Origin: Mucidula mucida
Lineage: Eukaryota > Basidiomycota > Agaricomycetes > Agaricales > Physalacriaceae
Assembly: GCA_015501055.1 (NCBI GenBank)
Contig: JADNYV010000019.1
Coordinates: 310,001-374,000, forward strand
DNA length: 64,000 bases
Reading direction: 5' to 3'
How positions within the stretch are numbered: the stretch's first letter is position 1; each line of letters opens with the position of its first letter. This document shows positions 1 through 64,000 of this stretch, piece by piece. The translations under genes were made by a program, and so were the position numbers. The notes below the pieces were generated by a model. The model saw only the letters and a program-made list of their open reading frames with translations, did not search any database and had not been told where the DNA came from.

Positions 1-549
1 GCCTGCCTGCATTGATAGATTAAATCCTCAGCTATTCCCGTCTGCCCAGTGGGGGCGGCCGGATTAAAGATGTGCGCCGTCCCGTCGCTCAGGTCTTCAC
101 ATCCCAATATGTCTCAGGATAGGTCGGTTGACCTGACTGTGTCAAGCGCTCTCGTGTTGACAGTATATGGTTTGTTTCGACGCCACATGTCCTTGTCACG
201 CTTCTGGCAGCTAGCGCTCTTTCGCTTCAGCAGAAAATGATGTCCATGCGGTCGTCAACGATATTAACGTACAGAGATAATTTGATCTCCAAGTTTTAGA
301 GGCACATAAGCCTTCAGCAGCTATCGCGGCAGTCCTCACGTGACATACACGTGTAAACGGCTGGAGCTATTCTTGCATACTGTATGGCGTTCGTCATATC
401 GACGACATTGATTGACTGTCGAGTTACATGACGAGGCAAGTCCCAACTGATGTCATACGCCGCTCTGTCCCGAGTTCACCTATAATCACCCACCAGCGCT
501 CCACATCCTTCGCAACTCACCCACAGCATACTCACCGACGAACACAATC
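1..549. other. Intergenic / promoter of the small gene at 550
   Basis: No convincing gene. Overlapping short open frames on both strands near 428-840 are shadows of the gene that starts at 550. The part just before 550 is C/A-rich and pyrimidine-rich, as expected of a fungal 5' leader. Confidence 0.4.
337..353. promoter_or_regulatory. Twin CACGTG palindromes
   Basis: Two perfect CACGTG hexamers lie at 337-342 and 348-353, eleven bases apart start to start, about 200 bases before the start codon at 550. CACGTG is the classical bHLH (E-box) core. A paired arrangement upstream of a start codon suggests a binding site; this is inference from motif and position only. Confidence 0.3.
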
Positions 550-963
550 ATGTCAGACTCTCGCTCGCATTCGCCAGCGGTTCAAAGGAGTCGTGGTCGT
601 TCTCGAAATCCTCGAAGTCTTTCTGTGCGTGAAGAAAGCGCGTCGCCGGCGCGGACCGATATCCCTCTGGAGCATCATCGAGAGGACAGGGCCCTTCAAC
701 AGCAACCACGTCGCCAGCGTCGTCGTCATAGTGCACTTGGAGGCATGCTTCATGCTGGTGGCGAACAAGCTCCAATGCCTTTGCCCGGTCAAGGTGCGCC
801 GCAAGAATCTGGGAAAGACACCTTGAAGGTTAGGGTTCATTTGCGCCGGCTAATTTGTAGTGTCCTCATGTTATTCCACTAGCTTCGACTTGACCTGAAC
901 CTCGACGTGGAGGTTACCATCAAAGCTAAAGTACACGGAGACGTTACGCTTTCCTTATTGTAA
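550..963 (+). CDS. Small conserved basidiomycete protein of unknown function
   Basis: Two exons (550-828, 883-963) with a 54-base GT...AG intron in phase 0 give 119 residues. The first three quarters is basic, Ser/Arg/Gln-rich and probably disordered (MSDSRSHSPAVQRSRGRSRN). The last 27 residues form a sharp block with the core LDLNLDVEVTIKAKVHGDVT and end in LSLL. As I recall it, this C-terminal block ends many small agaricomycete hypothetical proteins. No catalytic motif or membrane segment is visible. Function unknown; it may be DNA- or chromatin-associated given the basic tail, but that is a guess. The open frame that runs past 828 without splicing loses the conserved ending, so the spliced form is preferred. 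Confidence 0.72.
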
Positions 964-1697
964 GTCGCCTCAACCATTTCTTCTCTTGTTTGAACGGATC
1001 CTTAGCGGGTGATCAGGGATTAATGTCGAACATTCTAAATCCTACTACTGTATAAAAGACAAAGTTGTGGATAAGAATTTAGATATTACGACGGACATTT
1101 ACATGCTGTACAATCTGTTACCCTATTCCATGTAGGTTTCATTTGCCTAAAATGCGGTCAGCACAATCGGAATCAACGGTACGAGCCTCAGGAGAAGTAT
1201 TGGTGTTCGCCCCCTCGTGCACGAAGCTCGAGACAGGAAACGCTATCTCGATGCTGTAAATATGCCGTGGTCGACTGTTTCCGGGGTTGAAAGTTTTCGT
1301 TAACCTTAGAAAGATTGTCCCACAGATTCCATTCCACGGCTTAACAGACGGACCCGACAAGTTGTCACTGAGCCGTCGCGTGCGTTAAATTTAAACGCTA
1401 AGGATGTTTGACAGATTGAATCAACGTCTGAACCATCGCGGACGAACTCATCCAGAACGTCCATGTCTATTTTCGATCTTGTCCTCGGTACCGACATCCG
1501 ATTGCAACAAAATGTTCAACATCTCTCCATGGCCGAAGTTCTCCAAGGTCAAAGGCGCGTTGAGCGGTCTCACGAGATCCTGCACGCCGCGTCCGGGCCA
1601 CGGCCTGCCAAAATCATGTGATAAGCTCAAGATTTTGGGGATTTTGCCGGAAGCTTTTCATAGATAGAACTTTCCTCCTGCATTCGCGTCCGACGAC
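964..1697. other. Intergenic, no recognised gene
   Basis: Two overlapping minus-strand open frames (1306-1497 and 1448-1630) and a plus-strand one (1404-1667) occur here, but none matches a family I know or links by splice sites into a longer protein. The last part is presumably the promoter of the gene at 1698. Confidence 0.35.
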
Positions 1698-2937
1698 ATG
1701 TCCTCCCAGTCGACATTGACACGGCGACTTTCTGAAGCGAAACATCTCGTTTCCGACCATGTTGAACTTCCCAATCTGTCCAAAACTCTCCACTGGCACG
1801 ATCCTGATTTCCCGCAGTGGATGAAGGATAACGAGTATATCACGTCAGGCTATAGAAGGTTCGCCGCGAGACAACCGAGGAATTCAGACTAATTTCAGGA
1901 CTTAGAGTGCAGCATCACTGGAAGGGAACATTCGCATCTGTATTTGGCTGTGAGTGCCGGCATTGGTCGCGACGGCGGTTCATGATAATCCTCTTGCACA
2001 GATCTACATAATGAAACAGGTGGATTCGGATTCTCTCGACATCTATTTCGCACTGAATCCTCTTCTCCGTCTGTATAGTCAACATTCATACTCATCTCTG
2101 GGGTGCTGTGCTATTCCTGTACTTCTTGATAACACTGTATCCCAACTACTTCGACGCGTACCCTAACGCAACTTGGGCGGACGTATTGGTGTTCTCGGTC
2201 TTTCTGTTTTCAGCTATGTTCTGCCTGGCGGCGAGTGCATTTTTCCACACGGCGACGTGCCATTCACAAGAGGTGGCGGAAACTGCCCAAGAACTTTGAT
2301 GGTGGCTCATTGGCTTCTCCAGATGGCGACGCGTTGTGTCGTTTTTGACTACTCCGGAATAGTTACTCTCATCCTCGGATCCATGTATGGGAGTATATAC
2401 TACGGATTTTTCTGCCATCCCCACTATCAATTCACGTATATATCTGTCCTTACGTTTGCGGGAATAGGTATGGGGCTTCTTCTTTTCGAAGTGATCATGC
2501 GGTCTCAACTTTCTCCAGGCGCGGCTTATGTTGTTCTACAACCTGAATACGCGAAGGCCACGCATCGGGGACTTAGAACGACGGTCTTCGTTGGTCTCGG
2601 GCTTACGGGTGTCATTCCTGTGTGTCACACTTTGTTTACCCACGGACTGGAGAGACTTGTCTTCGAAATGGGAACGAACTGGCTTCTGCTATCCGCTGCT
2701 TTATATCTCATTGGGGCTACATTATAGTATGTTTCCGCTGCTTGATATCAATTCTAGCTAACTAACTCAACCAGTGCGAACCGTATACCCGAGCGCTTTG
2801 CTCCGGGAACGTTCGATTACTTCTTTTCGTCGCACCAGATATTTCATGTGTGCGTTGTGATGGCCGCGCTGTCTCACTTCGAGAGCATATCCACTGCATT
2901 ACACTTTTGGCATCATGAGGCTGTTTGTACTCCGTGA
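1698..2937 (+). CDS. PAQR / hemolysin III-like seven-transmembrane protein (AdipoR/IZH family)
   Basis: Six exons (1698-1858, 1906-1949, 2002-2019, 2079-2272, 2323-2726, 2775-2937) keep frame throughout and give 327 residues, normal for fungal IZH proteins. Family signatures occur in order: [14 protein letters not shown] before the first helix, [10 protein letters not shown], the short exon encoding YLHNET, then NIHTHLW. Zinc-site residues of the family are visible: S-x3-H in SAFFHTAT, and H-x3-H (HQIFH) in the last exon. Five or more long hydrophobic stretches follow [14 protein letters not shown] proteins are membrane ceramidase- or receptor-like proteins implicated in lipid and zinc homeostasis; the substrate here cannot be told. 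The gene looks intact. Confidence 0.93.
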
Positions 2938-4440
2938 GCGTGGAGTTCACAGGCTCTACACTCGCGGCACCCTCCATTCCCTCGAAGGAATCTGACGGAT
3001 GCAAGAAAGTACTGTAAAGTGGTCTGGCCTAAATCCTGTTTCCATACTTATCCCACGTTTTCGTTCGGAGCGTGTAGCCTGTATAGCTGCGCTGCATTGT
3101 TGTCGAAAACAAAGGCACTCTACGTTTTTGGTAGCTCCTTTGGGAGTAAATGACTCGCATGCATTGATCACCTTTTTGGTTTATACGGTCCAGCTTGTCA
3201 ACTCAAGAATGAAGTAATCGGAAGAATGTGAGATCTCGGTACCGCCTTGAGGCACACGCACATACGAGTGGATTACACAGAACACTCTCAGCATGGCACT
3301 CCGCTATTGAAAGCTTGACCGGGCTGAACCACGATGGGAAAGGGTACATAAGATATCTCAGAGAAGTGCCGGAATGCCTTCAAGTAGAACTACCATGTGT
3401 AGCTAGTAGATTATCAGGATCACGGGGAATCTGTGTCGGGTACAACAAGACTGGCTGTGTATCGAAAGCCAGTACGAACAAAGGATGATACAGGTGGACG
3501 TAAATAGATAGACGGCTCGTATTCCAATGTCGGTTCCCTCTATTGACTTTTATCTCTAAAACCTTGAAGGGGGTGGCGCAGTCGGGCGGCAGCACTTCCT
3601 TTTTCGGTCAAAACTTGCCCGATTCGGTAGAATTTGATCAATGATCGCGTTCAACGCGAACCCTCACAGCAACAGCGCTTTGACATCTGGGATGCTATCA
3701 TCCCGGTTCCTTCATCTTTCATTGAATGTCTATCAGTGTCTTTGTAAAATTCAGTCCCGTTGCCGGCGGTGCAGTTTGGTTCGGAGCAGTGGCACTGCGC
3801 GGAATTCGCAGAATTGCCTGCAGGAGACTATCATTCACACTATCCTCGGAAGAAAGCGAAACGGGATCCTCGGCAGGCTCAAGCATCACAGCCGAAAAGA
3901 GTGCCAACAGCAATGCTGTAAAGCTAGTCAATGGACTCGGGGACCGATGAAGCTAACAGACTATCAATAGCGTTGTCTGGCAACGTGGAATCAAGCTTGT
4001 GCCAAGGCACATCTGGTCATACGTGGAAATTGACGAGCTAACCCAAGACAAACGAGACCAGGCCATCTCGGAACCGACCTCAAGAAGCCAGCCGGTTTGT
4101 TGGTCCATGACCTCTATACATTCATTTCACTTTGCGTATACACCAAATGGGGTACATTCTGCTGGACACTCGAAACCGCCTGCAAAATCATTTCCGGAAC
4201 CCGATTCGCGAGAGTTTTGGTAGCCTTTTGCTCCGGATATGTGACTGATGCCCTTACTCGACCCAGAACTCGTTGTGCCGCCGAAACCATCGATATGATT
4301 TTTCCTGTCCAGCCGTGTATCGGGTCCAGCCCATCACCATGCTAGCGGTCGGCGTATATAATGTCAGGTGGGGGATTCACTTCTTTCTGTGTTCCTCCCA
4401 TATACCTTTGCGACAGTGCTTTCGCTTTCCTCGAACGAGT
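2938..4440. other. Intergenic with unassigned open frames
   Basis: No recognised gene in 1.5 kb. Plus-strand segments such as 3641-3720 (frame reading QREPSQQQRFDIWDAI) and 3970-4230 (reading WQRGIKLVPRHIWSYVEID) look more protein-like than random but are separated by stops and could not be joined into a family I know. They may be relics. The last 100 bases form the P450 promoter. Confidence 0.3.
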
Positions 4441-6342
4441 ATGCCATACTCTATCGGACTGCAAGCCGCAAATGTCGCGTTACTCTCCGCGGGCCTCGCG
4501 ACACATATCGCTACCGCCATCGTCGTGCTCCTTCTCATTCTAATCGTCGCTTCTTCATGTGCCGAAGACCCCTCCAAGAAGGAAGACGCACCAATTTCTC
4601 TCCCCGGGATCTCTCTTCTCGCCATCGTTCCCTTTTTTCGCCAACGTTTTGACTTCATCAACTGGGGATTCCAGGCTACTGGTCGGAGTATCTATCAATT
4701 CAAGTTACTGCGCGTCAGTTCTTTCCCGCTTTCGTCTTTCATCTCGCTGATATTTGCTGACATAGAACACCGTCATTATCGTCTCTGGAGAATCTGCGCG
4801 ATCGGATTTCTTCACTGCCAAACATTTCGACCTGACGGAAGGTTTCAAGATCCTGTCCGGAGCCGTGAGTGCGCCATGCCATGGCGTGTACATTTTGCAA
4901 GTCTTTCAGCGTGCTCACCAGCCCTTTCATGTAGATACCGATGGTCAAGGGCGTGACGTCTGATCTTCAATCTAAAAGGATCGCGTTAATTCATAAAAGA
5001 CTCGCAGGAGTACAGAAGAGCGATATGTTGAGCCAACGTACGTATGCCCTATTCAATTGGCATGTTACTCATGTCCGACAATCCATGCAGTCATCCCAAT
5101 ATTATTGGAGGATTCTCGGAGAATGATGGAAAGCTGGGGGGACTCCGGCGTCTTCAATCCCTTCGACAGAATCTACGAAGTAAGTCAAACCTTCTGATAT
5201 TCCAAAGTAGAACTTGATTTTGTATTGCTGAACAGGTCACCTTCCAAACCACCATTCGTAGTCTGACGTGCTCAGAGATATCGGACAATCCCGCCGTGGT
5301 GGCGCGTCTCAAGACATTGTATGATATGCTGGACACGGGAACGACTCCGGCGACGGTCCTCCTACCCTGGATTCCAACACCATCTATGATTCAAAAGCTC
5401 TGGGCGACCAAAGAAATTTACGACATCATCATACGTGCTATCAAGCAGCGTGAGGACGGCGGAACGGCACACAATGACGCCCTTCAAATGCTTCTAGATT
5501 TTAAGGACGAGAAGCTCGTCGTCGTCGGCGTCAGTATATGTTACCTCCTGGTCGTTCCTACTAAAGTCTTCCGTTAACAGTTTATTATGGGACTGCTCAT
5601 TGCCGGAGCGCGCGCTACTGGGACCACAGGTAAGTTTCTCAGCCTCAGCACGTCCTTCAACTAATATTAGAACTCTCTGTAGCATGCTGGCTTCTCACAT
5701 TTCTCGGTGGACACCAGGAATGGCGCGCCAAGGTACAATCGGAAATCGAATCACTGCTGGCATCCCATCCGATGATAGACGATAACGTGTCTCTAACCCA
5801 ACACCTGAGCGCTATTCCCCTTGATACCTGGGAAGCGTGTACGCCTATCCTAGATTCTGTCATCAGGGAAACTCTGCGTTTGCTCAGCCTCACGCGGCTA
5901 TGCGACGCAATTTGGGGCCTGACAAATATATCAGCGGGAAACTTATTCCAACTGGGGCCTACATCATCTATCCGTTCAGTGATGTCCATTTGGACGCTGA
6001 TTTATACCCAGAGCCATGGACATTTGACCCATCGAGGGAACCCACAAAGAAAGAGTTCGGCTATGTAGGATGGGGTGGCGGTACGTCTTTCTTTCCGCGT
6101 ATGTGAAATGTGGGTCAACTGGGTTTCTAGGGAAAACGACATGTCTCGGCACTCGGCTCGCAAAGGTAGAGCTGAAGCTCATTACGGCCATGTTCGTCGT
6201 CGGATTCCACCACGATATCGTGAACGAATCGGGAGCTACTGCAAGTCCTTTGCCTCGACCAGATTGGAACGACATTCTTCAGTGTCGGCCTCCGAAAGGA
6301 TCGTGCAACGTGAGGTACAGTCGTACGGCTTTTCCCCTCTGA
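4441..6342 (+). CDS. Cytochrome P450 monooxygenase (one-base frameshift)
   Basis: Eight exons (4441-4713, 4766-4864, 4935-5037, 5091-5179, 5236-5529, 5581-5629, 5683-6080, 6131-6342) give about 505 residues. The N-terminus holds one membrane anchor (residues ~10-38), then a P450 body: the I-helix region GLLIAGARATGTTA in exons 6-7, the ExxR motif in VIRETLR, the PERF-like WTFDPSRE, and the heme ligand loop WGGGKTTCLG split by the last intron. Cys is the heme ligand; the usual Phe is Trp and the usual Arg is Thr. After CGT-TTG at about 5882 the frame changes: the expected QPHAAMRRNLGPD follows in another frame. Adding one base there makes the exon total an exact multiple of three. So it is either a recent pseudogene or a sequencing deletion. 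P450s oxidise lipophilic substrates at the ER with an NADPH reductase; the substrate is unknown. Confidence 0.92.
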
Positions 6343-8122
6343 AGGATTCCTCTCCGTTGCTTCCTTCGCTATCTTTATTCTTGTTTACGTCTAGGGGACC
6401 CTTTGTTGCCTCCCCTCAAACTAGGGTATCCCATAAGGTATTGATAAGTTATGCATCATAATATCGTCGTGTTTCAGGCGTTATTTATACTACACACTAT
6501 CTGGTTTCCCGCTTGAAGCAGGAGATAGACATGCAGCGACTGCAGGCGTTATACTCTTCCATTACTAACGTACTGTAACAAACGAGCAACCTAGCTTTGG
6601 GTTGAGTAGTAACAGTTTCAATTTAGAGATTAGAGCACAATTAGCGGCTAGCATTGGGTGCAACTGAGATTACGCCAACTTCGCTCCCTGGTATGGACCG
6701 ACTCACATGAAGCTTCTAATTTACCATATACAACAAGGTTTCGAACTGCACGAGGCCAGCAGCCAATGAAAGCTTAACCATCAATGTACTAGGCTGCAGC
6801 TCCTACTAGATCGCCGTTGAAAGAAGTACTTATAGCCTGAGGGAGTGCGGACTAGCACCCATCTGGGGAAATACCGCCTGCTCTACACGGGCATTACGAC
6901 TTGGGCTTTGAAGCTTCCGCAGAAATTACATTGAAACGTCGGGTGCCTGGTTGGATGAACTTTAGGAGGAACGGAGCCGTCCGACCGCAATGTGGCGCTA
7001 GGCATATGAGTACCAGCACTCGCGAACGTTAGTGGGTTTCCAGAAACGTCATGGCCGATGTGAAACTGACGCACAGCATAACCAGACTGAAGCTTCACTC
7101 AAATGAGAGAATGACATGTCAGTGGCCAGATACGAAGACTCTTCATTTTTCGGCGCAACCTGTCATACTGAAGTGATTTGCAAAGTAGGTGCTAGTTGAT
7201 TCCATTTGATCTGAATTATGGTCTTAGACTCGATCATTTTAGACTTCCAAGGATATAATTGGCTTTCAATTCGCATCCTAGTGTTGATTGTGGCGTCAAG
7301 AAAAACGTAGATAGCACTATGCCAGCTTTGCTGCCGCGCGGCGTGCGTGTATCCCTGTCTGAGATCATGAGTAGCTTACATGTCCGATTGGATGGGGTGG
7401 CGTGTAGACCAACTTATAGATCGTCCGGTCACGTAAGTAGTGGCGTGTCTTGGAATCTCATGTAGTCTGCAAATCTACTAAACCCAAAGTGCATATGCGT
7501 ACGGAGCCACAAGGAACAGTCCTTCAGAAATCATAGCCACGTTTTAGAGATGAATAAAATGTTCTGAAGTGTCGGATCCGGGGGCGACTTACGCGTGCCA
7601 ATGTCACGTGTTATGCTAGGCACGTGGACTACCGATCGTCGATCATTTTCGACTCTGTTTCTTCCTTTCGTTGATTCGTACACTGATACAGTTGCATTCT
7701 CATCCTGTCCTTCAATTCCCACACTACGACGCTCTCGAGTCATACTCACTCATCTATGCGGCTGCGAATGCCTCATGACGCCGCTTGTTCCACATGTTCT
7801 TGCGCCAGCAGAGAAAGGCTACGCGCAGAGTAGCGCAGTCGCTAGGAACAGCAGAAAATGCCTAACTCCATTATGCGGCAAGAATACCAGCGCCACCTGG
7901 ATTCGACAACCGCAGCTGTATCATTCGGAACACCAAGCATTTCTGACCCAATGTATCCTGACAGTCATCAGAGATGCTGAGTCACTTGGAAATTTTACCC
8001 ATTCGTCCGTATTCGAACACGCCCTTGATTAGCGTGTTATCGATTGAATACTTGCTGTAACTGACAGATGAGGAACTGCACAGCTCAGTACAAAATGGAC
8101 GCGTTATCACTCGAGGACTGTA
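6343..8122. other. Intergenic, no recognised gene
   Basis: 1.8 kb without a supported gene. A minus-strand open frame at 6883-7098 has a CxxC pair (TFQCNFCGSFKAQ) and another at 7531-7749 is Arg/Glu-rich; neither has a start context, splice partners or family resemblance I can defend. Confidence 0.35.
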
Positions 8123-9517
8123 ATGGATCGTTTACCCCCAGCTTACTCTGAAACCCTCTCTGTAGGCGAAAGCCGCATAGAGCACAATCCATCACGTCGA
8201 GAACGTCGGCCTCGAGAGACGTGGTTGAAGACCGAGGGCAGCATAACCATCGCGTTGTCGGAGCAGACGAAGGATATAGATGTCCCGCGTTACGTTCGAC
8301 GTGATCATATCCATGGCGCTATGCTACTTGATAATCGAGAGGTAGTGTCCTCTGTAACAATGAAGGTTTGTCATACTTTCAAGTTGTACATCATATATCT
8401 AACCCTCGAGGCCTCAACAGCTACTTGGGCAATTGAGAGCTGCAAACCCTGATGGTGGGAGAACGTTGTCCATGGTTACAATTGTCAAGGTTTTATGGCA
8501 GAGATCAGAGGAACAAGCTATGTCAGGCGCTCTCCATTGATATGAGCTTTCCGAAGTTACGTGGATGAACAAGAAACAACGTTTCCTCTACCGCCTACGT
8601 TCAGCTTAGAACTTTCGACGCTATTACTCGACGTGGAGTATCTTCTTGTCGTCGAAGTCAGCGATAGACGCCGTCCTGCACTCGGATTTATCTCAAGGAA
8701 TAGAATGTAGCCAGGCATTTCGTCGTCTATGCTGTGTTTTCTGATCTCCTTCTAAGTCTTCGAATCCCAATCACGTATCGTCCTCGGACCCGGCCATCTC
8801 TGCCTCCGATGCTGCAGAATCCATCATCGTTCTGACATCTGTCAAGACTTCACCTGAGGAATGGCGTCAGACCTTGACAGTCGTCAACACCAAACCTAAC
8901 GTTAACGTGCAACCCATTCATTGTAACGTACGAAATGACATTGTGCTTTTCTCACTTTTGCTGATATCCTGACAGCTATTCATACCGGCTGTGCAAACCT
9001 TTTCGGTATCGGACAGTATCCCTTTTCACATCCAAATGACTGCACCGTCAGCTTCTCTTCGCTTATTTTTCATCGCTTCGACGGACCCTTCGCCGTCTAC
9101 TGGTTCCCCGCCATCGCCTACTTCGTCTCTCGTTGTAAATCTGGTCCGGCAAATTTCGGTGGAGCTCAACGGGAAGACATCGATAAGAAATATCGACATT
9201 GGCAGTAGTAGAATTCGTTCAGTACCACCGCCATTGGGTTCAACTCCACCGCACGCAACTCAGTCCGACCACATGGATTGGGAAGGCGAAGTCATATGCA
9301 ACCCAGACGTGGCGGTGGGAGGTTTCGCCGCTTCCGGTGTCACTGTGAAGGTTTGGAACTGGTCAACATGATATACAAGCGGTACTAACCTATATACGTT
9401 CTGAAGGACTATGTCATATTGGAACTTTATCCTCTGCCGGCTTCGCCTTTCATGCTTACAAGGAACGGAATCAATGTTTTGATAGTCACAGATCCTTGGA
9501 CAGATGATGTGACTTAA
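8123..9517 (+). pseudogene. Arrestin-like protein, first tandem copy, broken by frameshifts
   Basis: Matches the gene at 10335-11738 along its length: exon 1 (8123-8365) PPAYSETLSVGESRIEH, exon 2 from 8421 starting LLGQLRAANPDGGRT, then DVEYLLVVEVSDRRRPALGF, SVKTSPEEWRQTLT, LFIPAVQTFSVSDSIPFH (from 8976), and the end VLIVTDPWTDDVT in a last exon 9407-9517. Between 8525 and 8825 at least three frame changes are needed (near 8530, near 8565, near 8820). The family is the basidiomycete arrestin-like N-terminal domain group, thought to be trafficking adaptors; the role here is unknown. It has an intron at 9351-9406 that the downstream copy lacks. A decayed duplicate is likeliest, although sequencing deletions elsewhere in the window make an intact gene possible. 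Confidence 0.78.
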
Positions 9518-10334
9518 ACGAGTTATCCATGTCATGTGTGTTTCAGCAAACTTAATCGTACGACTTTCCCGGTGTCGACATGTGAAGACCGACGGAACTG
9601 CGACGGAAAATGCCTCAAACGTCAGCAAATCATCTCCCGCACGAACTGGCAAGTCGGGAAAGCCTTGTTCATTGCCCGCTGAACGGTTGCAAGCGACCGT
9701 GACATTTGCCTCGTGTGGTCAATGGAAATATCGAATGCTTGAACTTGGACAGTGCGTCGTTCGCTGTTGTGATGGTCAAAAGACGCGTTGTTATCAGAAT
9801 TCCAGCAAGTCGTTCACCACCTTGCTTTAGTCATGTCCTTTCGTGCAAGTAATACTATCACGCTTGTTCTGACATCATTTGGGCGGTTCCTGACCGAAGC
9901 AGGGTTGGTGCTTGGAAGATGAACATGACTCTTACAGACTCCCTCCTCCGTGCGCCATATGCACCGGGAAACGCGTCGTTCCGGTTGACGCTTACAAACT
10001 TACAGTATTCTTAAGGTGCGCAGCGAAAATTCAGACCTTTTGACTACGCGATCCTAATCGAATAAGATTCTGCTACTCAATTTTCAGTTGCACAGTCAAT
10101 CTCTGAGTGCGTCTTTCTGTGGTTGCTGATAAATACCGAACTACGGACAACTACTAGAGGCACCTTTGAGTCACACTATCTTGCAACGAGTCATTCGACG
10201 CAGGCTCAAATTAGCCGCGTCTGCCATTGGGCAATGGATGTAGACGCGTCTCCTTAGGGTTCATACAAAAGGTACTAATCTTGCGCAGATGAATTGATTG
10301 ATATTGCGAGTTGCCTCTCGTCAAATTCGCGTCG
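9518..10334. other. Spacer between the two arrestin-like copies
   Basis: About 0.8 kb separating the tandem duplicates. Short open frames on both strands (for example 9534-9830 plus) have no recognisable content. The downstream part must contain the promoter of the second copy. Confidence 0.4.
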
Positions 10335-11738
10335 ATGGATCCATACTCTTTCCCTCCAGAATACTCCGTTACACCTCGTTTTGGCGAATCTCGCTTGGAG
10401 CACAGTCCTTCACGTCGACAGCGTCTTCCTACAGATACGTGGCTGAGAACCGTAGGGAGCGTCACCGTCGCCTTATCTGGGCAGGAGAAAGATGCTGAGA
10501 TACCGCGTTACGGCAGGCGAGGCCGCGTTGAAGGCGCGATGCTCCTGGACAATCGTGAGGTTGTGGCATCTGTCACTGTTAAGGTTTCTATTTTTGTCTT
10601 CCTGTCGATCTAGTCTGATCCTCCTTCGTAGCTGCTAGGTCGGACGATCTTGTCCAACGGCGACATTGGGAGTCGGACGGTAAACACTGTCGAGCTCGTA
10701 CAGCTTCTGTGGGCTAGTCCTGAAAATACAGGGACGACTTCGGTGGCGCTGTGTCCAGGAGCGATCCCATTCTCCCTCAGATTCCCGGAAATGTACCAAG
10801 ACGAGGAGAGTGGGGAGCCCAACCTGTTTGCGCTCCCTCCCACATTCAATGGAGAGCATCTGGGGCTTTGTTCCCAATACCTTCTCGTAGTTGAGGTGAC
10901 GGACAGACGAAAACCGGCATTGGGTTTCATTTCAAGAAATAGCATGTTGAGTACAAACCTGTTTTCTCGCCGCTAGCTAACTCTCTGATCAGTGTGCGTG
11001 TTCCCCTGAACTATGAGCCTCGTACACGACCATCTCAACCCATGCTGCATCGCCCTATCTTCCTATCATCAGTAAAAGCCTCACCCGAGGAGTGGAAACA
11101 GAATCTAACGACTGTACGCATACGAGAAACCGAGGAAGGAAGAGTGGGTGCTATCAATTGTAATGTGAGCTTCTTCCTCCTGACTATGTGCCAGCCAGAG
11201 CTCACGATATCCCTAGTTATTCGTCCCAAGCGTTCAAACATTCTCAGTGACAGATCCAATACCGTTCCACATCCAATTAACAGCGCCGCTGAAATCACTG
11301 CAAATGTTCTTTCCATCAGGCGCTTTACCAAAATCGCTACCTCCATCTGCTCCTTCCCCTTCATATTCATCCGTTCCCCCTTCTCCATTTCCACCGAACT
11401 CTCCATCTTCAATATCTGTATATCTGCTACGACAGGTTGTAGTCGAGTTGGAGAATAAAACATTCACACGTTCGACTGTCATTGGATCAGGGCCTATACG
11501 TGCAGTGCCTCCTCCACTGTCGCGTTCACCGCCGAGGCAGGAGGACCACATGGATTGGGAGGGCGAGGTGCGATGCAACAGTGATGTGAAAGTAGGGGGA
11601 TTTGTTGCAGCGGGTGTCATGGTCAGAGACTATATTGTTGTCGACCTCAAACCACCTGCGGACTCCCCATTCTTGCCTTCTAGGAATGGTGTGGGTGTCT
11701 TGATTGTGACGGACCCATGGACAGATGATGTTGCATGA
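10335..11738 (+). CDS. Arrestin-like N-terminal domain protein, second tandem copy
   Basis: Four exons (10335-10583, 10632-10945, 10993-11164, 11217-11738), all in phase, give 418 residues. The protein starts with a PPEY motif (MDPYSFPPEY, a potential ubiquitin-ligase WW-binding site as in arrestin-like adaptors), followed by beta-strand blocks: GSVTVALSGQEKDAEIPRYG, REVVASVTVK, SQYLLVVEVTDRRKPALGF, VKASPEEWKQNL, VQTFSVTDPIPFHIQLTA and a Pro/Ser loop. It ends GVLIVTDPWTDDVA. Arrestin-like proteins typically link membrane cargo to ubiquitin ligases. The last exon runs straight through the point where the upstream copy has an intron. The start codon was chosen because the upstream copy begins at the matching place; the frame is also open a little further upstream. 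Confidence 0.82.
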
Positions 11739-12122
11739 ACTGGGCATTGAGAGGTAGTTGGCTTATGTATCGATGAGGATGTACTACTATTACTGTACTA
11801 TTACCATTAGCGCCTGCGTATAATACAGTGTACTTGTTGTCGGCGGCCGGCCCGTATTCCGGCCTACTGTTTTTGACTCACACCATGAGCAGAACTGCAG
11901 TCTTCCAGCTCGTCCAGCTCTCCACTGGGCTCGAGCTGAGCATTGATAAAAGACTCGCCATGAGATGGGTATTTGACATCACGGGCTTCCCGACAAAGTA
12001 CAGTTCCCAGGGACTTTGACCATTCCGCGCTTTGATCAGGCTCTTGGACCATGCATATTTAAGCGCAACGCTGGCCTTAGTGCTCGACGGTACTTCCATC
12101 TATCTCGACGCACAGCATCTCT
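11739..12122. other. Intergenic / promoter of the coiled-coil gene
   Basis: No gene recognised. The distal part has a TATA-like element and a C-rich leader before the start codon at 12123. Confidence 0.4.
12054..12063 (+). promoter_or_regulatory. TATA-like box
   Basis: An AT-rich element (CATATTTAA core) lies about 65 bases before the start codon at 12123, followed by a pyrimidine-rich leader. Position and sequence fit a core promoter; not tested. Confidence 0.35.
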
Positions 12123-14181
12123 ATGATGTTGTCCTTCAGCACTGTGCTACTCCTCATAATCTGCTTTATCGGTATAACTATTCTGCTCGGAATCACCTTG
12201 TTAGTTGACAAGGCTCCGGTGTTCGCTGCAGTACGTTTATCGTACATTTGAACTGACACGTATTGAACCATTCTTCAGACTTGTCCTGATACTACTCAGT
12301 CGACTAACGAAGACACCATAGTGCCTTCAAATCCTTCGGTCTGTGATCATCTTGGTTCGATCATGACTATGCCTGACCATACTACGCGCGGTTTCAGAAC
12401 AAACTGGTTGAGCCACTTGCAGCTGTTCCTATCACAAACTTCAATCTTACTTGGAGCATAACTCCTCCTCGTCCCCAAAACGTGGCCTCCCCCCGTGTTG
12501 CCCGCTATTCTACTCCTTCCCGTATCCCGCGGCGCAGTATTAATCGAATATCGACTACGTTTTCATGCTGCATTCCACACCCCTCCGAGGACTCTCTTTG
12601 CCCCATTTCCGACGATGAGGACTCTGGCAGCACTTCGTCAGACTCCTCCGACACTTCTCCATCCCCTCCGTCCAGTCGAACATCAGTATCCTTAGTCGCG
12701 GAGGCGAGTGTCATAGGCGATGACGCTCTGGTCGCCGAAACCAAAGCCAGGGAAGCCTATCTAGAACAGGAGCTCACCAAGGCTTCACAAAGACTGGAGA
12801 GCACCGAGAAGCGTCTTGAGCGGTCCGAGGGAACGACGACCAAGCTCCGCAGCAAGCTCCAGGCGGGGTTTCTGACCTACAGGCCAAGAAGCGCTTCGAG
12901 CAGCAGGCGGTAGATAGCAGGCGCGTGGAAGACAAACACGTTGCGGAGAAGGTCAATCTTCAAAACGATATTCGTGGACTAGAGTCGGAGGTTGCGAGGT
13001 TAAAGATGGAGGCGTATCGTTTGCAGAATATCCAGCGCGAGGCTATGAGGCAGGTCCAATGCAGGAGGCTTGCCTTAAGGTTAGCCTCCGAGGCTGTCAG
13101 CGCGGTCGCACAATACGAACTCATCCGCATAAAGAGGGACTGGGAAAAGGAGAAACAGAGCTGGCATCAGCGGTTGGAAGAGCTCCAATGTATCTTCGCC
13201 CAGGAGAAACATCGTGCCAACGTTCAGTCTTCTCGTCGAGAATCGCTAGAGACTGATTACGCCACGTTGATGAAAAGGTGTTCTGAACAAGATACAATGA
13301 TTCAAAAGGTAAATCGCTATCCAATTATTCTGATGAGCCAAGCTGACGAATTATAGATGAATGTACAAATTGAAGTCGCCAACCAAGACAGGAAGGTGTT
13401 CAAGAACGAGTCAAAATCTTTGAGGAACGAGGTGCTGAAGTTGACGAAGGAACTTGCTGGGCAAGCAGGTGACATTCTTGCTTTGAAAACGCGTCGGAGC
13501 GGCGGCTACGCCCAAACGAACTCTTTCGGCTTCTCGCATCTCGCTGTTGCCCAAGAGCCGATGTTCATGTTGAGCCCTCAAGCAAACGACTATTATCACG
13601 TAGAGGCGCCAGTGACCGACGTTGTCGGTTCGTTCGCGCAGCTCATTCGCAGCCGCTTCATCATGACTTTGCCAAGAACCGATTGGCGACTTCGTCGCAT
13701 CATTCAATGCTGGCTCTTCTCAACCTGTACACGACCACGTTCAGGCTGAGCATCCTGTTATGACTTCGTTCCAGCATTCAATGGAGACCTCCACCAGCCT
13801 TGTCCGCCGGTGGTGTCTAGTGGGAGAACCCATTCATGATGGCTAAGGAGGAAGATAACGTTTCGGAGGCTCCAGCCAGCGATTTTGCGGCAGGTCCCAG
13901 CGACGCCACGCCTCCAGCGGTTAACGCCTTTTTCGCGACACCGCCTGCTCCTGTCGGCTGCTCCTTCCTCAGTCCCGACTCAACCGGCCACTGTCACTGC
14001 TGTCCCGCCATTACCCACCCCCGGGAATGACTGGACTTCGAAAGTGGAGCCACAGCCGGAGAGCAAGGAAGAGCGGCTGCAGCGCGCGCTTGAGCGAATG
14101 AAGCAGAACTCGGAGAGCGCGTCTTATGGAAAGCAGAGTGACCGACGTGCTCGGAATGCGAAGCGCATGGGGAAGCGGTAG
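12123..14181 (+). CDS. Membrane-anchored coiled-coil protein (frame interrupted)
   Basis: Exon 1 (12123-12230) encodes a short N-terminal transmembrane segment (core LLLIICFIGITILLGITLLV). A 48-base intron leads to 12279-12338, then a 59-base intron with a good CTGAC branch site to an exon at 12398 giving a Ser/Pro/Asp-rich linker, then a long heptad-like coiled coil (EAYLEQELTKASQRLESTEK and onward). A further intron lies at 13309-13356. The C-terminus (SKEERLQRALERMKQNSES) ends in basic RRARNAKRMGKR. Frame is lost near 12872 (one base) and several times between about 13690 and 13960, where one in-frame TAG also occurs. I do not recognise the family. It could be a tail-less tether or a filament-like protein; alternatively the TM exons are a separate small protein ending at 12461. 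Confidence 0.58.
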
Positions 14182-14753
14182 AATATTGGATGTGAAAGAC
14201 TCATTAGATGTAGAATAGGTTTCGCGTAGTGCTTTTAGTCGCCACATGCTCTGTGTATCTGAATTCTGAACTTAATACGCTGAGATGCGTTTGCATCGCC
14301 CTCCTCAAGTGATACATTCCGTTACGCGAAAGGGTTACGTTCGTGAACATTTCTGGGGCTTCGGTACATTTCCGGGGCGAGAAACCAGTTGACAATTTAC
14401 CTGTGGCGGCAATGTGGCGGTCCATTATACTCTGCTCAGAAATCATTCCCATACAAGTCTTCATATTACGGCTTTCGGCAAGCAAATTAGATATCTATCA
14501 TAACAGTACTATTTTAGGTATGGCTTGTAGAGGATGCTCTTCCTTGTCAAGAGCGTGACACTTCTCTCCGAGGCCTCAAGGAAGGCATGGTATACTCTTC
14601 TGATTCATCCGGTATCATTCTCATACTCTGTCGAAGCCGTGAACACCTGATTTGCGTTTACATAGGAAGGAGTACTTGCCGTGTTCGCACTTGTCTTGGT
14701 GACAACAGGCTGATCCTCTTCCTCCGTCGAATCTTCTGACCCGGGTTTAAAAT
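14182..14753. other. Convergent intergenic region
   Basis: Lies between the 3' ends of the coiled-coil gene (plus) and the DUF6534 gene (minus). Nothing recognised beyond probable 3' untranslated sequence. Confidence 0.4.
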
Positions 14754-16578
14754 TCAAGCTGTTTCGTGCTCGTCAGCTGAAAGGGAAAGGGGAACGCCTG
14801 ACTCGGAGGAGACTATGCACCTAAACGACGACCCGTCTCCATCACTGGTCGCAGTTACGAGTAGTTGTCGTCCAGTTTGTCGAAAATTCAAGCTATCAGG
14901 GCGAATGAGTACGTCTTTTATTCATACGAGGGGAAGACATATACCTAGAGATGAACATATTCACGTATGCTGTACCACAGACATGAGAGGGCGCACGATA
15001 GATGGCTGTGAAGGTGAACAGTGAACGAACCTTTACTCAAGAAGAACGTCATGGAAAACGCCGGCATGGGCGAATGGCACGTCAGTTTCGTGACCAGCGC
15101 AGCTAGCGCCGTCGTGCTTTATTCGAATGAGCAAAACATCGTGGAGAGTAACCGACAGATTCACCTAACGAGTACACCGTTGTTGATGAAGAGTATGATG
15201 AGCTTGTTCACGAGATTATCTGTCCTGCGGCTAGATGTAGTTCACCTTGAATTTTAGGGAGAGGACGAGGTCATACTTGTCAGTCGTATATCGCTTTTCC
15301 CGTAACAGGAAGTAACAAAGGCAGCCAGTGATGAACATGTCGATTGTTGCGATCAGAGCGAACGATGCGGGTATGAATGCCTATACACACGGGGGTATGA
15401 ATATTTGGTCTCAAAGTACGACAGAATCGAGAGAGTACCCCACCTCTTGTCCTGGAGGTAAGTCGCGAAGATTGGGAAAGCGTAACCTGTAGCCCGTTCA
15501 GAAATACGAAGAGAGTTGGATGCTGTAGGTGGTAGCATACCCTTGAATGAAATCAACTGCAGTGAAAAGAGGATCAGTTTGTCGAATCTTTCTTATGACT
15601 GTGAACACCTACTCCATGCGAGCACTATATGGTAGAGTTTGCGTTAGCTTAAGCCCGAGTCGTAAGCCAGACTTGCCAAGCGAGGTGAGAGACAAGACAA
15701 TCTAAAGGAGTTAACAGTGGCTGGGGTAAGCCAAGAGATTAAGACCTACAATGGCGCCAAAGAGTATGACGTTCCCGCCGCTCACTGCGTATACGATGAG
15801 AGCGTGGTTTGGCCAGTGATCGGATGCACTGACCGATATACACTTTATAGCCAAAGAAGCTGTCAAGGGAGAATCTTAGAGTCGCTCGCATACAAGAAAG
15901 CAAGATGAAGGCACATTTGAACGATCGAAGCAAGCAAACCCTATGGATGTCAGTTCCTCAACCGAGAAATTGTACCATAGAGGACTCACCCCGGTACCTG
16001 CTTGAGACTAACCAAGTAATCCCTTAGCGTGCGGAGTTCACTGGCTGGTCGACTCACAACAAGACTCCTGGAGACTCGCATCATCAGCGATCTGTCGGGA
16101 ACAGTAACGGCGGCACAGAAAGAAGCCACCTCGGGTCGCGCTCACCAGACAAGGTCAGCAAGCGCACGAACATCGGCTTGATGTATGATCAAATAATGAT
16201 AGAGCGCATGCGAATTGAAGCATTGGGTTGCGGTATCCAAGAGACTGATGGGCTTAGACTCCCTGTTTGGACCAGATAGCGAGTAACTCGGACGTACAGC
16301 ACGACCGCGACCTGGGACAGAGTTCAGGAAAAGAGTTTTTTTAACTGCGAAAGGAGATACCATGGTTCTGAGGAGCAGAGTATCGCTTTTTCCGAATCGG
16401 GAGTAATACTGCCATGCCTGATAGCAGATGACGCCGTAGAATCTAAATGGCGCCAGTTGAGTGAGTTGGAGAAGAATATCGCGCAGAAGTGAACATACGG
16501 GGTCGCAACCATGTACCCAATGAGATGCACACCAAAAACCGAATGTGGCGGGCCGAGTTGAAGGTGAGGCGGTGACAT
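14754..16578 (-). CDS. DUF6534-like multi-spanning membrane protein, probably disrupted
   Basis: Start 16578: HLQLGPPHSVFGVHLIGYMV, then a 57-base-class intron, then FYGVICYQAWQYYSRFGKS, an exon VAVVL, and LLDTATQCFNSHALYHYLI followed by HQADVRALADLVW. These are the N-terminal helices typical of the basidiomycete DUF6534 family. The C-terminal half is also clear: ALIATIDMFITGCLCYFLL, RRTDNLVNKLIILFINNGVL, FFLSKAYVNMFISSLNFR, each on its own short exon between about 15360 and 14820. The middle (15400-16100) contains hydrophobic blocks in several frames plus a TGA directly after LVW, so either a frame error, missed introns or decay is present. The function of DUF6534 is unknown; the family is strongly expanded in mushrooms and thought to be integral membrane. 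Exon borders in the middle are unresolved. Confidence 0.62.
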
Positions 16579-17341
16579 GTCAGAGAATTGGTTGATGAGA
16601 GGATGGGATGGAAGGAACGCAAGAATACGCTAAACTTAAGAACGTTTGATGCGTGTACGACATCATGCTGTAACAGTCGGAAGTCCCTATTGAGAAATCA
16701 CGGAAAGAAGCGATGCGACAATTGAAATGATATCGTTTTGCTGATCCTCCGAGGCGAGTGGCAGATGGCGTACGAGGAAGGTTTGAGGTAGGTTTCAATT
16801 AAGTGTGTGTCCATGTTTCAATACGAGTTCTCTGTTGGAGGACGGTGAAGCGCGAAAGAATGCCTGCCGTCCGGGATAACATACGGAGGATCGGATGAAC
16901 GGCGCTTCGCAGGGCGGGAGAAGAAGATTGTGCGCATGCCAGAGTTCCGTGGAAAACGCTCAAGGTACAAGGAAATTACCTCGTCGAGTCGTCTAGCTGT
17001 CACGATAGGCCACCGCCAGCTAAAGGCTTGGAGTTGACCAGAATAGCTTCAAGAAAGCACTGGACTCCATGCATACTCGCGCAGAGACTGATCATAGCCT
17101 CGTAGCGTATACTTGTGTTTGGTCATACTCGGGCGCACCGAATCATAGCTCAGCTTTGCTCGAGAGTTCAACGTTCAAGACCAAGAAACTGAAATATTAC
17201 AGAGTGGATGTGGAAAAACCCGAATTTCAAACACCGCCAACGTCCGCGGCCCCTAATCAGTGTTCATCTCCCGCCTTTCGCCTGCATTTTTCTATCTATA
17301 CGTTCTCGTCTTTCTCAGCCTCTTCTAACTGGACAACAGCC
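16579..17341. other. Divergent intergenic region
   Basis: Promoter region shared by the DUF6534 gene (minus) and the coactosin gene (plus). The stretch 17270-17340 is a C/T-rich leader. The minus-strand frame 16580-16798 is open but has no family resemblance. Confidence 0.4.
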
Positions 17342-17997
17342 ATGGCCGATCTCAGCGACCCCGCCATCAACGAAGCATACCTGGATGTGCGTAACGACAA
17401 GTCTGAGACGACGTGGATGCTGTTGGACTATGAGGTGAGTTGACCTTTCTTTGCTGGGGCCACAGTCCTGAGCGAGACGAGCTCTGCGACTCTTTTGAGC
17501 GCTGTCTGTCCACCTGCGCCCGCCGTTCACGAGCCTCTTCGGTGCACCCCTCAAGATGCCTATCCCGAACCGTTCAGTGGATACTCTCATGCTAATATAT
17601 ATTCCAGAACGACCGTTCCGACAAGCTTGTGCTAACATCAACGGGAACTGGGCCTGTCAGCGAGCTGCGTGACCACCTCGACGAAGGGCGCGCTTCCTAC
17701 GCGTATGCGCGCGTAACGTACGCCAACGACAAGGAGAGCAAGAGGGAAAAGTTCATTCTCGTGGTCAGTGCGTCGCTGATTCTAGCTGTACACTTGGCTC
17801 ACTATTACCAGGTGTGGATCGGCCCCTCCTGCAAAGTCATGCGCAAGGCCAAGATCTCTGTGCACGCTGCCGACGTCAAGTCTTCATTGCGCGTCTTCAG
17901 CATCGAGGTCGCCGCTCGTGAGAAGCAGGATCTTGACGAGGAGGCCATCGTTGTCAGGCTGAGAAAGGCTGGGGGCGCGAGCTATGACGGCGTGTAA
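17342..17997 (+). CDS. Coactosin-like ADF-homology actin-binding protein
   Basis: Three exons (17342-17434, 17608-17763, 17812-17997) give 144 residues, the usual size. The whole protein is one ADF-H domain: DPAINEAYLDVRNDKSETTW near the N-terminus, LDEGRASYAYARVTYANDKE, KREKFILVVWIGPSCKVMRK, and HAADVKSSLRVFSIEVAARE. Coactosins bind F-actin and protect filament ends in the cytoplasm. The first intron is 173 bases, unusually long for this window. The start codon follows a pyrimidine-rich leader. Intact, highly conserved and surely functional. Confidence 0.94.
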
Positions 17998-18241
17998 CGC
18001 AAGGGATATCTAGACGGGTTGTTGGCCTATGAAGGAGGTGTTGGACAGTATACAAGTGAGTGGTGTGTTTCGCTCACCTACATTCGCTTACCGTTAAGCT
18101 TAGGTGTTTTGCTTTGCATGGATCGCTCTCGTCTATTTGGAAATCGTTATACATAATACATCTCTTTTTTGACATATCCTTGTACTTGTTAAGAGAAACA
18201 TGATCAATTTGAGGAGGATTTTAACAATACAGAACTGTTCA

Positions 18242-18321
18242 GCCCGTTTAGCTCAGTGGTAGAGCGCGCCACTCGTATGAAGGCGATGGTGAGGTCGGTT
18301 GTTCAATCCAGCCAATGGGCA
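18242..18321 (+). tRNA. tRNA-Thr (anticodon CGT) with an 8-base intron
   Basis: Folds as a full cloverleaf. The acceptor GCCCGTT pairs with AATGGGC, and discriminator A73 is at 18321. The D arm is GCTC...GAGC. The anticodon stem CGCCA pairs with TGGTG when an 8-base insert (TGAAGGCG) after position 37 is removed. The T arm is GGTTG/CAGCC with loop TTCAATC. The anticodon CGT reads ACG (Thr). The intron sits at the canonical place one base 3' of the anticodon. Confidence 0.9.
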
Positions 18322-18380
18322 TAGTGTTACGGAAAGCCAGTTTTTGAAAATGGTACTCGGTGACGATTCTTGATTCTTGA

Positions 18381-18485
18381 AACCATATTTATGGTTAAGG
18401 GTGGCGCAGTAAACCTCCCGGGGGTGTTACTAATGGTATCAAAAACAGACCCCCAGGAGGCTCAGGTTTTGGAACCATTAGTAAC
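18381..18485. repeat. Structured element with interleaved inverted repeats
   Basis: A perfect palindrome (AACCAT-ATTT-ATGGTT) lies at 18381-18396. Then come two interleaved inverted pairs. CCTCCCGGGGGT (18414-18425) pairs with 18449-18460 (11 of 12). GTTACTAATGGT (18426-18437) pairs perfectly with 18474-18485, extending to 19 with two mismatches. The order A-B-A'-B' is the layout of a pseudoknot. It begins 60 bases after the tRNA-Thr. It could be a small non-autonomous element or a structured RNA. Confidence 0.6.
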
Positions 18486-18972
18486 GGTTTCTATACCAGC
18501 ACGTTCTTGAAACACGTGATGTGGCGCAGCGCCTACTCCCGCCACCCCAGGCTCCCTGAGGTAAACCTACCCTCTAGCCCTCAACGGCTTCAATACCGTA
18601 TCACCACCCTAGCCCACTGTATCCATGGATTTCGGACTTCATGACACGGACTGCTATTTGAGGTAAGTGTACATTAGTCTCTTGCTATGGATCATATCAA
18701 CAGGGCCCTCGTGGAAACAATGGTTTGCGAATTCTAATACTACGGAGGAAAGAATGTGACCTTGGACTAAACTCTACTGGACAGCTGGACAACCGAGACA
18801 ATGATAGGATGACTCGGGGAGCATGACACACACAGGGCAAGGGACGCTCCGGGAATCTTAGTCTAGAAAACAATGGGGCGCCCAAACTTCGAAGCCGGCA
18901 CTTGGATCACGGTCCCGTGACATGGCTAAGTATTGTGACACTGTTACGTTTCACACTTCTCTACCATTTACC
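18486..18972. other. Intergenic, nothing recognised
   Basis: Follows the inverted-repeat element. A second copy of GTGGCGCAG (first at 18401) occurs near 18531. No gene seen. Confidence 0.35.
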
Positions 18973-19796
18973 ATGACCAGCCCCAACATTGTAGCAGCAA
19001 TTCCACTTGAGGATATATTTGCATCAACCTTGCATCTCCGAAGATCACTACTGCGATACCTTGTCCTTGTTTCTCGCACACTAGGGTAAGAAGCAACAAG
19101 TTGCTCATTGGCTTGAAGTGGCTACTAACACGCTCTTAGCTTGACCCCCTCGAGTACCTCATGGGTTACAGCCGCGGTAAAATGGACACGCTCTTTAAGA
19201 CTGAAAATTCATTTAATATGACAGGTGGGTAGCCAACGCCCCTCGTAATTGAATATCGTTGCTCAGCATCAGTGTCAGTGCGCAAGGACGTGTTTGAGAA
19301 CTTATACAAGAAGTATGGTTGGGGCATAATACATACACATGAGGAACTTGAACACATTCTTGCCTTTCTTTGCGCCAACTACCAGGCTGGGGTCAGGAAT
19401 TGTGTCTTGTATACGACGGTGTATATCAAACAAACACTATTATAACTACTGTCCTGAGCAAAGTTCAATGTTGCCACCTAGGAATTCCCCACACAACCCT
19501 TGTACACATATCGTCTATTCTTCAACCAAGAACGTGTGCAACTCTACCATGAAGAACGGTCGGCCTTGCATCTCGGGGCAGATGCTGGTAACTACAAATC
19601 TGCACCCATTGCTGGCTATACCCCTGGCCTCGGACTTAACCGCCCTACCAATAACATTGACAAGGCCACCTCTAGTGTTCTCCGCTTGATTGGGATAGTC
19701 ATCTTTCGCCCCATCTGGCTGTCATAGTTCCAGAATCATTGCCCAAGGTTGCCTGAAGCTCGAGCGATATGGGATTGTCCTACACCACCACCTTAA
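18973..19796 (+). pseudogene. Decayed fourth copy of the unknown family found at 36264-39234
   Basis: All four exons are present. Exon 1 has AAIPLEDIF then KITTAIPCPCF after a frame change. Exon 2 follows an AG near 19140 and reads DPLEYLMGYSRGKMDTLFKT and ends NMT, 85 bases as in the other copies. Exon 3 reads VRKDVFENLYKKYGWGI and NYQAGVRNCVLYTT. Exon 4, opening with EFPTQPLYTYRLFFNQERVQ, needs two more frame changes (GRPCISGQMLVTTNLHPL is in another frame). Where the intact copy has LSWFQD this one has LS, then TAG, then FQN, so the Trp codon became a stop. With at least three frameshifts and one nonsense codon it is a true relic. It is on the opposite strand, 16 kb from the tandem array. 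Confidence 0.76.
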
Positions 19797-20904
19797 TGAG
19801 GACCAATTTTACTTGCCTACGTTATTTTCTTCACTGTGAGGAATGTATCCCCAATTTTCTGTTTTCTGTTCAGCTTGTCTAAGTGCAATAAGTTAAAATC
19901 AAAATCAAAATCAAGGGACAAATGATCCTTCGTGGGCAAAGATAACCGACACCACCACCAGAGGGTAACAAATGCTTGGTGGATATATATAAAACTTGGA
20001 CACGTTGGAGATAGGGTTACTACCTTCATCTGATCACCTCCTCGTGGATAGCAAGATAAAAGCAACTCACCATGAGACCAACCTCCAGTTTGCTTTTCTT
20101 CTTTCGTGCCATCAACATGATAGGGCTTAGTACGAATGAAATTCTTTGTCAGTCACATCAGCAAGTTCGACATCAGACTTTCTTGTAACTTTCTGCCGCT
20201 TGTACACCACAAAAAAGTTGAAAAGCCGCAAGCCCACACACAGGCCATGTCATTTTCGGTCACAAGGTCCAATTCCCTTTTCGTGCCTCTCATTTCTGCA
20301 GCTTTTTTTTTTGTTTGGCCCGCCGTGGTATATCTGATGTTTTACAATGTAGTTCTACAAATGAAACATGTTTTGGGGCATACAGGAATTGAATGGTGCA
20401 GTGGAAGCAAAAAACTTACAGTCAAAAGCAAAAAAAAGCCAAAAACGGGTGTAGACTTCCTGATGCATGGTGAAGCGCACCCGAAAGAAGTATGGGGTCC
20501 CATGGAAAACACTGCGAGAAGATCCCAACGTAAATGTGACGGCGAAAACAAACGTCAGCCTCAGAAGTAGCCTGGGTACCTGCTCTAGTATGAGGGAAGA
20601 CAATCGTTCCCTCATATAGACCTCAGAAGAATCCTTTCAATAAAGCCAGAGTCCGCTGTGGGCACACCAAACGTTTGTATGACGCCCTATCGCAGAATCG
20701 CAACGTCGTAGCAGCTACGTTCTACTCGCGCGCGTTGAGTCGCAGCTCAAATTAGTTCAAGATTAGATAAACCTCCACCATGCTGTTATTTCCCAACATC
20801 AGGTATTCTTCCAAGCTCGGGTATAAGCACAAAAATGAACTCAAATAATAGTCTGTATGTATATATGTAGTAGGTAGGTACTATAGAAAGAGAAAACACC
20901 TAAA
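19797..20904. other. Intergenic, no supported gene
   Basis: 1.1 kb. A plus-strand open frame at 20136-20570 is Lys-rich with one hydrophobic patch, and its complement is open too; neither resembles a family. A short (AAAATC)-type microsatellite lies near 19893-19915. The end includes the 3' trailer of the Sec2 gene. Confidence 0.35.
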
Positions 20905-23448
20905 TTACCGCAAACCCCCCACCCGTGCCCAGAACAGATCCTCCTTGAGCTTGACGAGCTCCTTCCACGTACGTTCCTCCCACGTCGCGTCCCCAATGAA
21001 CATACCCATGTCGACTTCGACCTCCTCCTCGTCGTCGTCGCTTGATTCGGGAGGCGTATCAGAATCTTTCTCCTCAGTTATGGGCCGAGCGGGTGGTGGT
21101 CGTGCTCGGCGAGGAAGAGGAGGAGGCACGCAGGCGGAGCAGATTCATTAGACGTATCCTTAACTTCATCAGATGCAGGTGGAGCGGGTTCAGATGGCGC
21201 CGCCGCTGCATCAGCCTTGGATTCTGCAACAGTCTCCTCCTCCACCGTTGCAGGAGGCTCTTCAACCTTGGCCGGTTCATCCAACTTTGCGGGAGGCTCC
21301 TCGTCCTTAACCGATTCGTCTGCCTCTATCTTAACCGTTACCGGCTCTGCATCCTTCTCCTTTACCGGGTCGTCCTTCGCCGCCAAAGGCGTTCCGGGCC
21401 GTGACGTCGGAAGCGCCATAGAGATCGGGCGACGGGCAGCCGCTCTGCGCGGAAGCGGCGGCGGCGCACCAGGTGAGCTGGGCGTGGCGGGTCTCGAGTC
21501 GGGTAAAGGAATGTGAGCTGGGTGCGGAGGCGTCTTACTCGGCTCCTCAATTGGAGGTGCTTCGTCCGAGGGCGAGTGCGTGAGCGTGTTATCCGCATCA
21601 GGAACAAAGGGCGGTGGAACCCGACGCGCCTCGCTCCGTCTTGGTGGCGGCGGAGGCGCGACGAGTGGTGTGGGGGCAACGATATGCGAAGGATGCCTTG
21701 AACCTGCAGGATGCACAGGCGGGGGAGGTAAAGTCTTGGTCTTTTCCACTAACTCTCGGTCCTTCTCCTTCATCTTCTTGTCGAGTTCCTTGTCCTTTTC
21801 CTCCTTCTCCAGCTGCACTTTCCTCTTCTCCTTATCCTCAGTCCAGCTCGACGCTCTTTCACCAATCATTCCCCAAAGGCCGCGACGCCGGGGTGGCACC
21901 ACAGGTTTATCGTCCGCCGCTTGCGCAGGAGGTGGAGTTGGGATATTGGGAATTTCCTCTTCCCATATCTTCTCAACGATACCGCTACGAATGAAAGCCC
22001 AGAGACTGCAGGTTTGTCGGAGGCGCGTTAGACACCAGCCATTGGTACACAGTGGATAAATGGCCGAAGACTGGGATTGGGAATGTTGATGGGTATGTAT
22101 TTGTGGACTCGGTGACGCGGATCTGGCGGACGTTGAAGCAAAACCTTGGATCGGTAACGAGATTGGGAGGTTGGTAGATGGCAAGGCTACAGGAGAAGTA
22201 ACTTTAAATATATAACTTGGGATGGCGCAGATTCCGGGAGAGGGGGGAATAACGGGGAAGGAGGACCTGAGTTGCCATTAATGCCGTTCATAGGATACAT
22301 CTTGAAGAGTGATGTTGACCATGAGCCAGCATTGGTCGGAGTAGGCTGGGAGTCACATGAAGGGAATATAGGATCACCACATAGCGCACATAGCACGGTG
22401 TGATTATTCGTGGCATTATTGGAGTAGAAAACTTCCTGATACAAGAGATTGGAGGAGATAGGCTCGATGGTGAGCTGACCGTGGTGAATAGCGGAGAGAA
22501 CTGAACGACGCGAGAGCCAGTTCAGGGCTGGGGCCAGATCAAGGCGGACGGTGGGTTCCCTTGGAGTGGAGTCAGAAGATACAAGGACGAGAAGAAGAGC
22601 ACTGACGAATCCTCCGTTGAAAGCCTCTGTATGAAAGGTAGAGGTAGTAATGTCGACATTGCGGGTGGAGAGGCGGGTGTAGACGTGTGTAGCGTGCGGA
22701 GATGGGCGACGAAGAGCAGAAATTCTTGGTATGGGAGGTGGGAGCTGATGAGACGCGTTGCTTGTGTGACACTGCCCCGACGCTCGGCCCATTTGCCCTT
22801 GCCCATGGACATTCGCATCTCTTCCGCAATCCGTTCAGCTTCCTCCTTCTCCGCGTGCAGGGCTTGCATCTGATGCTGCATGGACGCCACGGCCTCTTCG
22901 GCGCCTTTGAGAGCTATTTCGGCCTCCTCAACCTTGCGCTCGCTCAGAGACTTGGAGTAGCGAGCTTCTGCCACCATGGTATTGGCCTGGTCGAAAAGGC
23001 TGGCACTGAGGTCGTCCAATTCCTTTTCAATGGCGTTTCGCGCTGATTCTGCCTGGCCACGTTGCGCCGCCTCCTCCGTCGCCTTTTCCATAAGCCTGTT
23101 CAACTCTGCGGTAACATGGGACTTCTCGACGAGTAAGCCAGTATTGAGGGCAGACAAATGCTGGGTCCGTTCGAGCTCGAGCTGTGAGACTTTGAGAGTG
23201 GTCGATCGGAGGTTGGTAGACGCGACATGAACCTCGTCCTCGAGGTCGGAGACTCTGTCGTAGGATTTGACGAGTTTATTGTTGAGTTGGGTAACCTGTG
23301 AGAATAGATCCTGAACTTGTGCCCGCAGTGACGCTATCACCATCTCCTGCGCATCCACCTCGGACCCATTTCGCAGTCGTTTGCCCGGCTGCGAGTCGTG
23401 ACTAGTCGTTCCATTCGTAGCATGCTCGTCGTTGGTGTCTTGCGCCAT
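20905..23448 (-). CDS. sec2: Sec2-domain Rab guanine-nucleotide exchange factor (two one-base frameshifts)
   Basis: Start 23448 (MAQDTND); one intron 22560-22606. The first 280 residues contain the long parallel coiled coil of Sec2p (VIASLRAQVQDLFSQVTQLN; ALNTGLLVEKSHVTAELNRL; KSLSERKVEEAEIALKGAEE), the part that exchanges nucleotide on Sec4/Rab8. The C-terminal half has PTVRLDLAPALNWLSRRSV, a CALCG knuckle, CTNGWCLTRLRQTCSLWAF and IRSGIVEKIWEEE, a Pro-rich linker, and the acidic end WEERTWKELVKLKEDLFWA. Frame is lost near 22214 (one T short in the run before VYIFKVTSP) and near 21130. Adding one base at each makes the coding length exactly 833 codons. For a gene of polarised secretion this suggests sequencing deletions rather than loss. 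The frame is open above 23448 but has no ATG there. Confidence 0.85.
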
Positions 23449-23623
23449 TCTAGGTGCTGCCAGAGCAGAATGTCCGCCGTCGTAGTGGTGGTAGACTGTT
23501 GACCTGGTTTCGGCGCAGGGTAGCCGGCTTACACCTTTCTTCCTACCATCATAGCTCAATCCACTACGACCATCATCCCGAGCAGTTGACTATAACCTTT
23601 CGTGCCACCGTATTACGACCCGC

Positions 23624-23634
23624 TTTATAAAAAC
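23624..23634 (-). promoter_or_regulatory. TATA box for sec2
   Basis: TTTTTATAAAG on the minus strand, about 175 bases before the start codon at 23448. A good match to the eukaryotic TATA consensus at a plausible distance. Confidence 0.4.
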
Positions 23635-24183
23635 GACCATTGGGGACGCTCCGAGCAAACGACGGTGTCCGTCGGTAATAGTCTCATCAAGGATCTTGCG
23701 AATATTATTCCCAATTTTACTTCAGGAAAATTGGGTGCAGCGGTATAGAGGAGATATAACTGCACGTGTAGGGATCCGCGTCGTGTGTATAGACGGAGAC
23801 ACTTGTCGTTCGATATACTATTGGACGCGAAGTCCGTGGTCCCTTTCCCGCAAGGTTGAGCATATATGCCGCCAAGACCGAACGTTCTTCAGTGCCCTCG
23901 GAATTTGCGCCACAACTTTGACCTCAGTAATGTCTGACTATTTCCATTCGTTGCCCGCTTCACTTTAGTCTCAGACAGTCGAGGACGCAGTCGATTGCGT
24001 TGTCCTGTTGTTAACATCTGGTCTTGTCACCAAATTGACTGTCATCCCATGAGCCGGTCTTCCTCCATCTCCTCCATCGACCATCGGACCGCCTTATACA
24101 GTGGTCACGCAGCAGAAACCACTTCTCTTGTGTTACGTGAACAGTTCATGTGCACCGAAGCGGTTGTCTTCGATCCCCAGCAC

Positions 24184-24191
24184 TATATATT
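24184..24191 (+). promoter_or_regulatory. TATA box for the GH31 gene
   Basis: TATATATT at 24184, only about 35 bases before the start codon at 24222, implying a very short leader. Confidence 0.4.
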
Positions 24192-24221
24192 CACGACCGT
24201 CTTCCGAAAAGCTTGCCCAAC

Positions 24222-27200
24222 ATGACACTGAAAATTCTCAGCATCATCGTCCTAGTCGCCTCATGTGTACGCACAGTGGCGACCGCGGGCATATCACTCA
24301 CCAATGGATTCGAACGCGTCTACATCCAAGTCAGTACATGTCATCATCACGCTCATGACAAGATTCCTAGTTGACGAGCTTTCAGCCCTTTGGCCCGAAC
24401 GGAATCAGAGTGCGCTCTAGTCTCCACCGAGGACCCACTGGGCACGAGCTTTCTGCTCTCGTCGATCCTCCTCTTGAAGGACCCGGAGGAAATCAAGGTC
24501 TGACCGTCGACACGTCCATCGCATACTTGGGCAATGCCACGCTCGACAATGGCAACATACGCGTCGACGTGGTCAATGGCCGCCTCTTCTTCTCTCGGAT
24601 CGAGGGTAACGGGACAACAACACTACTCACGAATGAATTCATCGACACCAAGGCGCTCCCGTCCCGTTATTACACCCAGGATTTTAGGACCTCGAGTTTC
24701 TCGGCCCAGTTCTCGTTCTCTTCTCAGCCCGATGAACAGTTTTACGGCATGGGTCAGCAAGCGTGTTGTAGTGATCAGACCGTCAACAAGAAAGGTCAAG
24801 TGATAGACCTGATCAACTTTAACTCGCAAGTTCCCATCCCTGTGTACATGTCGAACAAGGTGAATTTTACAATTCGGCTTCCAAACCGCTCAACTTAACG
24901 CGTGTCCTTTCTTCCTTGCAGGGCTATCTGCAATTCTTCAATTATCCGGGACAAGGACGAATGGGTGCAGTATACTCACAGTTATATGAACTCTACATGC
25001 ATTAATACTGAGATTCAGAGTTTTCGCCGCGTAAAACTCGCTTCGAGGCTTCAGAAGCGACAGTCATCGATTACTGGATGTGAGTAAAAGTAGATCCGTC
25101 TTTGTTGAATTGTTACGTTCAACGTCTTTAGAACTGCAGCGACTCCTGGGGATTACGACGCCCTTCAAGATCAGTATACTGCTGTCACTGGTAAACCGTT
25201 CAACGGATTTTCCTTGAAGTGTAGTATTCATAACATTGACAGGCCGTCAACCCACTCCGCCGGACTTTTTGCTTGGGTATCAACAGTCAAAGTTGCGGTA
25301 CTGGAACCAGAGCCAGGTCATCGACGTCGCGCAGCGATTCCACGACGAACAAGTCAATGTATCCCTCCTTGTCGTCGGTAGGCCTTGTCATCAACAAGCT
25401 GCCTGAGATCCTCAACTCATTCCTTTCAGATTTCTTTGCCTGGCAATTCCAAGGGGACTGGTCCTTTGACCCGATGTATTTTCCCGACCCGGCTGCGATG
25501 GCCGCTCAAGTGAAAGAGCTAACTGGGGCGGAAATGATGGTCTCGTTGTGGCCTAGCGTCGAGGATCTGTCGGCCAATTATCTAACTCTGCAAGAGTCGG
25601 GACTTTTGGCGACTACGAGAGACGGAACGGGCATTCAGGATTCGTTTGCTGGCGCGTATGTTCGTTTGGGTTAGTCTGTATTTGCTTGCCTTGGTCGCCT
25701 TGATTATATCGTTTAAAGTGGACTCGACGAACCCGGCTGCGAGGGAGTTTCTGTGTGAGTAGTAGCTTCCGGTTGGGTACCGTTCCACCTTGATGGTCGA
25801 TACTGCTAGGGAAGCGATTGAACGATAGCTATTACTCGAAAGGGATTCATAATTTCTGGATTGACCAGGCTGACGGTGTGTGGATGCTTGTATAACTATC
25901 ACACAACAAACTTTATTCATTCAAGGTGGCTCTCTCGGCGAACCTTTCCTCAATAGTGAGTTATGGCATCATATTCACGATAACCATACTCAACTTTCTT
26001 GACAGACGGACAAGGCATAGCCGGTATACCCTACGGACGCACATTCACGCAGTACTTCACCGGGACGCAGGAGGCCACGGGCAAGATGTACCCTTGGTTT
26101 CAGGAAGCCGCGATCCACGAGGGCATGCGCAACCTTACCTCAACAACCATGTCGGCGTCGTGTCCGTACATGGCGCTCACGCGCAGCACGTTCGCCGGCG
26201 GGCAGCGCTGGTGCTCGTACCTATGGAGCGGCGATACGTCTGCGCGGTTTGACACGCTGACGCAGCAGATCACCGCTGGGGTGTCAGTCAGTGCATCGGG
26301 TATATCGTCGTGGACGCTGGATATTGGCGGTTTTGCGGGGTTGAATGTGGATACTGCGTTGGTGGGTTGGGAGTCGTCGTTTCGAGCGAGAGTTTCATGC
26401 TGATAAATGGGTGTTCGAAGGGTCGCGAGCTGTTCGTGAGGTGGTTCGGGATGGGTGTTTTCTTGCCATATGTGAGTATAATAATTCGTTACTGTCACGC
26501 TGAAAGTCTTAATCCCTCAAGACTCGTGTACATGGGTCTGTGTTTTTTGAAACGAGTGTTCAAGTGGGGCTGACAGTGACTTTGCGGTGTGCGCAGAGAT
26601 CGCCAGTGTTCGATCCCAGAGTCCAGCCCGCCGTTTGCTGGCAACAACTGCCCTAATGAGGTGCGTGCGTTTCGCGTGTACGCTGGTTGGATTTGACTTT
26701 CATAGCCTTGGGCGTATGGAGAGGATAATTTCGTTATACTCAAGAACGTACGTAACCAGCCTGAAGTGAGAGCAACTCCTGCTTAATCTCCACAAAAGTA
26801 CATTGCCCTGCGCTACCAACTCGTGCCCTACGTGAAGCGGCTATTTGAGATGCTGCAGGCTACGGGGAGGACCATAATGCGGCCGTTGTATTATGACTTT
26901 GCAGTGTCGGATGAGTTTGTTGTGTATGGGACAAGGGAGAATCGACCCGACATAGTCTTTCAATATATGTTTGGTAGGTATCGCCGAAACAACGTTGAGT
27001 AAGTTACTGAAAACGAGGCAGGACCCCGCTTGTTGATCTCGCCTGTTGGGGAAGCTGGGGTATCGTCCAAGGATGTCTATTTGCCGATGTTGCCTGCGGC
27101 GTGGGTTGAGCGAGGGTTCTCTTGGACGCATTGGTAAGTATCGTTTTGTGCAATTATATCACCGCGCTTAATTTGAACCAGGTGGACAGATGAAGATTAT

Positions 27201-27342
27201 GGTTTGGGGGACAATTTGTGAATATTAGCGCGCCCTTGGACCAGATACCGTGTTCTATCTGGGTTCGAAGGAGGATATCTTTCAGGGCAATGTGTGGAGT
27301 GCTTCGAGTTACCCTCAGACTTTCGTTAGACAATTTGATTGA
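24222..27342 (+). CDS. Secreted GH31 family glycoside hydrolase (alpha-glucosidase/alpha-xylosidase type)
   Basis: Eighteen exons, every intron GT...AG. The coding sum plus two missing bases gives 744 residues. The N-terminus is a signal peptide (MTLKILSIIVLVASCVRTVA). GH31 landmarks follow: QFYGMGQQACCSDQTVNKKG, TPPDFLLGYQQSKLRYWNQ, WQFQGDWSFDPMYFPDP, MMVSLWPSVEDLS. FWIDQADGG carries the catalytic nucleophile Asp. Then come LTRSTFAGGQRWCSYLWSGD with the acid/base Asp, WTLDIGGFAG, RELFVRWFGMGVFLPY and WAYGEDNF. Near 27208 a run of five Gs should be six to continue into FVNISAPLDQIP; near 27250 one more base is missing before VFYLGSKEDIF. Stop at 27340-27342. Taken literally, translation would stop at 27221, cutting the C-terminal beta domain. 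Exact substrate unknown; secretion suggests plant polysaccharide or oligosaccharide use. Confidence 0.93.
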
Positions 27343-27833
27343 CATCGTAGTTCTGACTTCGTAACAGCAATACGACGTGATTTCAACACGACTTGGGGTT
27401 TTCCTTAAACGTGCTTGTCTGTTCGCCACAAGTAAGTAGGAAAACCTTGCGGCGTTATGAAAACATACATCCGTCGTCCAAGTCAAAATGTTACGTCCGC
27501 ATTTGTTCCCATCGTCGTTTTGCCTTTCTGATAGTGCCCTCGTAACAAAGCAGTAGATGGCTTTTGAATCTTGTGAATTCCAGTGTTCATGATCATCTCG
27601 TGGGAGAACCAAAGTATTGTTGCATTGCAAAACTAATATGGCTAGTTAGGTATCCTACCTGACGTCTTTTAAGAGGAAACGCCAAGATAAGTTCACTATG
27701 TATCGAGCAATGAGTACTCCTCTGGTTGAAATCGATGGTAAAACGGATTTTTAAGGAATGAGGGTGAAGGTTGCACTCGTGCGATAAGGATAATTAGGTG
27801 TAGTAAAGTAAATGCGGAGGGAGATCTTGCGGA
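27343..27833. other. Convergent intergenic region
   Basis: Between the 3' ends of the GH31 gene and the F-box gene. A minus-strand open frame at 27154-27630 overlaps the end of GH31 and has no family resemblance. Confidence 0.4.
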
Positions 27834-29234
27834 CTACCACGAGTCATCGATTTCCGGCACAAGAGCAAACTCTTGGTGCTCGGGAATGTCTGGCGAGGCA
27901 GTTCGAGAGGCGCCCCTGTGTGCGGCGAATCGCGAACCAAATCCAAAGCCGAACCCGCGCCCAACGCGAGGCTTTACGGGCGGCCAAGGACGCTGCTCAT
28001 GCGTGCTCCGGTCAAAGATAACATCCACGCCGGGCCGGCATTCCTTCACGAGGTTCGCATGATCGACGCAATAGGAGCCGTTCAGGTGGACGGTGTGGAG
28101 GACGGGGCAGGGTAAGCTTTCTCCGTAGTTTTTGGCCAAGAATCGCGCCAGTTGACGGAAGCCCTCGTCGCTGCTCGTCATGTATATGTCCTCCAGTCGC
28201 TTCATTCGGCCCAGACACCATTCCCACGTCTGAACGTCTTCGTTCTCCCAATGAAGAGTGAGACCCATAAATTCGAGGATTTTCACGGACCACTCCGAGC
28301 ACCCGTGAGCTAGAAGCTTGCTGTTGAGCACCTCCAGGGAGCGTACGAGCTCTGAAGTTGCCCCGACGCGTTTTCCATCAAGATCATTGATGCGCAATTC
28401 TTCGAGTGCGGGGAGGATAAACGCTTCCAGGAGCAGCGGGACGCGATTGGTACGCAATGACAGGCGTTTGAGCGTAGGTAGGTATAGCTCAGTTGGGAGT
28501 TCGGGATGTGTGCTGTCCACGACACGAGCGGAGACCTCTAATTCGTGTAGACACGGGGCAGCCTGTATAATCTGCAGGAGCTGGGTCAAAGATATGGGAG
28601 GGGCCCGGAGGGGCCGGACGACACTGAGTGCCTGGAGATTGTGCAGATCCGGTGTATATACCGACGGCAGAAGGTGATTGGTCAGTTGCAGGGATTTCAA
28701 CTGAGGAAGGAGTGTGAGGGAATGGAAAACGGACGACGCGGCCGATGCAGCAGGAGGGCCCGGTTTGTCACCAGATATGCGAATGCGAAGGGTTTTTAGA
28801 GGGAGTTGTGATGAGGAGGGGGAGAAGGGCAGTGGGCAGTAGAGTGCACGAAGAAAGGAGTGTGCGGCTTTTTCCGTTTGAGAGCGTACATTGAGGTATC
28901 CGATGCGAGCCGTGTTGTGTTGGAGAAAAGCGACCAAAAATTGATGCGACTCGGCGAAGCTCGTCGTCTGCCCTTCGATGTCTATATACAAGTCGACACA
29001 GCATGCACCGGCAAGGGAGAGCCAAAGCCCAGCCTTGCGTATCACCTCCCGTTCTCCTCTCTGGCTGACAGAGAGACGCAAACTGTCCAGGCGCGTGGGG
29101 TGCTAAGTACCACGCTGCGGAATCGTTTGCAGACCATCGACAGTATGACTGGGGCATCAGGACAGTAGTGGGCAATGATAGAATATGTCCCCTAACAGCT
29201 CGGGGGGCATGTCTGTGATACCGAGTGATGACAT
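27834..29234 (-). CDS. F-box / leucine-rich protein (frame interrupted near the N-terminus)
   Basis: Start 29234 with the F-box core DMPPELLGDIF at residues ~8-18, followed (after a frame change near 29179) by the second half ILSMVCKRFRSVVLSTPRAW. A further one-base change near 29057 leads to the 400-residue body, which has irregular leucine-rich repeats (LPQLKSLQLTNHLLPS, LYLPTLKRLSLRTNRV, ILPALEELRINDLDG). It ends with a basic, Phe/Gly-rich tail. F-box proteins present substrates to SCF ubiquitin ligases, the repeats binding the target; such genes are highly expanded in agaricomycetes and the target is unknown. Single exon. Adding two and one bases at the two sites gives exactly 468 codons. 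Could be a decaying family member, or assembly error. Confidence 0.75.
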
Positions 29235-29830
29235 TGATTGTCTAAACGTAGATCAGGTTAGTCGTGATGTCTCTGGAATTGATACGCTTATAGGCGTACC
29301 GAGGGAGAGCGGATGGGGACCATGAAGGATGTGAAGTTGACGAGTATTTACAAGGAAAAATAACGAACTCATGAAACACAAGGTAACCACAACCCAATTC
29401 CGCACGATCGGCAGCTTGTTCCGGGTCTGGAACATTGGAGACCATTTCAGATTTCTCGCGCGTCCTGGCAGCAATTTGTAGTAGCTGAGATTATCGGATT
29501 ATCAGTACGCTTTCCCAAGAGATGTGTGATCCCTGTGGCACCGTTACGCTGAACGAAAGAGACGAAAGAATCAAGGTTGAGTCGGCACATCGGCAAATAA
29601 GTAGCTTTCGATCACCTGAGGAGCCCGCAAGCAAGCTGTCTTGTGCCTCCTGTCAGTCATCTACCGCTGCCGACCAAGGTCAACGCGTCACGCGTCAAGC
29701 TTCAAGTTTCATGACAGACATTATTATTAGTCGGTAAGTTCTGTAGTCATTACTGTCTAGTGTGGGTGCGCTGCCGTGCGCAGATATATCAATGCTCAAT
29801 ATGTATACAAAACCAACGGCTCCACGCCAT
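29235..29830. other. Intergenic between F-box gene and transcription factor
   Basis: 0.6 kb, promoter side of the F-box gene and 3' side of the transcription factor. Short open frames only. Confidence 0.4.
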
Positions 29831-31855
29831 CTACGTTCTAACTTCTGCATAGGCAGTCTGAATTTGATTGAGCTGGTATCCTTCCAAAAACGTGAGGACT
29901 CCAAGATATGTAAACAAAGAAATCGTACTCATAAGGGGGCAACTTCGCTCGAATGGCATCATGTCCGTCAGGCCACCGTCAATCAGCGCCTTGAGAGAGG
30001 CTACACCCTCGGCTTCGCCCAATGGTGTTCTAACGGAGTTCAACTGCTCTAGCTCCTCGAAGAGGAATTGACTGGCAGACACCCAAATTGTCTACACAGT
30101 TCAGTCAAGAGAAAAACGTAAGGCGATTGAACTACTCACTCCCATTATTGGGTTTATGAACTGAGTCACGGAACCCAGATGAGTAGCAGAAACCATCCGG
30201 AAAATATCCCTCGCTGCAGTCAGCACTTTCTGTCTAGACTCTGGCCTTGTCTTAGCAAAGACACCATGCAGCTGCAAAATAGCGCTGTGCGTCAAGCTAT
30301 GCGCTACGAAAAGTCTTCGCAGTTTGCTAGGTGTACGGTTAGCCAACTGGGTCGGTGGCGTCAAACTTTTCTTCAACTCTTCAATGCGATCGTCCACAGC
30401 CGAGAACGCGGCTTGGAAGACTGAAGATTCGCCGGCGCTCATGTCTAAATTGGGCAGGTTAACGTTCAGACTAAGAGTCGAGGGGACAAGGCCAATGGTG
30501 TAGTCACCTGCATGCCAAGATCCTATCAAATCATTGGCCCGTTCCCATAACAAAGCCGCCTTGCTAAACTGAGACATGGTCGACGAATCTGGGCTTCCAG
30601 CCGGAACACCGTTCAAAAAGTTCTGAAAAGTGTTGCTACTCCTCATGTTCGTTGGATAGCCTCCCTGTAAGATATATATATGAGTTACGGCCCCCAGTCT
30701 ATGGGTGGGTATGAACATCACCTTCTCGTAATCCTCCTGTTCGAGTGGCCACGGAGTATCAAGGTGGCCGCCTTCAGTGTTGGCGGGGCATGGAAAATTA
30801 GGGCCCGAAGCCAGAGCGACCGACCAAGATTTATCCATCGCCAAAGCAGTCCAACAGGCGTACACGCGCTCGCCCTCTTCAATAGGATCCATGGTGGCGG
30901 CCAAAGCGGTGATGGGGACAGTTTGTGGGGTTCTGCTCCTTACTTTACTGAGGCCAGCAGCCATCCCGATAGACATAGCGGCGGATATATGATATCTCCC
31001 TTCCAAAAAACGCCCGTATGCAAGAAAGTAATGCGAGAGGAGGATCTCTGCTTGGATGGTCTGCATGACTCTTCCAGGATGCGAACTGGAGAGCGACGTG
31101 ACGACTTGGGTGAGCGCACGGGAGAGAAAGGCGCCTTGATGCGCAATCAGGGAGGGAGTGGCAGAAAAGTGAATGCCCCATAGATAGGCAGCGGACAAGA
31201 GTGCAGGTATGGGGCGCGTATGGTTACCTAACGGATGCGCGCCAAGTGCGGCTGTTCGAAAGCGGGCTGGATTCAGGAAGAACCCAACTTCTGACGCATA
31301 TGTCAAAAAGTGGTCGATTCTAGTATGAAGTGGTCGACGCTCGGATGAACACCCCGGATGTATGTGTTCACTCACAATCGCGTTCTCATCGGGACCGCAG
31401 GTTCCCGTGCTGTCCACCAACCATCAGGAGGGACATCGTCAAACACAGGCACTACACATAATATAGCAACACGACGTAGAAAGGGAGAGTCCAGACTAAC
31501 CAGTTTGTTGTTGTAAGTAGGGCTGGTGAAGGAGTATCGGAGAACCAATGTTTTCTGAAACTTGTGGATTCTCAAGTTCGTAAATTCGCGCCTCCACTCT
31601 CGCGATACTTTCCTCTAGAATCTCCATCCGCGAACGTCCTTGATCGGTGTATTGGCAGTCGTCGGGTCTTCGAGAACGACTGCACTGTCCACAGATCGGA
31701 CGTGCACCATCACATCGCTGTCAACATCAAGGTTCAGAATCCGAACAAACGAAGACTGGTATTAGACTGTGTACCATCTTACGTCGTCTACAGTAGATAC
31801 AGGCTTGGCCCCTCTGAAGGCCGGGTGCTCCAAGATTCGACGTCGCACGAGACAT
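29831..31855 (-). CDS. Zn2Cys6 fungal transcription factor
   Basis: Five exons (31855-31775, 31717-31501, 31451-31376, 31319-30140, 30091-29831) in consistent phase, 604 residues. The zinc cluster is at residues ~19-50: ACIYCRRRKM then RCDGARPICGQCSRS and DDCQY, giving the six Cys of the binuclear cluster, split by the first intron as is common. A short coiled coil follows (MEILEESIARVEARIYELE) for dimerisation. The middle part is the fungal-specific transcription factor domain: AEILLSHYFLAYGRFLEGRY, then EEGERVYACWTALAMDKSWS. Nuclear DNA-binding regulator, target unknown. Neighbours (F-box, GRGG protein) give no pathway hint. Intact. Confidence 0.92.
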
Positions 31856-33848
31856 GGAAGCTAAACTTATGTTTACGAGGTGAGTGTTCAGGGCAGGAGG
31901 AAGTGTTGTTAGGGATTTAGATACTCAGCGCGCAAGCCTTTTTATACCGTCTCGGATATTGCAAACGGCAAGCATTTGTGCCCGACGCATCCCAACAGCC
32001 AATAATGACGCATCGAAGTCTCTGTAAGATGGCTGATACATCGTGCAAACTTCTTGATAACACAGAACAATCGCGTACGGCTGCGCGCAAGTGCTCCTAC
32101 CCGACGTTGTACGTGAAGTGAAGAACGTCACTTGCTTTGGATCGCCAACACGCATTGTCCGGTGTATTTCACCTCATTGTATACTGGGCGACGAGGTGAA
32201 CTTGAAGGGGCCGATCCGTCATGTCCATGGAGTCCGAGATCAGCGTATACACAGTACACAATCAACGACGTGATCCACCATTTCGAAAAACATCGGAAGT
32301 GTAGCGCCGATCGCACAATGCTATCTGTGACTAACAATATGTTGTCCTTCGATTTCAACGAATAGGACGTGGCGCACCGCAGGATTTGTAGGACCAGAAG
32401 CTCCGACTCGCATACTCGCATACTGGGTCAACTTGGACACGTCTAGGAGTCTGTAGACGCGTCAACTCGAGACCGCTACGATGCATCACTCATCCAAGTT
32501 CAATACAGACACCGGCTATCAAAGGAGCCGGTAATGCCTGCAGTTCAACTCTTGCCTCGGGGGTCGGTCTCCTGAGGCTTACACTGAAAGATGAAGGACG
32601 TTAGATGTTAGAGTCCGACGGACTCTAGTATATCTATGAAGCGGACGCGTCGGGCTACGTCATGAAAGTCGGCCGCTTCATCTAAACGCGTTGAGTCAAG
32701 ATACCTGGCGCCAGTTTCCAGAGGAGTAACCCAGGATGCACGCCCAGACACAATCGATTGCTTCGTAGTCTTCGACATAGACAGTGCCCGAGATGGTTGG
32801 TAGCAGGATTGGCGGCCGGCAGACGGGAAAGTCCAGTTCGCGCAGGTTCGGTAACGGAAATTCTACCCATAGTCCGCTGGTCGCTCGCTCGCTCGCGCGA
32901 TGCTCCCTCCAAAATCAAATCTAACCGACTGGCGACAATTTCCAGCCTGGTAGATAACCTGTGGACGGATGCGGTCAAGGTGGGATTTTGGTAGAAAGCT
33001 AAGCGTAAAGTGAGGGTTGCGGGCACGTGGCAGCGACTGGGATGATTGATCGAGCGGAGAACGAAACCGTTTATCCTCAAAACTTCAGTCCTTCCTCTTG
33101 AACTTCGACGTGTTTTGAGGTGCGTTTCCTTGTAGCTTCATTTTCTCTTGGCATACGACGAGCAGACTCAAACTGGCTCCCAGCTTACATCCCTCGGTCT
33201 TCGGGCAATCCATCATGGAACGTTTTGATATCATCTACAGGATATATCAGGCCATATATCCTTTGTGACTACAAGCTCATCCTGATCTTTTGAGCGTTTG
33301 AGAGAAGTGCCTGCATATCCATGATATGCCGACATCACGCCTGTTCCTGGTGGGTCAAGAAAACCCTAAATGGTCAAGATTGAACGTACTACATCACTTT
33401 GACATCACCAGTACGTCGCGTCTTTGATATGCTTTCTATCTATATTTCATGCTCACCGGGCTTCATCAGTTCATCAGAAAGCAATTTTGTTCGACATTCC
33501 GTGTACAACCTCGGCGCCTGAACGTATCCATGAATTCCACAGTCAAAAGCCCGTCAAATCAGCCGTCAGCCCAGCGTTGTTTAAATATCACTGCGCATAC
33601 CATCGATATCATGATGGTCAAAATGACTCTCCTTCTAGTCCAACCCGGTGTCCATACGTCAGGCAATCGATCCGCTTATATTTACACCGAGAAATATCTC
33701 TCGTTGCCCAGTAAGAAGTCTGCATCAGCAACTGGTACGGCCACGAGTGATGGATCCGAAAAGGTGCGGTCTCTATACCACTATTCATGTAAAACCATCA
33801 ACATTTTCGGTCCCAGGTTGACGGCCTTTCTTCTTGAAGACCTCCAAC
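31856..33848. other. Gene-poor 2 kb with palindromes
   Basis: No supported gene. Open frames at 32128-32421 and 32682-33080 (minus) look like noise. Contains the palindromic block described at 32609-32681. The distal part is the promoter/leader of the gene at 33849. Confidence 0.35.
32609..32681. repeat. Palindrome pair
   Basis: TAGAGTCCG-A-CGGACTCTA (32609-32627) is a perfect 9-base inverted repeat around one base. It is followed by ATGAAGCGG (32636-32644) pairing with CCGCTTCAT (32673-32681). It could be a regulator binding site or a hairpin; no gene is adjacent within 1.2 kb. Confidence 0.5.
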
Positions 33849-35868
33849 ATGTCACTAGACACGAACGAGTTTGGCGACGCGGGTCCGACCACCAGACCAA
33901 AGGTGAGCATCATGTTCCTCATGTTCCCGCGGATGGGTTCTGAGATCGGTGATGCTTCAGTCATCTACACCTCCCTTTCGACGTAATTCATTTCGTGCAA
34001 TGATATCAACTGCACTCGAGTCCAAATCGTTTCTTATAATGGAGAAGACACCGTCTCCAACCTTTTTGCCTCACCCCTCCTTTAGCCAGGCCAGTATGGC
34101 GAGTTCAATAGCGTCCTCGAGCTCCTCCATCGTCTTCACGACCAACATGGCGCAAAGTAGCTCACACTCATCGATCCCTGGAATTCCAGATGAATTCGAA
34201 GGGCCGCCGGAAACGTTCCATCCTGTCTTCGGTAAGATCGTCACGACGTGCGTGTGGTTGGGATACTTATCATATTTGATATCAGTCGGCAGGCACAGGC
34301 ATACGACTTCTTTACTCATTATCTCGTCCAGTGGAGCTTCATCATTGCGCTCCGCAGAAGGTGACGAGGAAATGAAGCCAGCCGTTCGCGTCGTTGGTCG
34401 CGGCGGGTTGGGATCGCGACCTCGGAAACATCATGTAGCCCATTCGGATGGTGCTATACAATCTACCTCGCCAGCTACGTCGCCGACGAGCGACAAGTTC
34501 CCCTCCAGCATCCACACGGCCGATTCTCTTCTCAAGGATGGAAAGGATGGAAAACCCGTCGTGCGGGTCGCGGGAAGAGGCGGTTCGGGTTCATTCCGTC
34601 TTATTTCTTCGAAGAAGTCGAAAGCATCCATGAAAATGAAGAGCAAACCATCTCTTCCTTCTCTATCAGAAGCACATACATATCCTCCGCCACCTCCGCC
34701 AAAAGACTTTCCTAAACTTGGTGAACCCGGCCCATCTACATCCTCTGCCAGACCTCGTCTCACTTCTACGACCACGTCAGCCTCGCCAGCTACCGCGGAG
34801 AAACCGAATTTGGTCCGCTATGGTGGACGCGGCGGAGCAGGATCGCGTCCTCGTCACGTTAGTGTCGACTCCAAGAGCGGAGTATCCACTGTCCACGCGC
34901 CACAACTCAAGTTACCGCTCAAGTGGAAATCGAAAGACAGGAAGGGCAAGTCGCGTGCCCGAGCTGACAGTCAGTCAAGCGTAGGGGTAGACTGCATCGT
35001 TGGTGATAATGCTTCAGAAGTCAGCTCAATGCATTTCGCCCCCATCGTTCTTCCCCTTCCGAAACCCGTTCCGCCGCCCCCGCAACCATTCACTGATACC
35101 GCATATGATGACCCTCCTCCCTCCCCGTCGCCGGTTGATCCCAACGCCCCATCCTTGCCTCCTCCAAGTTCAGTTTCATCTTCCGGGGTTTCCGAAACGC
35201 CTCGTACACGCCGCATCAAACTCGCCAAAACCCTTGGGGAAAATCCCTACGCAGATGGAGGCAACTTTGTTTTCGTCCGGGCATCCAACGCAACACGACG
35301 AGAGTCGATTCGCATGTCCGGAAGGACGATGAAGCCTTCATTGTCATTGGACAATGCCGCCGCTTCGACTCGTCCTCTTACCCGTGAACATTTCTCCACC
35401 GCGTACCGGAAACCATCTCAGAGAAAGGAGCTTCCGGTTTTGCCGGTTACGCTGGATGTGAAGGAGGCGCCCGACACGTTACCTACGCAGGTCTTCCATT
35501 CGGAGCCAGTCACAGAGGAGGTCGACTGGGTGGATGACAAGTTTGAGCCGGAGAACTACCACAACAGGTCGGTGTCGATGATCGTTTTCTCGGACCCTCC
35601 TTCTCCAGCCCCTCCTGCTTTCGAAGAGTCCGAGTCCGAGTACTCGGAGCACGCCTTCAGTAGTCCGTTCAGTCGGCCTGATACGCCATTTTCCGACGCA
35701 CTTGGCCCCAAAATGCTCTCACTTGAAGGCGTAGTGAAAGCGGATTTGATGACTGATCCACAGGGTTTTTACATCTCACGAGATGAGAAGCACGCTCAGC
35801 ATGGATGGATAGGACAGTGGAACCGCAAGGATATGCGGGAGGTTTTGAGCGGGTTGAGGGAACTATAA
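33849..35868 (+). CDS. Long disordered protein with three GRGG repeats (DUF3602-like motif)
   Basis: Three exons (33849-33902, 33961-34231, 34286-35868), 635 residues. The protein is Ser/Pro-rich and mostly disordered. Three copies of one motif are spaced through the first half: VRVVGRGGLGSRPRKH, VRVAGRGGSGSFR and VRYGGRGGAGSRPRH. This resembles the GRGGAGN signature that I associate with fungal DUF3602 proteins. The C-terminus has an acidic Ser-rich region (EESESEYSEHAFSS) and a compact end (DPQGFYISRDEKHAQHGWIG). The second intron is 54 bases, in frame and stop-free, so the unspliced frame is also open; the GTAAGA donor and TATCAG acceptor favour splicing. Function unknown. Confidence 0.76.
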
Positions 35869-36263
35869 CAAGCCGATCGAAGTCCTTCAGACATTCCTTT
35901 GTTTACTATGGATATTCACATTCTTAATTGTGTTACTCTTCAATCGAAGGTGCTTCGCGAGATGCATGTTAACGAACGAAGGAGTAGGTCGGACAGGGCG
36001 GTTCGCAATCGTACCCTCGGGGAAGGGGAGGGCTTGTTATCGCTGAAATGCCATGAACGGTTGCTTTTACAGCTCGACGTTGTACCCAAATTCGGAAGAT
36101 TTCTAGAGAGGCTAATCAGAACCTACTTAAAACTAGCGAGTCGCTTTGGCTTTGCAGTGTTGGACGAGGGCGATAACCATCATCGGAGACGGAAATGGAA
36201 AAAACACTCTATTCAAAGAAGTCTTCAACATAACGTAGTAGTTGGGCCAGCGCTACAACACCT
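35869..36263. other. Intergenic, convergent
   Basis: Between the GRGG-repeat gene (plus) and tandem copy 1 (minus). The open frame 35899-36318 reads through both untranslated regions and is not considered real. Confidence 0.4.
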
Positions 36264-37082
36264 TCACTTGGCAGGCGCACGTCTTATTACTGGACAGTCA
36301 TATATAACTCGAGTTTGAGGACGTGGCTGGGCCAACCCCTTGCAATCCTGAAACCAAGACAGAAAGAGAGTGCGAGTGAGACTGCACTCAATCCATCGGA
36401 GAACATCTTCGGTCGCTTTCTCAAGATTATCGGATGGACTGTTGAGTAATGTGAAATCCCGAGCGAGGATTGCAGCCATACATGGATGGAGTGTGGTGGT
36501 CACAAGTGTTCCTCCTGATATGCAAGGCCGGCCATCGGGGAGGTGCAGTTGTACGATTCACTGTTGAAGTATAGGCGATAGGTGTAGGTGGGTTGCGGGA
36601 CGAATTTCTGTGCATCGGTCGAGAGCGATTCACCTGGCTTGAAATCATGGAACACACCTGCGTGTACATAACGCGTTTCTTGACCCCAGCCTTGTAGTTG
36701 GACTCAAAGAAGGCCAGAATATCATCATACTGGTCTTCATTTGGAGACAGTATCCCCCAAGAGTGCATCTTGAACAAACTCTCGCACACATCCTGCCGAA
36801 CTAGCGTCGGTAAGAAATTGATAGGAGACGAAGGCTTTGTGCACACTCGTGATATTGAAACACTTCTCGGTCGCCAATAAAAAATCCATCTCCCCACGGT
36901 TGTACCCCAAAGCATATTCCAGGTTGTCGCACTGCATGATACGTTGAGAAAGACAGAAGCGAATAATCACGCTGTCTTACTTTGTACGGATGGAAGCGGG
37001 GACAAGGTATCGGAGTGGTGATCTTCTGGGATGCCGCGTCGATGAAGATGTCCTCGAGAGGTATCGCTGCGTGGTGAGACAT
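36264..37082 (-). CDS. Unknown tandem family, copy 1 (one-base frameshift)
   Basis: Exons 37082-36981, 36931-36847, 36800-36658 and 36607-36264. Blocks in order: AAIPLEDIFIDAASQKITT with IPCPRF; LEYALGYNRGEMDFLLATEK; VCESLFKMHSWGILSPNEDQ; AFFESNYKAGVKKRVMYTQ; PTYTYRLYFNSE; LHLPDGRPCISGGTLVTTTL; HPCMAAILARDF; LSWFQD; QTRVIYDCP. Near 36555 one base is missing after NSE; with it the gene gives 224 residues. Intron phases 0, 1, 0 equal those of copies 2 and 3. No signal peptide, transmembrane segment or known domain is visible. It is the most diverged of the tandem copies. Soluble protein of unknown function. Confidence 0.76.
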
Positions 37083-37308
37083 GGTAAGGACGAAGTGAGA
37101 AACGTGACCGTTGCGGATGGATCGAGAACCCTTGAATTGATTGCAAATATGAAAAATGCCACATGTGGCGCAAGTATGCTGCCAAGATGAGATTCATGAA
37201 TGCCACCCAAAACGAAAGTATGATTTCACAATTCGTTTGATGCCGGCTTTGGATTGTACGAAGACATGACGCTCCTGCTGAGACACACACTCAAAGTCAT
37301 TCACATAA

Positions 37309-38166
37309 TTAGGCCACGCCGTCGTCTAAGTCTTCTTCGCGGGCATGCGTAGGCATGCGTAGTGAGCAGTCATAGATAGCTCGAGTTTCAGCACGGTTAT
37401 GGAGCAAACATGGGTTATCCTGGAACCAAGATAAAAAGAGGGGTTTATTGAGAACGCGATCAAAACCTCGAAGGAGATCTTTAGTCGCTTCCTCAAGGTT
37501 GGGCGGCTTGTTGAATAAGAGGAAATCCCGAGCAATGATTGTAGCCATACATGGATGGAGAGTGGTCGTCACAAGCGTCTTCCCCGACACGCAAAGCTGG
37601 CCGTCTGGCAGGTGTAACTGCACGGGTTTCTCGTCGAAATAAAGACGGTATGTGTAGGAGGTTTGCGGGGCGGATCTCTGCGCATTACCCGGAGTCGGTT
37701 GAGAGTTTGCTAGGCAGATTATGGAACGCACATGCGTATACATGACGCGCTCCTTGACCCCGGCCTTGAAATTGGACTGAAAGAACATGGCAAACTTTCG
37801 ACTTGGTCTTTGGAAGGTAGACTTCCCCAAGTGTGCATTTTGAATAAGCTCTGACACACATCCTGCCGAACTAGCAGTATTGCTGAGAAAAGATACAGAA
37901 TCGCGAGAAATAGGTGCTCACTCGTTATATCCATCGTCTTCTCGGTCTTATATAGGTGGTCCATCTCCCCACGGCGGTATCCTAAGGCATATTCGAGAGG
38001 ATCGCGCTGCACGACGCAATGAGGAAGGCAAAAGTCAAAGAACACGATCTCTTACTTTGAACACTTGGAAGCGCGCACAGGGGATAGGAATAGTCATCTT
38101 CCGGGACGTTGCATTGATGAAAATATCCTCAAGTGGAATCGCTGCGCTGTCGTTGTGGTAAGACAT
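37309..38166 (-). CDS. Unknown tandem family, copy 2 (one-base frameshift)
   Basis: Exons 38166-38056, 38006-37922, 37870-37732 and 37677-37309. Very close to copy 3: AAIPLEDIFINATSRKMTIP, DPLEYALGYRRGEMDHLYKT, VCQSLFKMHTWGSLPSKDQV, FFQSNFKAGVKERVMYT, PQTSYTYRLYFDEKPVQLHL, CVSGKTLVTTTLHPCMA, LFLSWFQDNPCLLHNRAE. One base is missing near 37796 in exon 3 (139 bases against 140 in copy 3); with it the protein is 234 residues. It has a C-terminal extension (HAREEDLDDGVA) not found in copy 3. The upstream flank also resembles those of copies 1 and 3, so the duplicated unit of about 1 kb includes the promoter. Confidence 0.77.
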
Positions 38167-38422
38167 GGCAAGGAGGAAGTGAGAAACGTGACCGTTGAGC
38201 TGATGATCGATGATCCCTTTATCCAATTGCAAATATGACACATGTGGCGCGAGTGCCAAGATGCGATTATCGAGACGAAGATTCCTCGCCCCCGAAGCGA
38301 AACGCGGGACGCTACGATTTTACAATTATATTCACGCGCCTACGAGGACATGACGATGACGATGACTGCTTGAATACACACTAAGAGTCATCGACATAAC
38401 TAGGCCAGGCTCTGCAACGTCT

Positions 38423-39234
38423 TCACTTATTGCGCATGCGTAGTGGGCAGTCATATATAGCTCGAGTTTCAGCACGGTTATGGAGCAAACATGGGTTATC
38501 CTGGAACCAAGATAAAAAGAGAGGTTGAGTGAGAGTGCAATCCATGGCTCGTAGAAGAGTTTTAGTCGCTTCCTCGAGGTTGGACGGCAGGAAATCCCGA
38601 GCAATGATTACAGCCATACATGGATGGAGAGTGGTCGTCACAAGCGTCTCTCCCGATATGCAAGGCCGACCATCTGGGAGGTGTAGTTGCACAAATTCAC
38701 TGTTGAAGTATAGGCGATAGGTGTAGGAGGTCTGAGGGGCGAATCTCTGTGCATCGTTCAGACTCGGTTGGGAGTTCGTTAGGCAAATTATGGAACGCAC
38801 CTGCGTATACATGACGCGTTTCTGGACGCCGGCCTGATAGTTGGACTCAAAGAAGAAGGCAACGCTTTCAACTTGGTCTTTGGAAGGCAGTATTCCCCAT
38901 GTGTGCATTTTGAACAAGCTCTCACATACATCCTGCCGAACTAATGTTGGTGAGAAAAGATAGATAATCACGAGGGATATGCGCTCACTTGTGATGTTCA
39001 TCGCTTTCTCGGTCTTATATAGATGGTCAATCTCACCACGGCGGTATCCTAAGGCATATTCGAGGGGATCGCGCTGCCAAAACGCGTTGAGGAGGATAGA
39101 AGTTGATGTTTATGTTCTCTTACTTTGAACACTTGGTACCGCGCACAGGGGATAGGGATAGTCATCTTCCGAGACGTTGCATCAATGAAAATATCCTCAA
39201 GTGGAATCGCTGCGCTGTTGTTGTTGTGGTTCAT
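38423..39234 (-). CDS. Unknown tandem family, copy 3 (intact)
   Basis: Exons 39234-39124, 39073-38989, 38940-38801 and 38746-38423; all phases agree and no stop interrupts, giving 219 residues. Exon 1 is AAIPLEDIFIDATSRKMTIP ending in CARYQVFK. Exon 2 is RDPLEYALGYRRGEIDHLYK. Exon 3 is RQDVCESLFKMHTWGILPSK with ESNYQAGVQKRVMYTQ. Exon 4 is FAPQTSYTYRLYFNSEFVQL, LPDGRPCISGETLVTTTLHP, RDFLPSNLEEATKTLLRAM and DNPCLLHNRAETRAIYDCP. It serves as the reference for the family. Neither a membrane segment nor a metal site is obvious; conserved Cys residues occur in IPC, DVCESL, PCISG, HPCM and PCLL. Family not recognised. Confidence 0.83.
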
Positions 39235-39547
39235 GGTAAGGGAGAAGTGGAAAACGTGACCGCTTAAGTACCCGGGTCTCAGCAGTGTTTCCTGTATTCA
39301 TCCCACTCACATGCCGCAGGCTATCGCTAAAAATGCCTGTACTGGCCTTCGTCCTTCCCTATGCGTCACTCGTGATGGATTGCCAAGTCCAGGCACTGAT
39401 ACGCAGTTCGCTCTGTTCCGTACGGATTGCGCGCTGTACTATGGCAGTGCAGATCAATAGTCTGGATGTCATAACTAGGCAATTGCCTCTACAGCTCTCT
39501 TGGACAGCTTCCATCTGTACTTCCCCTCGTCCAAGTACTTAGCCGCC
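39235..39547. other. Divergent intergenic region
   Basis: Short promoter region between tandem copy 3 (minus) and the DUF6535 gene (plus); nothing else seen. Confidence 0.4.
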
Positions 39548-42500
39548 ATGTCATCAAACCGTCTTCGGTCGCCCTCCAGACAGAGAGTGCGCGACAGTAC
39601 TCCGCAACCACGTAGGAAACTTCCTTCTCGAGCATCAACCAATGCCTCAGACGGGTACACGTCGTATACGGATGATGAGATGCCAACCCCAAGGAGTAGT
39701 GTTACCAGCAAGCGCCGTTTACTGACCCGAAGGAAGGCTCTTGGGTTACGGCTCAACGAACGGAAACACAGACATGGTACTAGAGGTGAGTTCCAAAGAT
39801 GTTTATGCCATCTGATACATGAATGATTTGCTGCAGGAAACGATCCCATGGACTACGAACAGAAGTACAAGGAGGATCCTATCTATAAAGAGGTTGACCC
39901 AAACGCCCGCGTCTGGCGAACCTATCTTGACGAGAGTCAAACTTTTGACTCTGACATGACGGAAGATGCACGCGACACGGTTGATGTTCTCCTAGTTTTC
40001 GTGAGTCGGTCTACTGATGCTTATCACGTCGATCTAACAGATAGACTATTTAGGCTGGTCTTTTCTCCGCAGTGGTCACTACATTTCTCGTAGAGATCCT
40101 TCGTGGTCTGGAGGCAGACATGGGACAGGTATCGGCTTTCCTGCTATACGACATGTATACACTGCAGACCGCGTACTTCAACGGGACGTTGAACGACACG
40201 AAGTTCTCCTTCCGGCCTCCGCCAACGGAGTTTTCGGCGCCGCCGTTGAAGGTCTGGGTTAGCGCATTGTGGTTGGCTAGCTTGGCGCTGAGTTTGACCA
40301 TGGCGTTAATCGCCGTTTTGGTCAAGCAATGGCTGCACCACTACAGGTCTATTCCATCGGGAACGCCTCGTGATCGTGCTTTGGCCCGTCAATACCGCTT
40401 TGATGGGTTCAAGAAATGGCATGTCCCCTTCATCATTGGCTTCTTGCCTTTCCTGATGCTTCTCGCGTTGGCGATATTCTTTCTCGGGCTCATACTCTTG
40501 CTCTCCTCCATCTCCTTGAATCTTGGGATTATGCTTGCAGCTATTGCAGTTGCGGCATACGCGACGTACATCGTTTCGATCCTTTTGCCCGTTGTGTACT
40601 CGGATTGTCCGTATCAAACGCCGCTGTCGAAACCTGTGCACAAGCTCCTGCGCCTTATTGTTCCCCATTCATTCCTGTCCTCGTCGAACAGTAATCCCTC
40701 CTGGACTAAATTCAATGCCGTCACTATCGACCTGGCGGCGAGGTCGTTGCATTGGCTCTATGCGGTCTCTGTTAATTCATCTGTGCGAAGTATCGTTCTC
40801 CAGTCCTTCGGTGGCATGCCGCCTAGGGGTGTTTCTTCCCTCAAGCGCGCTTTTGATTACGACAAGGATTTTGCAGCACACTTTCCCGAAGCCATCTCCG
40901 ACATGCTCGAGCCTTCACCGACAGGAAAGTTCATGACATTGAAACACGGAACCGAAACTCGTTTGGAGCGCTTGTTGAGGTCTGCTCTGATTGTAACAGG
41001 TCCTCGTGATGTTCCGCGTATGATCTTCGGGAAGCCAACAAGTGTTGAACTTCGCGCTGTGCTTAGCGCGCACCATACATCATTTTTGGATGGCGGTTTG
41101 CATCCAAGTGAAATCTTCACTGCGTCAGCTCTGTCCTTGCATCCCATTGTTTGGGAGCATATACTTCGTCTCCCAAACGCGTTCCCGACCTTTATGAATC
41201 AGTACTCTGTCGATCTTGATTGGTGGAACCATTTCATCCCTCAATTCCAACCCCCGCCGCTTTATCGTAAATCTGAAGATGTCTCTCCTGACATCTTCCA
41301 AACAATTCCTTTCTCGGACGCCATAGTTCTGTGCCGCCCAGCCGTCGATGATGCTCTTACGCACCTCCTCGACTCGCTTAAATCATGTTGTACGAAGCCA
41401 GAATGCAGGTGTATTCTCGACCAGACAGTCTCACCATGGCTGCGGTTCCTGCTTTTTATCCTCAATCATACAGCCTTCCACACCCTGTTGTCCCGTCGGC
41501 GTAATTCCGGGGTTTCTATTTACTCTCGACAAAACACCCTTTTGATTGTTCGCTCCCTCGAATGTTTATGGCAAGGGCTACATGGACTATCCGGACATCA
41601 TTATACAATGCCAGATCGTCTCATGATATTCCAGGTCATCCGCAGAGTTATGGGTGGTCAGGTCTTGACAGATTCGCTCGAATACAGCGAGGTAGACTCT
41701 TTAGAACATATACGCGGCCTTACATTGTCAATATGTGCCGAGCTCAGTTACCTGGTTAACGTTCCGCTGCTTCCACATCACCCATATCTCCTCCCTCCTC
41801 CGTATCTCCCCCATTTGATCGGCCAAGCGCCACCGCCAAGTCGAGATGAATGGCTTTCTACGACGTTTCTACACAACATCTCTCGCCTGATTACGCCTCG
41901 AGGATCTGCCGATCTACACTGTTCAAAGGGAGCCCTCGACATCGCCTGCCAGTATCTCCAATACGGCATTGCGCGCGAAGTTCAGGCAGCTTACGACGAA
42001 TTCCTCGAGACCGATTTTATAGTACGATTTCGTAACTACCATGCATACGCGCCTGTCGCTGCGACTGTCCGCTGCTACGTTAGGAACATCCACTTCATGG
42101 TCCAACTCACCGGGAAAAGTCCAATCGAGCTTCAGCCTCACATCGCATACCTCACGAACCCGGAGACGCTCTTGTTGGCTTGCGCTATCCTCGGTGATTC
42201 TGGTGATGATGTTATCCACCTCGCAGCCCTTCGGCGCGAGCTCCCAGGACCGTCGCTCACCGTGTCTGAATGCGTTGAGGTATATATGAAGATGGATGGG
42301 CTTATCAAGGACGAAGTGTATTTTGCCGAACAGTATGTCCCCCGCGGAGATCCGTATGAATGGGTCCTTGTTGAGGATGCGCAGAAGAAGGAATGGAAAG
42401 GGTCGTTGGGGACTGTAGCTGTTAGGCTGTTCATGGAGTTGCGGAAGACGGTGGTGAATAACACCTGGATGGGGCCGAAAGCACTTGATCCGGCTTTTTG

Positions 42501-42555
42501 GGACGATGGGAGACAGCAGAGGGATGGTATTGTCGAGAAAGCAGCGGAATCTTGA
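39548..42555 (+). CDS. DUF6535 multi-spanning membrane protein
   Basis: Three exons (39548-39785, 39837-40000, 40054-42555), 967 residues. A basic Ser/Arg-rich head is followed by the DUF6535 domain: VWRTYLDESQTFDSDMTEDA, DTVDVLLVFAGLFSAVVTTF, an extracellular-type loop, WVSALWLASLALSLTMALIA, VLVKQWLHHYRSIPSGTPRD and VPFIIGFLPFLMLLALAIFF, with a further long hydrophobic region to about residue 300. The remaining 650 residues form a large soluble domain rich in helices. DUF6535 proteins are abundant and lineage-expanded in agaricomycetes and have no known function. All motifs are in place and the long last exon is uninterrupted, so the gene looks active. Confidence 0.9.
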
Positions 42556-42982
42556 TACCATACATATTGTACACACGTTCTAGGAAATTGTATCGGCGGT
42601 ACTTGCACGACATCTGGCGTCTTTGCTCTTCTTCGTGAACTCAGACCGCTCACCCAAAGCTTTAGAGTTCAATCGAGTATGCTCGCCAAGTTCATCAAAC
42701 ATGGAGACTGATTATTAATATGTGGCCTCCGAAAAACTCGATTGCTGAGAAATCTTCACAATGCCTGTGCATTCCCCGACTCACCGGCATATTTCATTAC
42801 GAGGCCAGTCAGCCAGCTTTCTAAGCGTGGCGTCAACTCAGGGTCGTCCTCGGATTCTCGGTTCGTGTTAACATATTCGTACAGTGTCTTCTTTCTGGGT
42901 CGCGCTGTATTACCAACTCAAAAGATTTTGACCTGCTGCTATTTAGGCAGTGGAATGATGAATCGATGAGCATTTTATCAAC
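42556..42982. other. Intergenic
   Basis: 3' trailer of the DUF6535 gene and promoter of the oxidoreductase gene. No other feature seen. Confidence 0.4.
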
Positions 42983-44506
42983 ATGTCTTTGCCTCAGAAC
43001 ATACAAGCCTTGGTAACCAAGCAGTCCGGCGGTACTGATAGGACGGTCGAAGTACAAACGATTCCTTTCGGGGATACGCTCAAGATCAAGACTCTCGCGC
43101 CTAACGAGATTGTGGTACTGTCGAGTTGCGCGCGTATATATGTGGCTGATCGTTGAATGATACAGGTCAAAATCAAGGCTATAGGACTGAATCCGACTGA
43201 CTGGAAATTGACCATCGGTCCCTGGTCGGAGAGTAGTGAGTGCTCTTTTTCCTTAGAATATCTCAAACGACCTTCCGTCTATACTAGTTGGATCAGGAAA
43301 AGTCGTCGGACACGATGCTGTACGCCTTTACTATCATTTTCGTCTCTTTACAGGCTGAACGCAGGTCTCTTTTCAGGCGGGAGACGTCATCCGTGTAGGC
43401 GCCAACGTTCAACATCTAAAAGTCGGCGATCGCGCTGCTTGTCAGCAGTGGGTAGCAGAACTACTCACCTCTCTCCAAGCCCTAACCCATTGTCATAGGT
43501 TTGGATGTTACTATTCCGACACAGGTTCCTTCGCAGAATACTCCCGGTTCGACTCGGCCTTGGTTTTCAAGCTACCAGATGATGTGAGTTATCAAGCGGG
43601 AGCTGCTTTACCTGTACGTGTATTGCAGAATGAGTTTGACCATCAATACTTATGTACGTGTAGGGTCCCCACTATACTGCGATGCAGGCCTTATACGGCA
43701 GACTGAAGTTTCCGTTTCCGTCTGACGGGAATGTAACAGTAGATGGTAATATCCTCATTTGGGGAGCGTCGACAGCGTGTGGGCATCAGGCTGTACAACT
43801 CGCGCGTCTTGCTGGATTACAAGGTACCCATAACCATCCACGCTGTTGGTATTTATTCTGACCACCGCGGCTTTCCAGTCATCGCAACTGCGTCTAGCCG
43901 GAACCACGCTGCAATCCTCTCTCTAGGAGCGATCGCTTGCGAGGATTACAAAGACCCAAAGATTGTCGCGAAGCTGAAAGCCGCGGCCAACGGAAATCCC
44001 ATCAAGTTTGCAATCGACTGCGTTGGCACAGATGGCAGCTCTGACCGTGTCGTCGAGGCGATGTCGCCAGGAGGGCACCTGATCTCCATCATGCCCGCCA
44101 GCGACACAGCGGAGGCTAGCGCAAAGGAGAAAGACATCAAAGTAGAGATGATTTTGGCTGGGACGTTAGGCGGTCAAGAGGTGCGTGTGGTTGACCAGTG
44201 TCTTCAGTCCAAATTTTGACTGGATATATAGTTTTTCCTAGAGGCACTTGGCGGGCAACATGTACCTGCCATTCCAGAGGACCGAGTCTTGATTTCGAGG
44301 TGGACGGAAAAGGAACTCCCGACTTTGCTCGAGAAAGGCATGTTGAAAGCTCCGAAGCTACGTTTGATGCCTGGTGGACTCGAAGGTATGTTTCCCTTCT
44401 AGTCGGCATAGTCTTTGCTGATTGTGTTACAGATGTTCTGCAAGGTTTAGAGATTATGAAGAGCGGTGCTTATAGTGCGGAGAAGCTCGTTTATACACTT
44501 AAATAG
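42983..44506 (+). CDS. Zinc-independent MDR-family oxidoreductase (enoyl reductase / quinone oxidoreductase type)
   Basis: Nine exons (42983-43114, 43166-43235, 43297-43319, 43377-43447, 43499-43613, 43664-43823, 43879-44180, 44232-44385, 44433-44506), 366 residues, all in phase. The N-terminal GroES-like fold shows IVVKIKAIGLNPTDWKLTIG, GKVVGHDA and HLKVGDRAA. FKLPDDVSYQAGAALP and GPHYTAMQALYG lead into the Rossmann fold with the nucleotide loop ILIWGASTACGHQAVQLARL, then VIATASSRNHAAI, FAIDCVGTDGSSDRVVEAMS and GGHLISIMP. The catalytic-zinc Cys/His set of alcohol dehydrogenases is absent. Such proteins use NAD(P)H to reduce enoyl, quinone or similar substrates in the cytosol; some are trans-acting enoyl reductases of polyketide pathways, but no synthase is nearby. 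Confidence 0.92.
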
Positions 44507-44948
44507 AGATTAAGAAAGATCAAGTTGTACGCACTACTGATCATTTGGACGCACCAAGAAAACAATGTAGACGTTATCCATCAGATCGCGCTCAGAGTAA
44601 GCTTCAGTGACCTTGTGTCGTGTGTGACCAGAACAGACAGTACCGAAAAGTCGCGCATTATAGACAGAGAAAGATGGCATGCCATCATCCAAGGGCGAGT
44701 GAAAGTTCCCAAAAGCAAAATGTCTAAGACTGAATCCAGAAGTGAGCGAGAAGATCAGCAAAGACGAGACCATTTCTACCATGAAATGTGGTGAACACAA
44801 GTGCCGTAACCCTAACCTGAGGGTAGTTTGCTTGCGCATGTTTATGGTCTGAACCTTATTTCTGGTTTGCACGGCGACCACGACACGCGCTCAAAAAATT
44901 AAGGTAGGCCGGCGCCTGCCCCCTCCCCGCACGATCTAAGGAATCAGG
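44507..44948. other. Intergenic / promoter of EGD1
   Basis: Short open frames only. The last 60 bases are a C-rich leader ending just before the EGD1 start. Confidence 0.4.
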
Positions 44949-45586
44949 ATGGACCCAGCGAAATTAGCGAAGCTCCAAGCGGCGGCGGCGGCGAACCGGA
45001 TTGGAGGCAAGGGCACTGTACGGAGAAAGGTTGTACGCAAGTCAAAGCCCGCCGCCGCTCAGGATGACAAGAAGCTCCAGGGTGCACTCAAAAAGGTTCA
45101 GACCGATTTGTGCGACGTTCCGGATTTGGCTGATATTTTCGCAGCTGAATGTGCAACCGATCGCCGGCGTCGAAGAGGTTAACATGTTCCAGGAGGACGG
45201 TAATGTGCTGCACTTTGTCGCTCCGAAAGGTGTGCTCTAGTGATCACCCTTTTCTTGCCCGATTTAAAACTGCCGTAGTGCACGCCTCACTTCCCGCCAA
45301 TACACTCGCGATCTATGGTACCGCACAGCAGAAAGAATTGACAGAACTTGTCCCCGGTATCCTCAACCAGCTCGGCCCGGACTCCCTCGCATCTCTACGC
45401 AAACTCGCAGAGAGTTACCAAGCCATCCAACCGGGGGGTGCTAACGGTAATGTCTCCCATCTTTCTTCCTTGCCGTTCTAATCTCCTTCAACAGCACCGG
45501 GCGCACCAGCTTCAGCAGACGACGACGACGACGATGTACCCGATCTTGTCGACAACTTTGATGTCGAGGGCGCAAAGCTCGATTAG
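44949..45586 (+). CDS. EGD1: Nascent polypeptide-associated complex subunit beta
   Basis: Four exons (44949-45095, 45145-45229, 45279-45446, 45495-45586), 163 residues, the usual length. N-terminal ribosome-binding motif: [20 protein letters not shown] followed by [14 protein letters not shown] (the RRKxxKK element that docks on the ribosome). NAC domain: [60 protein letters not shown]. It ends in an acidic Asp run and [19 protein letters not shown]1/BTF3 pairs with NAC alpha and shields nascent chains at the ribosome exit tunnel. Intact. Confidence 0.97.
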
Positions 45587-46775
45587 TGTAGTTTGTAGTG
45601 TTTGTCAATTGTTCTTCTCTCTTGACTTTCACTCATCTCTTCACGCAGTGTAAAAGCAGAAATGCATTTGTTTCTTTCGGTATTGCTCGGTGGTAAGACG
45701 GATCCTCAAATTGCTACTATAAACGCTGGCTTGTGCCTAGTTACTATGTATATCCTACGTGCTTTCCAAAGGTACAGATGCTCCCGCTGATGAGTTTAGC
45801 GACGCTTGTGGTTCTACGCCGATGCCAAAAAAGCCTGTGGTCAGAGCACCACAATGAATATGCTACTTGACGTGACACGCGCACCGATGGCAGTTGAAAG
45901 GGAGTATCATGCAAGTGCATCCCATATAGAGGAACCTATAAAAGGTGTTTAGAGACTATGTCCTCTGTGGCGCAATTTCTCAAATGTTTGCCAAGCATCC
46001 GCTTCCAAGTGCTCGAAAACTCTGAGACAAAGTTGAAGGTGAAAAGGTAAGGAGCTGACCGTAAATACCGCGCGTAACGAAGCGAATTCAGTTCCTGTAC
46101 TTCCTCTTCAGCCTGGTAATGGGTAAGCTTCCTGCGAAGTACTCATAAATCGACAGAGAAATCGAACCAAATATCACTCAAGCGTGTACGCGATATGGAC
46201 TTTTCCGGTATTCTACAATAAACACTGGTTGACCCTCGGTCCTCAAAGACCTTGACCAATTGGAGCAGCGAGACTTACTAGATGTCTCCTACAGAAATTT
46301 CCTCATTGAGTTGTTCAATCTCCGGTGCCCCCGCCTATGATTTGTTTGACAGGCACTGCAAGGTGTGTCTTCGTCAAAATTGAGTGTTCGATGTACACAC
46401 TCATGATCAACTTCAACCAGCTCAAACGACACGTCAAGCAAGGGACTTATCATGCAATCTGATTCCGTTCCTCCTAAGTGGTTGCTACAGGAGCTGGAAG
46501 AGCACTCTTCAAAGTCCATCGTATAGAATTCCCAAGTAAGTCTTCGTTTTGTTTCAATTCGGAGACAGATGCCATATTATCTTCAACAGCATAAACTGTT
46601 TACCGGTCCTTGACAATGGCAATCTCACGCTGAGAGTTCAAGTTGTTTCTAGGATAGCAAGCCGGCGCGTAGCCATCATAGCAATGGTGGATCAACAAAA
46701 AGCGTTCAACTGGTCAGGTGATCGCATGACTTGTTTACTTCGGCTGCTCTTCATCATACTATATCGAAAACCCAA
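45587..46775. other. Intergenic, no supported gene
   Basis: 1.2 kb between convergent genes. Open frames at 46289-46519 (minus) and 46549-46842 (plus) were checked and match nothing. Confidence 0.35.
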
Positions 46776-48481
46776 TCAACGAAATCCCTCAGCCCTATTA
46801 AACACCGTCACCCATCTCGACAGCTCCTCCAGATGGCCCTGAATGCTCCCTCTCAACTCGCCAGCAGTCACCTTCCTTTTCTGTACAGTCTTCTGCAGCT
46901 GCCCGTAGAGCAAGTCAATCTGACGTAGATCGTTGAAGAGACGGTGTCTTCGCTCCCGCTTCAACACGATTTCATCTGTAAATTCAAGATGAAGATGTGT
47001 AAAACGCCGAAATGTTTCGGACGTACTGTTGTATTTGTTGCGCCAGAGCATGACCTCTGGGGAGACGATCTCGTCCTCATCGGTCACAATGGCTTGACTG
47101 CGCCCATCTGTAGTAGAGATGTCATCCTTGATGACTGTGTCAAGGCGAGAAAAGGAACACGTATTACTAGCGCTTCGCGTGTGCGTCTGGAGATACTTCT
47201 TGAGCTCTTGAAAACGCGAATATAGCTACCTGTCATTGTGTGCAGAAAGAAACTGCGCGCACCATTAAGTGTGTTCTCCGTATCTGTATATACACTGTGA
47301 GTTGAGCACAACAAACTTGATCGACGAGCAGACGGACAGTGAAGTTTCTCATTCCGAGCTACATTGTCTTTGTCGACCATTTCCTGCTTTACAGATTTGA
47401 CTTCCTCTCTGAGGTCTTGATTCGTCCGCTTGAGCATTTCGATTTCATCTGTCAATGCAGAGTTGTTGTTCTCCAGCGTTGCGATCCGGATTTCGTTGGC
47501 TGCCTGGTTGTCTTTCCAATCTGGCGAGTCCAGGTCAGCGATTGGCATCAGAACGACGACTTGAATGACTGACCGGCATAAAAGCGTCGTTTTTGTTCTC
47601 CGAGTTCTAGGAAAAACGCAGTCGTTAAGTCCGAGCCTCTAGCGCTCGAGGAGATTTCATACCAGTGTTTATGTTTTCTTGTGCGATGAGTAATTTCTTG
47701 GTGTGAAGGTATGCACTCTGGTAGTCTTCTTCCGTCCAGCCGTCCTGGTCTGTGAGCGAGGAATATCAGGATACAGTCCTCGGAAAATTGCTACCAAAAA
47801 CAAACACACCGGGATCACCGATATGAACATTTCGGAACGCCTGACTTGGCGGCGGAGTTGGGCACTGTCGGGATGGCGCCCGAGTCGTGGCACGGATGGG
47901 AGTCGTAGGAACGTGTGTAGGCGAAAAGGCCTACCCCATATCTACATCAGCATTTTCATCGAAAGCTTCGTGAAGCGCACCTCATTGTCAATGTCCATGG
48001 TCGCTTCAACTTTGGTTGGTGGTCTGGGAGGCGTCACTTGTCTAGGCCTCGGCGTAGCGGACGGACGCTTCCGTTCTTGTTGTTCCATACGTCGTATAAC
48101 CCGACGTATCATATCCTCAGAGTACTCCGCATGATCCCGATGTATAGTCTGGACCAAAGCATCCGTGTGTCTACTGCAAGAGAGTGACTTGTTGGCTTTT
48201 TTACACGGAAGACACGCGATGCGGGTTGCTTGGCTTTTGCAGACTTGAGGATCGCGACAAGCAGTACAAGGCTATTAGACAGTGAAACAAAGACCACGAA
48301 GTGAACATGAGAGCGAAGAACGTACTGTTGTAGCGCCGTAGCTTTTAATCCACTTTTTCTGATGGTACCAGTTTTCGTATAGTTTGGTCTTGGTTTGGTG
48401 AACGAGTTGCATTATTTTCGCTTTTTTCATTTTGTCGATGGTTTTGCAGGGAGAGCGAGGGGATTTTTGAGAACGAGCCAT
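46776..48481 (-). CDS. Six-cysteine, coiled-coil protein of unknown function
   Basis: Start 48481, a basic N-terminus (MARSQKSPRSPCKTIDKMKK) with KLYENWYHQKKWIKSYGATT. An intron follows, then a Cys cluster: PCTACRDPQVCKSQ and RIACLPCKKANKSLSC, spacing C-x2-C-x5-C-x8-C-x2-C-x8-C. Next are DMIRRVIRRMEQQERKRPS, a Pro/Arg-rich linker, an acidic stretch, and further exons giving WTEEDYQSAYLHTKKLLIAQ and a coiled coil (NEIRIATLENNNSALTDEIE; DLREEVKSVKQEMVDKDN). The C-terminal part is VTDEDEIVSPEVMLWRNKYN, LRQIDLLYGQLQKTVQKRK, ending at 46776. One frame change near 47965 and two intron borders between 47230 and 47400 are unresolved. The cluster recalls zinc-cluster-like domains of agaricomycete nuclear proteins; DNA binding is inference. 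Domain order is clear, exact exons are not. Confidence 0.63.
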
Positions 48482-49144
48482 AGCAGCTGTGAATACGGGG
48501 GCAGCTTCAATCACCGTAATATATATATATCAATCCGCACCGTGAAAGCGGGAATAAGATTTCTCAATTGAACGCAGATCGCTCCTATCAAGTACGGGTC
48601 ACCAGGTAACGGCTTTTAAAGTGACTGACCAGGGAAAACGACAAAGGCAAACGTGGTGGTCCATTTTCGAGAAGGCAGCAGTTTTGGACAAAGTCGAGAC
48701 GTACAGTACTCGACGACTTGCAGCCTCCGTAATTCATCCTTTAAGGCAAGCGAAGCCTGAGGTTACTACGGCGCATCATTCATAACGGGACTATTGATAT
48801 GATTCTTGAGCTTCTGATAGACAAAGTAGTAGAGAGTTTACCGTTTTGGTCAAAACGTGCCAGGCAATCGCCACATAAAGCCCGAAAACATGTCGAACCA
48901 AAAGTTTGCCGACTGTCTGGAGAGTCTGTCCAGTACATACTCCGTGCTTTGCTTAAACATTCTGAAGGTGCGTGGCCGCCTTGCCGCAAAGCAGGTCTAA
49001 TGAGTGATGCATCCAGGAGCGGACGGAATTCCAGCCGAAGTTCTTGTTGAATTGCAGATCGAACCATTCGAAGTCAAGTCAAACCACGTGCTCGATTTCG
49101 ATCATGCAGCAGCTGAGAAAAATAGAGTTTCTACACTTTCCGCA
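48482..49144. other. Intergenic
   Basis: Promoter side of the six-Cys gene. A (TA)n microsatellite lies near 48521-48530. Open frames 48780-49067 (minus) and 48799-49050 (plus) are mutual shadows. Confidence 0.35.
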
Positions 49145-49241
49145 CGACGCCGGCAAGATTTGAACTTGCGCTCGGAAACCGAAACAGATAACAATGACAC
49201 CCAGTTCGAATCTGTCGCCTTAACCACTCGGCCACAGCGCC
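49145..49241 (-). tRNA. tRNA-Ser (anticodon CGA) with a 15-base intron
   Basis: On the minus strand: acceptor GGCGCTG pairs with CGGCGTC, with discriminator G73. D arm GCCGAGTGGTTAAGGC. Anticodon stem ACAGA/TCTGT with loop TTCGAA-A once a 15-base intron after position 37 is removed. A long variable arm, as required for a type II tRNA, and T arm GCAAG-TTCAAAT-CTTGC complete it. The anticodon CGA reads TCG (Ser). Confidence 0.94.
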
Positions 49242-49508
49242 TCGGAAATGTGGCGTCACTCACAGACATGGCCTATTGCGTGTGCAACTGGAGAAATGAA
49301 AGTGCTTCTATGTTCTTGCAGCGCGCGCCACTGTCGTAATTTACGTGTATATCCTGATGAACACTGATCACTCCTCTCATGAGTTGACTCGCTTAATCAA
49401 GGATAAATGATACACCATTTTCTCAAAGGTAAAAGTACACTATACGAGTACACTTGTAAAGATACATTGTTTATCACATAAGCCAACTACAATCATTCGT
49501 CGCTTGAG
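49242..49508. other. Short intergenic region
   Basis: Between the tRNA-Ser and the 3' end of the DUF6987 gene. Nothing recognised. Confidence 0.4.
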
Positions 49509-50647
49509 TCAGTAGCTCAACAGCTTGCCAAGCCCCAAGCTTCCGTACAACTTATCGAGACCCTAATTGAAGGTGAGCAAGTAGCCGACGAGCATCATGG
49601 CATAAATCGACTGACCATAGCCGTGACAATGCCCTTCAAGAGACCCCCCAGGCCAAGGCCGTTGAGGAGACGTCCAACGAGATTGAGAACCCCAGCGAGA
49701 AGTAATCCGACACCGCCCACGATCTGTGTGAGCGGCGCTACAAGTTCGCGAAGGAGACAATGAGCGATAATGTCGCGCAACCACTGCTACGGGGAGATAA
49801 AGACGTACATGCAAGGGCATCCAACAACGGTCCAAGATCCTTCTTTGCTTTGGGAAACGCGTCGAGCTTATTCTTCGCCCACTCGATCGTACCGCCTACT
49901 TCTTCGAGCAGCTACATTGCATGTCAATCCCAAAATTACATATGTGCAAGGCAGGAAAACATACAACTTTGAGCGCCTCCGCAAGACGCTGTTCCTGTGG
50001 GCTCGCAGTATGATCGCGCACATGCCTTGTCGCCTTGTTCGATAGCCGCTTGTCTGGGTCAGCGCCGCGAATCGCGCCATATGTCTCATTGAGGAGCTTC
50101 TCGGCCTGCTCAAGCAGCGGCTTCACCTGCTGCACAAGCTCGTTCTCGTCGCGCTCCTCGTCTGGACGCGAGAACATGGCGTCGATGTGCTACAAGTTTG
50201 ACCAATTTAATTGGGGAAAACGATGACGAAGAAAAAACGTACTTGTCTGATCATCTTCGTGAGCGGTATGACTCGCGAGTTGGCGTCCTCGATGAGCGCA
50301 GAGAGCCTCTCTGCCAGCTCGTTGTCCATCTTTATTTCAGCCTCTGTGCGCTCGTCCTTGGGATCCTTTTCCGTGTCGAGTTTCTGATCCTGGTCCCCAA
50401 CGTTGCTGACAGAGTCGCTCGGATCTAGTTCGCGTCCAGCATGGGTAGCAGGGGGAGGTGCGACGTCGGTCATGTTATCAGGGGCGGATGGAGCGGCGGA
50501 GTAGTATTTAGTAGAGTCTGTCGTAGTGTTTGGCGGGATAATCGAGTTTGCTTGATCCACTGGAGGGAGAGAGTCAGCGGGTTTTTTATTCAAAAGCAGG
50601 GGGCGGAGCCAGTCGGTATTTAAGTACCACCCTCGACCGGATGACAT
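49509..50647 (-). CDS. DUF6987 domain protein
   Basis: Five exons (50647-50243, 50189-49968, 49911-49809, 49737-49616, 49562-49509), all in phase, 301 residues. The N-terminal third is Pro/Thr/Asp-rich. The middle has ELAERLSALIEDANSRVIPL, PLLEQAEKLLNETYGAIRGA and EEVGGTIEWAKNKLDAFPKA. The C-terminus is the hydrophobic DUF6987 hallmark LTQIVGGVGLLLAGVLNLVG, RLLNGLGLGGLLKGIVTAM, then GLDKLYGSLGLGKLL. DUF6987 occurs in fungal LEA-like or septal-type long proteins; function unknown, probably membrane-associated through the C-terminal amphipathic region. Start: the ATG at 50647 is the first after the TATA element and the frame is open; a second ATG at 50473 (MTDVAPP) is a possible alternative. 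Confidence 0.85.
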
Positions 50648-50691
50648 TGGAGCATATGACGAGGTGCCACTTCATATGAGGATGTGGGACT

Positions 50692-50699
50692 TATATATG
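50692..50699 (-). promoter_or_regulatory. TATA box for the DUF6987 gene
   Basis: ATATATAA on the minus strand, about 45 bases before the ATG at 50647. Confidence 0.4.
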
Positions 50700-51182
50700 G
50701 GGTGAAGACGTAGAGGTGATGTCGTCAGGAACCGAGTTATGCTCTAAGAACTGAGACTTAGACGCAGAAAGAAATAGAGACGATTCCGAGTCATCCATTT
50801 GTGATAATAGACGCTGTATATGAGCATTGAAGCTTGATATCGTCCTTGAAAACGAGATATAAGAGTTATTGTTGTCATTGCGACGGGTGCATATACTCCA
50901 TTCCAGCTCGAATCGGTTTTAACGCGCGAATCACTGTAACGCATGACGGAAAGATGACGAGCAGGCTGCGTCTGTGGCGTAGCAAGGTCACTGCGCAGTG
51001 ACAGAGTGTACATGCGCTAGTTGGGCAAATGAGGATACAAGAAGATACATCGGAGATACGGCCCGATTCAAATGGAAAATCCGAACACTGCCTTCGAGTC
51101 TGGTTTATAACAAACCCTATAGTGAAATTACACGCTACACATCAACAACCCACTGTACAGAAAACAGATTACACGCCTCGAT
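50700..51182. other. Intergenic
   Basis: Promoter side of the DUF6987 gene and 3' side of RAD52. No feature recognised. Confidence 0.4.
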
Positions 51183-52842
51183 TCAACGCTTGACCTTCTT
51201 ATTTGTAGGTCCTTGGAAATCAAGCGGAAGTGGCCCAAGAGGCTCTCTTGCTCCCCCCATATTCCCCATAGTTGAAAGTCCCATCCCGGGTTCAGGTTGG
51301 CGCCTGGAGATATATCAGCACACACTCCTTCATGAACAGACTAACTTACGGCATACCATCCACGCTGCGCTTCAAACCCGCCGGGAAACGGAAGAAACCC
51401 GTTGGCGTGTCCGGCCGCCGAGCGCACTGTGATGCAGTTGTGTCCGCCTGCTGCTGCTGCATTTGCCGTTCCTTTTCCAATAGCGCCTGCTCTATCGAGG
51501 CAACCCGATTTGTGCCCGTCTTGGAACTAGAGGGAGGTTTATACGGCACACCAACGATGCTATTATCGACGTTTTCACCTGTCCCTTGGTCTCGATTCGT
51601 CCGTGAGTGTGAATCGGAGGATGGTTTGGACGATGCGTCAACAAAGGTCTTAGCTGCACTCGCTTCGTTCTGCTGCAGCACTCTTGCAATCTTCGCGCAA
51701 CGTTCTGCACTTCTTCGCGCCTTTTCCTCCTCAGGACTTAACGCTGGAGCCTGATGTCGTTGAGGAGCGGGTTCCTCGCGCTTGAGTGGAGCGCATCGTT
51801 CCCCAAGGACGCTTCGGTCAACATCCGGAGAAGGTTCATATGAAGAAGGCGCGATTGCCTCGTCCATTGTAACATCTTCACCTTCGGGAATAATGGGCTG
51901 CCCAAGATCAGCCTCCAACTCCGCGTCACAGAAGCCGTCGTCAGACATTTCATCGAAGAGATCGGGTTCATTGGTGGCGATAGAAGGTAAAGCAGAGGTG
52001 GAGGCTTGCGGTACTGGTTGTGGGGGATGCTGTTGTATTGATTGTGGAGGAGGTGGGGGAGGGGAAGGTCGCTGTGGCTGCTGATTGGAACGGTGCTGCT
52101 GTTGAGGCTGAGGCTTTTGCTGCTGAGGCTTTTGCTGCTGCTGCTGCTGCTGAGGCCGGTGCGGAATTGTCGGTTTCTGATCAAAATCGCACGGTTCTTG
52201 AAATTCCGGGCGTCGATGAAGTTTGGTTGTGTCGAGTGTCGGCTAAAAAGTGTTTAGAAAGGTGGTATCGGAGATGGATAGATTATCGCACCGATGGAAT
52301 CTTCACTTTGTGTATATCCCTCGTGTACACCTTGTCGTATAAACAGTTTCCCATTATGTTCCCAAACGCCCTCAAGGCCCGCTTCAGTCCGTCGGTTACC
52401 GCCTCTTTTTTGCACTGGTTTTGATTTCAGTAGGCGTCAAGTAGAAAGAGAAGAAGCGTACCTTGTCAAGAGTGGCCGATTTGCCTTTCGAGTTCTCCGC
52501 TGTACCGTTTCCAACGTCCTCGTGGAACACGCCCGTACGGACCAGTGTTACCCTCACCACCGCTGTTACATGCATGGCGACACGACCCTGTTGGTCGATA
52601 TCCATGAAGTCGGTAGTAAGAGAGACGATGCTAGAGTTCCAACCATCGTATCCAAAGACTTCGTTAGCCAAGTTGATCATCTTCCATCCCTCGACGTATG
52701 TGAGTTTCCCTCCTCCTCCTCCGCCACTGCGGGTGGAGATATATTCAGGACCGAGCTTCTTCTCGAGCACTTTTTGAAGCTCATGCGGTGAGTATGGTGG
52801 ATGAGACCATGTCGAAGGCATTGGATTGGAGGTTCCATGCAT
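51183..52842 (-). CDS. RAD52: RAD52 DNA repair and recombination protein
   Basis: Four exons (52842-52462, 52414-52292, 52242-51350, 51303-51183) in phase, 505 residues from the ATG at 52842. The Rad52/Rad22 annealing domain fills the N-terminus: [116 protein letters not shown] Gln/Pro-rich linker encoded mainly by CAG follows, then an acidic region and a C-terminus ending KKVKR (likely nuclear signal). It anneals complementary single strands and loads Rad51 on RPA-coated DNA in the nucleus. A slightly longer N-terminus starting at 52904 (MTNPNQHSN) would fit if one T were missing from the TT near 52879. Confidence 0.96.
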
Positions 52843-53393
52843 AGTTGGACTGGAGGCGACTTGGCCAGCAGTTGTCAATTAGAATGTTGATTTGGGTTAG
52901 TCATGTTGGCCTGAGCTTCGAATTGTTGTATGACGTGTCCACTAAACGTTCCCGCCATTCAGCGTGCTCAGAGTCTGCGCCAAATAACCAAGAAAAAGAT
53001 ACGACAATGAGCAGATGAGAGTGAGAAACAAAGGTGATTGTGACGAGTCACATATGAGCGTGTTTGTGTCACCTGATCGCCCTTGCCCGAGCCGCCGGAA
53101 TCAGTGACTCACAGTCGTGGCTATCAAAGTTATAGAGCAAAGTGCATTTAATGCTATACTACGCGAGGACACAAGAGGCAACGTTTTTAAAACGGCGAAC
53201 GGGTCTTTACGCCGGCTGAAGAGGGGCCCAGGCTAACATCAGAGCCAACAGGCATCGTTTTGCGCACGAGAACCCTCGAGCTGGAATGGGGGACAACGAT
53301 CTATCGGAGACAAGTCAAGATTATGGAGCGCCCAGTATTATCAGTACCCACCAAATTTGTGTAGAGGACATTGTTTGGGGGGCGAATGATAGC

Positions 53394-53975
53394 TCTTTGC
53401 ATGCAAGTGGGACCCGTCAAGACGAGCTCGACATTACCAGGGTGGTAGAAGCTACGAGTCATCGACAGCCCGGAACGATTTACACGCAAGATCACTCCAG
53501 CCATTAGAGAGTATAGTCGACGAATGACATCCGTTTCACATGCAAGTGGCTCGACACGGTGAGCTAGGCTTTACCCAGAGCATAGGGAAGCGAGCTATCG
53601 AACCATGTCGACCTAAACAATTTACATGCGAGTTCACTCGAGCCGATCTTGGATCTTTTGCTACTCGTGAGTGAAAATGGTGACTTGAAAGGAAAGCAGG
53701 TACGCACGAGCACGACGTGCGATATAGTGATCTGAGCCGAACGACGAACTTTTACATTCCAGCGGAGATCTTTCAGCGAGCTGTCGTTTCCCACGTCCGG
53801 GAAGAAGCGTCGAGCCGATGTCTCGAGCAATGCATTTGGCAATGTAAGGATCGTTCCAGGCATAGCATTTACATGCCAGCGGGGAACATCACAGCGAGCT
53901 AGTCGTTTCCGTTGAAGGGAAGAAGCCTCGAGCTGTTGCTCCGCCAATACATTTGGCACGCAAGTAAATACGATA
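53394..53975. repeat. Degenerate array of a TTTACATGCaAG-like motif
   Basis: At least six related motifs occur at about 53394, 53486, 53536, 53621, 53752 and 53870 (for example TTTACATGCCAGCGG and CATGCAAGTGG), usually followed 15-20 bases later by GAGCT or GAGCC. The last two units share about 100 bases (both contain CAGCGAGCT, GGGAAGAAGC and CATTTGGCA). Spacing is irregular (50-131 bases). Confidence 0.5.
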
Positions 53976-55475
53976 GATGGTGTCCTAGGAAGACGTCAGG
54001 ATTATCTAGACAGGAGCGACGTTCGTCCACATACCGGGTTGAATTACAGAAAACATATGGGGCGGAGATCTAAGTCGGCATCATAGCTCGTCAAGAGCTA
54101 CCTGTAAGACAACGACGTTAGACGAGGAAGATCATAACAAAGGCGAACGACCCATAAAACCGTGCTGGTAAAAGGCATAACGGCTACCCACCACACCGAT
54201 ATGACCTGGGTGGGTGGGCATGAGGGAGATGCGACGTGGATCAGGGCCTTTATGAGCTTTCAAGGAGTCAGGGCTGCATGGCGTGGCACGCCAGAAGCCA
54301 AAATGTTCGTCACTGTGACCATCAACAGCGCTAACGTCCAGTTCAAAGCCATCCGCTATACCAGAGGATGCATCAACTAGAAATATTTTCGGGACTAGAA
54401 ATGCAGACACACTCGCCCTCGAACGAGCTCAATCCTGCGAATATTGCCTGTACGAGGGTCATTTCTTCAGGAGAGTGTGACAAAGACCGTGACTGTTGTG
54501 TGGGTCCTCACTCCCTCGATATCTTTAAGCGCCCAAGGAGAACAAAAAAGCATCCCGAATGGGCACAAAGCGCAGACAAGAAGCACAATTGTCGTTTGAC
54601 ACTTCGGGTCCGACGACTCTTCTCGCCGAAGCAGAAATAGGATTGGGGTGCATTATGGCAACGTCAAACAGAAGGAAGCATGAAGTCTAACAGTAAGAGG
54701 GTTTGTCCCTGTATAAGCAGACAGTCAGCCTTTGTAACAAGAAAATACATTCCTTGCTCACTCACTCCGTCGTATTCTCGAGCTTAATGAAGCTGTGGCG
54801 TTACAGGCTGCAGCCTTTCTGCTTATCCCAAAAGTTAGTAATGCCACGTTCAAGAAAGAGATTAGCCAGGTCACTTGGCTAGAAAGAGATAACATCTGTT
54901 CCGCCTACGTTTTGAGACAAAACGTTGCCGCTTCCCGGGGGAGCAAGTGATAATCGATAAGCGCCTGTGGGGGAATCCGAATGCACGTTACATCGACGTG
55001 ATCCTACCACACGGAGTCGACAGTAGTGAGATTGCACAGGAAGATAGAATCGAAGCATGTCGAACACGAAGAAATGAAGTGATCAGTCAAATTCCAGCCT
55101 GTCCAACAATTTACAAGCGATTGTCTACTTATACCTGTAAGTAAAAGTCAGATTAGGACGAATACATCAGATAGAGTCAACAACTGTATACTATTCAGCG
55201 TTTCGTGAGGGCAGGGAGGCTGGCATTGGAAACGTGTCGGTCGAGATGCATTCGTATCCCCCAAGCCTCTCCAGCACGAATTCGTCAACGTCGTCCACGC
55301 GGATGACCTCGAGATAAGCAATCCGGACTTTTTATATAAGACATGTACACGTGAAACTTGATTGCGCAAGGAAAAGGCTGGAGGAGAAAAGGAAATGCTT
55401 ACAAAGCGTGATGCAATCACGCTTTCCGTCACAGCGCCCCACATAGGTTGGGCTGCGTAGAAATGTGTACACTGT

Positions 55476-55694
55476 ACACTGGCGCTCAAATTGATGCAGC
55501 TGCCTAAAATGGAAATTGCGCCAGACGGCTTTCCTGGAGTTGGTGATTTTTCCATGCATATATGGACCCATGGACATTCTCTGCTATTTTGTTCGCTCTG
55601 AAAGACATTCATTGTCGCAAAGAAATGGGAATTGTGAGATTCTGCCGATCACCCGCGTTCCCAAATAGGCAGCTGCATCAATTTGAGCGCCAGT
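55476..55694. repeat. Perfect 31-base inverted repeat
   Basis: The 31 bases at 55476-55506 (core GGCGCTCAAATTGATGCAGC) recur as their exact reverse complement at 55664-55694, with 157 bases between. The arms would form a strong hairpin. The flanks are not related, so the repeat has sharp edges. Confidence 0.85.
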
Positions 55695-57617
55695 GTAAAA
55701 TGCAGTAGATGGTATTGCCATTTGACAACTTGTGAGCTCAAAAGAAACTCTTATACTCGATATGGAATGAATGGCATACCTGTCTGCATGGCCTTCTGAC
55801 ATTTGGCTTTAACATAGCAGACGCTCTGGAAGCTGTATGTCCGAGTCTTCTGTCCACAGCATTTTTGTACTTACGACAGAGAATGTATCCTTCTGCTTGC
55901 GACTTGGAGGACTCTGAGCAAAATGTCATTATGAGACCCAAACTTCATTTTTCCATAACACATCAAAACACTGTTTGTTCAACCCGACCACCATCTACGA
56001 CTAGACGCGGTGGTTTCAATGGAACGCTCCAGCTTCCGTCGACAGCTAGTATCCAAGATTAGCATGGGACGTACGGCGCGCTTCGCGGACATGCTTTGAT
56101 AGTAGCATTTACTAGCGGCTGCTTGAAAAAAAGTTGGACACAATCCGGCTCCTGCCTGGAGTCTTCGTTAGGCGCCCGTGGGTATCTAATCTCTTTCTTT
56201 AGAATACAATCTTACACGCTTCCCGATAGCTACGAGCTTGACGGCCCCAGAGGCCTGACAAAGTGGAGTGCATCGGGAGCGATGACGCATTTTTCGTGGA
56301 ATACGAGTGGCGGCGCCCAAGTCTCGGGACCCTGCACACGCATTATGAGCACAACGACACGAGGCGGGGTGGGAGCTCGAAGACTGATCTTCAACGGTAC
56401 TATCGGGACTGGAACGACTTTCTTGGCCAAAGTAGCGCGTCGGAGGTTATCAGGACGGTGGTGCTTCATCGACGTTTGGGGTATTCTTGCTCGTCGAGGA
56501 CCGATAAGGTGGTGCAGCTGCTCTCTTTTGCTCAACCACCTGACTGACAGCGCTGTGTCATTACCGAGAGGTATTTCCGCCAAGTTCGCCAGCTTTGAGC
56601 CCTGTTCAGTACTGGAGTACAACTCTCGTACTTTGTACTTGTATGTCGGGTACGTTTATAATAGTCCTAAGGTGCGCGATCGACTTGGAATGTTAATCTG
56701 CTTTTGAAGCCGCCAAATTTCAAAAAGTTCATCCTTTCGTTCGTCCAACAGCACTCCTAGGACGCAGCAATCGGCGTCCACAGAAAGCACTGTATAAAGC
56801 AATAAATTCATGGCCCCACAAACATCATGACGTGAAGCTCCTTGATGTCCTCATCCTTCGGAACTACTCATTCAGATGTTCTATTTCGGAAGCGAAGATC
56901 TGCGCCTCATGTCGTTCCTTGAAGTCCGACCGCCGTGAGCCTAAGCGACAACTCGATCACACCACCTCGCACGACTTGGATTACTGTTAACTCTCGTTAC
57001 TCTGCTGTATCAGCTCTTTCAATTGGGACGGTATGGTTGCGGTCACTCTATTATGTGGCTGGGACGCGTGTCCACTTATCAAGACCAGGATGTCGTTCCG
57101 ATATTCAGTTATCCGTGATAACGTTCTAATCAAACCATTCGTGTCTCGGATGGTTTGCTATCAGCTTTGGTAACCTAAGATGCGCCACTTGCCGTAGGTG
57201 TTGAACTCTAGACCGGTTTCGTGATGGCTTCCACTACCATTTACACTGTAGGTCCTCATCTACACAGAATTTTGATTACCTAGAGCGCTTTCGGTATGCA
57301 AAAGACCGAGTGGACACACATTTCATCTACGTTGGCAAAATAGCGTCGTTCCGCATATAGGTAATCATTCCTACTCCCCACTCCATCGTCATTCGCTATT
57401 GCACCACGGGGACATCCAGGAATGTCACAGCCTTACCACAGCTGCGGCACTGACGTTCTCGTACATCGCACAGATCAACGCACGGAAACCGCGAGGCGGC
57501 AGTGATCAATGAATAGCATTCTTTCAGGAAGGAGAGGCGCTTGACCGAAACTATAGATAAAGCGCTAGGCTGGGAATGCCACTTCCACCGCAGCCTTTCA
57601 CCGCAGAGCCCTCCCGC

Positions 57618-58394
57618 ATGGCCACCGTCTTTCAGAAGCGCGTCCACTGGAAAAACGAAATGGTCCAGCTGCCGCCTAATAACGGTATGCTCCATTTCCC
57701 CCAGCATCGACGCGTCCGAACCACACCTCTTACGTCCGCAATAAAGCTGTCGCCGAAGCGCGTCTACTGCCCCACACCACCAAAGCGGACGTACCCCATA
57801 TACGCGCCATCCGTCTCTTCCTCCAGCTCATCATCATCATCATCATCCATGAATGCCCAGCCGTCCACGTCTTACGTGTCTACACAACCACCACTCGCCG
57901 CCAAGGTCCCCCACAAAGCGTCGCCGTATACCACTGCGGCTGTAACGCTAGCGCCACGTCCTCCGCCGACCCAACCAGCGCCGCGCGTGTCGATTCACCG
58001 CGCGCTCCGCATGGGCACCTGTACGCCCCTCCATGTCTCGTCAACGTCGAAGCGCCAGTGGGAGGCCTGTGCGCATGAGCGTGCATGCCATCCTCCATTA
58101 CGGCGCCTCTATATTCTTGTGGAGGCGTCATTAGGCGGACGGTACAACATCGAGGTGACGCCTCATAATATGGACGGGTTTGTTACCGTGGGGGATGTTT
58201 TTCAGAGGACGATGTTAGTTCTCCGAGATCATTTGAAGCTGGGCGGGGAACAGAAGACGTGTTCCTGCGGGTCGCCGCTCGACGGCGCGCACTCAACCGA
58301 GTCAAGTCAGTTTCTGGGCTTGACAGTACGGTCACCGGAGGGTGACCAATCCAAGTGGAAACTGCATTTGAAGCTGGGCCGGATTCACGCATGA
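57618..58394 (+). CDS. DUF6699-type protein
   Basis: Single exon, 258 residues from the ATG at 57618 (MATVFQKRVHWKNEMVQLPP); an in-frame ATG at 57576 would add 14. The N-terminal half is Pro/Ser-rich with a Ser run coded partly by TCA repeats. The C-terminal half matches the DUF6699 pattern: VSIHRALRMGTCTPLHVSST, ACHPPLRRLYILVEASLGG, YNIEVTPHNMDGFVTVGDVF, followed by a helix (RTMLVLRDHLKLG) and FLGLTVRSPEGDQSKWKLHL. DUF6699 is frequent in agaricomycetes and uncharacterised. No signal peptide. Intact. Confidence 0.76.
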   Translation: MATVFQKRVHWKNEMVQLPPNNGMLHFPQHRRVRTTPLTSAIKLSPKRVYCPTPPKRTYPIYAPSVSSSSSSSSSSSMNAQPSTSYVSTQPPLAAKVPHKASPYTTAAVTLAPRPPPTQPAPRVSIHRALRMGTCTPLHVSSTSKRQWEACAHERACHPPLRRLYILVEASLGGRYNIEVTPHNMDGFVTVGDVFQRTMLVLRDHLKLGGEQKTCSCGSPLDGAHSTESSQFLGLTVRSPEGDQSKWKLHLKLGRIHA

Positions 58395-59039
58395 ATGCCA
58401 GTGCTCTTCGTTTCCTGTAATACTATTTTCCCTTTCGCGGGCGACAGCGTCGTCTTGCTCCTGTATCACTGCGTGTACTTGTACTTTTTCGTATTCATCA
58501 GTGTTATTTTAGTATCGTTGCACTTCTTTATTTCTAATCGACACAGTATGTACAGTATTAGTGTATCAACAATCTACCTTCAATCTCGCCTGCCCGGACA
58601 GTAAGATGCCACATCTAACATTACTAGTTCTTGAAACGAGTGTGAGGTGATCCATATAAACAGGCTGCGTCGCAGAGGTCTAGTCACGCCCAGATGTTTC
58701 TCCAAAGAACTGCACGAATGCATTAATGTGCCAGCGTTTACAGCATCAGCGGTTCTCAGACATTGCAAGTCCGAACACTGACTCTCGTATCATCGGCCTG
58801 ACTGCATCGTAATAAACGCCTCAGGTACATCGGTAGTTCGCTGTGGTCATTCCGAGCCAGGACAAGCCTTGCTCGAGCAATTTAATGAAAAGGTTCGAAC
58901 CCTATCCAGTCGTCAGTTATCTAATCTCATCCTCAAGAAAAAAAGGAACTAACGAGGACTTTCATCCGGCAGGTATCTTGTTCGACTGTTTTTGGCGGGC
59001 TGCGCACCCTATAAAATCCTTGAACAACCAAAGTCACTG
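58395..59039. other. Convergent intergenic region
   Basis: Between the ends of the DUF6699 gene and the PPR-like gene. T-rich trailer after 58395; nothing else recognised. Confidence 0.4.
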
Positions 59040-61835
59040 TCATAGTGAAAAATGACTTACCAGTGTCGTCTTCTTCAACGGAGCACGTTTTGGATATCTC
59101 ATGAACGAGTCGCGCTCAACCATCGCCCAATCCTGGTACAGAGTGTCAAAGAACACGCTCTGGCCCCGTTTATAATCAAAGCGTCGGCGGAAACGACTGT
59201 GAACCTCAATAAGGGCGGGGAAGTTCCGGCGTATGAGGAAGCCGCGCATTAAATGCATGTACAAGATGAAGTAGCCGTCGCGCTCTAGCGATGATTCCTG
59301 GGAAAATGGGGAAGACTCCTCTTCCTCGTCATCTACTGGTGACGGTGATGAATAGTCGGTCGGGGAAGGCGATGCCGATGAGGACTCGTCGAGAGACAAT
59401 GATGATTCTTGAGTCATTGACGGAGCGTCAAGAGCGGACCAGAAATTGTCATCGCCCAACTCATTCTCAGCTGAACCATCCCTTGCAATTTCATCAGCCC
59501 ACCTCGATCTCACAGGCCCAACCTCCTCAATGCTTTTGAATCTCGGGGGCGCACGGTCTTCAGGAGACCCCGTGGCAGAGGCCGTATAGCTGGCAGGCAT
59601 CGTAGCTTCTATCTGATCCAACAGCAGGAACGCCAACCTATGATCATCTGTCTTCGCAGCGAATCCAGCGACTATAGTAAACTCGGCAATCTCCGGATTC
59701 ACGCCTACCGCGGCCATGTCGTTGAGGATGTTGACGCCACGAGCCGCGCCGCCGTGGGACATGAGACGCAGGAGAAAGCGATGGAAGGCGTGCGGGTGGA
59801 CTTTGGGTGCAAAGGGAATGACCACGTCCTTGGTCTGTGAACCGCCTGGCGGCAACAATTCAGCTGGCTCGGGTTCGCGCCGACAATTACGGAGGAGGTC
59901 CAAGTAGAGATCCTCCACACGGCCGATGTGATTCGCTCTGCCTGACAGACATTGCCAGATGATAGCATTAGCTTTATCGTCCCCCAACAGCTTTCCCCGC
60001 GAGGGTATAGGTCTGTGCATTCGACTTGAGGGGGTTGGATAAGGAACGCTTTGGGCCAATAGTAAACGGGGAAGCCCAACGACGTAGAAATTGGCGAGGT
60101 ATGTGTTAAGGACCTGTGTATAGTCGTTGCGGCGGAAATAGTATATCATCTCAAGGAACATGAGCTGGGAGGCCGAGGGGTAGTGGGTTCTGAAATACTT
60201 CGTGCGCAACAGGTCAAGACCACGGGTGCGGCCGGTTTGCATATAACGCTCATAGAAATTCATGAGTGTCCAAGGATGGGGGGACGTCCCGGTCGTGGCG
60301 AGGCGATGGAGATAGCGCAAGGATTCGGCAAGGTTAGAAAAATAGACTACGTCGTCGGTCGACTGGGTGTGGTCTGTAATGTTAATGAGATCATCAGCGA
60401 AGCCGGTTAGCTGTGGGTCATCCTTGTCTAGCTCGGTAAGGATATGATCTGGTCTACGTCGACGTGGCGGCGTATATGTTTTTGGCGCGACGTCGGAAGG
60501 TAGAAATGTTTCGGGTTTGATGTTGGGAAAAAAATTCTGCGCTTGTAGAAGCGACGCGGCTCTAATCTCCGGGGCGACCTGATACAAACGCATCGCTCGG
60601 AAGTAAATCTTTCGATAAACCGCTGGCGCGGTCAATAACCCTAGCTTTAACGAAGCAACGCTTTCCATGTATGCATGGACATGATCCTGGATATTATGGT
60701 AAGTGTTGAGGACGACGTCGTTCTCTGCAAAACGAAGCACGTCCATCCGTCGGAGAAGGATATGGGTGTATCCTTTGGCAGCGCATATTTCGAGGAACGG
60801 AATGGCTAGACGCATGTTCACCACGGGTGCCCAGAAAAGTTTCTTGCTCAAGAGGTAAAACCTTTCCTGAACGTTGAGATGGAAGGGAGGGACTAGAGAA
60901 AACCACCTCTTGAAGTCTTGGACACCACCGGGACTGAAATAGGATTCGGCAGCGATGACCCAGGTGTTAGAGAAGGGAATATCGACACCCAATTCCAGAG
61001 CTTCGTCAAGGAGAACGTCTGCTTGGGCGAATTCGCGGTTGTGAATGGCTTGTTCAATATTAGCTAGAATACTCGCAGAGGGATTGGCTCCACCATCCCA
61101 GTTGACTAAGGGAGTGGGCATAAAGGATGTGTACTCGGAGAGATTCTCTTCCTCGAGGAATGAATTGGAGGAGGGCGGGGGTAAGACTGGAGGAAGGAGG
61201 GCGGTTTGGAGGGGAGCGATGTACTCGACTGGGCTAGTCGTGAAGTGACTCTTGATGAACCAGGTGAGGACTCGTGCACGGACAAAATGGGTGGACCCAT
61301 TCTCCGCCATCGTCATCCCAAAGTGGAATAAGAGTGCCGGCTTCCCGGCGGCAGCCATGAAATGGAGAGCCTTTAGTAGCTGGTCAAATTTGTACATGCC
61401 GAAGTTCCAAGGAGACGGCAGTTCCGCTTTGTCGACCTTTGGGATAAGTCGGACCCATTGTGTAAAGGATTGCACATCTTCGGTGGTTTGAGCGACGTTT
61501 AAGGCCGCGGAAGCGTAGATGAAATCGGGTGGAATCGTCCTTCCAACCTCGAGCAATTCATCGCGGACGCGATTAGCCAAGCTCCAGTCCTGCTTGGCCA
61601 CCACTTTGGCAAGGGCCTCTGGCTGCAACATACTGGGCGCTGGCATCGGCAATGTCCGCGACTGCTGCGATGGTGGAGGCTCAAAGACAGCCGCGTTGGG
61701 TGGGTCTGCTGGCGTCGGCTCCTGATGTGGCGTCCAGGATGGGGGTTTGCGAAAGTGGTCCGCGAATGACCGCGAAGACACAATCAGTCGCATGGCACGC
61801 CATTTGTTCGGCGCCAACAGATGTGCCAATACCAT
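59040..61835 (-). CDS. PPR-like mitochondrial protein
   Basis: Single long frame of 931 residues. The N-terminus is basic and hydroxylated (MRLIVSSRSFADHFRK from Met15), a typical mitochondrial presequence. The body is made of paired helices with weak pentatricopeptide character: ANIEQAIHNREFAQADVLLD with EALELGVDIPFSNTW, HAFHRFLLRLMSHGGAARGV with NILNDMAAVGVNPEIAEF, and TIVAGFAAKTDDHRLAFLLL. PPR proteins bind organelle RNA. A Ser/Glu-rich insert lies near residues 800-840. The last codons sit beside a GTAAGT donor, so a short extra C-terminal exon after an intron of about 45 bases (ending DFIGCAARQKQSNKIPAG) is possible. It shares a 268-base divergent promoter with the kinase. Confidence 0.7.
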   Translation of the reverse strand: MVLAHLLAPNKWRAMRLIVSSRSFADHFRKPPSWTPHQEPTPADPPNAAVFEPPPSQQSRTLPMPAPSMLQPEALAKVVAKQDWSLANRVRDELLEVGRTIPPDFIYASAALNVAQTTEDVQSFTQWVRLIPKVDKAELPSPWNFGMYKFDQLLKALHFMAAAGKPALLFHFGMTMAENGSTHFVRARVLTWFIKSHFTTSPVEYIAPLQTALLPPVLPPPSSNSFLEEENLSEYTSFMPTPLVNWDGGANPSASILANIEQAIHNREFAQADVLLDEALELGVDIPFSNTWVIAAESYFSPGGVQDFKRWFSLVPPFHLNVQERFYLLSKKLFWAPVVNMRLAIPFLEICAAKGYTHILLRRMDVLRFAENDVVLNTYHNIQDHVHAYMESVASLKLGLLTAPAVYRKIYFRAMRLYQVAPEIRAASLLQAQNFFPNIKPETFLPSDVAPKTYTPPRRRRPDHILTELDKDDPQLTGFADDLINITDHTQSTDDVVYFSNLAESLRYLHRLATTGTSPHPWTLMNFYERYMQTGRTRGLDLLRTKYFRTHYPSASQLMFLEMIYYFRRNDYTQVLNTYLANFYVVGLPRLLLAQSVPYPTPSSRMHRPIPSRGKLLGDDKANAIIWQCLSGRANHIGRVEDLYLDLLRNCRREPEPAELLPPGGSQTKDVVIPFAPKVHPHAFHRFLLRLMSHGGAARGVNILNDMAAVGVNPEIAEFTIVAGFAAKTDDHRLAFLLLDQIEATMPASYTASATGSPEDRAPPRFKSIEEVGPVRSRWADEIARDGSAENELGDDNFWSALDAPSMTQESSLSLDESSSASPSPTDYSSPSPVDDEEEESSPFSQESSLERDGYFILYMHLMRGFLIRRNFPALIEVHSRFRRRFDYKRGQSVFFDTLYQDWAMVERDSFMRYPKRAPLKKTTLVSHFSL

Positions 61836-62103
61836 TCATGTGAGCCCACTAGAGATGCACAGGTAAGGTCAAATAAATGTCAAAATGGCCAGACATACCT
61901 GCTAGGCCGTCCCGCCTTTTCTCGTCGCTGTTGGTGCGGAAAGGAAAATTCTGTGACGTGACCCAATCGGTCATGCCCTCGTCGGCAATTCGTCACTCCG
62001 GATCTCCCAGCGACTTTCTTTCCTTCTACCATCATCTACTCTCCCTGCTGCTTGCTGGACGAGCTGCTCGCCTTGGTTATCTCTGCGTCTCCCGCCTCCC
62101 GCC
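61836..62103. promoter_or_regulatory. Divergent promoter of the PPR-like and kinase genes
   Basis: 268 bases between two start codons facing away from each other. C/T-rich tracts precede the kinase start. No TATA box seen on either side. Confidence 0.45.
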
Positions 62104-64000
62104 ATGTCGTACCCGCTCTCCTCGAGCCCGCCTCGGGCACCCCCAATCAAGTACAACGCGCCGCTCGGAACTCGCTGGGAAAAGGAGAAAGCCGCCGCAG
62201 GAGGCGCACAGGCGTTTGATCTGCCCTCTGATCCCAAGAACATTGGTCCGTGGATTATAGGCGAGTGCGTCGGCAAAGGCGCTTCTGGTCGTGTCAAAAT
62301 CGCCAAGCACAAGGTAACCGGACAGTTTGCCGCCGTCAAGATTCTTCCGCTCGCTCCTCTTGTCAACTCGCGCGCGTCTCTCGCTACTCAGCAAGCAAAA
62401 ACCGAAAAGCAGCGTCTAGGCATCGATCGCGAGATCACCATGATGAAGCTTATGAACCATCCCAACATCCTACGCATATATGACGTTTACGAAGGCAAGA
62501 AGGAGCTCTTCCTAGTACTAGAATACGTCGAAGGTGGCGAATTGTTCGACTTTCTAGTCAACCGCGGCCGTCTTCACTCTCATGAAGCTCTCACATTCTT
62601 CCGTCAGATCGTTTATGGTCTCAACTACGCGCATACATTCTCTATTATTCACCGTGATCTCAAGCCGGAGAACATCCTAATTGCTTCCCTTTCTCCGCCT
62701 GTAATCAAAATCGCTGATTGGGGTATGGCCGCCTTTGCCCCGCCTTCCCTGCAACTCGAAACAAGTTGCGGCTCCCCGCACTATGCCAGTCCGGAGATCG
62801 TCAATGGCGAGAGATATCAAGGAAACGCTACGGATATCTGGAGCTGCGGTGTAATTCTCTTCGCTCTTCTTACTGGTCGGCTTCCATTCGATGACAAGAA
62901 TGTCAAGAATCTGCTCAACAAAGTGAAAAGCGGTAAATTCGATATGCCTCAATGGCTCGACCCTCTCGCTCAAGATCTTTTGTCTCGAATGCTCGTCGTC
63001 GATGTCTCTCGACGGATAACGGTTAGCCAGGTGTCATCTCATCCGTCCATAATCCTAACCTGCGTTCCCTAGATTCCTGAGATTCTCTCGCATCCTTGGA
63101 TGGTCATATCCACTGCAGCCACGCGCTGCGTCGTCATGGACAATCCGTCTCTTCCTCCATCTCCCAGCACATTGGCTCGTCCTATCCCCGATCCCGCCAT
63201 GATCGACCAGGAACTCTTCTCGTCGCTACGTATAATCTGGGGCAGGCATGCGGACCCACGAGGCGACAACATCAGGGAAGATCTATGCTCTCCAGCCGGT
63301 CGCGGCGTTCATGCAAAGGCGTTCTATTTCTTACTCGTCAAGTATCGTGAGGAGACCTCAAAGATGAATGAGGTTGAAGAAGTCAACGTATCCCTTCCTA
63401 CAACTGCCTTACCTAGCATGACGTTCAATCTTGGTTGGGAGTTGGATACCCAAATCGGCGCTGATCTTCTCAAGAAGTACGATGCTTGCAGAGCGTCTAT
63501 CGCTGCTCCAGAAGCGCTCGCTCCTCAAGTTCGCTCTCAATCCATCATTCACCCCATCCCTCAGACCAAAGCCAATCCCCTGCCGATGAGGCGTGCCGTC
63601 ACGACTGTTGTTCGTGAACGTCCCGCATCGCCTGCTGGACCTCGCAACCCCATAGATAATAAGCCGTCTACACGCTCATCGATGCAAAGTCAGAAGGGAT
63701 ACCCGAAGTCATCATTCGCAATGCAAGGAGGCGTACGCCATTCTGGTGTACGACGAGGCTACACGTTTTCTCACTCACCCGCCAACGACGAACCGCCCTC
63801 TCCCGTACCGATGCTTCCATTTGTGCAACGTCGTCATTCGCACCGAGCGTCGCAACGAGTATCATATCAACTAGGTCCTATAGAATCTGTAGCTTCAGCC
63901 ATTCCTGACCCTCCACCTTCTCCCACTCGTCGCTCCTCGAATAAATGTTCAAGCCCTGTCGATGTTACTCCCTCTCCTCATCTGTTACCCGCCTTAGTGC
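62104..64000 (+). CDS. Ser/Thr protein kinase of the Gin4/Hsl1/Cdr2 (CAMK, NIM1-like) group, partial at window end
   Basis: Exon 1 62104-63030, intron 63031-63072, exon 2 from 63073 open to the window end. Kinase domain residues ~45-325: glycine loop GECVGKGASGRVKIA, catalytic Lys in AAVKILP, EYVEGGELFDFLV, HRD loop IIHRDLKPEN, metal loop IKIADWGMAAF (Trp in place of Phe), activation segment ETSCGSPHYASPEIV, DIWSCGVILFALLTGRLPF and, after the intron, IPEILSHPWM. The TSCGSPHYASPE segment is typical of the Gin4/Hsl1 septin-associated and cell-cycle kinases that control morphogenesis and Wee1/Swe1. A long Ser/Pro/Arg-rich tail follows, as in that group, and runs off the window. Confidence 0.95.

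Follow-up and report, generated by a model that had tools for sequence, protein, structure and literature searches.

Lineage-specific orphan gene families are known in fungi as a general kind, and the HD1/HD2 genes of the agaricomycete A mating-type locus form divergent gene pairs that encode related proteins. The W family of Mucidula mucida, which is unrecognised and represents a single branch within a larger superfamily that is related to HNH-like genes, resembles the orphan families in having named matches in two genera only in the searches made, tandem copies, pseudogenes and no named domain, but differs from them in its deeper relatives, in a common gene structure and in a recurrent opposite-strand partner. 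The larger group that includes W is here called superfamily A (W is our branch name for the proteins of the window), and the partner is called family B. Like HD1/HD2, the A and B genes form opposite-strand pairs, often head-to-head, but they occur as many dispersed copies instead of at one locus, and no match to a homeodomain was found among the scanned A, B or W proteins.

A third comparison is offered by the HNH_2 family (PF13391). Members of B show the residue order and spacing of five HNH_2 loci from their own genome, namely a CxxT-like motif, (A)H and N-x8-H-x2-[FY], whereas W and A are homologous to B after its first half but are devoid of the CxxT/AH half and of the last histidine. No scanned W, A or B protein matches a Pfam HNH model. 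What had been an orphan family can now be put as a testable hypothesis, that of an ancestor in common with a nuclease-like gene and of a recurrent partner beside many relatives.

Structure and Decay of the W Copies

The window, i.e., the whole stretch of 64,000 nucleotides that was analysed (G000:C149:310001-374000), belongs to a Mucidula mucida (Physalacriaceae) assembly of 59.9 Mb in 1,047 contigs. As the original prediction had stated, three head-to-tail W copies lie on its minus strand as direct repeats with a spacing of about 1,070 bp, and a relic with in-frame stops lies on the opposite strand (Table 1). The gene model that had been proposed for the intact copy 3 proved exact, its protein being identical to NCBI CPB85DRAFT_1432193 (P0002); all three introns of this copy are of the GT-AG type and are 50, 48 and 54 nt in length. 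The four-exon structure is conserved as predicted: exon 2 measures 85 nt in all three window copies, the relic exon 2 aligns without gaps over 85 nt, and the six intact W models, which are distributed over two contigs, all share an 85-nt exon 2 and intron phases of 0/1/0. One intron among these six models is GC-AG. At the exon 2/3 junction, the NCBI protein departs from the genome reading at one residue in one model (L041/P0006) and contains three extra residues in another (L043/P0012).

Table 1. Positions of the W copies and of other features in the window and elsewhere in the assembly.
Feature	Location	Strand	Description
W copy 3, intact	window 38423..39234	-	exons 39234-39124, 39073-38989, 38940-38801, 38746-38423; 219 aa
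W copy 2, frame broken in exon 3	window about 37309..38166	-	four-exon layout; ends by eye
W copy 1, frame broken in exon 4	window about 36264..37082	-	four-exon layout; ends by eye
W relic, in-frame stops	window about 18973-19796	+	exons 0.60-0.65 identical to copy 3
DUF6535 gene adjoining copy 3	window 40054-42552	+	Pfam PF20153, E 2.8e-43
tRNA-Ser	window 49145-49241	-	act anticodon; ARAGORN call
W, intact model	C149:260k
W, broken copy	C149:261k
W, intact model	C149:270k
W, intact model	C2:33k
W, intact model	C2:47k
W, intact model	C2:57k
Degenerate W-like fragments (L044, L045)	G000:C57:118.7k and C382:15.1k		near-identical; beside SWIRM-like ORF (by eye)
Dispersed repeat	G000:C2:34590-34748		over 130 matches genome-wide
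Three A copies	G000:C1004:91998-96278
Dispersed repeat beside A/B pair	G000:C793:145000-146300		1.3 kb; eight other places, 98-99% identical

The window had been described as holding one intact copy, two copies with a missing base and one dead copy. The single-base deletions and the stops of the relic were indeed found, but both broken copies also carry other length changes. Relative to copy 3, exon 3 of copy 2 is missing 1 nt, and exon 4 of that copy contains inserted stretches of 12 and 6 nt as well as a 1-nt gap; in copy 1, exon 1 is shorter by 9 nt, exon 3 is longer by 3 nt, and exon 4 has a 1-nt deletion and insertions of 12, 3 and 6 nt. The open-frame portion of copy 2 corresponds to P0009. 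A copy 2-like sequence with exon 3 open throughout (P0017) is present on another NCBI contig (2,957 bp), so strains may differ in the base missing from copy 2, or the assembly may be wrong there. The flanks, which had been described as duplicated too, are unevenly similar. Between copies 2 and 1, identity is 0.60-0.76 upstream and 0.42-0.53 downstream; between copies 3 and 2 it reaches 0.72-0.78 downstream, whereas more than 100 bp upstream copy 3 is 0.34-0.44 identical to either other copy. The exons of copies 3 and 2 are 0.84-0.89 alike, versus 0.67-0.80 for their introns. Taken as a set, the tandem, broken and relic copies agree with the local birth and death of genes that had been predicted.

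Further W copies were identified on contigs C149 and C2, and degenerate pieces on C57 and C382 (Table 1); these near-identical pieces may stem from two haplotypes or from segmental duplication.

Selection, Domain Searches and Distribution of W

In all 15 pairwise comparisons of intact W genes omega lies at 0.18-0.40, ten of these values being rough because dS exceeds 1 in the pairs concerned. Among the window copies omega is 0.24-0.27, and against the relic it is 0.28-0.32. The original prediction had asked whether selection acts on the copies, and W copies are under purifying selection. Its suggestion of a role in self/non-self or environmental response is not established, as the omega values indicate constraint and not diversification.

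The absence of any known domain, by comparison, was borne out. A Pfam scan of seven W and 11 A proteins yielded nothing above the cut-off, the scanned proteins having no match to HET or to another named fungal incompatibility domain, and a PDB sequence search gave no match. The structure of an A member (P0020) was predicted confidently by AlphaFold from 17 rows (pLDDT 81.9), and no significant match to this model was found in a fold search of PDB and BFVD. In three W proteins and one A protein, the Kyte-Doolittle maximum over 19 residues is 1.3-1.65. The W protein is small and probably intracellular.

Searches of the protein database returned 10 matches with copy 3, 16 with a seven-row W alignment and 28 with a six-row mixed alignment. 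Every named protein match in these searches belongs to Mucidula mucida or Hymenopellis radicata, with a few short contigs besides. Mucidula and Hymenopellis are related wood-rotting mushrooms. Because the protein search detects only relatives with shared five-residue words, remoter homologues may exist in other taxa. The name Oudemansiella mucida is an older one for Mucidula mucida. A genome paper (PMC8480192) reports on Oudemansiella mucida CBS 558.79 and states that its annotation was improved with RNA-seq. We infer that this assembly is the same as the one analysed here.

Superfamily A

Entry to superfamily A was provided by a weak W match on C793, the protein of which gives 126 matching stretches genome-wide and recovers window copy 3 itself (E 6.6e-4). 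When the typed subset of these stretches is merged, the superfamily comprises about 56 loci on 26 contigs, one of them being window copy 3. The original prediction was right about the local copies, but the family is far larger than the four that it had counted.

Members of A that were hand-spliced from C793, C118, C649, C135 and C505 align with W. In a seven-row alignment of A and W, the invariant positions are M1, L7, D32, E35, G39, R42-G43, D61, L65, K67, W71, N90, R98, Y113, H147-P148 and R207. A basic, RRSPR-like tail is present in 11 of 13 A proteins and in none of 12 W proteins, and this tail points to a possible nuclear location for many A proteins.

Family B and Its HNH-like Motif

Family B was found via a gene that lies head-to-head with the A gene of C793, and it comprises about 31 loci on 19 contigs. 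An alignment (A9) of seven hand-joined B members contains the motifs CxxT, VQxAHxxPR and LDTRxNI, together with YHxx[FY]D in five rows. Residues C20, H37, R41, D69-T70-R71 and N73 are invariant in all seven rows, while the last histidine of the motif occurs in five rows and is missing from two. The order CxxT / AHxxP / N-x8-H-x2-[FY]-D can be read from this alignment, and an HNH-like regular expression, which was written after the alignment was seen, matches five of the seven rows and at most three of 5,000 shuffles per sequence. The match in the C649 row is probably at an unrelated site, and the C505_47k row fails the CxxT part.

Neither Pfam nor NCBIfam gave an HNH match for B. When the B profile was compared with five HNH_2 loci of the same genome, a rough set (A10) consisting of five of six fetched loci joined by eye (C942 is below the Pfam cut-off), a probability of 11% over 19 columns was obtained. 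A rerun against this rough set gave 5.6% with the whole of B; with the first 95 columns alone it gave 11.6%, and the score of these columns, 22.1, is above those of all 100 shuffles (maximum 19.8). The A profile reached 0.1% against the same rough set. Because the profile support is weak and both Pfam and NCBIfam are silent, B is termed HNH-like and not HNH; at the level of the motif, we infer that B may be, or may have been, an HNH-type nuclease.

Common Ancestry of W, A and B

A profile comparison of A (alignment A8) with B (A9) yielded a probability of 97.5% (E 6e-12), and the W-only alignment (A4) yielded 95.4% against B (E 1.7e-8). In an hhalign rerun, A versus B gave 97.4% with a score of 83.9 and W versus B gave 91.4% with a score of 49.4, compared with maxima of 23.0 and 21.8, respectively, in 100 column shuffles each. 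The similarity spans the LEYxLG ... HPC region, downstream of the first HNH half. A single B query matches A loci at E 0.07 at best, and the A-B link therefore needs profiles.

The gene structures of the three groups also coincide. In five B genes, a phase 0 intron lies three residues before [LI]EY, a phase 1 intron lies before the codons leading to YH, and the third intron, again of phase 0, lies before the (W/Y)xY region; these three positions and their phases (0/1/0) are the same in B, in W and, as judged by eye, in the A gene of C793. In a maximum-likelihood tree, W (branch supports 97/94), A (89/91) and B (100/99) each occupy one side of a branch, with the reservation that the tree is unrooted, having no outgroup, and that long branches may join falsely. 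Groups inside W are common to both genera, and copy 3 is on a long branch.

The HNH-like motif itself is confined to B. Its full pattern was found in none of 12 W and none of 13 A proteins, some of these sequences being incomplete. For the exon that encodes CxxT/AHxxPR no counterpart can be recognised in W or A, the first exon of which is different and in W encodes another segment, PLEDI...TIPIPC. At the position of the last histidine of B, anchored on intron 2, A has V and W has C or F. Pfam scans of copy 3, six other W proteins and one A protein detected no HNH family with an E limit of 10, and neither did those of ten A proteins with a limit of 1. On this sequence evidence, it is highly probable that W and A share an ancestor with B and that the motif has been lost. 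B would then represent the ancestral state, with W and A as derived, motif-less forms. The original prediction missed the homology to B and the pairing described below because both lie outside the window.

Opposite-Strand Pairing of A and B

An A locus was found within 3 kb of 27 of the 31 B loci, compared with 0.19 B loci expected under random placement, and in all 27 cases the two are on opposite strands, 20 of them divergent and 7 of them convergent. Counted as pairs within 3 kb, all 35 A-B pairs are opposite-strand and none is same-strand. Conversely, of 58 A loci, 32 lie within 3 kb of a B locus and 26 do not. The adjacency count rests on hand-typed rows, i.e., 91 of 126 A-query rows and 55 rows out of 63 + 54 B-query rows, the rows left out being weaker ones, extra pieces of typed loci and B-query matches on A loci. 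Neighbouring loci may have been fused by the merging within 700 bp, and fragments are counted among the loci; the merged list holds 56 A and 31 B loci, and the list retyped for pair orientation holds 58 A loci. Some loci are near-duplicates, C505 and C182 being 99% identical over 1,095 bp and C279/C638, C649/C884 and C135/C146 being near-copies too as judged by score, so that independent pairing events number fewer than 27. Pairing is seen across B sub-branches of strongly differing sequence.

B-like remnants lie tail-to-tail with the W copies at C2:33k and C2:47k. For the former, the first and last parts were found, with a dispersed repeat inside the reading (Table 1), and the YHxxFD part was not; for the latter, the last part only was found. 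No B gene was detected beside W in the window, in C149:255-275k or around C2:57k (C2:52-62k).

The spread of the copies over 26 (A) and 19 (B) contigs, along with dispersed repeats beside or inside several loci, could be taken to mean that a mobile element carries the A/B genes as cargo or accessory genes, with no role in the host. We regard this as very improbable, since the matches to relatives of the C793 pair cover either the gene or the gene pair and have ends that differ between groups, introns are conserved, omega in W is well below 1, groups within W are common to two genera, and the 10 window ORFs scanned contain no transposase domain.

Proposed Function of the W and A Proteins

The best overall explanation, which we hold at about even odds on the strength of sequence comparison, is that W is an HNH-like-derived, nuclease-dead binding partner or antagonist. 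As W and A are without the HNH-like motif, they would no longer cut nucleic acid and would act by binding. The target would most likely be their own or B-type proteins, with a role as heteromer partner or antagonist, and an A/B pair would consist of a nuclease-like protein and its dead partner. W would be a branch of the A type, with no B neighbour detected on C149 and an apparently broken one on C2, and may now act alone or on B proteins encoded elsewhere. The binding-partner or antagonist mechanism, considered by itself, is tentative, and we would sooner doubt it than rely on it.

An equally tentative possibility is that W and A are free-standing, lineage-specific binders of nucleic acid or chromatin, and that the pairing is a trace of inverted duplication with no functional link. 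The basic tail (RRSPR-like) that 11 of the 13 A proteins carry would suit such binders, although W is without it. Given the homology of A and B, an inverted tandem duplication suffices to explain the layout of the pairs; in addition, W persists with no detectable intact B neighbour, and a B within 3 kb is missing at 26 of 58 A loci. On the other hand, not one of 35 pairs is same-strand, and pairing across divergent B sub-branches has outlasted the passive decay that would be expected.

The self/non-self idea of the original prediction, made specific, would be that the A/B pair works as a module of selfish or self/non-self type (toxin-antidote or incompatibility): harm would be done by B, the neighbouring A would give protection, and W would be a branch of antidote-like character that has been orphaned. 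The pairing of 27 of the 31 B loci with an A on the opposite strand, the expansion of a family seen so far in two genera only, its broken copies and the presence of a nuclease-like motif in B but not in A or W are all in line with this idea; nevertheless, W gives no sign of diversifying selection and B is unproven as a nuclease, and we consider it unlikely. Only slightly better odds are given to a more extended proposal, still a speculative one, according to which Physalacriaceae would possess a large undescribed system of opposite-strand pairs, each made up of an HNH-like B and a dead A as its obligate partner or antidote; W would have outlived its B and might continue to give protection from B proteins of other loci or of mates.

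Should a nuclease-like protein and its dead homologue indeed work as a functional module, such pairs would constitute a mushroom conflict or recognition system that is unnamed in the libraries searched. Regardless of function, about 56 A and 31 B loci can be annotated as one superfamily, the scanned members of which have no Pfam match above the cut-off.

The C-terminal part of P0031 (NCBI CPB85DRAFT_1562430) aligns with the family and its N-terminal part does not, and this is probably a fused gene model. On C1004, three A copies follow each other at an exact spacing of 1,810 bp and have identical scores, with a B gene nearby (Table 1).
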